A DNA stretch of 64,000 nt from Voacanga thouarsii. Its lineage: Eukaryota > Streptophyta > Magnoliopsida > Gentianales > Apocynaceae. Shown one piece after another: positions 1-64,000 of the stretch. The position numbers and the translations under genes were made by a program. The stretch lies in NCBI GenBank assembly GCA_026120185.1, contig JANUWF010001723.1, positions 868,001 to 932,000 on the forward strand, given 5' to 3'. The first letter of the stretch is position 1, and each line of letters begins with the position of its first letter. The notes beneath the pieces were generated by a model that was not told where the DNA came from, ran no database searches, and saw nothing but the letters and a program-made list of their open reading frames with translations.

Positions 1-336
1 TATATTTTATCTTTCTCAAAAATTTTTTAAATATTATAATATTATCCTCTTAGTATAATTTCCTCTCCCCACCCCGTCCCCCAAACCCCAAGTTCTTGAT
101 TTTGTCTCTTAATAGAATATATCATTTTGCATTATTGGTTTTCCCCAAATCCCATCTAAGACATTTTTTCCCCTTTTCATTCAGACATCTAAGCAATTAT
201 TATAATAAGGGAAATTTACTAGTTTTAACATGTATTTTAGTTTTCTCTTTGCAATAAAAGGCTTAATACCATGGCCTCGTCTCTGGATATAAAAATTTAA
301 GTTTGGATGGGTAAAAAGAAAAGAAAAAAAGAATTT
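1..336. other. Intergenic AT-rich DNA
   Basis: No gene, long open frame or clear repeat is visible. The stretch is AT-rich with a short C-rich patch near 66-90 and ends at the left edge of the first copia LTR. Confidence 0.6.
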
Positions 337-651
337 TGTTATAAAATATGAAATGTTAAGTGGCTGTTCATTTTCTTAACAATAGTAAGTGACTGTTCGT
401 TATCTTGAAGATAATGTGACTGTTCGTATATTGTGACTATTCGTTTTCTAAGGTTATTAAATTCATTTTTTAACCTTTCAGATTCTGTAACCTTTCAAAT
501 TTTATATCGAAACCTCTATAAATAGGGATCATATGTAAACAAACGAACAATCAATGAAATCGTATCTAAACGATTCTCTCTCTTATCTCTAGTATCTTTA
601 CTTTATAATTTTATATTTACTTATTCTATTTTGAATCAAATTCACAATACA
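337..651 (+). repeat. 5' LTR of copia-1
   Basis: Starts TGTTATAAAATATGAAATG and aligns throughout with 5644-5939. It contains repeated GTGACTGTTCGTT-type words, a TATA box (TATAAATAG, 517-525) and a downstream pyrimidine-rich stretch. The primer-binding region follows at about 652-680 (TTAGCACGAGACTCTACC); the same TCAGCACGAG core lies next to the 5' LTR of the 57.5-kb element. Confidence 0.85.
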
Positions 652-755
652 TTATTAGCACGAGACTCTACCGAAGTTGTTTTACTGAAGGTTCTCATCA
701 CGGGTTATAACAAAATAGGAAGGTAGGTACTTTTCCTATTTGCTTTTGTATTCAC

Positions 756-1829
756 ATGGCAAATCTCACCAAATTTGAATTTGCAACTCTTGATATTACT
801 GGAAAAAACTAGTTATTTTGGACACTAGATGCTGAAATGCATTTAGCTGCAATGGGTCTAGCAGATACCATTGTAGAAGGAAATCCATCATCATCGCAAA
901 ATGATGCTAAAGTTATGAGTTTTCTCCGCCATCATCTTTATGATGACTTAAAAGTTGAATACCTTACCCTGAAAAATTCACTTATTTTGTGGACTAATTT
1001 AAAAGAAATGTTTGATCACCAGAAGAAGGTTGTCCTTCCAAAGGCACGGTATGACTGGATGCACTTGCGATTACAAGATTTTAAATCCGTTAGTGAGTAT
1101 AATTCTGCTATTTTTAAAATTAGCTCGCAGCTAAAACTGTGTGGAAAAAATATTACTGATGAGGATATGTTAGAAAAAACTTTCTCTACTTTTCATGCCT
1201 CGAATGTGCTCCTACAGCAGCAATATCGAGAAAATGAATTCAAAAAGTATGCAGAATTAATATCTTGTCTTCTCGTAGTTGAGTAAAATAATGAGCTATT
1301 AATGAAAAATCATGAAACTCGACCAACAGGTTCTACTCCATTCCCAGAAGTGAATGATGTTAGAACTCGTAATTTTGGCCCTGGAAGAGGTCGTGGTCAT
1401 GGATATGGCCGTGACCGTGGACATATATATGGTCGTGATAAAAATATTCATTATGATCGCAACAGTCAAAATAAAGTTACGAGAAATAATGACAACCACC
1501 AGAAGTGGCAAAAAACTAACGTGAAAGGAAAAGAAAATGATGTTGTTCCTAAAAATTATGAAGATAAATATTATCGCTGCGGCATAAAAGGTCATTGGTC
1601 TCGTACTTGTCGTACTGTAAAACACATTGTTGATCTGTATCAGGCGTCTATTGAGAAGAAAGGCAAAAATCCTGAAGTAAATTTTACTCTACAACATTCT
1701 TTTCATGATGATGACGATACCAACCTTGACGATGTTGATGTAACTCATTTGGACGTGGCTAATTTCTTTGAGCATCCTAAAGAAAGAATTGATCATTTAA
1801 TTGGTGATGGAAATGTCCAGAAGAATTAG
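756..1829 (+). pseudogene. copia-1 gag relic
   Basis: A single frame from the ATG at 756 reads through a UBN2/gag-like capsid region and a Gly/Arg-rich RNA-binding stretch to a zinc knuckle. In-frame stops occur at 810 (TAG, where relatives carry Tyr) and 1284 (TAA). The knuckle reads YYRCGIKGHWSRTC: the first cysteine of the usual C-x2-C-x4-H-x4-C is replaced by tyrosine, so zinc binding should be lost. The frame closes at 1827-1829, followed by a non-coding AT-rich spacer before pol. Confidence 0.88.
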
Positions 1830-1949
1830 AAGTTTACTTTTAATATGTTCCTTTTATGTTTTATATTTTTTTGCATTGTAATAGTAATTAGCATTTAAAG
1901 TTTTTTATTATTTGAGTATTTAAATTTATAAATGTTGTGTTATACCTAG

Positions 1950-4900
1950 ATGGCTATTATTTCACTTACTGGATATACAAGTGGCATTGAAGATATATGC
2001 CTAATTGATAGTGGTACAACACACACCATATTGAAAGATAGAAAATATTTCTCTTACTTGCAGATGGGAGAAACAAATATTAATACTATAAGTGGTAGTG
2101 TAAAGTTGATTGAAGGCTCTGGAAGAGCTAATATTGTATTACCCGGAGGAACAAATATTGTTATTTCTAAAGTATTATTTGCTTCCAAATCTCGAAAAAA
2201 TTTAATAAATTTTAAAGATATTTGCCGAAATGGGTATCACATTGAGACAATGGAAGAAAATGGTTTTAAGTATCTCTATATTACTAAAAAAATGTCGAGT
2301 AATAAATCTGTATTAGAAAAGCTACCATCTCTTTCATCTGGCCTATATAGCACAAAAATCCATGCAATTAAAGTGCATCATTCAGTAAATAAGAAGTTTA
2401 CTGATCTTGCTACATTTATTATTTGGCATGACTAAAGTATCTGAATTGCCCACATGGTGGATTAATTGGTCCACATATATCACCATGAATTCTTTCTAAA
2501 AATGCTGGAGACTCAAACTCCACTTTTGTTGGAGATGGTTTAATAACCAATTTCCCTTAAGAACATGCAGCACATAAAAATTTATCAGATGTCAAAATCT
2601 TTTGACTTTTCAAATGATGACCATGCGTATTTTCAATTATCATTTGCATCATAATAGCTCCTGATTGATGCATCGACCCGATGGTCGCATGTTAGTTTAT
2701 TATCAACTCGCAACCTGGTGTTCGCGAAATTGCTTGCCCAAATAATTCGCTTAAAAGCGCAATTTTCAGATTATCCTATCAAAAGGATCCGTCTAGATAA
2801 TATTAAAAAATATTCCTCCTAAACTTTTGATACTTATTGCATGTCAATTAACATTACTATTGAACATTTAGTAACTCATGTTCATACTCAGAATGGTCTA
2901 ATTGAATCATTCATTAAACGGTTACAATTAATTGCTAGACCGTTATTAATGAGAATATATCTTCTGACAACTGCTTGGGGACATGCTATTTTGCATGCTG
3001 CAGCACTTGTACACATAAGGCCAACAAGTTATCACAAATTTTCTCATTTACAATTGGCTTTTGGTTTCGAGCCAAATATTGCTCATTTGAGAATTTTTTA
3101 GTATGCTGTGTATGTACCGATAACGCTAAATCAACGTACCAAAATGGGTCCTCAAAGAAGGTTGGGGATATATGTTGGATATTATTCTCCCTCTATAATC
3201 AGATACGTTGAACTATTGACAGGTGATGTATTCACAGCAAGATTTACTGATTGTCATTTTGATGAAACTTTATTTCTTAAATTAGGGGGAGAACATAAAC
3301 CACATAAAAAGGAGTTTGCCTGGACAATATAATTGAATAATTTAGATCCACGCACAAGCGCAAGTGAATTAGAAGTTCAAAAGATCATTCATTTGCAAAG
3401 ACTTGCAAATCAACTGTCATATTTTTTTGCTAACTTTACAAGGGTAACTAAATCGCATATTCTAACTATAGATGCTCTTATTCCGATAGAAGTCCCAACA
3501 GGACAAAATACAATTCCTATAGCTACTGAATCAAAAACACGTCAGAAACGTGGACGACCCATTGGTTCAAAAGATAAAAATCCTCAAAAGAAAAGACAAT
3601 TAAATGATCAGAATGATCCAATTGAAGAATTAGGAAAATGAGATCAAGTGGAAACTGATGAAAAGATCCAAATATTTGAAAATAGTGAACAGAATAGTGA
3701 GATGCCCATTAATTATATAACTTCTGGCAGAAGTTGGAATCGGACGGAAATAACTGTTGATGATATTCAATATAGCACTTGAAGTGTTAAAAGATAATAA
3801 GGACCTTGAACCAACATCAGTTGAAGAATGTCGTCATAGAAATGATTGACCAAAATGGAAAGATGCGATTCAATCGGAGTTAAGCTCACTTGTAAAGCGT
3901 GAGGTTTTTGGACCTGCAGTCCGAACACCAAAACGTATAAAACCAATTGGTTATAAATGGGTATTTGTGCGAAAACGAAATGAAAATAATGAAGTCGTAA
4001 GATATAAAGCACGACTTGTGGCATAAGGTTTTTCTCAAAAATCGGGTATTGATTACGATGAAACATATTCACCTGTAGTGGATGTAATTACACTCCGATA
4101 CCTTGTGAGTCTAGTAGTACGTGAAAAGATTGGCATGCGTCTAATGGATGTTGTGACAGCTTATTTATATGGGAACCTTGATAATGATATTTATATGAAA
4201 ATCCCAGAAGGATTTAGTATGCCTGAAGCATATAATTCTAACCCTCGTGAAAATTATTCTATTCAATTACAAAAGTCATTATATGGCTTAAAGCAGTCTG
4301 AACGCATGTGGTATAATCGTCTTAGTGAATATTTATTGAAATTGGGATATAAAAATGATTCACTATATCCATGTATTTTTATTAAGAAATTTGGATCTGA
4401 TTTTGTGATACTTGCGATATATGTTGATGATATTAACCTTATTGGAACTCCAGAAGAACTTCAAAAGGCAAGAAATAGCCTGAAGTAAGAATTTGAAGTT
4501 AAGGATTTTGGCAGAACCAAGTTTTGTCTTGGTTTACAAATTGAGCATCTAGAAGATGATATTTTTATTCATCAATCAACATACACAACAAAAGTTCTTA
4601 TATGGACAAAGCACATCTATTAAGTTCTCCAATGGTCGTGAGGTCATTAGATATAAATAAAAATCCTTTTCGACCTCGGGAAGATAATAAAGAACTACTT
4701 GGTCCTGAAGTACCCTATCTCAGTGCAATTGACGCATTGATGTACCTTGCTAATAATACTAGATCTGATATAATATTTTCTGTGAATTTATTAGTAAGAT
4801 TCAGTTCTTTCCCAATACAACGACATTGGAATGAGATTAAACATGTCCTAAAATATTTCCAAGGGACAATAGATCTTGGATTATTTTATTCAAATAGAAC

Positions 4901-5417
4901 CAGTCCAATGTTGATTGGATATGCTGATACTGGTTATCTATCCGATCCACAAAAAGCACGTTCTCAAACTGGTTATCTATTTACATGTGGTGGTACTGCT
5001 ATATTATGGCGCTCTACAAAACAATCTATAGCAATTATTTCTTCTAATTATGTTGAAATTATAGCTATTCACGAGGCAAGCTGATAATGTGTGTGGTTGA
5101 GATTAATAATCCATTATATCCGAGAAAATTGTGAATTACCTTCTGAAAAGGAAATTCCAATACCTTTTTATGAAGATAATGCAACTTGTATAGCTCAATT
5201 AAGAGGTGGATATATTAAAAAAGATAGGACAAAACATATTTCACCAAAATTTTTCTTTACTCACGAACTCCAGAAGAGATATGAAATTGATGTGCAACAG
5301 ATTTGATCATGTGATAATTTGACAAATTTACTCACTAAGGCATTGCCGACTACTTCATTTGAAAAATTAGTACATAGAATTAGAATGCGTCGGTTGAAAG
5401 ATATAAAGTCATCTTGA
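1950..5417 (+). pseudogene. copia-1 pol relic (PR-IN-RT-RH)
   Basis: Domains in order: aspartic protease with DSGTTHTI (about 2010); start of the pre-integrase zinc region ending in WHD (2432); an inverted block (2433-2670); forward integrase core from DASTRW (2667) to the IESF segment carrying the last catalytic Glu (about 2900); integrase C-terminal domain; reverse transcriptase with YVDDI (about 4420); RNase H with the GYAD and EIIAIHEA segments; and the tail ending at 5417. In-frame stops lie at about 2818, 3099, 3330, 3639, 4024, 4486 and 5083. A frameshift occurs near 3775 and a small deletion near 4600. The GEF segment after the second catalytic Asp of integrase is also corrupted. It is a dead copy. 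Confidence 0.9.
2433..2670 (-). other. Inverted segment inside copia-1 integrase
   Basis: Read on the minus strand this block encodes the missing part of integrase: GAIMM, THGHHLKSQKI, FLCAAC, SPTKVEFESPAFLERIHGD, ICGP and CGQFRYF. On the plus strand the preceding sequence stops at WHD and the following sequence resumes at LIDASTRW. The block therefore sits at its proper position but is flipped. About 10 bp are missing at the left joint. The right joint lies in a small palindrome (TGATGCATCA). Confidence 0.88.
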
Positions 5418-5643
5418 AGATGTTATTAAGAGGGGGAGTATGTATATTGTACTCTTTTTCCCTAACTAAGATTTTTTCCTACTGGGTTTTTTCTTAGTTA
5501 GGTTTTTAATGAGGCAATATTTCCTCCAGAACAGAAAGTGTACTCTTTTCCTTCACTAGGTTTTTATTCCACAGGGTTTTTTCTATGAAAGTTTTTAACG
5601 AGGCATTTTTCGAAATGGTTGAAAATGAACATCCAATGGGGAG
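5418..5643 (+). other. copia-1 3' untranslated region and polypurine tracts
   Basis: Contains AGAGGGGGAG (about 5429) and a second purine tract TGGGGAG directly before the 3' LTR. Between them a ~100-bp unit is present twice (about 5441-5520 and 5539-5610). Each copy carries GTACTCTTTT, an ACTGGGTTTT or ACAGGGTTTT word, and AATGAGGCA or AACGAGGCA. The copia element at 57.5 kb has one copy in the same place. Confidence 0.7.
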
Positions 5644-5939
5644 TGTTATGAAATATGAAAGGTTAAGTGACTGTTCATTTTCTTAACAATATTAAGTGAC
5701 TATTCGTTATCTTGAAAATAATGTAACTGTTCGTTTTCTAAGGTTATTAAATTCATTTCTTAACCTTTCAGATTTTGCAACATTTCAAATTTTATATCAA
5801 AACCTCTATAAATATGGATCATATGTAAACAAATGAACAATCAATAAAATTGTATCTAAACGATTCTCTCTCTTCTCTCTAATATCTTTACTTTATAATT
5901 TTATATTTACTGATTTTATTTTGAATCAAATTCACAACA
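5644..5939 (+). repeat. 3' LTR of copia-1
   Basis: Begins TGTTATGAAATATGAAAGG and ends TTCACAACA. It aligns with 337-651 with several indels, including loss of a ~20-bp TGACTGTTCG-type repeat, and many substitutions, so the insertion is old. Confidence 0.85.
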
Positions 5940-6211
5940 AATTCATTATTCTTTGAAACGACTTTAATACTCATCTAAAACATAATATTATGAAATATTT
6001 TATCTAAATTTAAATATCTCATTTTTATTAAATTTTTCATTTTAAAAGGAGAATATAAAGTAGTAAATATTGTTAGATATTAAATGGAAATAAAAATTTT
6101 TAATTGTGGATCACATATTTAAGTGGGACTATTCAATGTGAAATATCTCAATACTTGAATGTATGTAATTAATATGATTATTGTTTAAGTAAATAAACAA
6201 TAAAAGGATGC

Positions 6212-6569
6212 GACTACTGTTCTCTCTTTTGAGTAGAACCTTTCTCCATCTCTCTGGAGGTTTCTCTTCTGGTCTCATCCAGCTCTTGGTTTCACCTGGT
6301 TCCCTGTTCCTGCGGGATTGGTGGTTGGTCTGGAGTTTCCTTTTGTTTGTCTCTTTCTCTTTTTTGCAGGTCTTAGCTTGACATTGGCTTCTTCCTCACC
6401 CTGGTTTCCTTACTCTTCTTCTTCATTGCTTTTGTCCAGCTTTTTCTCCTTTCTGTCCCTGTGTGTGTGTCTCCCTGTCGCTTTCATCTCCCGATATGGT
6501 CTCCCGACCAGATGTCCTATTCTTCCCTCGTCACAGCCACTTAGCCCGAAACACCTGATCACCTTCTTG
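6212..6569 (+). other. LINE 5' untranslated region
   Basis: A pyrimidine-rich leader (TTCTCTCTTTT, CTCTCTGGAGG, many TCTTCTTC words) precedes ORF1. A short open frame here is low-complexity and not convincing as a protein. Confidence 0.5.
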
Positions 6570-7258
6570 TAGCTAGATTGCCCACTAATAAGCGAGTCAT
6601 CCCCAGTGTTGCCAAATCTATCTTATTGTCTGCTTGAAATCTTGGGGAAAAGATCCGTATTTCAAACTTGGACCGTATTTCTTTCCTCTGTTCCTTTCAA
6701 CACGAGGAGGATCTCCTCAAAATTTTGGGGTCGGGACCCTGGAATATTCGGGGAGCCTATGTGATCCTAAAACGATGGCTACCTCACCAAACCCTTGAAG
6801 AGCTCGATTTTTCCACCACTCGTTTTTGGATTCAGATCCACAATCTCCCTTTAGAGAAGATGACCCCTGACAATGCCAAAACTATTGGGGATTTTGCTGG
6901 GATGTTTATTCAGGCGGATGGCTCTCTGGATCATCGCCCTTATCGCCGGTCTTATATTAGAATCCTAGTGGAAGTCAAGGTTGATGCACCTCTGAAGACT
7001 GGCTGTTTCTTGCTCTGGGGCACAGACGACATGCTATGGATTCCGTTTAGGTATGAGCGACTAGGTGATTTCTGCTATCGCCGTGGGTACTTGGGCCACA
7101 TGGAACTGAGTTGCAGTATGTGGAATGATGTGGGGGTTGGTCCTTAGCATCCCAGGAATGCGTTTGGTCCCTGGTTGTGTTCCGAGGGAGGGATTAGTAG
7201 AGCACCTGGTAGTTCTTCTAACCGTCATTCTGGTTCCTCTGTTGTTCATGGTGACTGT
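6570..7258 (+). pseudogene. LINE ORF1 relic (DUF4283 and CCHC knuckle)
   Basis: Reading across frames gives a DUF4283-type start (LLTNKRVIPSVAKSIL, 6570-6650). An open frame at 6668-7147 follows with the hallmark words EEDLLKILGSGPWNI, VILKRW, FWIQIHNLPL and IPFRYERLGDFCYRRGYLGH. The last is the zf-CCHC_4 knuckle with its second cysteine changed to arginine. The upstream part is shifted by a small indel near 6650. ORF1 proteins of plant L1 elements bind RNA in the retrotransposition particle. The downstream part of ORF1 was displaced by the Mutator-like insertion. Confidence 0.8.
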
Positions 7259-7309
7259 CCGGTTAAGTGGGTTTTTAACCAGAATGGGTCAAAACTCATT
7301 TTCCAAGCA

Positions 7310-7873
7310 TTAATGGGGGCGGATTTTGTGGGCGCAGGGGTACCTCGCGTTTCTGAAGTCAGCTGGTTGGAAAGTCTCATTTCTAATCTGCGGAGGATCG
7401 TTGGCTACTGGAAAATTTAAATCGAAGTTAGGCATGCTGACAGGAACAGTTGAGTTCAGTAATACAGTGAACGATTCAGTGATAGGAGTTGGGATATTAT
7501 GCTCAGGAAGAGTTGTTGCTATTGCATTCGGAATCTGAAGGATCTCATAGTGAACATGTAGATCAATAGGTTGTCCCCTCACGGTAGATGTATAGTACCA
7601 TATATTTTCCATATCATCATCTGTTATAGCAGCGGTTGTAGACCTCGTCCCAGTACTAGTAACAGTGTCCTCCCTCATTGTGATTTGCAACTTCACATTA
7701 GACGTGTCCAATCCTCGAATAGCACATATTTTGTTGACTAAACCTCCAAAACTAACTCGATTTCGAACAATCAATGCCTTGCGATATGGACCATTAAAAA
7801 AATCGTCGTGTGGAGTGCACATAATTTCACAATCCCAATATAACCGTAGTCTTACAGGTTCTTCTAATGACAT
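7310..7873 (-). pseudogene. N-terminal fragment of a MULE transposase
   Basis: A 187-aa open frame begins MSLEEPVRLRLYWDCEIM and continues through VRNRVSFGGLVNKICAIRGL, SNVKLQITMR and IPNAIATTL. This matches, from family memory, the N-terminal (PB1-like) part of plant MuDR/MURA-type transposases that precedes the zinc-binding and catalytic domains. Those downstream domains are absent: the frame runs straight into the left terminal repeat. The family's usual length is several hundred residues more. The fragment probably survives as internal deletion debris, although it has no stop. Confidence 0.6.
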
Positions 7874-8049
7874 TGTGTCTAAATAAATGATGTAGGATTT
7901 TTCTATTCAAAAGATAGAACATGTTACAACTTTGAATTAATATATGAAACAATATATTATAATCAGTACAAATCTATCTCAAATAACTAAAATATTTGAT
8001 ATATGCAAAAATGAGTATTTAATATATTCCACACTAATTATTACATATT

Positions 8050-9075
8050 ATAAAATTTACTAAGATAATTAAGATTAATTATTCAAGAAGTTAACATATA
8101 TAAATTTTTACGCTAAAAAAAATATATAATTTTTTATGCAAAAAAAAAATATAAATAATAATTTTCATGCTATACGAATGTATTTTAAAAAAAATATTAA
8201 ATAGACTATTCAAATGATATGTAAATTTTTACGCTAAAAAAAATATAAATTTTCATGCTAAAAAAAATGTAAATAATAATTTTCATGCTATACGAATGTA
8301 TTTTAAAAAATATATATTAAATAGACTATTCAAATGATATGTAAATTTTTACGCTAAAAAAAATATATAAATTTTCATGCTAAAAAAAATGTAAATAATA
8401 ATTTTCATGCTATACGAATGTATTTTATAAAAAAATATTAAATAGACTATTCAAATGATATGTAAATTTTTACGCTAAAAAAATATATAAATTTTCATGC
8501 TAAAAAAAATGTAAATAATAATTTTCATGCTATAAGAATGTATTTTAAAAAAAAATTAAATAGACTATTCAAATGATATGTAAATTTTTACGCAAAAAAA
8601 ATATAAAAATTTTCATTCTAAAAAAATGTAAATAATAATTTTCATGCTATACGAATGTATTTTTTTAAAAAAAATATTAAATAGACTATTCAAATGATAT
8701 GTAAATTTTTACGCTAAAAAAAATATATAAATTTTCATGCTAAAAAAATATGTAAATAATAATTTTCATGCTATATGAATATATTTGAATAAAATATTAA
8801 ATACACAATTCAAATGATATGTTGGTTGTCATGCTAAAAAATATGTATATAATATTTTTCATGCTATATGAATGCATTTAAAAAAATATAAAATAGACCA
8901 TTCAAATGATATGTAAATTTTTATGCTAAAAAAAATATGTAAATTTTCATGCTAAAAAAAGATGTAAATAATAATTTCCATACTATACGAATATATTTTT
9001 TTAAAAAAATATTAAATAGACTATTCAAATGATATGTAAATTTTCATGCTAAAAAAATATGTAAATAATACACAG
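8050..9075. repeat. ~120-bp tandem repeat array inside the MULE
   Basis: About eight units of roughly 118-122 bp each contain, in order, ACTATTCAAATGATATG, TAAATTTTTACGCT, an A-run, AATTTTCATGCT, another A-run, AATAATAATTTTCATGCTAT and ACGAATGTATTTT. Units near 8210, 8330, 8450, 8570 and 8690 are nearly identical. Later ones (8810, 8905, 9020) are diverged or shortened. The array is over 80% AT and has no coding potential. Confidence 0.9.
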
Positions 9076-9095
9076 TCTATAGACGTTTTAAATAT

Positions 9096-9515
9096 TTACA
9101 CAGTCTATACACAGTTTACAATCTATGTAAATATTTACAAAGTATAATTAAAATACACAGTCTATACACGTTTTAAACAATTAAATTAAATAGCTAATTC
9201 ATCTATACAATTTAATTATAAATACATAATTCAACATATATCACATCATCATAAAAAAATAAGTCACACAAGAATTTAACAAATAATATCTTTATTATAA
9301 TATTTACACAGTCTATACACAGTCTACAGTCTATGTAAATATTTACAAAGTATAATTAAAATACACAGTCCATACACGTTTTAAACAATTAAATTAAAAA
9401 ACAAATTCAGCTATACAATTTAATTATAAATACATAATTCAACATAATCACATTATCATAAAAAAATAAGTCACACAAGAATTTAACAAATAATATCTTT
9501 ATTATAATATTTAAA
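9096..9515. repeat. ~210-bp direct duplication inside the MULE
   Basis: Two copies (about 9096-9305 and 9306-9515) share TTTACACAGTCTATACACAG, CTATGTAAATATTTACAAAG, CGTTTTAAACAATTAAATTA, AAGTCACACAAGAATTTAAC and AATAATATCTTTATTATAAT in the same order, with few differences. Confidence 0.85.
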
Positions 9516-9675
9516 GAAGAAAAACCTGTAAAATAATATATGTCAATGTATACGTGCTCCCGCAAATACTTTTTCAGGCTTCCTCTCGTGCAAAATTTCT
9601 TCACACCCGCAACAAAATCTTCAGCAAAATTTCTTCACACCCGCCCGCAGCAAAATTTTCACCGGTGCCAACGAA

Positions 9676-9948
9676 ATGGAAAAAATAGAAGCAGAGAATA
9701 GAGAGGAATTAGAAGAACAGATGAAGAAGAATGGATATGCGGCTTTGTGTATATGTATATATATAGGCGAAAGATTGGAGGTTCTGTGTGCATGTGAATT
9801 TCGGTCAAAGATTGAGAAAGAAACGGTCGAAATTCACGTGCTAAAAGCTGAAGACCTCGCTGACAACTGGGCTGAAAAGCTGAAGACCTCGGAAACGCGA
9901 GGTCTTCAGCTTTTCAGCCAGGTTGTCAGCGGCCCATGTGGCCGCTGA
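9676..9948 (+). other. Uncertain 90-codon open frame in MULE subterminal region
   Basis: An open frame starts at the ATG at 9676 and runs MEKIEAENREELEEQM into the palindrome. No family is recognised. Its last third is encoded by the hairpin arm, which argues against a conserved protein. It may be 5' transcript sequence of the element. Confidence 0.2.
9860..9929. repeat. Large perfect palindrome near MULE right end
   Basis: Arms 9871-9891 and 9898-9918 are perfect inverted repeats (GCTGAAAAGCTGAAGACCTC plus G) around a 6-bp loop GAAACG. With one inserted G the arms extend to 9860 and 9929. Further CCTCGCGTTTC and CGAGGT words lie between here and the terminal repeat, extending the subterminal inverted-repeat structure. 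Confidence 0.88.
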
Positions 9949-10106
9949 CAAAGGGCAACCTCGCGTTTCCGAAACGCAAGGAACCGGTGCACCTCGCGTT
10001 TCGGAAACTCGAGGTACCCCCTCTGCGCCGCGCCCACGAAATCCGCCCCCATTAATGCATGGAAAATGGGTTTTGACCCATTCTGGTCAAAAACCCCCGG
10101 TTAAGT

Positions 10107-10605
10107 CTGCACTACACCCTCCCCCTACGTTTGGCGAAGATACTAGATGTGACAGTATTGTCGTTTATATGACCTTAATACCATTGGCTTCCACTGAACC
10201 ACCTCAAGACATTTCTCCTACAAGTTAACCTTCACCCTCTGTTTTTCGGATTTGGGATACCGCAGGGTGCTCATTTGAATACATTCATATAATTATATAA
10301 ATATTTTACATAATTATATGAAAATAACGACGTTGTTCTAACTATTCAAAAGGATGTTGTTCTATTAAAAAAAAATTATATAAGATTATCTTTTTAGACA
10401 TTAAATTTTTACTATTTTCAATGTGAAATCACTGTATAAATTATCGTACCGTACGTAACTTACATGGCGTCAGATGCCTATTTTCCAGTTTGGCCCACGC
10501 TGTATTGCTCATGCCAAACCTAATGTTACTCAACCTGCCTAATGTTCTGCCCTCGCTAAGCCTACTTCCTCTCAAGTCCCAACCTCACTTTGTCCCCATC
10601 CCAAC
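10107..10605 (+). pseudogene. LINE ORF1 distal part (degenerate)
   Basis: The LINE resumes after the MULE with a low-complexity, Pro/Ser/Thr-rich coding-like stretch, typical of the tail of plant L1 ORF1. An AT-rich block at about 10262-10445 (ATAATTATATAAATATTTTAC) differs in composition and may be another small insertion or local decay; I could not find its ends. Confidence 0.45.
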
Positions 10606-11009
10606 TTAGGGTGAGTTTGGTTCACAAAGGGAAGGGGATGGGGAAAGAGAGGGGGAGTGGAACATTTCACTTCTATCAGGAGAAGTAAATGTAATTACTT
10701 TCATCTTATTTGGTTGGAGTGGAAGAGAAGTAAATATGATTTACCTGTTATTGTTTGGTTGTAAGGTATATAAGGAGGAAATAATTATTGAATTACTATT
10801 ATACCCCTAAGGCTAATTCATAAAAAATTACAAAGTAAGGTAGAATTGTAATAAGATAAATACCCTAGGACAAGAGGGTCTTTTAACTCTCATTTACTTC
10901 TCAAACCTCCAATCACTCTAACCAAATTAAGTAAATCACACATTTACTTCCTATTTTACTTCCCCTCCTCTTTTTCTTCCCACTTTCACTCCAACCAAAC
11001 TCACCCTTA
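10606..11009. mobile_element. Harbinger/Tourist-type MITE with TTA TSD
   Basis: A 398-bp element (10609-11006) lies between TTA direct repeats. Its ends are GGGTGAGTTTGGTT and its exact inverse AACCAAACTCACCC. The subterminal parts are purine-rich on one side and pyrimidine-rich on the other (GGGGAAAGAGAGGGGGAGTGG against CCACTTTCACTCC), so the strand could fold. A 3-bp TTA target and GGG-GTTTGGTT termini are typical of PIF/Harbinger MITEs. There is no coding capacity. It lies within the LINE. Confidence 0.88.
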
Positions 11010-11458
11010 GTGCTTCGATTCTTCCTAATGGCCCGATAAAGATATAGTCTCGAGGGCTTTATTTAACCCAAACGATGTAAATCATCACTTTCCTATCCCT
11101 CAAGTCCACAAATTCCTCAACCCGCCAATACCCAACTCGAACTTCAGCTTTCTACTCTAAACATTTCCCCTTTACCAGATGTATCAGTGAATACCTATGA
11201 TGGCGGTCCAGAGCTTCCTACCTCATGCTCTACTAGGAGTAATATTGAGACACTCATTTCTGAGGAACGGGTTATGTTTGTACGGAAGAGGTTCATTCAT
11301 ATCAAGAAATAGGCTCGTCAAAGTCCAGGTACTGCAAGGTGTCTGTCCACTGTAACAAATGGTCATTCTGAAATATGTATTGAGAAAGTGGGGACTCAAT
11401 CACCCTTACAATCCAAATTGGCCAAGGAGGCAAGCCATCTTATGCCCCTCTAGAATCC
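11010..11458 (+). pseudogene. LINE ORF1-ORF2 junction (degenerate)
   Basis: LINE sequence between the MITE and the endonuclease start. It holds broken reading frames and no recognisable domain, consistent with the end of ORF1 and the inter-ORF region. Confidence 0.4.
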
Positions 11459-13708
11459 ATGATTACCCTTGTTTGGAACTGTCGGGGTTTGGCCAAACCC
11501 CAGGTAGTTCGCTCTCTGTGAGTTTTTCTTCGCTAGCATAGACCGTCTATCCTTTTTCTTTCTAAAACTAAACTCTCATTCATTCCCAAACTCACTGGCA
11601 TTATTCAGTCTCTAGGCTTCCACCTTTTTCATTTTGTTCCTTCCACTGGTCTTTCTATGGTCTTGCTCTCTGCTGGAAACAACATGTGGATTTGCAGATA
11701 GTAGTGTCTAATGCTCATTTTGTAAATTGTTTAATTTTTCCCGTTCCTGGGCATAATCCTTGGCAGCTGACTGGAGTTTATGCTCCTTCAAAGTATGAAC
11801 GGAAGGCTACGTTTCGGGTTGCCTTAGAGGATGTAGGCAAGCCCTGTCAAGGTCCATGGTTGCTTGTTGGGGATTTCAATTGTGTTTGCAGTCAAGATGA
11901 AAAACTCGGGGGCATCCTGCTTCATCCAGTAATGGTGGATTCAAAGGGTTCATAAATTCTGCTAGTTTGATTGATTTGGGCTTCGCGGGGTTCCCCTTTA
12001 CTTGGAATAATAAACGTCCGGAGGAGAAAAACATTTTGGCTAGACTTGACAGAGGTCTTGTTAATGCATCTTGGAGACTTCAATTCCCAAAGGCGTGTAT
12101 CACTCATCTCATCTCTCTTGCCTCTGATCACCGCCCTCTCTTATTGGACACCTCCCCCTCTGACTCCTTTTTACCTAAGCCCTTCAGATTTGAGAAGATG
12201 TGGACTAGGGATCTCTCTTCTAATGATGTAGTTAATGATGCTTGGTCTAATGTGCCTACTGGATCCCCAATGTTCCAACTCTTTCAATCTATTAAGAACA
12301 CAAATGTGGCACTCAAATTCTGGAACAAACACACATTTGGCCATGTTCAAACTAAAATTTTAGCCCTTTAATTTGAGATAGACCATTTACAGACCCTTCC
12401 TCAAACCACAATCTCTCTGCATAGGGAAAACATGAAACTAGTTGAATTGGATGAGCTGTTGAAGAGAGAACAATTCTTTGGAGGGAAAATTCCAAGGCTA
12501 CCTGGATGGAGGAGAGTGATGCCAATACTCACCTTTTTCATTTGTCTACTATAATTCACGGGAGGTATAACACTATCGATTCTGTTCTTTCTTTGGATGG
12601 TTGTTGGGAAACATAATGGTTTTGGATTGGTCAAGCCTTTGATCAATACTACACCAATCTGTTTTCATCTGCTAACCCTCCATTCCCGTCTAATTTGTAG
12701 CACCTTATCTCCCCTTCCATTCTAAATGAGGATGTTGACCATCTCTGTTCTGTCCCCAGCTCGGGCTGCATTAAGAAAACTTTTTTCTCTATGAAAGCTG
12801 GAACAAGTCCCGGTCCTGATGTCATGACTCCCTCTTTTTACAAATCCTATTGGCACATTCTTGGTGAGCGAATGACTAAGGCTGTTCAACATTTCTTTGT
12901 AACTGGTCATCTTCTCAAGGCCTTTAACCACACCTTTCTCACCCTGATCCCTAAAAATGATACGGCTCATAAAGTTGAACATTTTTGTCCCATTTCCCTT
13001 TGTAATGTGGTCTATAAAGTCATCTTGAAAATTCTCTCAGACCGGCTAAAACATTTTTTGGATTCTCTGATTAACCAAGCCCAAACTACTTTTATTCCCA
13101 ACAGGGGGATTGATGAGAATATCATAGTCTGCCACGAACTCATGCATCATCTTAGTTGGAAAAAGGGATAGCAAGGGCTTATGGCAATCAAATTGGACAT
13201 GGCTAAAGCATACGACAACGTGGAGTGGCACTTACTTAAAAGAATTTCGGAGCTTCATGGTTTTCCTGTTAAGTTTATTGCTTTGATTATGGAATGTATA
13301 TCCACTTCTTCTATTTCAATTTTGATTAACGGGTCCCCTTTTGGTTATTTTCACCCTACATGTGGTCTCAAACAGGGAGATCCCATGTCACATTGCCTTT
13401 TATTTTGATCTCTTGTCACAGTTGATTACTCAGGCGGAAGAGGAGAAGCGAGTTAATGGAGTGAAAGTGAGTCAAGCAAGTTCAGCTTTCTCCTACCTCA
13501 TGTATGCAGACGACCTTACTCTGTTTTGTAGGGCAAATCTCCTTGAGGCCTCTGAAATTTCACATATTCTTAACCTTTACATTGCATGGTTCGGTCGGTC
13601 AGTTAACAAGGCCAAGTCCTTTATACATTTCAGTAGGAATATAGATGTAGACCTCAAAGATAGCATTTGTGAGGTTTTGGAAATGATTGAATGTCCCCAT
13701 AATGTGTC
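11459..13708 (+). pseudogene. LINE ORF2: endonuclease and reverse transcriptase (first part)
   Basis: ORF2 starts at ATG 11459 with MITLVWNCRGLAKPQVVRSL, the conserved opening of the plant L1 AP-like endonuclease. Endonuclease words follow: GVYAPSK, WLLVGDFNCV (about 11860), FPFTWNN, LARLDRGLVN and SDHRPLLL (about 12125), the last holding a catalytic Asp-His. Reverse transcriptase begins near 12790 with GTSPGPDVMTPSFYK. It contains FCPISLCNVVYKVILKILSD, DMAKAYDNVEWHLL (13196), LKQGDPMS and the catalytic YADD (about 13503). Frames shift at about 11530, 11950, 12370, 13170 and 13405, so it is not translatable. It is cut at 13708 by the copia insertion and resumes at 23111. Confidence 0.9.
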
Positions 13709-13713
13709 CTATC

Positions 13714-15577
13714 TGAAGGCTTAAAATGGAAAAAATCATCAAAGCGAAAGTATGTTAGGAAAACGAAAATTTTACCTCTGTAATTGAATGACCGTCTTCG
13801 CACTGGTGTAGTTATATGTATAAGGATATTTGAAGCTAATGTCTCACGTCGTTGCAAACGTCTACTGCGTCACATCTATGTAAAGCTTTCGATCTTCCGA
13901 AATGGTACCTATAGCACAGCCGGTGAAGGCTTAAATGTTAGGTTTTGATAAGCCTTAAAGGCTTAGTCGAAGATGGATTTGACTTTCTGTGAATGTAAAA
14001 TGAAATACGCAAAGCTATTTTCTTTACCTTGCTTCTCTGTGATATTCTCATCACTAGAAGACCAAGAACCCAGCTCTATTATCAATTCATATATCATGCA
14101 TTTGAATTCATTCCCGAGAGAGAAAACATTTGCGTGCAAATAGAAAGCATCCATACTTTCTATTATCCTGCACGCAGTTTTTTAATTTTTTAATTAATTA
14201 ATTAAATTAATTTTTTTATAAATTTATTTTACGTTGATCTTATTCATTGAGTTAGATAAAATTATTCATTCTTGAGCTTAAACACCCATAAATAATAAAT
14301 CTCAATTGTTTATTTTCTAGGCCACATTAAACAACTTAATAAATAATTAACAAGCCTAAATAAATCAATATAAAATTTTGTAATTTTTATCTAATTTATA
14401 TCCAGATTAATTTTTTAATTACTCAATCTGAGCCTTGGGCTCTGAATAATTAATTAACTAATTAAATTAAATAAAATAAATACTCTCTCTCAGACATTTT
14501 ATTTTATTCTAGTCTAATAATAAATTAGACTAATAAAATAAAACCTATAAATATCAAGACCAATTCCTTAATCTAAATCTTTCATGACTTAAGGGCTATT
14601 TCGGGGATCAAAAGACACATCGTCTTGGCTACTAAAATGATCAAAATACCCCTACTATATAAATAGTTGTATTTTACATTTTAAATATTTTATGATTTCA
14701 CCATAAAGAAAATATTGACCCCAAGGACAATGCTGCGTTAGCAAAGTTTTCGACTTAGAAGTGTAATGACTAAAATACTCCTCTACGTATCGTCGTGCAA
14801 TTAGAGAGGAAGAGTATACTAACACCTCTCTAATAGATATCTACCATCCTTATACCTCTAATCCAATTATCCACGACCCTTGGAATGTTTTCACCTTTCA
14901 AGAGAGCTACCCTAAAGTAAACATCCAAGTCATGTTTCCTAGAGGCCTGGATAATTAGATTATTCGAACAGTCACAATGAGCGATATAGCATAGAAGTTA
15001 TTTTGTACAAGTCTGTCTTAACTAACTAGTCATATATACCCAATATATAAGTATATTGGTTTTACGAAAGAACCTCAATTATAGTATATCAAAGTATATG
15101 ATTCTAACTTTGTCAGACTATCAACTCATACTTAAACGGTAGAGTATTAGTGCACACTATAGTAGTAATAGTTTGGGTTTCTTTTAAATAGTACTTTTAG
15201 AAATCACTATTACATGTCCTATTCTATGTATTCGAAATACGCTCGTGCTATGAAGTGAGTAGACTACTCACTGGCTAAAAGTAAGTCATTCCTCATTTTG
15301 AATTCATAACACAATAACCTATATATGATGAGATAGCCATTCTTATCAATCGGTTAAGAACAAATATTTATGTATTAAGTAATTCGTGATCTATACCTTA
15401 CTGTGAAATATCACCATTCACATGGATCACTTACTTAAACACAATGGGTCCTTTCTAAATGAAAATCGTGCACAAATAAAATGTAAATTCATAAACAAAT
15501 TTTGAGAATAAATTCTTTTATTAATAAATTCAATAATTACATCAGATAAACTAGTCTAAAAGGTATATATTCCAACA
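13714..15577 (-). repeat. 3' LTR of copia-2
   Basis: Aligns along its length with 21207-23105; shared landmarks include the AATTAATTAATTAA-rich block, ACTCTCTCTCA, GGTGTAATGACTAAAATA, GAGAGCTACCCTAAAGTAAA and CACAATGGGTCCTTT. It is the left LTR on the plus strand and the downstream LTR of the element. It holds no coding sequence. Confidence 0.9.
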
Positions 15578-15599
15578 ATTTTCCACTTGCACTCTAAGA

Positions 15600-18500
15600 C
15601 TAAGAAAGTCCATAGATGCCCACCCCTATGGCTTCTAAGTGTCTCTTGAAGACTCTCTCAGCAAAAGGCTTGGTGAAGTGATATGTTAGGTTGTTCTCCG
15701 AGGCTATCTGTTCCATCACATTTTTTCGTCTCTAAATGAAATCTCGGATCAAGTGGTACTTCCTCTGGATGTGCTTCCCATTCTTGCGATTCCTGAGTTC
15801 TTTGAATTGCGAGACTGCTCTAGAGTTGTCGCAATACATCACAATCGGTCTGTCCATGTATGGCACAACTCCAAATTCTGAAAGAAACTTCAGAAGCCAG
15901 ATTACTTCCTTGTGATGTTTCCGAAGCTGCCACATACTCAGCTTCCATAGTTGAGTCAGCAATACAAGATTGTTTGATACTCCTCTATGAAACAACTCCT
16001 CCAGACAAGGTGAAGACATATCTACTAGTGGATTTTCTCTCATCCTTATCTGCTTGGAAATCTGAGTCTGTGTATCCAATATGAACCAAGTCGTTAGCCC
16101 TGTAAACCAGCATATAATTTTTTGTACCATTGAGGTACTTAAGAATATACTTTACAGCTTGCTAATGAACCTCCTCAGGGTTTGACTGATATCTGCTAAC
16201 TAAGCCTACAACAAAGCAGATATTTGACTTAGTGCACAACATGGCGTACATGAGACTTCCCACAGTCGAAGCGTAGGGAATCCTACTCATCATGTCTTTT
16301 TCCTTTTGAGACTTAGGACAGTCTTTAGAACAAAAAGACAACTCATGTCTACAAGGGAATAGAGCTCCCTTGCATGAGTTCATGCTAAACTTGGCCAGCA
16401 TCTTATCAATGTATGTCGCTTGGGATAATCCTAATATTCTCTACTTCATATTTCTAAGCAGCTTAATTCCGAGAATGTAACTGACTTCTCCCAAATCCTT
16501 CATACTAAATTGACTAGACAGCCAAACCTTAGTAGATGACAATATCCCTACATCATTTCCAATGAGTAGAATGTCATCCACATATAGAACAAGAAGAATC
16601 ACATTTATACCTTTCAATTTCTTGTACACGCATGGTTTATCCTCGTTTTGAATGAAACCGTAAGACTTTACAGTCTCATTAAAAAGAATGTTTCATGTTA
16701 TACCTGCTTAGGTCCATAAATGGACTTCTTAAGTTTGCAGACCATGTGTTTCTGCCCTTTAGCAATAAAACCTTTTAGTTGGAACATATAGATGTCTTCG
16801 TTAAAATGGCTATCAAGAAATGTCATCTTGACATCCATTTGTCATATCTCATAGTCATAATGACATATAATAACAAGGAGGACATGGATGGATTTAAGCA
16901 TGACTATCGAAAAAAATGTTTCATCATAATCGATTTCCTCTTTCTGAGTATACCCTTTCACCATAAGCCTAGTTTTGAAGGTTTCCACCTTCCCATCCGC
17001 TCCTGTTTTCCTCTTGTATAACCACTTACACCCAATGGATTTTATCCTTTCAGGTGAAGCTATAAGATCCCGAACCTGATTGACGTACATAGACTCTATC
17101 TCGACTGTCATTGCTTCATGCCACAGATCTACATCGGCATCAATAATAGCTTTATCGTATCTAATGGGATCTTGTTCCTAATGGTCAGAGACCAGCTCAA
17201 AAGCCTCTCCTGTCCATCTTTCCAGAACTCTAGATATCCTCCCACTACGACGAAGCTCTGTTTGTACATGTTCTTGAGGCTGTGCCTCTTTTTATTTCAT
17301 AATCGGGTCTGAAGAAGTTGATTCCAAAGATAATTTGTCCTTGAGTTCCAACGTTGTTGAACCTTTGGTGGAAGTACTTTGATCATCTTTCAAGTATCTA
17401 GCATTAGTACTTTCTGTTCATTGGGATGATAAAAGTAACCTCCTTTTGTCCCTTTTGGATACCCAATAAAGTAGCATAATTCTAATCTTAGTTCTAGCTT
17501 GTCTTCCTTAATCAGCACATAAGTTGGACAGCCCTATAACCTGAGGTGATTTAGACTTGGCTTACGCCCAATCCATATCTCATAAGGTGTCATATGTACT
17601 GACTTGAAAGGTACCAAGTTCAGAATGTATGCCACTATTTCCAAGGCATATCCCAAAAAAGAGACCAGAAGAGTAGCATGAGACATCATACTTCGGACTA
17701 TTTCCATTAATGTCCTATTCCTTCTCTCAACTATTCTATTTTGTTGGGGTGTACCTAACGCAGAGAGTTGGGATATTATTCCATGATGTACCATGTAATC
17801 CTTAAACTCACTGAAGAGGTATTTTTCACCACGATCTGATCGTAATGTTTTGATCAGTTTACCTGTCCGACACTCCACTTCAGCCTTAAAATCTTTGAAC
17901 TTGTCAAAAGAGTCAAACTTGCGCCTCATCAAGTAGACATAACTAAACCTTGTATAATCATCCATGAAAGTGATGAAGCACTCAGAATCCCTTTTAGCTT
18001 GAGTAGACAAAGGACCATACACATCAGTATGAACAAGACCCAATATCTCCTTGACTCTATCAGCCTTTTGGGTAAACAACCTTTTGGTCATTTTTTCTAT
18101 AAGGCAGGATTCACACTGATGCCAATTTTTCAATCTTAATGAGCCCAGTGGTCCATCATGGATAAAGCTCTGAATCTTGGTTAAATTAATATAGCCCAAT
18201 CTTAGATGCCAAAGATATAAGTCATTGACATTGGTCTTTCTCTTCTTACTTAAAGGTTCAGATTGAGTATTATTTATTTGATTATTTGTATGATTTAAAA
18301 AGAATAAATTTCTGTACATGTGCCCTGTACATAAAACTCCTCCATTTCTACTGATAGTAATACTAGAATGGAAAGAAACAGAATATCCATGATTTATTAG
18401 TTTTGCAACTAAAATCAAATTATGTCTAAAATCGGGTATATATAAAATATCATTTAATACAACTACTTTATTATAATAAAAAATAAGATCTAGCTTTCCC

Positions 18501-18720
18501 ACTGCAAGGGCCCATACTCGTGCTCCATTTCCTACTCATTGTCTATGCTCACCCTTTTGAAGTCTTCTTATCTTCCTAAACCTCTGCAAGGAGTTACAGA
18601 TATGATCAGTGGCACCAGAATCAACAATCCAAGTGGAAGTTGATCCAATTATTGAAATAGACTCTAGATAGAGAACAATACCTGTAGGATTTTCTTTACT
18701 TGAAGTTCTGGACACTCTGT
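15600..18720 (-). pseudogene. copia-2 pol relic
   Basis: Read leftward: protease motif WIVDSGATDHICNS (about 18640); a TGA before the glycine-rich segment; pre-integrase and integrase in a 322-codon open stretch (18502-17534) with LWHLRLGYI, CESCLIEKMTK, HTDVYGPL, LRSDRGEKYL and ERRNRTLMEI; reverse transcriptase pieces with GCKWLYKRK and IDYDETF (17111-16842) and the catalytic YVDDI (about 16580); RNase H with YASTVGSLMYAM and MYCDNSRAV; and the tail RHLEAIGVGIYGLS, stopping at 15600. The catalytic Glu context of integrase (QQNRIVERRN) is kept. Several stops and frameshifts separate the pieces. Confidence 0.88.
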
Positions 18721-19440
18721 TTTCTAGTGTCCCTTCTACCCGTATTTGCCTTTGGGCATGTTGGGCTGGTTCTTAGGCTTGGCCTGTGTATTTTCCTTCG
18801 TTTTCTTGAACTTCTTGGGCTTAGGCCTAGTTCTAGAAGAAAAAGTCCTAGCAATTATAGCCTTGGACTGTGGCTTCATGACTTTCTCCACTACCTGGAG
18901 CTATTTCATCAATTTAGTTAAAGTCATGTTTAATTTGTTTATATTGTAGTTCAACTTGAACTGAGTAAAAGAGCCTGATAGAGATTCGAGAACCATGTTC
19001 ACTTGGCTCTCGGGGTCAATAACAGTTCTTAAGACTTCCACTTCCTCGAAAGTAGCAATCATTTTGAGCATATACTCTCTAACTAATGCTCCCTCAGCCA
19101 TCTTAGTGTTTATTATTATCTTAAGAGCTTCATGCCTTGCAGGCCGGCTCTTATCGGTGAATATCGTGGCTAATGATTGACTAATGTCATATGCAGTGGC
19201 CATGTGCTCATGTTTTGACTGGAGCACATTAGACATAGAGGCCAACATGTAGCATCGAGCCATTTCGTTGACCTTTTTCTATACTTTTTCAGCCTCATGC
19301 TCATCCGTGGTGGAACCCTCACCAATAACAGGGCAGGTTTCAAATAGGACATACTTATACAATTATACTCCTCAGCAATGAGTATTATGTCCAAATTTCT
19401 TTTTCAATCCACATAATTCGGACCCGTTAGCTTATTCTCA
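18721..19440 (-). pseudogene. copia-2 gag relic
   Basis: The 120-codon open stretch 19263-18901 reads MARCYMLASMSNVLQSKHEH then EALKIIINTKMAEGALVREY and SQVNMVLESLSGSFTQFKLN, the UBN2/gag capsid region of copia elements. Toward 18720 it degenerates into a Lys/Pro-rich stretch and a broken knuckle (KGKYG, stop, KGH, stop, KTECPE), in which the leading cysteines are gone. Confidence 0.82.
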
Positions 19441-21206
19441 CAGAGAATAACAACCAAATGACTAAAAGAACCTCCACAAACCATTTCTGAAAAAATAAAA
19501 AATAAAAGAAGATTCAATTTGTGAAAAATAAAATAATTTGTGACTTTATCTTCATATTAAATCCGATAATAGTTAACCCTATCACCATTATCTTTAATAT
19601 GATTAATTTGGCTCTTAGAAAAACTGACATAACTTCTTGGAAAGATTAACAGTTTTCTAAGCTAAGTGTATTAACCACTACAAATTAATTTCCCTTCTAG
19701 ATAATGATCTAGAAGATAATTTCATCGTGGGATGACTGTTTATTCTCATTTTCTATAGATATTCCTCGCACTATAACCTCCAATGTAGGCTGGCCGATCA
19801 TAACATGTGTCCTGAGTTATTAATTACATTCATCCATTAGTTCTAGATTTTTGTGGTAACCCTATCCTATACGGATTCACTCATAGGATGACACGAGGGG
19901 ACCTACGATTTCTAATGAGGATCGTAATGGAAGCCTTGTAGCCCGTTGGAACCCCTCTCCCACTTAATATTTTAAAATAAGAGTTTTTCTTGAAAAATAT
20001 ATTTTAAAATTTTTAATTAAATTTTTTTAACTCAAAATAAAATATCTAAACTCATAAAATTTTTTATGTCAATGTTTATATCCTTTGAGAAATTTTTGCA
20101 TAGATTAATTTTATTTAAGTTAATAAATTTAATAATTTCAAAATTTTTCAATAAAACTATCGAGAGATTTTGATCTCAAGTTTAATTTGACAAAAAATAA
20201 TTTTTCTTGTTAAAATTCAATCAAACTAGTTTTCTATTTTAATTCACAAAAATATTTAAATTCAATATATTTTCTATGTCAAGAATAAAATCATTTGAGA
20301 AAATATCTAAGAATTAATTTTTGTTCGAATTAAAATTAACCATTTGATTTAAGAAAAATATTTTTCTTTGTCAAAATTTTCAAAGACTTTGGTCTTTGAG
20401 AAATCACGCACATAGGGTACAAAAAGAAATAAGCATGCTAAAAAACTATAAACGTTTTCATGCTTTTTTATTTTTTTTAATCTAAGTATCTAAATAATAA
20501 GATTAAACATATTAATTAATTAATTAATTAATAGTCTTATTTAATCCTAAAATTTCATTTACTATTATTTTTTATGCAAAATATTCAAAGAATATCAACT
20601 ATTACAATAAAATAACTTCGTCTGGTATGGGACAAAAAAAAAATTATTCCAATCGGGTCAATGCACCTGCCACATTGGATCACGGCCCATGGGTTCGGAT
20701 CCGGGCAGGTGGACCCAACCCAGCCTACCTTGCCCGCCCGCACCCACCCCAGTCGCAGCCAAAATTGCAGATCGCGGTGCTTCAATTTGCAAAGCAAATT
20801 GAATTTGCTCGCTAAGCCATACCATCAGTAGGCTTGGCGGCTGGTGGCTCCTCTCACGGATCTGGCGGCTCGGCTCAACTGGGATGCGGCTTGGCTAATG
20901 CGGCTTCAACAGTGCTTCTTCTTTAGAATGCACCTCCGCGTGCAGGTTTTGATTTTTCTTCTATCTTCACTCAAAAATTATCCAAACAACCGTCTATATA
21001 CCCTTAAAAAATATTGGGCTTATACAATATTTATGAAAGCAATCAAAATACATTAGTCATATACTTTCACTCGCGAAGCTTACAGTGAAACTACCCATAC
21101 CAGTAAACACGAAGGATAACAGATTTCAACCAAAATAAATATTTTCTTATTTTAGTTAAGCCTAACATGCTTCTTACATTTGCCAAACTATAGTTCTGAT
21201 ACCAAT
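19441..21206 (-). other. copia-2 leader between primer-binding site and gag
   Basis: A 1.77-kb untranslated leader. The part nearest gag (19441-20580) is AT-rich with repeated AAAATATTT words. The part at 20640-20940 is unusually GC-rich (GCCCGCCCGCACCCACCCC), unlike the rest of the element, and may be acquired sequence or a structured leader. The primer-binding site complement GTTCTGATACCA lies at about 21192-21204. No convincing open frame. Confidence 0.5.
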
Positions 21207-23105
21207 TGAAGACTTAAAATGGCAAAAATCATTAAAACGAATGCATGTTAGAAAAACAAAAATTTTACCTCTGTAATTGAATGACCCTCTTCGCATTGAT
21301 GTAGATATCTGTATAAGAATATTTGAGGCTAGTGGTTCACGTCCTTGCAAAAGTCTACTGCATCTCATCCACGTGAAACTTTTAATCTTTCGAAATGGTA
21401 CCCGTAGCACAGCCGGTGAAGACTTAAATGTTGGGTTTTGATAAGCCTTGAAGGCTTAGTCGAATATGAGTTTGACTTTCTGTGAATACAAAATGAAATA
21501 CGCAGAACTGTTTTCTTTGCCTTGCTTCTCTGTGATATTCTCATCACCAGAAGACCAAGCACCCAGCTCTATTATCAATTTATCTATCATGCATTTGAAT
21601 CCATCTGCGAGAGAGAAAACATTTGCGTGCAAATAGAAAGCATCCATACTTTCTGTTATCCTGCACGCAAAACAACAAGGGTTCCATCCTGTGTTATTTT
21701 TTTATTTTTTTAATTAATTTATTAATTTATTAATTAATTTATTTATTTACTTATAAATTTATTTTACCTTGGTCTTATTCATTGGGTCAGATAAAATTAT
21801 TTATTCTTAGGTTTGAATACCCATAAATAATAAATCTCAATTATTTATTTTCTATGCTACATTAAACAGCCCAATAAATAATTAATAAGCCCAATAGACC
21901 AATATAAAATTTTATACATGTTATCTAGTTTATATCCAGATTAATTTTCTAATTATTCAATCTGGACCTTGTGCCTTGAATAATTAATTAATCAATTAAA
22001 CTAAATAAAATAAATACTCTCTCTCAAATCTTTTATTTTATTCTATTCCAATAATAAATTAGACTAATAAAATAAAATTCATAAATATCAAGACTAATTC
22101 CTTGACCCAAATCTTTCATGATTTAAGAATTATTTCAAGGACCAAAAGACACACCGCATTGGCTACTAAAATGACCAAAATACCCATGCTATATAAATAG
22201 TTGTATCTTATATTTTAAATATTTTTTGATATCACCATAAAAAAATATTGACCCCAAGGACTCTACGTTAGCAAAGTCTTCAACCTACAGGTGTAATGAC
22301 TAAAATATTGATCTACACATTGCCGTGCAATCAGAGAGGAATAATGTATTAACACATCTCTAATAGACATCTACTATCCTTAAACCTCTAGTCCAATGAT
22401 CCACGACCCCTGGAATATTTCTACTTTTCAAGAGAGCTACCCTAAAGTAAACATCCAAGTCATATTCCCCAGAGCCATAAATAATTAGATAATTCGAACA
22501 ATCACAATGGGCGATATAGCGTAGAAGCTATCTTGTACAAGTCTGTCTTAACTAATTAGTCACATATATTCAACATACAAGTATATTGATTTTACGAAAG
22601 ACCCTCAACTACAGTATATCAAAGTATATGTTTCTAACTTCGTCAAACTACCAACTCATACTCAAGTGGTAGAATATTAGTCCACGTTGTAACAGTAATA
22701 GTCTGGATTTCTTTTAAATAGTACTTTTAGAAACCACTATTACAGGTCATGTTCTACGTATTCGAAATACGCTCATGCTATGAAGTGAGTGGACTACTCA
22801 TTGGCTAAAGGTAAGCCATTCCCCATTTGGAATTCATTACACAATAACCTATATATGATGAGATACTCGTTCTTATCAATCCATTAAGAACAAACATTTA
22901 TGTATTAAGTAACTCGTGATCCATACCTTATTGTGAAAGATCACCATTCACATGGATTACTTACTTAAACACAATGGGTCCTTTTCAAACGAAAATCGTG
23001 CACAAATAAAATGTAAATTCACAAATAAATTGAGAATAAATTCTTTTATTAATAAATTCGATAATTACATCAGATAAACTAGTTTAGATGGCATATATTC
23101 CAACA
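21207..23105 (-). repeat. 5' LTR of copia-2
   Basis: Right-hand LTR, upstream copy in the element's own orientation. On the minus strand it begins TGTTGGAATATATGCC and ends in CTTCA next to the primer-binding site. Differences from the left copy are scattered, and a segment with ACAACAAGGGTTCCATCC near 21670 is present only here. Confidence 0.9.
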
Positions 23106-23110
23106 CTATC

Positions 23111-24510
23111 TAGGGGTCCTGTTCTGCAAACAGAAATCGAAAAAGGAAGCCTTCGACGGAGTGGCTGACAAACTTAGATGTAAGATGGGTGGCTAGAAAA
23201 TGAAGGCTTTGTCTCAAACAGGTAGGGGGGATCTTGATCAATGCGGTTGCCTCGGCAATTCCGTCTCATATAATGCGCATTTTCCTGCTTCTGTAGTCTA
23301 TCTGTTCTAAATTTGACTCGCTTATGGGGGACTTTTGGTGGGCCCATAGGGAGGATAGGGGTCGTCACTTATATTTGAAGTCTTGGGATGTAATTTGCAA
23401 TTTTAAAATGGTGGGTGGTCTTGGCTTCCAGTAATTCAGGGACCAACATTGCTCTCTTGGCTAAAATCGGCTTCTCTCTGCTTACAGATGGGAATAAACA
23501 TTGGATACAGTTAATTCGAGTCAAGTATTTGCGAGGTTTACAGTTTTTGGATCTTGAAAATAGCCCCGCGCACACTTCATGGATTTGGACCAGCCTATGG
23601 AGAAGTCGTCAACTTCTCCTTCGCGGACTCTGCTACGAAATTAGATCACACTCGACAGTTTAGATTTGGGAAAATCTTTGGATTCCAACCCTTCCTAATC
23701 TTACACCCCCGCTAGTTGCCTATAGGTCTATATCGCTACGTTACATTAAGGACCTAATAGACACTGATGTGGGATGCTGGAACAATAGCCTTATCCATTC
23801 ATTGTTTCTGCTACAGATCGCCAAAGAGAAAACTAAAATCAAAATTCCTCATCATGAGGAACCGATGCTTTGGTGTGGGCTCCCTCCAAGTTCGGGGGAT
23901 ATTCTACCCAATTTGGATACAGAATACAATGCCAAGGCACATTTCCTGCTTCTTCTACTAGTTCTATCTTTCTTTAGTTCAAATTATGGAACAATGCTCT
24001 GCATGGTCGACATAAGTTACTGTTGTGGAAAATCTTGGCTAATATTCTCCCCACTCAGTCCCGTCTACCGCGTATTCCCCCCGTTACTGAGCCTCATTGT
24101 GTTATATGTGGTACTGCAATTGAATGCCTTTTTCACTTGTTTCTGAATTGTCCTTTGGCTCGTTTTATTTGGCTAAACTCTCTGTGACAAATTCGAATTG
24201 AGCATTTCCAGAATTGGCAGTTGGATTGTTAGATTGCTATATTGTTTGATCCTATATAATCTGTTCCCCATTCCCTTATTAGATAGGGAGAAGTTGTTGC
24301 ATTTTACTGTTATTGCTATGGATCATATTTGATTTTATAGAAAGAGAAAGTCACATAACCAGGTGGTGGAGGACTGGGAACATATATCCAATAGTGTTAA
24401 TAGACTTGCTCTGATGTTCTAGGATGCTGCGATTAGGAGGCGGTTGCAGGGCCGCTTGAATTTGTATCAGTCTGAATGACTGCCTCCTCCCATTGGATGC
24501 ATGAAGATAA
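23111..24510 (+). pseudogene. LINE ORF2: reverse transcriptase tail and zf-RVT domain
   Basis: Directly after the copia TSD the LINE reading resumes with YLGVLFCKQKSKKEAFDG, which joins NVSY before the insertion. Broken frames cover the thumb and connection region. A zinc-binding RT domain appears at about 23960-24180 with WNNALHGRHKLLLWKI, HCVICGTAIECLFHLF and CPLARFIW. It ends near 24510 in KINFD, the start of the RNase H domain. Confidence 0.82.
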
Positions 24511-25427
24511 ATTTTGATTAAAGGTGGCAATCGTGTCGTGTTCGGGTTGGCGGGTCGTGTCAACTTGAGATAATTACACTCGACAGACCAACCCGAACAC
24601 GACCCGTTTAATAAACGTGTCGTGTCGTGTCAACCCGTTTATTCTCGTGTCGTGTTCGTATTATAAAATGGGTTGACACGATTAAACACAAAAATTAAAT
24701 AGATAATTATTAAATCCGTCAATCTGAATATTTACTAAACCCACCAATTTGTACACCATTACACAAAAAATTTTACAAAATTAAATCAAATCATATAAAA
24801 TTTAAAAAACTAATAAAACAACCCATAAAGTCATAAAAAATCAATAAAATAATAAACTATCCCACTCAATATTTAGAGATCTTAATAAATTCATAAGATT
24901 TAATCTTAAAAATCTAAACAAATGTAGTTTTACAATAAAATTGGATTGTTCAAAAAATTATTTTCTCTAACTAAAAGTCATTGTAATAATATTATTATTA
25001 TAAATACTAAATAATAATTAATTAAGAATGATTCATTTACTATATATCAAGTAAATAGCCGCATTAACATCATTTATTTTTCCTAAGAGGTCTCATATAA
25101 TTAAACAAAATAGACACACAAACAATACAATTAATTCATCTAATAAAATTTAATTCAATTAATTCATGTAAAAAATTAAATTAACTAATTTTTTATAGTG
25201 AAATTTGTTGGGTATTACAAAAAGTATTAAATATAAATATTAAAAAAAGTTAAACGGGTTCGCGGGTTGAAACGGGTTAAAACGGGTTGAACCCGTTTAT
25301 GATCTGTACACATTTAAAGTTAAACGGGTCGACCTGTTTCGACCCAAACCCGCGAATTTCCAATCCTAACTCGCTATAATCGTGTCGTTTTCGTGTCGTA
25401 TTCAATATTGCCGCCCCTAATTTTGAT
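24511..25427. mobile_element. Non-autonomous hAT element with 8-bp TSD
   Basis: The element is 24519-25419 (901 bp). ATTTTGAT lies on both sides (24511-24518 and 25420-25427). The ends are TAAAGGTGGCAAT and, inverted, TAGGGGCGGCAAT. Subterminal regions repeat CGTGTCGTG and AACGGGTT/AACCCG words, while the centre is plain AT-rich. An 8-bp TSD with a GGCAAT terminus is typical of hAT. No transposase is encoded. Removing it with one TSD copy rejoins KINFD to ASFNNGQV in frame. Confidence 0.9.
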
Positions 25428-25911
25428 GCTTCCTTCAATAATGGCCAAGTTATTTTTGCGTGCTTAATTCGGTACGATGTTAAAGGTGTGTTAAGGGCCT
25501 GTACTGGTAGAGAGGAATTGTTTTCTGTGTATGGTGCTGAAGCCATTTTTGTATTTCATGTTGTCCAATTGACTCAAGAACTCCAACCAAATCGAGCCAT
25601 ATTTGAGGGTGATTCTCTTCAAGTAGTGCATGTTGTCAATGGTCAATCAGTGTATCTAGAGTGGACTGCAAAGGCAACTATTGATAGAACTCTGGCCCTT
25701 CTAAAACGTTGGCCTCGATGGCTGTTTCAGTTTATGCCAAGGCACTGTAATTATAGTGCCCACAATCTTGCTAAATGGGCTAGAGATAACAATTTCTTTG
25801 GAGACATTCCACCTTTCCTCATCCCTCCGTCTGTACTATGTGATAGAGGTGGCACTTTGGATTGATCCACTTCTGCTTTTCCTCATTTATCTAAGTGACA
25901 TTTATTCTAGC
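25428..25911 (+). pseudogene. LINE ORF2 RNase H domain and 3' UTR
   Basis: The 3' part of the RNase H-like (RVT_3) domain reads DASFNNGQVIFACLIRYD, AEAIFVFHVVQLTQ, RAIFEGDSLQVVHVVN, FMPRHCNYSAHNLAKWAR and stops after GGTLD at 25865. This stretch is still open, unlike the rest of ORF2. The 3' UTR is short. Confidence 0.85.
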
Positions 25912-25924
25912 AAAAAAAAAAAAA
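25912..25924 (+). other. LINE poly(A) tail
   Basis: A run of about 14 A follows the 3' UTR and leads directly into the right copy of the 16-bp target-site duplication. This is the expected 3' end of a LINE insertion. Confidence 0.88.
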
Positions 25925-25940
25925 AACAATAAAAGCATGC

Positions 25941-26346
25941 TTAGAGTTTAATTTATTAAGTGAGTAGTGCTAAAGGGATCAAATTGAGCCACAATAAATG
26001 CGACTCATGAGTAGTTGAAGGTTATAAAAAACTCAATATACCCTTTATTGTATTGGAGGAAAATTTACATTTTTCTCTCGAAAAATGTTTTCCTCCATTT
26101 GCATTTTCCCTCTTCTCATATTCCCTCCTCTTACGTTTTTTGTATAATATTTCCAAGATATCTAGTTCTCATGAGACTCTTAACTCTATATAATTCTGTC
26201 AAATAAGAACTCTAACTATTACATACAACATATCGTTTCTTATCCTTCATTACTATTCTATCATATAATCATAGTTGGCACTTCTTTCTTATTCATTAAT
26301 ATAGCATAATCATAATTGACACTTTCATCTTATATTGTCAATTAAT
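25941..26346. other. Intergenic spacer
   Basis: AT-rich sequence between the LINE and the FAR1-like pseudogene with a T/C-rich patch at 26040-26140. No gene recognised; it may include the promoter or 5' region of the pseudogene. Confidence 0.5.
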
Positions 26347-29300
26347 ATGAAAATTCATTGTCAATTGGAAGACATAATACAAGAAGAATCAGAGCATAAT
26401 TAGGAAGCGAAAATAGAGAATAATGAAGAATTCAACAATGAAAATAATGAACAGCAACAGAATGAAGAAGGAGATGATAATGATGATGCTCCAAAGGTTG
26501 GTCAATATTTTTCCATCGTCAACTATTTGTTTGAAAGTTATCTTTCATATGCTAAAAGAAAGGGTTTCAGTGTAGCTAAAAAGTCAGCTTCAAAGGACTA
26601 TAATGGCATGAGAACATATCAAAATATTAGTTGTGATTAGGGAAGAAAATCTTATGCAAACACTAGGACAAAAAGAATAAATTGTCCTACACGTTTAAGT
26701 GCAATTTTAAGAGAAAATGGCTCATGGCAGATGCGTAAAGTGAATAGCCAACATAACCATGAATTAGATCATTCCAAAACAAGATTTATGCCAGCACAAA
26801 GAAATTTGGTTTCAACTATGAAAAGAAATCTTGAAATAAATGATATTGCTAGAATAAGACCAAGCAAATGCGTGAGACTATTAGGAGTTCAAGTTGGAGG
26901 ACCTGAGCATTTATCTTGTTTTCCAAAAGATTGTCAAAATTTCATTAAGAGAACAATAAGGTTAAGGCTTGGAGATGGTGATGCTAATAATTTATACAGG
27001 ATGTTCTTTAGAATGCAACAAAAGACCAATGACTCTTTTCACATGATTCCTACCAATGAAGAAGAAAGACTTGATTCTCATAGTAGAGCAGCATATAAAG
27101 AATTCTATAATGTTGTAAGTGTGGATTCAACATATCTTGTTAATAGATATAAACTGTCATTTCATTGTTGGAGTAAATTATCATGGGCAATCAATCCTTT
27201 TAGGTTATGCACTTATTTTTCTTGAGGATATTGACACTTATGGGTAGGTTTTCTCTATGTGGCTAGAAGCAATGGGAGGTCGTGCTTCGACACTAATCAA
27301 TGTGAAAGTATGAGAAATGCAATTGAAGATTTGATGCCAAATACGATACATATATAGTGCATATTGCATATTTTATGTAAGGTTTTTGAAAAATTTAAGG
27401 GTGTCCAAGAATATGATAAAGTAAAGACAGAGTTTAAAGTAGTAATATATGAAAGCCTATCGACCTTTATGTTTGAAAGAAATTGGAATTAATTTGTTTC
27501 TAAGTATAGATTGGAAGATAATAATTGGTTGATAAAGTTGTTTAATGAGAGAGCATCTTGGGTTCTGATTTACATTAATCAACATTTTTGGGGTGGAATG
27601 CTCTTGACTCAAAGAAGTGAAAGTATGCATGCTGTCTTTGATGAATATGTCAACTCCACAGGTACTAAACAATTTGTTGAGCAATATGAGACAGCCATAC
27701 GGGATAAGATAGAGAAAGGATTTTCCACTGATTTTTTATATAAAAACATATTAATTAAGTGTATTTCAAAATTTTATTGGGAAAGACAGTTTCAAAAGAG
27801 ATATACGAATTTAATCTTTCAAAAGTTTCAGGCTAGATTAAGCTACAATGGTATGTCATGTGCATGAAATTGCTGAGACTGAAAAAGATAATGAAGCAAA
27901 CGAATATGTTCTTGAAAAAAAAAAGATTTAAGAAGTAGAAAATTTTAAAAATTTGTTTACGCAAAAAGGCTTGGTGCTCAAATGCAACTACATAAAATTC
28001 AAATCTAAAGGAATATTATGTGCTCATATATTGAGGGTAGTTACAACAAAGAATATAAGGCAAGTTCATAAGAGATATTTTGATAAGGAGATGGAGAAAA
28101 GATGTCTGTTGTAGACACAACAAGGTTTTCTTTGATGGATGATACCCTCACATGATAAAAGAATTTGTAAAGTTCAAGGAGATTGAGAAACTTTTTTAAT
28201 GAAATAGTTGACATGGCAATTTCAAGCAATTCAAGAATGAACCATATGAAACAGAGTCTTGAAGGTTTGAAATTAGAGTTTGTTGAGCATACTAGTGATT
28301 CAGAAAACGATCCAGTCAACCTCAATTGTTAATCATAATTCAAAAAATGATCCAATTGATAGCGTAACTGTTAATAATGATGATAATATACCAACTTAAC
28401 CTCTTACTATTCAAGGACCTAGCAATGGCAAGCCGACCGGTCTGCATGTGTTTGGGTCAGGCTGGGCCAGACAGGTCCTAGCCAAAGCTAGGCTGTGTTG
28501 AGTTAGGCCCCGGACCAATAGCCCTGGGCTCGACACGGACCAACCCTTAGGACCATGAGATTTTTTTAATTTAGGAATTTTAATTTTTTCTTTTTTATAA
28601 TTTAAATAACATGATTATTTATATTTATAAGAAAAGGTACCTTGAAGTGGAAGTGGTAAGATAGGAGGTTTGATTTAGACTTCTACCGATTTTATTATTT
28701 AATATGATAAAAATTACATAAAAGAGGAACTTGATATCTAGTCCTCTTAAAAAGTACCATATTATTTAAAATTTAGATATAACAACATCTTAAGATATCA
28801 ATACTTGACTACCATTTAATAAATTTTTAAATTTTAAAAAAGACACTTGATGAATTTTGAAAATATATACCTAATAAATTATATTTAAACACTTAAAAAA
28901 AAAGAAATAGAGAGAATTGAGATTTGATGAGATTATTTGATAAATTTTGGGGCAAATTGGGGTTATTTATATAGTTTTTGAAGTGAAAAAATGAATATGG
29001 TTGTTGGGATGAGGGAATGTAAAAAGAAACAAGTTAAAGAATTAAATTCTGGTGAGTCGGCTTACAGTTGCAGGTCCATGGGTGGTCTATAGGCCTAGCC
29101 TAGCCATCCCATGGCAGACAAACAAAAAAAAAATTCTTTGGCCCGACACGAACCAGCCTACGAGATTGAATCGCAAGCCAGCCGGCCATAAAGGGGTTGA
29201 GTAGGGACTGACATAGACTGGCCCTTAGGATCGATGGCCGTACAAGGACCTGTTATTAGAAATCCCCTTGTTGCATATGCTCGAGGACGACCATGAGGTA

Positions 29301-29473
29301 CTCGTCTAAGGTCTAATTTTGAGCAAATGAGAGGTCAAAATTCTAGCAGGGGTGGCGGCTACGGTGGACGTAGTAGTATTCATAGTCGTGGTGATGGACA
29401 TGGTGCACGTGTTGATGGCCGTGGAAATAGTGAAACTGATAGTAAGAATCAAGAAGTTAACACTCAAGTTTAA
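26347..29473 (+). pseudogene. FAR1/FHY3-type (MULE-derived transposase) pseudogene
   Basis: From ATG 26347 one frame gives an acidic N-terminus, a FAR1 DNA-binding domain (VGQYFSIVNYLFESYLSYAK, KRINCPTRLSAI, VNSQHNHELDHSK) and the start of a MULE transposase domain (YNVVSVDSTYLVNRYKLSF). Further pieces follow: ESMRNAIEDLMPNT, WGGMLLTQRSESMHAVFDEY, the SWIM-like FKSKGILCAHILRVV and RQVHKRYFDK. Stops occur at 26398 and 26638, with more after 27222, and frameshifts break the rest. The C-terminal GRP-rich tail resumes at 29252 after a hAT-like insertion. FAR1-related proteins are transcription factors domesticated from Mutator-like transposases. Whether this relic was a host gene or a transposon copy cannot be told, since no terminal inverted repeats were seen around it. 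Confidence 0.85.
28412..29251. mobile_element. hAT-like non-autonomous element inside the FAR1 pseudogene
   Basis: CAAGGACCT occurs at 28412-28420 and 29243-29251, bracketing 822 bp of unrelated sequence. Pseudogene sequence joins across it (TIQGP then VIRNPLVAYARGRP). The inner ends are rich in GGCAAGCCGACCGG, GGGCC and GGCCCG words in inverted orientation (AGCAATGGC left, GGCCGTAC right), while the middle is AT-rich. The duplication of 8-9 bp fits hAT; the terminal repeats are too decayed for certainty. Confidence 0.72.
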
Positions 29474-29943
29474 GTTCAAGTTCAGATACTTGCTCTTCAT
29501 TTTACATTTTGAGAATAGTGTCTTTAAACAATCTCTATTTTTTACATTTTGAAAGTAAGGTCTCAAACCAATCATCATCCAAGGTAGAAAATATTACTTT
29601 AATTGTTTTAATATTTTAATATTGTGATTAAAATAACTTAAAATTATTTTCTTTCTTATGTTAAGATTTGAACAACATAAAAACAGAGCCATTAAATGGG
29701 GCAAGGAATTTTGTGTTGAGAAATTTTAATTTAAATGTAGAATATGAAAGGGATAATAGCACATTTTAATGTCATGAATTGTCCTAGGAACAAAGTTATA
29801 TTGTTATATTTCAATTAGTTAAGTTTAATTAAGTTTATTTTGATGCAATAAGTTTACAAAGTTGATAGCATTGTCGACTATCAAATGGTTTTAATAACTG
29901 GTATCATGTCAACTATAGATAGTGAACTTGTCGACAATAGACT
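29474..29943. other. Intergenic spacer
   Basis: AT-rich sequence after the FAR1-like pseudogene. No gene seen. The last 90 bp (ATCAAATGGTTTTAATAACT, AACTATAGATAGTGA) resemble 35935-36030 on the other side of the CACTA element. Confidence 0.5.
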
Positions 29944-29946
29944 ATT

Positions 29947-30900
29947 CACTACAATAAAAGCCTCTTCTAGCTACATTTTTTTTACATCATTAATTAAAAG
30001 TATCCCTATAATAATGATATTCCAGATGTTTAGAATAAAATGTTACCAAATAAAAAACATCGCGTCATTTTTAAATTTAAGCGTTGGCATGTTATATTTT
30101 TTCTCCGACATTAATGAATTGTGTCGTAATATTAAAATAATTTCTGATACATTTTTAAAAAGTAATATTTAATTAAATAATATCAAATAACGACGACATT
30201 TTTTGATGTAAGTGTCATCTCATTCAAAATTACGGAGACGTTTCAAAGTTAATTGTCTAATTTTAAAAGGAATATTTTTACCGACATTATTTAAAAGTGT
30301 CCCTATAATAACAATATTCCCGACGTTTAGAATAACATGTCGACAAATAAAAAATAACACGCCATTTTTTAATTCAAGCGTCGGCATGTTATATATTTTT
30401 CCCGACATTAATGAAAATGTGTCGTAATGTTAAAAAAAATTCTTACACTATTTTAAAAATATCATTTAATTAAATAATATCAAATAATGACGAAGCTTTT
30501 TTTATATAAGTGTGGTTGATTTCAAAATTATAAGGACACTTTAAAATTAATTGTCCTTATTGAAAAGGGATTTTTTGATCGATATTAATTAAAAACGTCA
30601 CCATAATATAAATATTTTTTATATTTAATATAAAATATTAAATAATTAAATATTTTGCGACATAAAATAAAAGTGTCGGCATAGTTTATATATACCCGAT
30701 ATTTGAAAAAAAAATGTCTGAATATAAAAATATTTTCTACATTTTTATTGAAAGAGTAACAATTTATTTACTAATAATATTTTAAATTTAAAATTTATAA
30801 AAGTGTTTCATTTAAAATTTTAAGAACATTTTTAAGATAATTGTCATAATTTTTTAAAAATCTAAAATCCACAAGTGTCTCCAAATGAAGATATTGAGTG
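29947..30900. repeat. Left subterminal repeat region of the CACTA element
   Basis: A degenerate unit of about 200-250 bp recurs: CCGACATTAATGAA with TGTCGTAATRTTAAAA, ATTTAATTAAATAATATCAA, AACGACG or ATGACGA, then AATTRTCTAATTTT. Copies start near 30095, 30390 and, weaker, 30690. Such motif clusters usually bind the CACTA TnpA-type protein; that role is inferred from the family. Confidence 0.7.
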
Positions 30901-30949
30901 AGTTGTTTGTGAAATATGTTGTAACCGTTAACAATATAGAAATTTTAGA

Positions 30950-33900
30950 ACTGCAGGAACGAGTTTTACGACTGCCGCTCTCCCTGTCTCCCTCTCTCAT
31001 GCCCCTATCACCACCGTCGACCCATCACTAGTCGTTTGCGCCAGCGTTGCAATTGCCGTAGAAGTAAAAACAGCATCGTTACCACCGCCATCACTACTGG
31101 AATCGGCAGGTTGTTGGCCCATCACTGTTAGGTGATGTCCCGGTGAATACGAAATTAGGTTTTAGTCATTTTTCTGATTTGAGCTTGCTGTGTTTCTGAT
31201 TCTGATAGATAATGTGCCAGTGACGAGAACATTTAGAATAGCACGCCTCTGCTTTCTTTTAGTGTTTCTGATTTGAGCTTTGTGCATTTCTGATTTGTGT
31301 TTCTGTGTTTTTGGGTTTCTGAGTTTCTAATTATGAAGTGGTTGTTTCTGGGTTTGAGCTTTCTGTGTTTTTGGGTTTCTTTGAAAAGTTGTCAGAGCTT
31401 AGAATTGCAGAGTAGTAGAGAGTTTTAACTCCAATCAACATCTCTTGCATAGTTCAATTATTATGTGCGTTTTTTATTTGAGGTTTCTACGTTTCTGATT
31501 TGAGGTTGCTGCGTTTCTGTGTTTCAGGGTTTCTGACTTTTCTGATTATGAAGTGGCTGTTTCTGGGTTTGAGCTTTCTGTGTTTCATAACTGTGTGGAC
31601 CATAACTTAACTATTCTGAAGAAGGATAACTTTGGCATTCATTGTATTGAGATCCTCATGTCTGTAAGATTTTGTTGGAAGTCTTTGAGCCAAATATTTT
31701 GCCTTTTTGACTAGAGGAAGTTTAGTTCTTTTCCACAAGATTTTTGGTGCTGGCGATGATGGGTTTAGTTAAATGTGTAGATTTGTTGGAAAAGATGTGG
31801 TTTTTGAATACACATTATTGTTTTGTCACGTTTCTATCCTCTGAAAAAATTGCTACAATGAAGGTTTTTTGTTTTTGCTTTTTGGATTTCTCTGGATGAA
31901 TGACAAACGGAATTCAAAGAGAATGAAAGAGCTTTATTTAGATGAAACTGGTAGAACTTTATGGCTTAAAGTTTTAGATGAGAATTTCAGTAATTTATGA
32001 AAACAAACTAGATGGGAATACGATTTTGTGTTTCATTCTGGTCCCATCTTTTGAAATTACTTTTGCCTCAAAATTTCTGTTCCTCAAACGTTCTTCTCCT
32101 TGAATATACTGCATCCAAGATTTATTTATCTCTTCCTATGATTGATTGTATGAAATTTCGACATACCTTACCTTATTATAAGGGGTTGGACAACCTCAAT
32201 TCTTGGCCAAAAAGATGAAAAGAATTTCTCCATTTTATGTGTTCCTGGTGGCCTGTCAGCAATTTCGACAATTTTTAGTGGCTTGATATACATTGTAGTA
32301 ATCTTGAGGTAATGTTGGTGTTTTTTGTATTTGCGATTTCATTTGTTAGTAGGGGCTAAATTACTGTGACTTGGTGCTAATAAATTAGGCAAACAATACC
32401 ATTACCTCAGCTTTCTTGTCTTAAGGTTGAGAATCATACAATATGAACATGGTTTGTATATATAAAATGTTCCGATATTTAATCACAGCTGCAGTTTTTT
32501 TTCTCTCAATTAGCAACTGCAAGGGACCTTTTGGATACTTTGTTTTCACAAGTACATTCCTCCTAAAATGCAGCCTTCAAATGGTTTTTCCTGAGCAATT
32601 CCAACTGAAATAGTTGGGAGAAAGATTCATAGAACCATTCATATGTTCTTGGTTCATGTTTTCTGGCATATGATGAAGAATATCAGTGTTAACACCTTGT
32701 CTGACATATACTCCCTCGTTTGCCTTTGAGATGATTTCTGCTAGAGCCTCCCGTTTTATGAATACTTGGCTCTTTAGTCAATAAAATTAATGACGTCTCA
32801 TGAGACTTTGGTCATCCATCCAACTAATAAATCTCTCACATTAACAGCCTAATCACTTAGGTTAAACAATATTTTTGTCTCTTCTTTGTCAATTGACTAT
32901 GTAGGAGAAATTGTACCTTGCTCTTCTTAGAATTTATTTTTGGTATTTTTCTATGTCCACTCAACCAAACATATGCTTCCAAGATTGGTGATTATGGGGC
33001 TATAAAAGAATCTAAGCTGTCTACAAGGTCCAAAAACTCATGAAGAGCATAGCTAATGGATTAGGTTTCCTTATTTGAGGTTAACAGCTGCATATATAAG
33101 ATTATCTTCTAGCCATTACATGTGCTGCCATGGCCTGAAGATATGTCAAAAGCAATATAGTTCTGCCTTAACTTTAAACATCACTGAGAAGAAAGTCATC
33201 CCATTTTCTTTTCCTTAGTGGTATCTTGTACTGACAGGCCTCAAGGTGTACCAGGTTCTTGATATTCCCATATCAAAAGGGAAAGCTGACAGTACTGAAT
33301 GTTTGAAGTTAGAAGCTAACAAACAAATATACTTTTCTTTTAATTTCATTTTTAACACCCTCCAAATGGAAGAAGGGGAAAGTAATTTTCTTCTAAGAAA
33401 ATGAAATGAGGAATTGTTTCTTTGCAGGTCACCTATTGGTTATTCTAAACCTTTATGAGGTTGGAAGAAATGTTGTAGTAACAATTTGCTTTTCTATATA
33501 GCTGCTACTTTTTGGTTTCTTATATTGTCTGGTAGAAAGAATTAGTGGAATGGTGGAACACTGTTTGTGTTTTGTATCCGAACATTCTCTATGTAAGCTG
33601 GGCTTAGTCACCTAAGAAAACCAGGCATTTGCTGGACTCAAATGTGCTTTCAAATTTCCTGGTCTTGTTTTAGTGATCATTCTCAGTTACAATTCCGTAA
33701 AGTTTGACATGCTGCTACTTGTACTGCATAGGGACTAAGAAATTGTAAATTGTGTCCCTCTTAGGCATCTACTGTGACATAATTTGTACTACTTTTTCCT
33801 TGTTTGCTTCATAATCTAATTACTTTTGCTTGCAGGAAGTCTGTTATATAGATAAATAAGTGACATAATTGTACCCAAGTACATCCCTGTCGTTGGTCCA

Positions 33901-35270
33901 TCATAGATAATTATGGACTTCTGCTTTTGACGTTGATATTGTCAATCTACTGCGATGTTGTTAGTTCAGTTTTCTTTCTGTCTCTGCTTTTTCCTTGTAT
34001 GAATGTAAAGAAAACATAGGCTCCTGACATACTTATAAAAGTTTTAATGTGTTGTTTTGCTGTGAAAATGGTCACAGGGAGAGGCACATACTATGTTGTT
34101 GCATCATTGTGCTTGATGGGATTCATAGAAGAAGATCTGTTGTCAAAAATTATGTCACCTTGCATTATAGATGTACCAATACTTCTGGACTGGGGATTGC
34201 AGGTTTGTTCTCATATTCCAAGTTCCCACCAGAAGAGAACTTAGCTGCCTTTTTTGTGTTGAATTCTTTTAAATAGTGAAGATAGAACTATCTATGACAC
34301 TACATCAGTAAAAATAATGTACATCTGAATTGTAATGATAATGGCTGAAAATTTTTCTTGATAAACAGCAGTATTCAGGTTCCAAATTACTTAGTATTTC
34401 CATCAGTCTTTCCCTCTTTGCTTAGTTATTTTGTTCCATCTTTGCTTCTGAACTATGACATTTAGCCAATTAGATGGCCCTTTGGACTAATTTAGCAGCA
34501 TAGATGTTATTGTGTATCTGTACTATAATATACTTATCATGTTTCAATTGTCTTACATTGGAATTTGAAATGGTCGGGCTTTTCAGCTTTAGTCAAGGAC
34601 AGTGGTTGAACTTCAGTTCACACATGATTGTAATTGTGTTTTCTGGGTGAGATAGGTAGGAAGTGGGCTGAAGTTGAGAATAACTTTAAGTCCTTTCTCC
34701 TGTATTTGGTATGGTTGCTCTTGCTTTTTTAAGCTTCCATTCCACAAATTCTAAAATGCTTAAATCTTCTTTAGGTAAATGCATCTGATGTCATAATCTT
34801 GGAGGGAATTCTTGTTTTTCATGATGGGGATTGGTTTCTTAGATAACTATACTTGCTTTTTATTGTAGGTACAATACCTACCTAGTCATTTCCATGTGTG
34901 CCATATGAATTCCTGTTTTGTATGTAGAATGTCTCTTTTGTGTGTTCTATAGAAATCAACCTAGTTGTGTGTTTTCATATCTATATTCCCCTTATTTTTA
35001 GCTGGAAACTCTTCTTAACTTCTCTGTTATTATTATAGTTGTTAGTATCTTGTTTAACATTATCCTATGTCACACCTTTGTAGCAAACTTTTAAAATGGG
35101 GGCTGAAGTCAAAGGAATCTATCAAAAGAAACTCTGGCAATATAGTGACGCAAACATGTTGCTGAATTGTGAGCTCAATGCGTTGAAGAAGAAGATAGAA
35201 GAACTAAATGAACAGCGTTTGAAAACAAATCTGCTGACTTTTTCAGCTTGATGTTTCCTTTGATTGTGAA
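30950..35270 (+). pseudogene. Probable captured host gene fragment(s) inside the CACTA element
   Basis: Composition changes abruptly to the T-rich, moderately GC style of plant introns and exons. A GC-rich opening (30960-31140, CCGCTCTCCCTGTCTCCCTC) resembles a first exon or 5' UTR. Short coding-like blocks include 34065-34200 and 35094-35250, the latter reading MGAEVKGIYQKKLWQYSDAN then LNALKKKIEELNEQRLKTN, coiled-coil-like, to a stop at 35250. Both are preceded by T-rich AG acceptor-like sites. I do not recognise the gene and could not build a continuous frame. It could also be a highly decayed TnpA-type gene. Confidence 0.4.
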
Positions 35271-35339
35271 TTGACATTTGTTTATTTAGGATATTTTTCA
35301 TAGTATAATTGGTCCATTTAGTGTAATGAAGAAGCTTGA

Positions 35340-35863
35340 ATTAGGACACTATGATTGATTGTGTCATAAAAAAAGGGGACGGAATTGTATTTATGTGTCG
35401 CAATTTAGGGACATTTATATAATAAAATATCACCAATTTCGGGACGCAATAAATTTGAAACGTAGCCAGAAAAACAAATAGAATAAAAAATTTGTGTCGT
35501 CAATTGGGGGACACTTTAATGAAATGTTATTATATTAACGACATTAGAAAATTTAAGCGTAATAAATTTAGAGACGCTCTTAAAAAAAATGTTGGAAAAT
35601 TTAGAGACACTTTTAGCAAAACGTTGATAAATTTAGAGACGCTTACATACAAAACGTCGGTTCATATAGAGACTCTTATATAAAAAGTATCGATAACTTA
35701 ATTTACCGACGCAAAGTCTTGTGTCGTAAAATTTCTTGGCGACATCACTTATAGCAACGCATGTGGCAACACGTTTATAAATGTCGGTAAATAATTTTAC
35801 GACATAATTTAGCGTTCCAAAACAATTTTATTAGCTTCCCTAAATGCTAAGTTTGTTGTAGTG
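35340..35863. repeat. Right subterminal repeat region of the CACTA element
   Basis: Multiple copies of AATTTAGAGACGCT or AGGGACA words with CGTCGG, GTGTCGT and GACGCA lie between 35380 and 35760, in inverse relation to the left-end words. They lead to the terminal TTGTAGTG. Confidence 0.7.
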
Positions 35864-35866
35864 ATT

Positions 35867-36510
35867 ACTTTAATCTGTTGGTTAGTAACGTTTTATAAAT
35901 TTATTGTTCACTCGACTAACTGTATTTTGTTATAGTTTCGTCAACTATTAAATGGTTTTAACAAATGTATTTTATTAACTATAGATAGTGACAACTATAA
36001 TTGAACTGTTTTTGCTTATCAACAATAGGCTATAGATTTTTAAACTTTGCTTGTGAATTTTACAATGTGATTTTCAGTGTATTTTTTCTCTTGATTTAAC
36101 AATAAGTTTTGCATATAAATAGATCCCAAGTTTTGCATGTTTAGATTTGAAACAATTTTTTCTTAGAAAATTTTTTAATGTTTTAGATGAATAATGATGG
36201 TCGTAAATAATTCTAAATAAGCAATTTTTTATTTTTTTTTACATAACTCAACCATTTTTTTTAATCAAATAAGTTATTGTCAACAATGAAAAAACTATTG
36301 TAAGTTAACTCCAAATTGTGCATAAATATTTCTCCAAAGTTCAACTTTTGTTTGTGAACCACCATATACAAATAAAAAAGATCAATATCACAACCATCCT
36401 TTGCTTGCTTACTCTAGAGTATTGAACAATAGTACATAAATACGACATATCATTCACTGAAGCTTTTTTTCCATTTATTTTGAACAAGAAATCATAGATA
36501 GTACTTAGAG
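35867..36510. other. Intergenic AT-rich DNA
   Basis: No gene seen. The part at 35930-36030 resembles the sequence left of the CACTA element, suggesting the transposon landed in a small local repeat. Confidence 0.5.
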
Positions 36511-36745
36511 TCATTTCCAGTCCTTCCCAATTTCCATCATCCTAAATAAAAAAACCATCATCTTCTTGGTTAAAAATCACATTTACAATTTGAGTCTCTA
36601 AAGATATATAAACACCATTTACCCAAAAATAAGTACGTTTTACACCTTTTGAGTCTTCTCCAAACCACACGTTAGCATAAAACAACTTAGCATGTGGGTA
36701 TTACACATTGTATTCAACAAGACAAGTCCAACCTTACTTATTGCA
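36511..36745 (-). pseudogene. Fragment of a plant transposon-associated protein
   Basis: Read leftward, one frame gives GWTCLVEYNV, one stop, then YPHAKLFYANVWFGEDSKGV, RTYFWVNGVYISLE and a stop at 36511. The pattern of a Trp-x-Cys-Leu-Val-Glu segment followed by a KLFYAN segment and a VNG segment recalls the 'putative plant transposon protein' domain found in many plant genomes; this is from memory. Only about 75 codons are recognisable, and the sequence beyond 36745 is broken. Confidence 0.4.
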
Positions 36746-38977
36746 GTAATCTTGGAAGTTCTTAATAAGAAGTTTATCAAATTTTGTATACTTACCGTGC
36801 CATATCAAGCGACGTATATAACTCTCATGGTAACAATTCTCAAATAATTTGTGCAAAAATATTTGCTACATCCATTGCAGACTCTTTCTTCAACCTTTTT
36901 GTCTCTTCATCATCACCATTTTCAATATCAACCACATCGTGAGGGCTTTAGAATTGATGTTGATGCTCTCTTTGTGCGAATCATGAAGAAAAGTTTTATT
37001 TCTAAAACTGGAATAAAACATGTCTACATTTTTCATAATAAATAATAAATATTATACAGTCTAATATAGTCTTTTTACGACAATAAAGTTCATACTCTAA
37101 TTATTTTCTACCAAAACACATTTTTCAGTACTACGATGAAGACAATCAACATATTCAAGCAAAAAAAAAAAAAAAAAAAATCAGGCTCTTCTACTATTTT
37201 CTAAGAATAGAGTATTAAAATCTAAAAAAGATTTTTGCTTTTCATTCCAAAGATTTGTTTTTTATTTTTGTGAATACAGTCTTTTAAATGACAATAAAAT
37301 TCATGTTTAACCAGAAAATATCCATTAGTATCATAGTGAAGACCATTAACACATTCAAGAAAAAATAAATAATAAAAGAAAAAGGAGTCGGTTGTAGAAA
37401 TCAGAAAAAAAATTAAAATTCTATTTTTGATTGGGGATCATCTCTCTATTTTTGGCTCTGATGTCTGTCTCTCTCCTAGTTGACTCTCACTCTGTTATTT
37501 AACGTGATGAGTGAAAGAATTTTGTTTTTCCTTTCCAAAAGAATAGTCGACACTTAAAACCATAAACATAAAATTACAAAAAATCATAAAATAATGAAGA
37601 AATTAAATTAAATCATAAAATAATAAGAAATCGTTATATACCAAAGAGTTGGGGTAATCTTGTCATGTAGATGAAAAGCATAATTAGAGAGATACAAGAG
37701 GGAAGCAAAAATATAGGGAGAGGTGAAAAAAGCATAATCACATAGAGCAAAAGAGGGAATTGAAAATATGGGTGAAATGGGACTCGAAAATATAGGAGAA
37801 GTGGGACTTTTTAGTTTATAACCTTATTTAAAAGATTCAAAAAATTATTTTGGTGTAGAAGAATTCTCTTTTAGAAGTAAAACATATCGCAATATACAAT
37901 TATTTTTTAATCAGTATACAACATCACTACTAATATAAGACTCCAAAAGTTTAAAAAACACTTATATTAAAAGCAAAATTTTTTTAATTACTATTATAAT
38001 TGTGAAAAGAATAATATGACATTCATCGAAGCATGTCTTGAACCCATAACCTTACAATTATAGGTAAGACTACTTTACTTCTAAGCGAGACTTTTCTTAG
38101 AAAAATCTATTTTGAAAGGAAAACATCATATAAAATTATTTCGTAATTAATTTACGATAATATTATTAAGGTTGCCTTATTTATATAATCTAAATATTTA
38201 TTATAATATATTAAGATAATCTTATTTATCCTCTAAATTCTTACATAATTAATTTTTTTTCTTATTAATGACATTATTTGTATTTAAATATTTTGAATTA
38301 AAATGAATGGTCGCATGTGATTATAAAAATAGATAAATATAATAAGGGAATAAATAAATATAATAAGAGAATATGTTGATATAATTTAGAAATATTTTAA
38401 AATATTAACGTCCATAAATAATTTAAGTAATAATTATTTTTATCACATTATATATATAATTAATTTTGTGTGCTTTTAAGATGAGTTTTTATATATTTTT
38501 TGTAAAAAAAAAAAACGAGAGCAGCATCCAATTCAAAGTGTCGTATTTAATTTTGAATAGATCTAATATATATCATTTTATTTTTGTCAAATTTTAAATT
38601 AATTACGAAAAATTTCTCCTAATTCATTATTAAATTACCACCTATTAAAAGAAAGCCATTTTCTGATTTTATTAGCTGATTTCATTAGTAAATTATCAAC
38701 TAATACCAAAAAAAAAAAAAAAGGCCCGACAAAGAGGATTTGAACCTACAACATGCCTTAAGCTATATAGCATGAATATGCTAGCACGCCATCACATGTT
38801 TTGTAATTGGTACTACCCACGTTATATTTATATTTCCTGCCATCTCAAATCCAATAATAATATTCACAACAAATATCTCACTAGATATTTGTATTTTGAT
38901 TTAAATAATGTAATAATTTATATGTATCTTTTATAAAAAATAAAAAATAATATTCAAATAAATGTCCTGTGTGTGTC

Positions 38978-39032
<55 letters not shown>

Positions 39033-41560
39033 CTTATAAATGTAATATAGTGTATATGCATAAGTGATAATTGGCTATATATATTAAGTTGAATGGTTTA
39101 TTTGAAAGGTTAACGTGCAAAAGGATATGAATTTATAGGTAATATATGGAGTTTAGTAATTTTTAACAAATTTTTCCATATAAATGACTTTATTTATTTT
39201 TCATATTTACAATTTATTTGAAATGTAACTAAGCAATAATTTTATGAAAATCCATTTATCTAACTTTATTCAGTAAAAATTCATTTATCTAATTTTAGAA
39301 GTAGAATATTAAAAGGAAAGATAAAATTAACTTTAAAGGAAATGACATTAAGATAATTTAGTATTCATTTAGTTCTGATTTTGAATAATAAATGATAGAA
39401 CTATATCTTTTTCTATTATGTTCAATTTTTTTTTTAATAGTCTATTAGTAAATCATTACTAATATGGTTTCCAATGGATCACTAAATGGATTGTTTTATT
39501 TTTCATTATTTTTTATATTTTTGTTAGTACTTTATTAGCAATCTCTTAGTAAAATTAAAATTACCAATAAAAAAATAACAAAATATCCATGGGTGAAAAT
39601 ATTTATTTTTAATAATCATTTTTGGCAATTAAAGCCATTATCAATACGGCACCATTAAACTTACTAACAAAATATTAATTGAATACCAATTGATATAAGT
39701 AGTAATTATAAAATCTTTTTTTTTATGTCTAAAACATTTGATGGTATTTTGTCAGTAATTAAAATCATTACTATTCATTGCCAATGGATTGTTGAAATTC
39801 CTTTTCATTTTATGTTTCATTTAATTCTTATTTTATATTTTGTTGGTAATCTATTAGTAGCATCTTGGTAAAATTAAAATTTTTTACTAATTATTAATGA
39901 AATTACCTATGGACTTTTTATTTTACGAAAACATATACTAAAAATGATTTTATTTGTATTTCAATGCTATTTAGTTGAAAAATTATGAAATAAATAGTTT
40001 TTTTTTCTAGTTATTCAATATAGTTTGAAAATATTGAGGATACGAGACTCAATTTAATTAATTAATTATTATTAAATAAATTATTAATGGATAATTACAA
40101 TTTGTTTAAAATAAAAGATTAATTTTTATAGCTGGTTGAAATATATAAAAAATAAATTAGATCAAAAGAACTCAAAAGATTATAGTTGATTTTTTTTTTC
40201 TAATTATCATGGTTGTTTTTTTTTTTACCTAAAAAAAACATTTGAGTTGATCAAAATATTTTGAGTCTTAGAGATAGTCATTCAAAAATATGTGTAAGAA
40301 AATTATAAAATAATTTTTTATTTTTTAAATCAATTGCCTTTAAAAATATTCAAATTGGAAGGGATAATCATTGAAAGTCTTAGAATGTCATATCGATTGT
40401 GGATATAATTAAAGATCGTATATACATTGATTGTTCTAAAATGTAGTTGACATGGATACATTCAATAATCTATTGATGTTACCGTAGCAAAAATAAGATA
40501 GTTACGGAATTGAACTCTTCTTGAAGTTTTAGTCGACATTAGATATCTACCTATCAATTTTTATCTATATATTTTTATTTCTCTTTTAGGTTTGCAAAGT
40601 AGATGTTATAAAAATATACGTTTTGGCTAGCAAATAAATGGAATCTAAATTAATCACTATCAAACTTCTCAAATATGCTACTAAAATTTAATATATTAGA
40701 AGAAGAATATAATAATGAAATATAGATTAATTCAAATTAGATTAAACTTCAGAAGATGATGACAAAACATAATATAGATAGAGATTGATTGAAATAGTTA
40801 GAGATTAAAGTTTAGGAGATTAATTATGGATCATGATGACATCGTTGTCTGAAACTTTAATAAGATTTTCAAGAATCTCATGGAGATTCAACAACGGTTT
40901 CTCATGCTTTAGCACAAGAGCTCGAGTTTCTTTCACACCCCCTAGCTTCTAGGGTTGTTGGAGAAGCTGGCATTCTGCGGATGAAAATTTTTCTTTTTGA
41001 TGTACGTGCCATATTTCAAGTGACGTATTGTAAAGAAATAGACATAATAATATTAAGTAATGTTTGTGTTTATATAAAGAGATTTTAGTTGATAAATTAT
41101 TTATTTAATTGACTAAACACGTTATTTAATAATCTCTTTTTAATATTGTAGTTGGCAATGAGATTTTAGTTAAGAGTGACCTTGAAATATGCAATTAATT
41201 GTTGCTATATAGTCGAGATATATAATTGATAATTGACATTAGAAATACACAAGTTTAAATAAATAGTTGACAGTATTAATCTCATATATTTAAAAAATTC
41301 AACATTTGAATTCAAAACACGGTAATATATTGACTGAAGATAATATTGTCAATTAATTTAAAGTTTAATAACAAAAAAACTTACATACCCGCATTGATTC
41401 AGATCAATTTGATCTGCAAAGTATTTCCGAAGTGAAAAATAATATCACAAAGTAAAAAATGTTAATGGGAGACTAGGGAATTGGAGTTAGCACTTTCATG
41501 TTCATAGGAAAAATACAAATTTAATTTAAAAATATTCATAAAGATTAAAAAGAAAAGAAA
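36746..41560. other. Long AT-rich intergenic region
   Basis: No gene supported. It holds A-runs (37163, 38710), two ~150-bp similar stretches near 37070-37220 and 37270-37400 (AATTCATGTTTAACC or AGTTCATACTCTAATT, CATAGTGAAGACCATTAAC or TACGATGAAGACAATCAAC), a TA microsatellite at 38978-39027, and a repetitive TTAGTAAAATTAAAATT style at 39340-39920 that may be an old transposon. Two short tRNA-like B-box stretches (38050, 38735) are discussed under rejected items. Confidence 0.5.
38978..39027. repeat. (TA)n microsatellite
   Basis: An uninterrupted TA run broken by one TG step, about 50 bp, typical of plant intergenic DNA. Confidence 0.95.
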
Positions 41561-41589
41561 AGAGTAAAAGAACACGGGGCTGGTAGGTA

Positions 41590-41900
41590 CGCACCCTTGA
41601 AAACTTCGGCCCGGCCTATAATTTTAGAAGTTGGAGTTTGCATGCTTGCTGCTGAGGAAGGCCCAAGCCCTAACCTCTCGACTCACAGTTTCTAACGCCA
41701 AAACCACCACTCTCCACCATCGTCCCCACCCACCTCATTTTCCATTCTCTCCGCCTCCTCCGCCTCCTCCTCCTCTTCCATCCACGTTGCTTCTCCGGCG
41801 AATCAAAAGTTGGTCGGGTAGTTGACGCCTCCAAAGCCACGCAATTTGGAATCTATCACTCTGCTCTCCAATTCGGTTCTTTCCTCTTGCTTAGTAAGCT
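41590..41900 (+). promoter_or_regulatory. Probable promoter edge and non-coding first exon of the AAA ATPase gene
   Basis: After 5 kb of AT-rich DNA the composition jumps at 41580. GGCCCGGCCTATAATTTT (41610) contains a GGCCC element and a TATA-like core. The C/T-rich stretch 41690-41800 resembles a plant 5' UTR, and GCTTAGTAAGC (about 41889) offers a donor site. The 64-codon open frame at 41631 is proline-rich low complexity and probably untranslated or an upstream frame. The link to the gene starting 4.6 kb downstream is inferred from position and from the lack of any other gene between them. Confidence 0.45.
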
Positions 41901-44089
41901 TCAGAAATGTTTTATAGAGTTTCTGTTGTATTGCTGAGAGTCTGGACATATGCATGTAGATTATTTTGAAGGTTTTAAGGGTTTTGACTTTATTTTGGGA
42001 ATTAATTTTACAATGTAATTAGGGAATAAATTTAGATGTTCAGTCTGATGGCAGAGGACTTGGCCTGGCCTTCGGTTTATGTGAATTTTTGGATTCTCAG
42101 TTTCATGTGTGGTTTACGAAAGCCTTCTTATACATCTATTTGATATTTATTTTATTTTTGGGTACTTTTTTCGTTAAAATGAAAAATGAATCAAGGACTT
42201 GGGTGCGAAGTTAAGGAATTCTTGCCTGCGATCATCTCGTTATGGTTAGGGTCGGATGAGCGTTGTTAGGGAAAATTTTGGAATTCCTTTTCTCACTGTT
42301 CATCCAGTTTTATTTTAGTCCCGAAGTTTGCTTGATCTCTGGGTTACCTGTCTTATCCTGAATATGTAGATTTCACTTATCACTTTGCTTTCTGCTGTTT
42401 TGATGCATGCAGTGCATGAAAATTTTATAGTTAGGGATCACATTTCTCTCTATTCCATTTTTGTATCTTCCTTTTTTCTTTTTTTCCTCTGTGTGTGGGG
42501 GGGTGGTGGTGGGGAGGGGTGAAACAGTACCGGGCCAGGGGCCAGGGATCGGATGGGTTTAAGAGAAAGAAAGAGTAAACAGAAGGGCATTCTTAATAAT
42601 TGGAACTTAACAGAAGTTGAAATTTCAGTCTTGTAAGTTCCAGAAAGTAAAATTACCAGATGCTGCACCCACTCTTTATCAGAACCTCAAATGGTTGAAA
42701 TTTTATTCTGGTAGTCAATAGAACTTAGAGGCTAAAGGTGTGTCAAAGTGCAGAGAGGCCAAAGCAAGATGAAAGCTATAGGTAGATCATAATGGTCTTA
42801 AGCGAATTGGACAATGGTAATGGGCTTAGTCTTTTGAATTTTATATACTTAAGCATAGATATCTACAATACTCAGGTATGATGCATCACCTTCAATCTGA
42901 CTTTCAGCAGATTGAGGAGAAGTTTGCAGTAAATAAACCATAAATGTTAACACATAAGTTGGAAAAGAACAGAGGTGATTGAAATTTCACTTTTCAGATT
43001 CCAAATTCAGCATTTGTACAGGCTTAACTGTTTCATTATTTTCTTTCTGCATTAAAAAGCAAAGAAAATATGCAATCTTAAACTTGTAGATTTAACTGGA
43101 AGCGGCAATCGAGCTAATTGTACAAATTCAACTTGTGTATGAGATGAGGGAAATCAGGACAAGAAAATAGTGCAGCAAGAGGAACAAATAGACAATTTAG
43201 CTTTTCAATTCAACCAAGAGAAAGGAACTGGATTATGTCTGCATATGTGTTGGGTTTTGGGATTTTTTTTTTTTTTTTTTTTGGGGGTGTGGTGTGTTGT
43301 GGGGGGCGGGGGCTCCAAAAGACTGATGCCAATGGAGAAAACTGAATATAAATAGGCTGAACTATCCTCGGTTGTGGAGGGGGGGGGGGGGGGGTTGTTG
43401 AGTTAGGGTTGGAATTCCTCATCATAAGAAGCAAATAAAGAAAAGAATATGCAAAATGAGAAGGTTTTTGGGTTTGGGGGAGGGTGAGTTCGGAGATTAG
43501 GGATACTTTTGTACAAGAAGAAGAAGAAGGAGGAGAATGGATAGAAAACAGGAGGACTTGACGTTGTGGCTGGAGCAAGAGGAGAGGAGGGGAAGAAAAC
43601 ATGGTCAAGAAAAAGAAAAGGCTTTTTCTTTTGGTCCTCATTGCACGGTCTTTGTTGCAGATAACTTAAAAACTTCACTACTTTTCTTCTGTTTTTGTTG
43701 CTTTTAATGGTTGAGGTGTGTTTTAGAAGGGCTAGAAGATGCTTAGATTGTAGCTTTGATTCATAAGGTGCATTGTGGCAATTTCTTAGTCTTATTTTAT
43801 TGAGCACATAAGGAAGAAGTAGTCACCACATTGATTTGGAACCTCATATGGAACTATGGTATATGGGAGAAAAGGTTCACAAATTAACAAGGTCTGTTTC
43901 AATTATTAACTTGAGCTCGAAGGGAACAAATGTGCTTACTGATCATCCAAAGGGTACATACAATAAAGGGACCATGGCATAATTGGTGATGAACAAGGTG
44001 ATAGAGACAAGTGGCAGCATCCAGTTAAAGTTTATAAGAGAGGGGTAAATGTGATTCTAAAGGCCAAACCTTAATTTGGCACACCTTAG

Positions 44090-44530
44090 ATGATGGACAA
44101 CTCATATGGGAGTAATGAGTTTCTTTTTAGTAATAAGTCTTTCCTTTAGATTGTTGTTTTAAGAGTTTTAGAATTAAGAGTATTTTGGTAACTAGTGGGT
44201 TTGGAGAAGTTTCCTAAAGTTTAAATTTCTGTTTAGTAGGATTCCTAAATTGGCTGGTTTCCTAAGGAGTCTAGTCCTAGTTAGGTTAGAATTTTTGGGT
44301 CTATAAATAGAGAAGTTCTCTATCACCTCTGTATGCTTTCTTTATTCAAATTAATGAGTCACAGAGAGTTTCTGTAATTTCTGGTTGTGTAATGCAACCA
44401 AACCCTAAGGTGTGACGCCTAGGGTTTCTCCTTCTTCTCTTAGTGTGTTGCTACGCGTTTGTGATCAGTTTCTTTGCCTGACTACTGAATTTCCAGCAAC
44501 TAAACTTGGCTGTTCTAGTTTTCAGAAATT
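44090..44530 (+). repeat. Possible solo LTR or LTR-like fragment
   Basis: Contains TATAAATAGAGAAGTTCTCT (44302), then a CTTTATTCAAATTAATGAG region and GTGTTGCTACGCG, an arrangement like the promoter and R-U5 part of a retrotransposon LTR. Exact ends and a target-site duplication could not be found. A non-coding alternative exon is the other possibility. Confidence 0.35.
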
Positions 44531-44892
44531 ATAAGGACTGCCCAAAGGCTGTCTTGCATCACAAGGCACAATGATATTCCATTTAAGGTCCTGCTGGGTG
44601 TTAATTGAGATTTGACAATGTACCGATAAAGAATGTTAGATGAAATATTTCCTCTTGTTAAGTTGACTTTGTTTTCTTCCTTTTACAAATATCCTTGTTG
44701 GGATGCTTCTGTTTTAGTTACAGAAACTTGACAGTCGTCTGAGTTACATCCTTTGTCATGTGCGATTACCCTCATGACAAGACCATTATATAATACTTTC
44801 AATTTACAGGAAGAATGAGAAAATAGATCCTAATGACAGTTTTAAATTCGACTACACTTTGATTTCAAGGCCTATTTGATGGTTAATTATCA

Positions 44893-45678
44893 GTAGTTTT
44901 TAGGGCAAAATATGTCAGCCACTCTTGAACTTTTACAAATTTTGATTTCCACATTCGAATTTTAAAATGTGTAATTTTAGCCCTCGAACTTTTAAAACAT
45001 CTAAAAAATAGCTCTTCCATAAATTAAAACTATTAAATGCTCACAGAAGTTCATCACATGACTTTCACATGACCTATTTTATAGGTATTTTCATTCACTC
45101 AACTCTCACAATGTGGTGCCATCCTTCTAATTCATACAAAATAACTTCTATATAGGACAGGAAAAGACGATTGTGACTTGCTCGTCTCTCACTTCTCTTT
45201 TTAGATTTTTTTTTTTGTAATTCACTTATACTTTCAAATTTATTCTTCCTTTATGTAGAAATGCCAAGAAAATTACTATTCATCAAGAACTGAATCGGTT
45301 TTTTTTCTTCTTCATCTTTATGTCTTAGTTTTGTTTATTAAAGGGTAAAATATGTTATTTTTGTTGTATAGTTAGTTTCGAAAAAGTGCGAAAGAGTAAT
45401 TTCTAGATTATTGAGTCGCATAAAAGGTTTAAAATTATATCTTAAAATTGTTGTTGATAAATGAAGAAATTCGAAGAGAAGAGAGCGAAATTGAAGTTGA
45501 AGAATAATATTTTAGAAATAAAAAAGGGGGGAATGAGAGCTAAATTTTGGTGATTCTGTATTGTACTTGAGCTTTTATTGTTGAAAGGGTTATTTTTTAG
45601 GTGTTTCAAAAGTTTGAGGGTAGAAATAAAAATTTGTAAAAGTTCAAGGTGGTTAGCATATTTTACCCGTAGTTCTTA
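44893..45678. mobile_element. Mutator-type MITE in intron 1
   Basis: The element is 44903-45668 (766 bp). The ends are GGGCAAAATATGTCAGCCAC and, inverted, GGGTAAAATATGCTAACCAC. The inverted repeat continues about 100 bp through TTGAACTTTTACAAATTTT and AACTTTTRAAACAYCTAAAA. Flanks GTAGTTTTTA (44893-44902) and GTAGTTCTTA (45669-45678) form a 10-bp TSD with one mismatch. Long terminal inverted repeats plus a ~10-bp TSD indicate a non-autonomous MULE. No protein is encoded. Confidence 0.85.
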
Positions 45679-46491
45679 TCATTGAAGCACAAAATATGAT
45701 TGAATGAATGCCTAGTGAACATAAGAAAAAGAAGCAAACAAGAAATTGAAGGGTCCAATTCAGTAGTCCAAACTAGTGCCAGATGGCAAGCTGCCCAAGA
45801 GGATATTATTTAACTTGTTCATGAGCTCATTGCCAAATTTTTTAGTTTAGAATGTAGGCAAAAATATTTAGCTTAGCTAAATATATCTCAGTTCTGGATA
45901 CAGTCCATGGAGTTGGTGTAGCTTATGCAACCAAAAAACCCCAAGCCACGAAGCCCCTCAAAAAAGGAGGGGGGGGGGGCATGTAAAAATGGTAAACAAT
46001 GGCATTACTCCATGTACTTGGGTGCTTCATATATGCTGTTATTATGCTATTGGTTATAATAGCAATGTTAACTTTGTTTTGTAATTAATCGAAATATTAT
46101 TTTAAAAAACTTGAATAGCTTTATTTTCTAAACCATTGTAGAATTTTTCTGTTTTGTCTACTTACACATGCCCCCCAACACCTCCCCCCCCAAAAGAAGA
46201 AAAAAAGGTGATTGCTATTTGCAATCTGCATTAGCATGTTTATTTAGTTTATCTGATGTGGATTTTCCATCATCTGAATCAAGGATTTTTTTTTTTTTTT
46301 TTGGGGGTGTGTGAGAATATTTATTGGAACTTAGCTTTAGGTTACTAGACTTGGGTGGCATGAGGTAAATTTTTACTTCTATGGAATTTACATATTTCTT
46401 TGTTTATTGCTTAATCTGGTGTTCATTGATGTTTGTTCTTTTTATCTAGTTTATTTCTTTAATGTTCATGGGAACATTCTAGTAGCTGGGA

Positions 46492-49400
46492 ATGTATTCA
46501 AAGCGATCTACCGAAGATGATGGCGCTGTTTCTAGGCCAGTTCGTACAAGTGATAGACTCCGGTCAAGGCCAAAATTATATGGTCGGCCATACTTGTACT
46601 ACACTCCAACCATTATCCGTCCAAAGAGAAGGAAGACCAAAACAAGGACTGCAGCTTCTCAGATTGCGAAGATGTTGCGCCCTGGTAATCGGCCATTACG
46701 GACACCAAATGCAAATGTATGTTGTATTGCAGCATTTCTTTATCTTATGCTGCACTACCATGGGTTTTCAGTACTATAAGTTGTCTCTTTGTAGAGATCT
46801 AGGGTCTTCAAGTCATTGTTAATGTGGAGGAGCTTTGCATCTTGAGTTTCCAGTTGAAGTCTCCACTTTCCCTGTCATGGTTTGCTTCTCTAGTGGAACT
46901 GAATGTGTAATGTGAATAATTTTTTTGTAGAGTTTAACATGTGATTGGATGGATTGGGGGGGGGGGGAATGAAATGGTGCAAAGAAAATGAGTTTGCATC
47001 TATTGCAGATTGCTTCTTCAATTTTAGTTTTTCCCTCCCTTTGATGTTTCTCTTTTTTGGTGTTGATTCCATCTACATTGTTCTTCTAATTTTGATTGTA
47101 ACTGGTCTTGTGGTGTAACAAATTCAGCTTCAGCTGTTGAAAGTCAGATCAAAGTCCTGAAGATTGTGATAAGGTCATATTGGTGGTTGTTGGGTACACT
47201 TTTGAAGAGATATGTGAAGAGATAATACTCATGGGACATGCTAAAGAATATGAGTATGCTGAAAATAACAGGCTGATATCCATTTTACCAATTCCAACTG
47301 AAATCAATCCAAAGTGTCCATGAGCATCTCCATGTGTATTGGTGGATGTTGGTACACCTGTAACTTAATGTTTCGACTCCCAAATGACCTTTATTTCAGT
47401 TGTGGTTAGCAAGCTTTTCCCAAAGTGGGGGAAAAGAAAGGAATGAAAGGCAAAACAGACATTTTTTTTTTTTTTGTGTTCTTGTATTCTTTGTACTTGC
47501 TTATTATGTCATAGTTAGTATTTCATCGTTTTGGTTATTTTTGGGTGCCATTTATGAGTAAGATTACTGTCATTGGGGGACTAATCTTTTGTAAGCCTCA
47601 AAACATGCTGCTTCTGAATTTCTTTTAAGTGAAGTTGATATAGGTTTTTTCTGGTTTTATTGCAGTCAGTTGTTACCAACCTTCGGCGTTCTACTAGACA
47701 GAGAAGATTATCTGTGAATCTGGAAGACTACACAGACAGTTCTGGCACAGATGACAATGATTTGATGGTTAGGTCCTCTGTTATCTTGGATTTCAATTCT
47801 CACAAAGAATTGTAATTTAAAGGTTCTGTGCTCATCATAATTTGAGTGAGATGATTTTATTCACTCCAAAATTCATATGTTGCTTTAATTTTATTTCAGA
47901 GCCCCAAGTATCGGAGTCCCAAGTTCCGAAGTGCTAGGAATCATATAGATAATAATAGTGCAAGTCAGGATGAATTACTGCCGCGGCGTGAAGGATTGCG
48001 CCCTCGACGAGAAGGACTGCGCCCCCGACATAAGAGAAGAGTTGCAAGGGAACAGCTAAATCTAGAGTCTGATGATGAACCAGCTACATCTCAAGAGAAG
48101 ATTGGCGACGATGAACCAGAAAATGGGAATGACATAGAAGATAATGAAGCTGATGATGGCGAGGGTGAGGATGATGGTGGTGGTGAGGGTGATGGAGAGG
48201 ATGAGGGCGAAGATGATGGAGAGGAAGATGGTGACGATGAAGAGGGTGAAGGACAGGAAGGTAGAAGGCGATATGATCTTCGTAATCGTGCAGATGTTCG
48301 CAGGCTTTCCGTTGAAGAGGGTAAACAAAGGCCAAGGTCTCCTCGAAGGGTGCTTCAGCAAGGAATGGGGACTAAGGTTAACAGGGATGTTAGAAGAGGT
48401 GGATCTCGTGTTCACAAACGTCATCGCCTAACACGAGCTGAAGACTCTGATGACTCTCTTCTTGTGGATGAGTTGGATCAAGGTCCTCCTATTCCTTGGG
48501 GAAGAGGTGGGAGCAGATCTGGACCACCTTGGCTTTTTGGGGGCTTGGAGATGCATGGCGCAACCTCATGGGGATTGAATGTTGCCGCTTCTGGATGGGG
48601 TAATCAAAATGATAACCCTGCTACTTTGACCTCTGGTATTCAGACTGCTGGGCCAAGCTCCAAAGGTGGGGCTGATATTCAACCTTTACAAGTTGATGAC
48701 ACTGTTAGTTTTGATGATATTGGAGGACTTTCTGAATATATTGATGCCTTGAAAGAAATGGTCTTTTTCCCTTTGCTTTATCCTGACTTTTTTGCAAGTT
48801 ACAACATCACCCCTCCAAGAGGAGTCTTGTTATGTGGTCCTCCTGGCACTGGGAAAACACTTATTGCAAGAGCTTTAGCTTGTGCTGCGTCAAAGGCTGG
48901 TCAAAAAGTCAGTTTTTACATGCGTAAAGGTGCAGATGTGCTTAGCAAATGGGTTGGTGAGGCTGAAAGGCAATTGAAACTTTTATTTGAAGAAGCTCAG
49001 AGGAATCAACCTTCTATTATTTTCTTTGATGAGATAGATGGTCTTGCTCCTGTTAGGTCTAGCAAACAGGAGCAGATTCATAACTCCATTGTGTCGACTT
49101 TGCTTGCCTTGATGGATGGCCTTGATTCAAGGGGACAGGTAGTCTTGATTGGAGCAACAAACAGGGTTGATGCTATAGATGGAGCCTTGCGACGCCCTGG
49201 AAGATTTGATCGGGAATTTAACTTTCCATTGCCTGGCTGTGATGCTCGTGCTGAAATTTTGGACATTCATACGAGGAAATGGAAGCAACCTCCTTCAAAG
49301 GAGTTAAAGTCGGAACTTGCAGCTAGTTGTGTAGGATATTGTGGGGCTGACTTAAAGGCCTTATGTACTGAAGCTGCCATTCGTGCTTTTCGCGAAAAGT

Positions 49401-52400
49401 ATCCCCAAGTTTACACCAGCGATGACAAATTCGTGATAGATGTTGATTCAGTAAAGGTGGAGAAGTATCATTTTATGGAAGCCATGTCAACAATCACTCC
49501 TGCTGCTCACAGAGGCTCTATTGTGCATTCTCGGCCATTGTCGTCTGTTGTTGCACCATGTCTACAAGGACAGCTCCAGAAAGCCATGAGTATTGTCTCA
49601 GATGTTTTCCCTCCTTTCGCAGTTTCATCAGAATTGGCCAAGTTTTCAATGCTTTCATACGGCTCCACAATCCCTCTTGTTTATAGGCCTCGACTTTTAC
49701 TTTGTGGTGGTGACGGTGTTGGTCTGGTAATTATCTTTAAACTCCTTTCTGACGCCAGTTGGTGAACTTTGGAAACTGAAAACTAAGAATACTTACTGGT
49801 TTAGTTTTACAGGACCATATAGGGCCAGCAATTTTACATGAATTGGAAAAGTTTCCTGTTCATTCGCTTGGACTTCCCTCTCTTCTATCTGATCCCGGTG
49901 CGAAAACTCCAGAGGAGGCACTAGTTCACATATTTGGTGAAGCAAGGAGAACGACACCATCAATACTCTATCTGCCACAATTTCATCTTTGGTGGGAGAA
50001 TGTGAGTAATACTGTTGATTTAATTTCTTTTCTTGCTGATTATCGGCACAGAAATGATTTTGGTTGGCTGGTGTTCCTTAGATGCAAAATAGTACTTTTT
50101 TCACGAATGTAGTCTGTGCAGGCACATGAGCAACTTAGGGCTGTTCTGCTGACACTGTTGGAGGAACTGCCATCTGATTTGCCCATATTTTTATTTGGCA
50201 CATCCTTAGTGCCACTTGATGAGCTACCTGAAAATCCTTCTTCAATATTTCGTCCTCATAATGTGTGAGTTTTTTTGAACCATTTTTGAGCTCTCTCTCT
50301 CTCTCTCTTTCTAGTCGGGATACGTCACAATCTTTAGTTAAATGAAGGCATTGACAGATAGAGTCTAACTATAAGTTTAGTTTTGAATTTTGTTTCCCCA
50401 TTCATAATAACTAGGCACAATATTATCACGATATCAGCTGATTTTTGCATACTTTTGTTCATAGATTCGAGAAAGCATGATGTTTGTAGCTTAACTTCTG
50501 CATGCAGGATGTTTCCATGTTTAAGAGTATTGTGATTATGTTATGTTTCTTTTGGCACAGTTTAGTGTTAAACACGCCGTCTGCTGAAGATAGGTCTCTG
50601 TTCTTTGATCGTCTGATTGATGCTGCTTTGTCGGTACAATATGAGGATGTGACAACGAAATCAAATCAACTGGAATCCCTTCCCGAACTCCCAAAGGCAC
50701 CAAAAGTGGCTTCTGGACCAAAGGTCTCTGAATTGAAGGCCAAAGCTGAAACACAGGGGCATGCTCTTCGCCGTTTGCGTATGTGTCTGCGTGATGTGTG
50801 TAACCGGTAATAAAGACTAGTCTGAGATGAGTTCATCTTCAATTTTGAATTTCACTTTGTCAATTTTGTGCTTAAAAATTTGCTTCATATTTGTGCACAA
50901 TGGTTTGTAGAAGAGTTGTGCTAAAACATAGTTTTGACATCAATCCCTACCAATTGAGAGTGTTTTGATGTACCAAGCCACATATTGTATTCTCTTAATG
51001 AATGGGGAGTTGCGTTATGGAGTCTTTAGTATCTTCTACCTAGTTGCAGACTGGGATATCAGAAGTATAAGTATGTCATGAAGGTTGGAAATTTTTTCTT
51101 TTGTTAAAAGTGTAGGTCTGTTTTCAGCAAGTTGAGAGAAAAACTTGAATAGCAATGAGATGGCTAATTGTATAGTTGTTTATCAATTAAAACTTTTGAT
51201 TCTAGCAACTTTATAGCTAAGGTGGTAGCAGATTTCTAATCCCAACATTTATAACACCAAATCAGAAGAAAGTGAAACTGTAGAAGTTATAAACTATCAT
51301 CATATCTAGTTCAGCATTTTGGTTGTGCTTCTGTTGCTTTTGCTTTTACACTTGGATTATGGCAAATTACCAAAATAGTTGAAGCTCAACTAGCAGAAAT
51401 CCGAAGTGTTGTGCTTTTGTGGTGTGTTTGTCATCTACAATGCTTGTAATGTCATTGTGTTTTTCTCTTTCTTTCTTCTCTTGGGTGCATGTTTGTGGGG
51501 TTTAAAGGTAGATTGCTGTTCTTATTAATGAGAATTTTCAATTGCCGTTCTTATTAATTAGAAGTTTCAATTATCTATTGGAAAGAAGTTCCAGAATGCT
51601 TCATCCCCCCCCCCCCTCTCCCTCCCTCCCCCTCCCCCTCTTTCCCCATTATTTTCTTTCTTTTCTTGGGGTGGGGCTTTAAAAGTTAAAATTGGTGTCC
51701 CTATTAATGAAAAGTTTTGATAATCCATTTATAAAAATTATTCTTGGATTAATTAATTTCCCAAGTTATTTTAGTACTCTTGAGATGAGATGCTTGTTTT
51801 AATCTCTTTAGTATGTGAAGTTCATCATGATATTTGTGCATAATATGCTGCTATTGTCTAAAACACAATCTGAACCAGGACCATGACTGATTTCAAGACT
51901 TTCATATGAAATTTGCTTCCCCTCTGTCTGTGTTTTGATCTAGGATTCTATATGATAAACGTTTTGGTGTCTTCCATTATCCCGTCATGGATGAGGATGC
52001 ACCCAACTATCGCTCGATTATACAGAACCCTATGGACATGGCAACATTGCTGCAGCATGTGGACAGTGGCAAGTACATGACATGTAAAGCATTTTTGGAG
52101 GATTTTGACCTGATTGTGACCAATGCCAAGGTGTGTGCAAAGTAGTAATTGTAGATTTTGTTTGCACTCATGTGCAAATGCTTGCTTTCTCTTTGTTATT
52201 ATTCCGGTGTTCAAGATCTCTGGTTTATTCGAATTTCTTCCCTCTTGCTGGTTTCAGTGTGTGTGATGCTATCGTAGATTATATAACACCACTGCATTTC
52301 CATATTTTTTCATAGCTTCCATCTTGTAGATAATATTATCCAAAATCTTTACGAGTTGGGATGGAGATTTCTGTTTCCATGTTTTTTTGTTCCTTTTTTA

Positions 52401-54769
52401 ATGAAATATATCCTTTCCTCTTAATCTATGTTTTGGGTTTTCTGTATTTTTGAAAGAGGAACTTATTAGAAGAGTTGAGTCTACTTTTAAGCAAAAATAA
52501 ATAAATAAATAAGTAATGGATACAGCTACTTTTTTTAGCTGTGTATTTATTTAGGGTCTATATGGAAAAGGATGTCATTTGTTAAAGAAGCATTAAACCA
52601 ATGTAAAACTAGATGCTGATGAGAAAGGACTTGGTGAATGTGACAGGACCAGGTTTGTGCATTGTCTTCAATCATATGTGGTTTCCGCTTTTGGGAGCAC
52701 TTAACTGAAAATGTTATGTATAAATCATTGTGGAGTTTGGGGCTTTTGTATCTAAAATATCTTAGGATAACTTATTAAAGGCACAAAGCTTGGTTGCTTT
52801 AGATAACCAATTGTGCAGGCATGTATAGGAAGTACTTCTAGAATCTCAGTATTCTTTTCTCCCCCCTCTTCTTGCAATTGCATAACCCGATGTTCCCTTC
52901 TTGCAATTTGGTTTTTAAACTTTGAATGACACATATTTCTAGTAAAATAGGAATTCACTAATGCTTCTTTCTGAGTGGTTCAGAAATGATCTCTCTTCTT
53001 GTCTTTGATGCAGAAATATAATGGGGATGATTACAATGGAGCGAGGATTGTTAGTAGAGCTTATGAACTTCGAGATGCTGTATGTCTTATATTTCGAGAG
53101 TATGTATGTTTCTTTCCCTGGAACTTTAGTTGTTTTGTTTAAGGAATATTTTGTTTTCAGGTGCATGGAATGCTATCTCAGATGGATCCAGCATTGGTTG
53201 CATTCTGTGAGAAGATCACTGATGAAGGAGGTCCAGTGTCCATACCTGATGAGCTTGGGGGATCGGGTTTGCCTGAAACTCCTGTTGTTCAGCTGACCAC
53301 TATGACGCGGGCTAGTGCCCGCCTTCGTAATGTTCAGCCTGATGTTAATCTAGATCAGAGCTATGAAGCACTGAAAAGACCAAAAAAACATACGGACACT
53401 GCACAATTAGGTACATTCTGATACCCAGTAGAATCATTTCATGGAATGTCATATGATTATTAGTTTTGATTGGAGCTCCTACATATTACAACTGCAAGAA
53501 CCAAGGGTCAAGACCAACGGAAAAAGACTTGCCAAATGCTGAACAGAAGTAGCTTAGCAAACCAGAGTGGCAATGTTGTCCTTCTCTCTTTTTTCTTTTT
53601 TGGGGCGGGGGGGCGGGTGGCGGTGGTTGGATGGCATTATTGTCGTATATGAAAGGAGAAATATAGGCTCATTTGACCCTCCTGATGCAATCGTTTTTTG
53701 TCAATGGGAGCTTTTGAAGCATAAAGCTTCATTTTTTCTCAGTGAGGAGCAAACCAGGTGGGACAGGAAATGTTTTTCCAACAGACTTTTGCTTGTTCTC
53801 TTATCTGACGGGGGGAGGGGGGAGCCTGCAGACCACCCAAACTATGAATACATATGCCTCTCCCTTTTGGTGCTTCACTTGTTAAGGGAAAATTTTCAAT
53901 GAAAGTAAGAAGAATTCTGCAAATGGAACTCATTTTTGCATTTGGAATCTTTTAAGATCTGAATCTTTACTTTTCTGATTGTTGATTTTTTTTGGTTTTT
54001 TTGGTCCCAATTTGCTAGAACCCATATCCTTGCAGTAGTTACTTTAGCAGGAGTATTCTTGGGGATAAAATGTCACATCGGGAGGATGGTATGTCTTAAC
54101 AACTTGATAACATTTTTCCTATGTCCTGGCAGAGAAGTTTCTTACTTTCTTGAGTCAATGGGCTAATATACAACAGAGCTTCAATACAAATATATGCAAC
54201 GCTTGGAGGAAGGAAGAATATCTCCCGTTACCAAATGGTGTAGGATAGGGCTAGAATGTAGTCATGACATATCTGCATATATATTTTGTATTTTTTTAAT
54301 TAGTATTTGTTTTATTGCTTAAATTCATGGGATTTTGCAATTAGCTCTATTGCTTGTTAATAATGTGCACTTTGTGGAAACGTTAGCTTCAACAACAGAG
54401 GAGGACTTGCGCACTCAAGATCCAGTGCAGCCAAAGCCATCTCAAGAATGCGAAGCTGATAGTTTAGATCATCAAATGCCAGACAACCTGCAGATAGATT
54501 GGAGTCAGCAGGAAGGTTCTGATCATTCCATTGGGTGCACATCCCCAGATGTTACTATGGCAGATGGAGAAATATCCGGTAAAGTTGAAATCATCAAGCA
54601 CCATTTTGTAGAGCGTACAAAAGCATACGGAATTTCTCAGCTTGAAAGATTATATACTCGTATTATGAAGGGCGTTTTGGAAACGAAAAATGGTGTAAAA
54701 GGTGAAGATCTTAAGTCGTCAATTTTGAACTTTTTGTTAATGTTTGCAGAGGATGAATCAAAATTTTAA
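46492..54769 (+). CDS. BRAT1: Bromodomain AAA+ ATPase, ATAD2/Yta7 family (ten coding exons)
   Basis: Coding exons: 46492-46716, 47666-47767, 47900-49726, 49813-50001, 50122-50264, 50561-50806, 51944-52130, 53014-53079, 53161-53410, 54387-54769. All junctions are GT-AG, phases agree, and the sum is 3,618 nt (1,205 aa). Domains: basic N-terminus with RTSDRLRSRPKLYGRPYLYY; acidic tract (about 157-205); first AAA domain with Walker A GPPGTGKT (about 422-429), Walker B IIFFDEID (about 482) and arginine finger RRPGRFDREF; a degenerate second AAA domain (about 700-830) with GGDGVGLD in place of Walker A; bromodomain (about 890-1010) keeping the acetyl-lysine Asn in KYNGDD. Length and layout match Arabidopsis At1g05910, which I recall as BRAT1, a nuclear chromatin factor that counters silencing. 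The family binds acetylated histones and remodels nucleosomes. Housekeeping-style gene; symbol by orthology from memory. Confidence 0.95.
47983..48030 (+). repeat. Short in-frame tandem duplication in the ATPase N-terminus
   Basis: A 21-bp unit encoding RREGLRP is present twice in tandem (CGGCGTGAAGGATTGCGCCC then CGACGAGAAGGACTGCGCCC), followed by RHKRR. It adds basic residues just before the acidic tract and leaves the frame intact. Confidence 0.8.
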
Positions 54770-55487
54770 TGTAACACCAATTTTTTAGAAGAAACTATTT
54801 TTTCCCCTTGTCAGTAGTTACCATAGAAATCAATGTGTAATATTTAGGAAATTTTCTCCAGCGACCAGATTTTCTCTCTTCATTTTCCTTAGCCGCTTTG
54901 TACATGCCACAGTAGTGATATGGGGAATACTGATTACTCGAATACATGGCCTTCTCGCTTAAAGGGTTTGACAAAAAGGCAAAAACGTCGGATCAATTTT
55001 TCCTTCTTGCTCTGTGCGCTGGATTTTGTGTTTCCTGTACTTTATGCTCTTTATTTCACAGAGAGTTGAAGGTTTCAAAAATGTATCTTACAAGTGAAGG
55101 CTCTACTAATGGTAGAATGAATAGTTTTCAAACCTAACTGAAATCTAGAAATGTATCAAGAAAATGACAAGAATGCCTCGACATATTTCAATTCAATATG
55201 AGATGTTAATTTATGTGGATGCGCATAGATTTTTCTCCTTTTCTTTCAGCAACCAATATGGTCATTTCGCAATCAACAGAAAGGCTGCAGGAATAGTGCA
55301 AAAAATAAGAGCCTCCACTTTCATATTGGAGAGACATACACCTTACACCATACTTCCTTTTACAATTATCCAAACACCTGGACAAAATACATCAACTCAC
55401 ACTATTACAAGCCCACGAGCAAAATGGAAACTTTATGAGGGGGAGGGAAGAGTGGGGGGCGGGGGAGGGGCCAATTCAACATATAAT
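54770..55487. other. 3' ends of the convergent ATPase and protease genes
   Basis: Holds the 3' UTR of the ATPase gene (stop at 54767-54769) and that of the protease gene running from the other side. No clear AATAAA signal. Short frames here are not convincing. A G-rich tract lies at 55438-55470. Confidence 0.5.
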
Positions 55488-56792
55488 CTAGTTACATAAC
55501 TCACGTGAAATGCCCAAACGAGAATTTGCAGTGTCAAACAAAATCCTAAGATTTTGCTGCTGCAAATTGGCAATGACATTCAACACAGAGTTGACATTGT
55601 TTGGTGCAGCTGCCATAGCCAGACATGCCAAGGAACCAGCACTGCTGTGTATCAAACTGTTCTCCATTGGCAGCACTAAATTTAACCCTTGAAAATGGAA
55701 TGTAATTGGTGGTGCTATGTCCTCATTTGTGGTAGGAAAGCACGTGTCAAATGCTCCCAATGAACTGTAAGGTCCTTTCACTTGGTTTCTAAACTCATCT
55801 CTCGTTGCATTGTAAATAGGTTGGACAAACCGCGTTATAACCGTTCCCGAGTCAATGATGGTACCTGCACCCGTGTTTGGGTCAAATGCAAGGAGCTCTG
55901 GAACAATGGGGACTCGAACACGGCCCACGCTTACACCAGTGAAGTTCACGTAGTATAAGGATGGTCTATGCGGGTTCTTTAGAAGCGGGGTAGTTTTGAT
56001 GCTCTTGGGCTGACCCACAGGCCCGAGTTTGAGTGAGCCAGAAAAATAAAATGATTTGAAACTAGGTAAACAGTATGAGAACATGCCCGAGTAAAGGGAC
56101 CCGGATTGTGAGAGCAAAGACATAGAGCCCCGACCCAAGCCCAACAATCCTTGGGGTGGAATTGACCCTCCTGACACTGCACTGATGCACCCAAAAGCAT
56201 AATTTGGAATTACATCATTGGCTAATCTGAGGGAATCCCGGGACAGCGTGGCAGCAAATGATGAATCCCCACCGTAGGTTTGGTTAAAGAAGCAGGAAAC
56301 AGAGCCCGTTGCCGGGCAAGAGAGCCCGCTAACCTGAGTGCATTCTGGCACAGAGCAGTCTAAGGACCCATAAGTGGTGGAGGTATTGGGGGCAAACATG
56401 GTGGATGAGCAGCCAGTACAGCCGCTGCATGGAACCCATGCAATATCATTACTAGTATCCAAAACCATGAACATGAGCTGGCCCGGTGTCCCAATCTTGG
56501 CCCGAACTACATAGTTGCCCACATCTAGGACCTGTTTGCCGGAAGCAATTGGGACAGAAGAGCCCTTCAGGGCAACTAGGCTTGACAAATAAGCAACCCT
56601 CTGAGGGTCTTTGGAGGCCATGTCCATGACTGTGTTGATCCATGTTGAAGCAGGTTTTGGAGAGCTGAAAGGTGAGCATTTGCCATAGATGTTGATGACG
56701 GAGAGGTCTGATTTAGAGGAAGCACAGGGATCAAATGCCCTTGTGGTTGCAATGAGAAAAGTGAAGAACAATGTAGTTTTAGCCAAGTCCAT
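55488..56792 (-). CDS. AED3: Secreted nepenthesin-like aspartyl protease, AED3-like
   Basis: A single uninterrupted 434-aa frame. An N-terminal signal peptide (MDLAKTTLFFTFLIATTRAF) indicates secretion to the apoplast. Residues 94-117 hold the first catalytic block, with DTS at 112-114 where classical pepsins have DTG. Cysteine-rich PCSGCTGC follows. The flap-region tyrosine is plausible in NQTYGGDSSF, and the second catalytic block IIDSGTVITRF has DSG at 314-316. LYYVNFTGVSVG and NLQQQNLRILFD are hallmarks of the plant A1B (nepenthesin-like) subfamily. From memory it is closest to Arabidopsis At1g09750 (AED3), an apoplastic protein induced in systemic immunity. Full length, no introns, convergent with the ATPase gene. 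Role by homology only. Confidence 0.95.
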   Translation of the reverse strand: MDLAKTTLFFTFLIATTRAFDPCASSKSDLSVINIYGKCSPFSSPKPASTWINTVMDMASKDPQRVAYLSSLVALKGSSVPIASGKQVLDVGNYVVRAKIGTPGQLMFMVLDTSNDIAWVPCSGCTGCSSTMFAPNTSTTYGSLDCSVPECTQVSGLSCPATGSVSCFFNQTYGGDSSFAATLSRDSLRLANDVIPNYAFGCISAVSGGSIPPQGLLGLGRGSMSLLSQSGSLYSGMFSYCLPSFKSFYFSGSLKLGPVGQPKSIKTTPLLKNPHRPSLYYVNFTGVSVGRVRVPIVPELLAFDPNTGAGTIIDSGTVITRFVQPIYNATRDEFRNQVKGPYSSLGAFDTCFPTTNEDIAPPITFHFQGLNLVLPMENSLIHSSAGSLACLAMAAAPNNVNSVLNVIANLQQQNLRILFDTANSRLGISRELCN

Positions 56793-56925
56793 GGCTTAGC
56801 TTTTGGTTTCAGCTGGGCTTGCTTCAATGACAGCCCAGTGAAGTTCTTCCGAAGAGGATAAGACTGTTGACAGTGTGTAAGAGAGAGCAAGAAAATTTTG
56901 GCTTGTTGGAGATATGAAAAACAGA

Positions 56926-56938
56926 GGTATATATAGGG
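56926..56938 (-). promoter_or_regulatory. TATA box of the aspartyl protease gene
   Basis: CCCTATATATACC on the minus strand lies about 135 bp upstream of the protease start codon, a normal distance for a plant TATA box with a ~100-nt 5' UTR. Confidence 0.75.
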
Positions 56939-56939
56939 A

Positions 56940-57506
56940 GGGAAGCAAAGGGACTGTGTGTGAGTTTGTGCTATCTTTCTATATAGTTTGATATTTTCAT
57001 GGTTTGCATGGAAGAGGAGATGGCAACTATAAATAAGGACAAAGCTGTAGGATGGGCAAATGAGATCGAGATCAGATCAGAAGATTCAGAACACACAACA
57101 ATGAGAATTGAGAGTCTTGGATTCTGTACTCTGCAATGAATGCGGTAAAACTAGAATAGTTCTAAAAGGAGAAATTTTTACATGTATTAAATTTATGTGG
57201 ATTAATAATTTTAAAAGATTGTAACGTATTATTTTTACGTGATACAACTTTTTAAAACTCTTCTCCGTTAATCCACCAGACTAATCCATATTAGAATTTT
57301 CATTCCAAAAGAGTATGCTTGTCTTGGAGCAATAATTTTTGTCTTTCTTGAATCTTGAAAGGGATAACCCTTTCTTATCCAAACCTCTTTACATTTTTAA
57401 TGGTGCCATTCAAATTAAAGATAATTTTTTGTTGATTTCTCAATTCAGAAAGTTTCCATTAAATTTGTGTTCTCTAATAAAATTCGTATTAGAATAGCTA
57501 TATATA
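56940..57506. other. Upstream region of the protease gene
   Basis: Likely promoter and intergenic DNA; no other gene seen. It ends at the left target-site duplication of the RKD-carrying retrotransposon, about 0.7 kb upstream of the protease start codon. Confidence 0.5.
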
Positions 57507-57511
57507 GGGTC

Positions 57512-57848
57512 TGTTATAAAATTAGGGTAGTGTTAGAATAAAATCTTCACACTACACACTAATAAAACTCTAACTATTTTGCACAAGAATTTCTCTCTTT
57601 CTTTTCTCTCACAATTTTCTCTAATCTTTCTTTCACAAAATAATGGTGTATTACAAACTTAGAGCATAACTCTATTTATAGAGCTCTAATTAGTGGAATA
57701 CATCATGGCATACATCATCTTCAACTAATCTCAATTAATGGTATCTCCACTAAATGGTGGACATCCATAAAAATCTTCTAATAATTCACATAAATCTATA
57801 ATTAGTGGAGCCTCCACTAATTAATGGAGATTCCAATAATTCATAACA
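57512..57848 (-). repeat. 3' LTR of copia-3
   Basis: 337 bp. By eye it differs from the other LTR by about four substitutions plus absence of one 15-bp tandem copy. The reverse strand carries a TATAAATAG box. Confidence 0.93.
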
Positions 57849-57972
57849 CTCCCCCTTGGATGTCCATCCATACATAAAGAATATGCCTCGTTAAAACCTT
57901 ACTAGATAAAAATCCAGTGGGAAAAAAAATCTAGTGAAGGAAAAAGAGTACACTATTCTATATGTTTGTTTA
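57849..57972 (-). other. copia-3 polypurine tract and 3' untranslated region
   Basis: On the minus strand: stop of pol, GGGGGAG, then the GTACTCTTTTTCC, ACTGG and AACGAGGCA words also seen (twice) in copia-1, then a second purine tract CCAAGGGGGAG touching the LTR. Confidence 0.75.
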
Positions 57973-59486
57973 TTACTCCCCCTGATGAGATGATTCCTTT
58001 AAATCTTTAAACCGACGCATACCGATTTTATATCTCAACTTCTCAAATGTTGCAGTCGATAAAGTCTTCGTGAAAATATCTGCGAGGTTGTCACATGACC
58101 GAATTTGTAGCACATCAATTTCACATTTCTTCTGGAGTTCATGAGTAAAGAAGAATTTTGGTGAAATATGTTTTGTCCGATCTCCTTTAATATATCCTCC
58201 TCGTAATTGAGCTATGCAAGCTGCATTGTCTTCATAAAGAGGAATTGGAATACCTTTGATTGATGATAATCCACAACTTTCTCGGATATAATGAATCATG
58301 GATCTTAGCCATACACATTCTCGACTTGCTTCATGAATGGCTATAATTTCAGCATGATTTGAAGAAGTAGCTGCTATAGATTGTTTCGTAGAACGCCATG
58401 ATATAGCAGTATTTTCACATGTAAATAGATAGCCCGTTTGAGAACGTGCTTTATGTGGATCAAATATATAACCAGCATCTGCATAACCTATCAATGTTGG
58501 ATTGGTTTTATTTGAATAAAATAATCTGAGATCAATTGTACCTTGGAGATATCGAAGGACTTGTTTAATTCCATTCCAATGTCGTCGTGTTGGTGAATAA
58601 CTAAATCTTGCTAATAAATTGACAGCAAAAGCAATATCAGGCCGTGTGTTATTAGCAAGATACATCAATGCACCAATTGCACTGAGATATGGTATTTCAG
58701 GACCAATGAATTCTTCATCATTTTCTTGAGGTCGGAAAGGATCTTTATCCACATTTAATGATCGGACAATCATTGGAATACTCAATGGATGTGCTTTGTC
58801 CATGTAAAATCTTTTTAGCACTTTTGCTGTATATGTTGATTGATGAATAAATGTTCCACTCTCCAAATGTTCAATTTGTAAACTAAGGCAAAATTTGGTT
58901 TTACCAAAATCCTTGATTTCGAATTCTCTTTTTAAATAATCAATTGTTTCTTGGAGCTCTTCAGGAGTTCCAATAGGATTAATATCATCAACATATATAG
59001 CTAATATCACAAATTTAGAACCAGATTTCTTAATAAAAACGCATGGACATACCTGGTCATTTTTAAATCCCACTTTCAATAAATATTCACTAAGACGTGT
59101 GAACCACATGCGCCCAGATTGCTTCAGGATTAAATGATCTTCTGGATCATTTAATCCTCTTTTCTTTCGAGGATTTTTATCTTTAGAACCAAGAGGTCGG
59201 CCACGCTTCTGGCATGTTTTTGACTCAGCAGCTATAGGTATAATATTTTGTTCTGCTGGAACTTCAATTCGAATAGGAGCATTTATAGCTGGAATATGCG
59301 ATTTTGTAACTCTTCTGGAGTCAACAAAAGCGTCTGGCATTTGATTTGCAATGATTTACAAATGAATTATCTTTTGAATTTCAAGTTCACACGCGCTTGT
59401 ATGCGGATTAAGATAATTTAATGATATTGTCCAATCACGATCTTTCTTGTACTGTTTCTGTTCTCCCCCTAATTTAGGGAATAATG
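57973..59486 (-). pseudogene. copia-3 truncated pol (integrase tail, RT C-terminus, RNase H)
   Basis: From 59486 to 59341 frames are broken but match the integrase-RT linker (KLGGENRN, CELEIQK). From 59340 a 455-codon frame is open: linker with GRPLGSKDKNPRKKRG, then a direct jump from NDPEDHLI to LKQSGRMWFTRLSEY. This skips roughly the first 230 residues of reverse transcriptase. It then continues with the catalytic YVDDI, FGKTKFCLSLQIEHL, RNase H motifs (GYADAGY, HAEIIAIHEAS, YEDNAACIAQL) and the usual end at HQGE. Without the RT fingers and the first catalytic Asp it should be inactive, but the frame itself is undamaged, consistent with a young insertion. Confidence 0.9.
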
Positions 59487-59487
59487 A

Positions 59488-59662
59488 TTTCACAAGAGAA
59501 TAAAAAAAGAAATATAAGAAAATGATGACAAGCAGAAAATACCAAGAAAAATATCTCTTTTTTTTTCACTCTTCTCGGTACCGACTTTTCCTCTTCCTCT
59601 CTTGTCTTTTCTTCTCCTCCGACCCTCTACCTACCATCTACCTCTTCTTCTTCCTCATACAG

Positions 59663-59694
<32 letters not shown>

Positions 59695-60005
59695 CGATAT
59701 ATATCTCGATCATCGATCATTAGGAAATATCAAAAACAAAAATCACAAAGCAGATATGGAGACTCGTAATTCATTTGAGACATGGTCAAATTTTGACTCG
59801 GTTTCTGCAATGATTTTGATGTATTTTCCTTTCCAAACCAACCGCTTCGCCTAATTCGAACGCGTAAGATTTTGATATGTTTTCCTTTCCAAACCAACCG
59901 CTTCCTCCTAATTTCAAGTGAGATACCTTTGAGGGCTTCCATTTGTTTTTAGTATGCTTGATAATGAAATTAAACTCTCTTTTGGTTTGTTTTTTATGTA
60001 AATCG
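59488..60005 (+). promoter_or_regulatory. Upstream and 5' leader region of the captured RKD gene
   Basis: Holds a pyrimidine-rich stretch (59550-59650), a (TA)n run (59662-59690) that could act as a TATA region, and a short frame METRNSFETWSNFDSVSAM from 59756 that closes at 59854. A strong donor GTAAGA lies at 59865 and a T-rich acceptor TTTTTAG ends at 59952, so a 5' UTR intron is plausible. A 56-bp tandem duplication lies at 59812-59918. The exact transcription start is unknown. Confidence 0.5.
59812..59918. repeat. 56-bp tandem duplication upstream of RKD
   Basis: Two adjacent units each contain GATTTTGAT, then TTTTCCTTTCCAAACCAACC, then GCTTC and CTAATT. They differ at a few positions. 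Confidence 0.85.
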
Positions 60006-60941
60006 ATGGAAGTTTTGAACATACCGCTTTGGACCAAGTTGATCTCGCCCTACAAGAGACTCGCTTTTGATACTGTTCCTCTTGATGCTATTCCTTTGAA
60101 TGAGGATATACTTGTGCATGATCCTTTCTACTCTCTAATGGATTTTGAACAAAGCCAGAATATGATTCCAGGTTATTATACATTTAAACATGGATTTTGA
60201 ATGGTATTATCTTTATCGATATTATTTTCTTTTTCTAGGAGAAATAATGAGTGGTCTTGGCAACGAAGTCGGAGTAAGTACTCATGAAATGCATAATATC
60301 GAAGTTCAAGATATTATTGCGTATAAAATTCCCGGGGAGAAGAAGATGATTAAGAGGCAGAGAGAGAAGAAGGACAATAACTCCCAGACACTATCAAGAG
60401 AAACAATTTCGCAAGATTTTTACCTACCAATCAAGAGCGCAACCAAAGAACCGAATATTGGCATAACCCGTCTCAAGAAAAGATGTAGGGAGTTAGGAAT
60501 TCGTCGATGGTCTCACAGGAAATTGGTGAGCTTGGAGACCATAATCAAGAATGTTCAGGTTCTCTCTCATACATACTTATAATTTGCAAGTATGAAACTA
60601 TGAAAGATTTATAAGTAAATAACAGATGATATCACTTCGATTTACAGGATAAAGAAGAAGGAGGACATATGACTGAGAAGAAATTAAAAGAAGCCATTGC
60701 GATACTGGAATGTGAAAAACAGTTGGTGGAAGAAAGTCCTAATACGCAGTTAGAGGACCAAACACAGAAATTGAGACAAGCATGCTTCAAGGCCAAATAT
60801 AATAAGAAATATAATAAACTTAAAGAGATCATAAAATCTCAAGACTCATTTCGCAGTAATTTTACGGCTATTCTGCTGCTAGTCTCGATGTTGGCTCAAA
60901 TGGGAAAGAAAATGAGGAGGATGTCGAAAAAGAGGAGTTGA
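60006..60941 (+). CDS. RKD: RKD-type RWP-RK transcription factor inside copia-3
   Basis: Three exons, 60006-60171, 60239-60558 and 60648-60941, with GT-AG introns of 67 and 89 bp; the sum is 780 nt (259 aa) without a stop. An in-frame ATG at 59964 would add 14 residues. The N-terminal region is variable; a Lys-rich stretch precedes the RWP-RK domain (about 108-160), which reads ISQDFYLPIKSATKEPNIGI then TRLKKRCRELGI and RRWSHRK, then SLETIIKNVQ. The name-giving proline of RWPxRK is serine here. The last exon has EAIAILECEKQLVEE and KLRQACFKAKYNKK, the coiled-coil and C-terminal motif typical of the RKD subfamily. RKD proteins are nuclear DNA-binding factors acting in egg cells and early embryos, and RKD1 is tied to nucellar embryony in citrus. 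This copy is antisense to its host retrotransposon. Whether it is expressed is unknown. Confidence 0.85.
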
Positions 60942-61081
60942 AGTCCATAATTACTAATTGTTTGTCGTCCTCTAATGTAAATATTGAAAAAGAACAATTA
61001 CAAACCTTCATCTTACATTTGTCAGCTCAATTACAAAAGAGCAACTATAAGCATGTATCATCAAGTTCATATGAACACTAG
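60860..61081 (+). other. Coding-like continuation of RKD in another frame
   Basis: In the frame one base behind the exon-3 frame, 73 codons are open: YSAASLDVGSNGKENEEDVE, then KSIITNCLSSSNVNIEKEQL and FILHLSAQLQKSN, to TAG at 61081. The composition looks protein-like, while the current exon-3 frame ends in an odd Met/Lys/Arg-rich tail. This suggests a small indel near 60850-60900 moved the C-terminus, or that a splice form exists. Confidence 0.4.
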
Positions 61082-61109
61082 TGATATGAATAAAAGATGT
61101 GATGCTTAT

Positions 61110-61705
61110 TATTAATGGAAATATCTTTTTCACTTATTATCTTTTCTGTTCCACTTCAGGTGGCCAGTATTTCTCTGTGATAAGAGAAATATCGAGTGTG
61201 TCCATGACCATAACCACGGCCACTGCCACAACTACGACTATAACGATGGCTTCTGCTGGAGCCAATAGCATTCACTTCTGGGAGTGCTGTTGAGCCAGTT
61301 CATCTGGCTTCATAATTTCTCAATAATAACTCATGTTAAAGCTGTCAATTTTGAATACCCTTTTTCTCGATATTGTTACTGTAGAACATGAAAAGTGAAG
61401 AATGTCTTCTCCAATATAACTTCATCAGTAACTTTTTTTCCGTAAAATTTTTAACTAAGATGTAGTTTTATACATCACGGAGTTCACGGTTTTACAATCT
61501 TGCAACTTCAGTGCAACCATTCATACCGTGCAATGGGTAGTACGACCATCTTCAGGTGGTCAAATCTTTCTTTTTATCCACATGACATATGGATCTCTTT
61601 TTTTTTTAGCATTTAGATGCATTTTTGTATGACATATAAATTTTTTTTCAGAAATATCAAGGGCTACAAATTCGAATTTAGCGAGATCAATAAATGCGTA
61701 CTGTC
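61110..61705 (-). pseudogene. copia-3 gag relic
   Basis: Read leftward: LAKFEFVALDIS, a stretch matching KMHLNA, EKTFFTFHV, QQYRE-like, LLLRNYEA, TGSTALPEVNAIGSS, then the Gly/Arg/His-rich RGYGHGH stretch and HLKWNRKDNK. Many stops and deletions interrupt it. The zinc knuckle is missing because the foreign RKD segment begins here. Confidence 0.75.
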
Positions 61706-61745
61706 TTCTCGGCTTTAATAACTGCAGAGACTCGTGCTGATAACG

Positions 61746-62097
61746 TGTTATAAAATTAGGGTAGTGTTAGAATAAAATCTTCACACTACACACTAATAAA
61801 ACTCTAACTATTTTGCACAAGAATTTCTCTCTTTCTTTTCTCTCACAATTTTCTCTAATCTTTCTTTCACTAATCTTTCTTTCACAAAATAATGGTGTTT
61901 TACAAATTTAGAGCATAACTCTATTTATAGAGCTCTAATTAGTGGAATACATCATGTCATACATCATCTTCAACTAATCTCAATTAATGGTATCTCCACT
62001 AAATGGTGGACATCCATAAAAATCTTCTAATAATTCACATAAATCCATAATTAGTGGAGCCTCCACTAATTAATGGAGATTCCAATAATTCATAACA
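61746..62097 (-). repeat. 5' LTR of copia-3
   Basis: 352 bp, 15 bp longer than the other LTR because TAATCTTTCTTTCAC is duplicated. The TATA box on the minus strand is at 61921-61929 (TATAAATAG). Transcription from it would run through gag and then antisense to the RKD gene. Confidence 0.93.
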
Positions 62098-62829
62098 GGG
62101 TCAACATTGTTAGCTACTTTTTCTATGTAAAATTAATAGGGCTAATAATTAAACAAATAAAGTAATTATCCCGTAGGCAACCCAAGATGCGTGAAGCTGT
62201 TCGGACAAAATACCTCGGTGTCCACGAGTGAACCAGACCAACAGGGACTATCATTTGTCCATTGAGGCGGATGTTGACAGAAAACAACAGTAGCCTTGAA
62301 TGTAGAGATCGAATTGTGGAACTTATCTTCAATTTTTCACATTAGATGCAGTGAAAAATGATTATGTGAAAATGAACAGATGAACAAATGTCTGAATTCC
62401 TCAAAACATAGTACAGCAGTGGAATAGTTCAGACCATCAGAAACTTCTGTCGGTGTATTGTCATTTACGGCGTATTTTTTTGAAGATACATATAGTATTG
62501 TAACTATTGTCTATATATTTACAGTCAAATATAAACAAATTACTACTATTTAATACGGGTAATAACTTATCTAATATACAGAGAGAGTTCCATGTAAGAA
62601 GCTGATTGATCTTGGAGAAAGATAAGTTCGATGAAAATCATGAGGACACTGAAGTGGATAAAATAGAACTCGTGAACTCTTTGTGGTGTAAAATGAGCTG
62701 AAATTTTTTTGAGTCATTGTCTTCATACAAGTGAGACACGAGCCACGGTCGGTCACGGGCATAGAATGATAGGAATCACTCTCAAGAAGCAAAACTATCC
62801 CTTCGGTCACGAGCAATTATAGGAATAAA

Positions 62830-62830
<1 letters not shown>

Positions 62831-62870
<40 letters not shown>
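62831..62870. repeat. (TA)n microsatellite
   Basis: An uninterrupted TA run of about 37 bp followed by CACAC. Confidence 0.95.
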
Positions 62871-62872
<2 letters not shown>

Positions 62873-63179
62873 GCTATATGATACATTATGCCATTTGTTG
62901 TTGCTCATGTATGGCCTATTAAAGCCAAAATAAAACAGCTGTTCATGATATGAGGGGTGTTATTAGGCTATGAATATTAAGAAAATTCCACCCCAAGAAA
63001 GCCCACCATTGATGTGAAAGAAAAACATAGCAAGAAGAATCTGATTTGCTGTTTGAAGATGAAGCTATAAGTCCAAAGTAGGAGAGGTTTATTGCTTCCT
63101 TTGAAGCCTGTGTCGGTAGATCACTCCCAAAAAAAAAAATGCAATAAGTGGATTTAAGCCTCAACTTGTTGTAGTTAAG

Positions 63180-63658
63180 TACTCCCTCCTTCCCAAATTA
63201 TCAGTTTATTTTTTAACTTAATATTTATTCTAAATTATCAGTCTTTTTAAAAAAATCAAGATTTAATATTTTAAATTTACTTTTATTTAATAGTATTATA
63301 TTTCCTAAACATATTAAAAAATAATCAAAAATTCATTTTACGAATTCTAATATTCATACTTATCTCGCTAATTCTCAAGAAATATTAATAGGAATTTGGA
63401 GGGAGATTTAAATATTTATCAATATTTTGATCTATTTTCTAACAAAAATTAAATACTTAAGAGAGAAAAGTAATTTGAAATTATTATATCAAAATTTTAA
63501 AATTTGTATACTTCTTAATATAAAGAGAGATACTTATCATTAAATTATAAAAGTAAAAATAGAAAAAAAAAATGTTAAATTAAATAAAAAATTTATTTTT
63601 TTAATCTTTACATAATCGGTTAAAATAGATAAAATAATTTAAGACAAATGAAGGATTA
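63180..63658. mobile_element. Degenerate Stowaway/Mariner-type MITE
   Basis: The left end CTCCCTCCTTCCCAAATTAT follows TA, and the word is typical of plant Mariner-like MITEs (CTCCCTCCGTCCCA consensus, from memory). The right end, read inward, is ATCCTTCATTTGTCTTAAAT with TA outside, a decayed inverse copy. The interior is AT-rich and non-coding. Confidence 0.6.
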
Positions 63659-63663
63659 AATGA

Positions 63664-63683
63664 TGAGAGAGAGAGAGAGAGAG
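63664..63683. repeat. (GA)n microsatellite
   Basis: A GAGAGA run of about 20 bp followed by a G-rich stretch. Confidence 0.9.
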
Positions 63684-64000
63684 GGGGAGGGGAATCTTGG
63701 TAAATTATTGATGGTCAATAATTGCAGCCTTCTGGGTTGGGTATGTTAGTAATGGAAATGGTGCTGTCATGTGGGGATCGAACGGAGATCTGATCCAGAG
63801 AACAAGGATTGAACCTTTGAACAGCACAAGTCCTCTCCTGTCTATTCTTTGAAGAGCAGTGCTCTAGTTAGTTAAGTTCATGATATAGGATTTATCTTTC
63901 AAGCTCAGAACGTATCCACACATCTAGTACAAATTCGGCGAGAAAAGCATTTAGTAGACTAACAGTATAAATGAATATTTCTATTGCATATACTCACAGT

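Follow-up and report, generated by a model that had tools for sequence, protein, structure and literature searches.

An antisense RKD gene carried by a high-copy, non-autonomous copia family of Voacanga thouarsii, with signs of selection on its reading frame

Introduction

RKD genes control egg-cell identity in plants. In the stretch of Voacanga thouarsii DNA analysed here (64,000 nucleotides, hereafter the window), a gene of this type lies between the long terminal repeats (LTRs) of a retrotransposon, in the orientation opposite to gag-pol. How did a host regulator come to be there, and does its product matter to the element that encloses it? Gene capture by LTR elements is already known. As far as the consulted portion of one survey goes, captured genes usually stand in the gag-pol sense and in one or few copies, and the origin of most antisense open reading frames is unexplained (PMC7264820).

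A copia-type element reduced to relics

A copia-type element in minus-strand orientation occupies 57507-62102. It is bounded by an exact target-site duplication (TSD), GGGTC (57507-57511 on the left, 62098-62102 on the right). Inside lie two minus-strand LTRs which, in the direction of the element itself, are the 3' LTR (57512-57848) and the 5' LTR (61746-62097); both begin TGTTAT and end ATAACA. Alignment over 337 nt shows 4 substitutions between them, besides a difference of one 15-nt tandem unit; in four other copies of the family the right LTR ends ATAATA. Both priming sites were identified by position and by likeness to a related copia element at 337-5948 of the window. A polypurine tract, AAGGGGGAG, adjoins the 3' LTR (57849-57857, minus strand), matched by AATGGGGAG at the corresponding position of the related element, and the primer-binding-site (PBS) region adjoining the 5' LTR (61727-61745, minus strand) contains TTATCAGCACGAGTCTC where the related element has TTATTAGCACGAGACTC. 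The perfect TSD, the near-identical LTRs and the two priming sites named in the original prediction were all recovered, and TG...CA ends, a 5-bp duplication and priming sites beside the LTRs are the marks of Ty1/copia elements. An aspartyl protease gene adjoins the element and is 89% identical to an Ilex paraguariensis protein (over 87% of the query), with unnamed proteins matching as well.

The element's own genes survive as relics. A 455-aa frame (57973-59340, minus strand) covers the C-terminal half of the reverse transcriptase and the downstream, RNase H-like pol region; its match to the RVT_2 profile (70 bits, profile positions 122-243 of 244, hence the C-terminal half only) identifies a reverse transcriptase of copia type. 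The window copy lacks about 670 nt of pol that nearly all other copies read possess. Likeness to the related copia extends the upstream pol relic to the RKD border (59341-59492, minus strand), with 59136-59492 aligning to 3263-3618 of that element; this fragment is all that is left where an integrase would be expected, upstream of the reverse transcriptase, and a profile search covering the 455-aa frame gave no integrase match. On the other side of the RKD gene lies a gag relic (61108-61726, minus strand), which clearly resembles the related copia from about 61171 onward and does so most strongly at 61269-61574 (69% identity over 61349-61574, with many gaps). In all 20 copies that we fetched from elsewhere in the genome, gag is likewise a relic of about 640 nt. 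The longest frames in the element's sense, listed for three copies, measure 455 aa in the window, 345 aa in L011 and 126 aa in L012, and the family lacks the intact gag, protease, integrase and reverse transcriptase of an autonomous element. That gag and pol relics flank an oppositely oriented gene had been proposed, and an RWP-RK gene does lie between them on the other strand.

The captured RKD gene

The captured segment occupies 59493-61107 on the plus strand, with an uncertain right border at about 61096-61171. Its sole Pfam match is the RWP-RK domain (PF02042, 54.8 bits against a cut-off of 29.3), and the PB1 domain of NLP proteins was not found, a combination that places the gene in the RKD subfamily. 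Many of its closest relatives are named RKD1 or RKD2, each bearing PF02042 and one a further domain too. A sequence search for a solved RKD structure found none, and Rfam returned nothing at gathering scores. Capture by a Pack-TYPE DNA transposon was rejected, as no inverted pair stands at both ends of 59493-61107 and the border repeats measure merely 7-9 nt.

The original prediction described a three-exon gene splicing to an open, potentially expressed protein of 259 aa. The spliced frame is indeed open, but the gene to which it belongs has four exons. Exon 1 (59757-59917, plus strand) begins METRNSF and contains tandem repeat units, whose length in other copies is 57 nt (19 aa); its frame is broken in the window, and in other copies it is joined by splicing to exon 2 (60007-60171, plus strand). 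RKD N-terminal motifs stand upstream of the predicted start in other frames, at 59774 and 59815/59871, with scores that none of 150 shuffles reaches (a third N-terminal motif was not significant in the shuffle test). The predicted start codon itself (60006) exists because the exon 2 acceptor, CAG|TGG, reads CGATGG in the window copy, and the first 18 aa of the 259-aa protein are therefore out of frame. Exon 3 (60239-60558, plus strand) carries the RWP-RK domain, in which the RWPxRK motif has become RWSHRK; among the 19 of 40 copies readable at this motif, 18 have RWP and the window copy alone RWS. Exon 4 (60648-61081, plus strand) lacks 9 nt at its start in the window copy, and its conserved C-terminus, EELKSIITNCLSSSN..., is found in a different frame; near 60869 all 39 other copies have one base more than the window copy. 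An AATAAAA resembling a poly(A) signal was seen by eye near the end of the segment (61089-61095, plus strand).

The upstream motifs, the exon structure of the other copies and the lost acceptor rule out the 259-aa protein as the gene's real product. With its acceptor lost, both ends out of frame, RWS in place of RWP and changes at 8 of the 53 positions at which RKD relatives hardly vary, the window copy reads as one decayed member of a four-exon RKD family. Neutral simulation of this copy alone put the joint probability of its state at about 0.04 or less at any of the divergences tried, a weak test that has been superseded.

A mobile family of about two thousand copies

Matches to k-mers were counted over the host genome (1.35 Gb, both strands), with reversed k-mers as controls. 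A 43-mer from the RKD end beside gag gave 1,955 matches (975+980), a gag-relic 31-mer 2,018 (998+1,020), an RWP-RK 45-mer 2,378 (1,201+1,177) and an exon/intron 55-mer 1,388; each control gave 0. The 43-mer and the gag 31-mer stand 220 nt apart in the window, and on contigs C2-C239 a gag place lies at 209-222 nt from 40 of the 51 43-mer places among the matches listed (hand count). The 20 fetched copies, which together with the window make up our 21 full copies, all contain RKD and the gag relic, and 19 contain pol; RKD abuts gag in all 20, and pol abuts RKD directly in 19 (gap 0-6 nt). Eighteen have an exact 5-bp TSD of their own, and these TSDs vary between copies. LTR divergence (K2P) ranges from 0 to 0.06 with a median of 0.011 (n=19, the 18 exact-TSD copies and the window), and two fetched copies, L011 and L014, have identical LTRs. 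These results show a non-autonomous family that has moved recently and reached a high copy number, about two thousand. A search with an Ilex RKD protein for the donor gave at least 211 matches (147 of 6,365 candidates scored), among which no single-copy gene could be distinguished; many other RKD-like sequences are present in the same genome.

The original prediction took the TSD around the unit as the reason to regard RKD as cargo and proposed a search for further LTR-RKD copies at separate loci. Such copies turned out to be common, and the cargo reading stands, though on other grounds. The TSD alone is insufficient, because an RKD sequence nested later in a resident copia would also fit within it. 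Later nesting, like an origin of the LTRs from separate insertions around a host RKD gene, is refuted by the recurrence of RKD between gag and pol at 19 further loci and by the exact TSDs of 18 of the 20 fetched copies; we give it practically no weight. The arrangement repeated at many loci strongly supports the view that RKD moved as cargo of the LTR element. It is also highly improbable that the copies reflect collapsed or duplicated repeats in the assembly: base quality is imperfect, with 1-nt indels concentrated at CAG/CTG, but 37 of the 39 fetched places lie on contigs of at least 1 Mb and the TSDs differ from copy to copy.

Selection on the RKD frame

Among the 21 full copies, pN/pS in exons 3 and 4 is 0.23 (0.14-0.36), while the two other frames give 0.84 and 0.89; pol, read in 20 copies, gives 0.58 in its coding frame and 0.44 and 0.58 in the others, and is free of frame-specific constraint. 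The same bias appears in 40 copies among shared variants, with 13 of 18 synonymous in those found in at least 4 copies (6.1 expected, P=0.001) and 19 of 35 in those found in at least 2 (11.4 expected, P=0.007), where the P values are approximate because the copies were not sampled at random and have variants in common through descent and apparent mosaicism. Singletons are close to neutral (in the 40 copies 21 of 59 are synonymous, with 16.1 expected; 25 of 87 against 23.6 in another comparison), and nonsense variants occur at the expected frequency (7 against 6.9). Within the 40 copies, the RWP-RK part by itself shows no clear constraint (of the variants shared among 21 copies, 4 are synonymous and 6 nonsynonymous), and exon 2 has a pN/pS of 1.07 (0.43-2.96). 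Subfamily B (L060, L064-L067), which has exon 3 open, differs from subfamily A in the RWP-RK part with a pN/pS of 0.19 (0.08-0.39), one wrong frame giving 0.58; B is known from its RKD sequence, and no gag 31-mer stands beside B copies among the matches listed.

As assembled, not one of the 21 full copies keeps an open frame through all four exons as far as the conserved stop, and the exon 3 frame is lost in 21 of 40. Many of the 1-nt indels look like base-calling artefacts at CAG/CTG (CHG) sites, where 37 of 65 non-homopolymer sites fall against a background of 13.5%, so that base quality in the RKD repeats must be considered imperfect. Indels longer than 1 nt are all multiples of three in the exons within 60241-60858 (3 of 3), compared with 3 of 9 in RKD non-coding sequence, 4 of 17 in gag and 1 of 16 in pol; this test left out the C-terminal part of RKD, where 4 copies carry a 2-nt indel. 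L011 and L014, despite identical LTRs, carry broken RKD frames, and RKD is therefore not needed in cis unless these breaks are artefacts. LTR age and the number of frame-breaking indels are not correlated (rho 0.13, P 0.60, 19 copies).

Taken together, the data support with moderate strength that exons 3-4 were kept by purifying selection while the family spread and that single copies then evolved neutrally. Since the older changes fall preferentially at synonymous sites and pol lacks frame constraint, RKD was probably useful during that spread.

Capture, spread and possible function

The most likely account of the whole is a gene-capturing, non-autonomous copia family whose RKD frame was selected as it spread. 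A copia-type LTR retrotransposon would have lost its gag-protease-integrase core, and a host genomic stretch comprising the promoter side, four exons, three introns and the 3' end of an RKD gene would have been inserted, reversed, at the same place. The resulting family, non-autonomous yet equipped with LTRs, PBS and polypurine tract, presumably moves by means of gag and pol enzymes from intact relatives. The introns would survive because they run antisense in the element's RNA, where splicing cannot remove them; this part of the original prediction is consistent with the GT/AG intron ends at 60172-60238 and 60559-60647, which all but one of the 21 full copies preserve (the exception, L028, has a single GC). 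Our preferred mechanism, put forward tentatively, is that an antisense promoter of its own drives production of RKD protein, and that this protein helps the family to succeed in the egg-cell and embryo lineage, for instance by activating the LTR or by holding cells in a state that permits element transcription. A bolder and rather doubtful version is that the element made a host egg-cell identity factor its accessory gene, with RKD acting back on the element, for example by turning on the LTR in egg cells or young embryos; if true, a selfish element would spread by carrying its own germ-line regulator.

RKD might instead have been a passive passenger, amplified through the LTRs, its synonymous bias stemming from evolution before capture, from several captures or from repeated exchange with host RKD genes that are themselves under selection. 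The broken frames of young copies, the near-neutral singletons and the many RKD-like sequences in the genome, which would make such exchange possible, all suit this explanation, as does the fact that subfamily B is known from RKD and not from the surrounding element. We consider it possible but not probable: the 21 full copies have one arrangement in common, so that the simplest view dates their differences to the time after capture, and exons 3-4 are constrained frame-specifically among them while pol is not. Alternatively, the frame might serve the host or silencing, either through antisense RNA that pairs with element or host RKD RNA and yields small RNAs, or through a few copies acting as host genes. 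The antisense orientation would permit pairing, and a small-RNA role has been proposed for plant LTR elements with antisense open reading frames under their own promoter, according to the sections consulted (PMC7264820); codon-level constraint is not what RNA pairing predicts, and this possibility appears unlikely. Selection on the RKD frame during spread is the explanation that we retain.

The present case is an antisense open reading frame of clear host origin, with its introns kept, about two thousand copies and signs of selection among them; given this origin, copy number and these signs of selection, it becomes testable whether a retrotransposon can gain from carrying a developmental regulator of its host. 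With the family, a single genome also harbours a sizeable natural collection of RKD sequences, a point of relevance to gene counting and to research on egg-cell identity and apomixis.

Comparison with known systems

A literature search combining RKD, RWP-RK and LTR retrotransposon found no paper, and comparison has to be made with systems that share some of the features. LTR elements with transduced host genes include maize Bs1 (PMC13317346) and those of a rice and sorghum survey (PMC3726574); as described in the portions consulted, these too bear host gene sequence and copy it by retrotransposition, some of the captured genes being reported under purifying selection, whereas RKD is antisense, keeps its introns and reaches about 2,000 copies. 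Additional antisense open reading frames are known from Grande (gene23), RIRE2, Retand and PvRetro13, likewise high-copy elements with the frame in many copies and, for some, a suggested nuclear or regulatory role; in the text consulted these frames are located between pol and the 3' LTR, with no clear similarity to other proteins (PMC7264820). In contrast, the captured gene described here is unmistakably an RKD, has introns and replaces gag-PR-IN. Rider of tomato is, like the present family, of copia type. At SUN, an LTR element likewise moved a plant developmental gene, in that case, as far as the excerpted account goes, at a single locus with an effect on fruit shape (PMC13317346), whereas the RKD family is large and known from its sequence. 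Finally, citrus and mango link an insertion and an RKD-type gene to a reproductive trait, polyembryony, through promoter insertions (PMC6090715, PMC10709545); there, according to the parts of these reports consulted, the insertion alters one resident gene, while in the present family the gene resides inside the element.

The RKD-Bearing Element

A single LTR element spans positions 57507-62102 on the minus strand, and two of the features noted in the original prediction of an RKD cargo were recovered: an exact TSD, GGGTC, and near-identical LTRs, which differ by one 15-nt tandem unit and by 4 substitutions in 337 nt. With a fuller copia element of the same window (337-5948) as a yardstick, three remnants can be recognised in the element: a portion of gag, a fragment from upstream of the reverse transcriptase (59136-59492), and a 455-aa frame that covers the C-terminal half of this enzyme and the pol region after it and has an RVT_2 match. 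Between gag and the fragment 59136-59492, approximately 1.6 kb with the plus-strand RKD gene replaces the expected stretch; the left border of this segment is sharp (59492/59493), and the right border is not, lying at 61108 in a weak alignment or at 61171 in a translated one. The yardstick copia is related and older, its own LTRs being 88% alike. The window also holds an AAA-ATPase frame (47996-49765, plus strand) and an intact aspartyl protease gene (55488-56792, minus strand), the latter suggesting a host related to holly.

Mobility and Copy Number

Twenty of the 39 other places found with exon 3 (window excluded) were fetched at full length. RKD adjoins gag in all 20. In 19 of them 0-6 nt separate pol from RKD, and L028 is without pol. 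A search for further copies of LTRs plus RKD at separate loci, each with its own TSD, had been proposed as a check; an exact TSD was present in 18 of the 20. Together with the window copy, these comprise 18 different sequences, AAACT occurring twice, and their LTR divergence (K2P) ranges from 0 (L011, L014) to 0.06, with a median of 0.011. The family displays LTR-type mobility, a shared RKD cargo and recent activity. At a plant substitution rate near 1.3e-8 per site and year, the LTR divergence of the window copy, 0.012, would correspond to an age of about half a million years.

The source genome comprises 1.35 Gb in 1,848 contigs; when it was searched at the DNA level with exon 3, the best 40 of 1,867 candidates were scored, all 40 at 97% or more. 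Pattern searches allowing up to 3 mismatches returned 1,388 matches to a 55-mer spanning the exon 2/intron border, evenly split with 694 per strand, 2,378 to a 45-mer of the RWP-RK domain, and 1,955 to a 43-mer (61089-61131) from the gag-side end of RKD, which by itself may not be junction-specific since the right border is uncertain. A 31-mer of the gag relic, at up to 2 mismatches, gave 2,018, and reversed-pattern controls gave 0 matches for each of the four. By hand count, 40 of 51 43-mer places listed on contigs C2-C239 have a gag 31-mer at 209-222 nt among the places listed; the distance in the window copy is 220 nt. Six exact copies of the 45-mer, some 616 nt apart, form a tandem array of an RKD piece at C198:1601237-1604363.

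Structure of the RKD Gene

The 259-aa spliced protein of the original prediction exists as a frame with a good RWP-RK match, and its relatives are RKD proteins from many plants (top match: 51% identity across 78% of the query). As a real product it is ruled out by RKD N-terminal motifs that lie upstream in other frames, because, as other copies reveal, a separate exon 1 is spliced to exon 2. None of 150 shuffles scored as high as motifs 1 and 2, and 4 of 150 scored as high as motif 3. In those other copies exon 1 (59757-59917) starts METRNSFETWSNF, contains 57-nt repeat units and joins exon 2 at CAG|TGG. The repeat (59812-59904; units of 56 nt in the window) varies from 2 to 5 units across the 21 full copies. 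In the window copy the exon 2 acceptor has become CGATGG, which created the ATG chosen originally; this copy also carries RWS in place of RWP, is 9 nt short at the start of exon 4, and misses one base near 60869 that is present in 39 of 39 other copies. Both inner introns are bounded by GT/AG in 20 of 21 copies, with GC once in L028.

Exons 1 and 2, as scripted for the 20 fetched copies, are jointly open in 7, broken in 5 and not resolved in 8, and are also broken in the window copy; all four exons are open to the conserved stop in none of the 21. Among 40 copies as assembled, exon 3 has lost its frame in 21, is open with RWP in 17 and with RWS in one (window), and has RWP plus a stop in one, frame losses that are upper limits if one-nucleotide indels are read as base-calling errors. 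Outside homopolymers, 37 of 65 such indel sites lie near CAG/CTG, compared with 13.5% of positions (P 2.6e-16), which we infer to reflect base-calling error in CHG-methylated DNA, a systematic assembly error in methylated repeats; substitutions should be less affected. In the fetched copies (L009-L028) the clustering occurs in gag, pol and RKD alike.

Selection on RKD

Across the 21 full copies, exons 3 and 4 show a pN/pS of 0.23 (0.14-0.36). The two wrong frames give 0.84 (0.44-1.86) and 0.89 (0.46-2.20), both with wide intervals. Exon 2 shows 1.07 (0.43-2.96), and pol lacks a frame-specific signal (0.58 in the coding frame, 0.44 and 0.58 in the others). Expected synonymous counts come from a randomisation in which every variant was moved to a randomly chosen site matched for base and CpG context. 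Among 40 copies, the variants found in at least 4 copies were synonymous in 13 of 18 cases (6.1 expected, P 0.001), those in at least 2 copies in 19 of 35 (11.4, P 0.007), and singletons in 21 of 59 (16.1, P 0.09), with no shortage of stop variants (7 vs. 6.9 expected). Nine further copies came from the 55-mer match list; after L068 (short, diverged) was dropped, the eight added copies brought these counts to 22 of 41 (12.1, P 0.001), 34 of 74 (23.3, P 0.006) and 25 of 87 (23.6, P 0.40), to which fixed differences of a second subfamily, B, contribute; B is absent from the 21-copy pN/pS and the 40-copy tests. Wrong frames gave no synonymous excess in the enlarged set, and the bias holds in 49 copies with CHG-context variants excluded. 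The P values are approximate, since variants are shared between copies and mosaic, and the sample is non-random (the copies most similar to the window exon, followed by those at the top of a match list).

Subfamily B (L060, L064-L067) comprises five of the nine further copies and differs by 12-14% from the window in the compared stretch. Its exon 3 is open in all five, with RWP in four and RWL in L067. Against nine copies of the window's own subfamily, pN/pS is 0.19 (0.08-0.39) for the RWP-RK part, 0.80 for the rest of exon 3, 0.43 (0.21-0.98) for exon 4 and 0.36 for the whole, with 0.58 and 1.17 in wrong frames. L064 contains the exact 43-mer (C180:36212-36254), and no gag 31-mer lies beside B copies among the places listed. 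B may thus belong to this element or to a different RKD carrier, and the domain-level figure may partly record changes that happened outside the window-type element.

Possible Mechanism

The family would move with the enzymes of intact relatives, as only a relic of gag remains and the copies with frames listed (window, L011, L012) show neither a protease nor an integrase frame. RKD was probably captured from genomic DNA or antisense read-through RNA rather than from spliced RKD mRNA, since it lies antisense and keeps its introns. Constraint on older changes combined with freedom in recent ones is the trace expected of a gene that benefited active source copies. The usefulness we prefer, tentatively and at somewhat under an even chance, is that RKD acts on the LTR in the egg cell or embryo. 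RKD is broken as assembled in the young copies L011 and L014; unless these breaks are artefacts, RKD could act only in trans.

LTR elements with captured genes (PMC13317346, PMC3726574) and antisense extra ORFs in LTR elements (PMC7264820) are already known. The gene here combines a clear host origin, antisense orientation, introns and about two thousand copies. We found no description of this combination in the literature consulted, nor of RKD/RWP-RK within an LTR retrotransposon in open-licence papers, an absence that is weak evidence.

Other RKD-Like Sequences

In an older RKD-like set (L048-L059), most matched pieces share 74-84% identity with the window RKD. All 12 loci lack the intron ahead of exon 4, and at least 83 of the RKD-like matches listed span that exon junction. 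Within 1.5 kb of these loci, blastn detected neither gag, pol nor LTR of the window type. At L050, a transposase-like open frame (40-855, minus strand), which we take to be hAT-like, adjoins the RKD copy.
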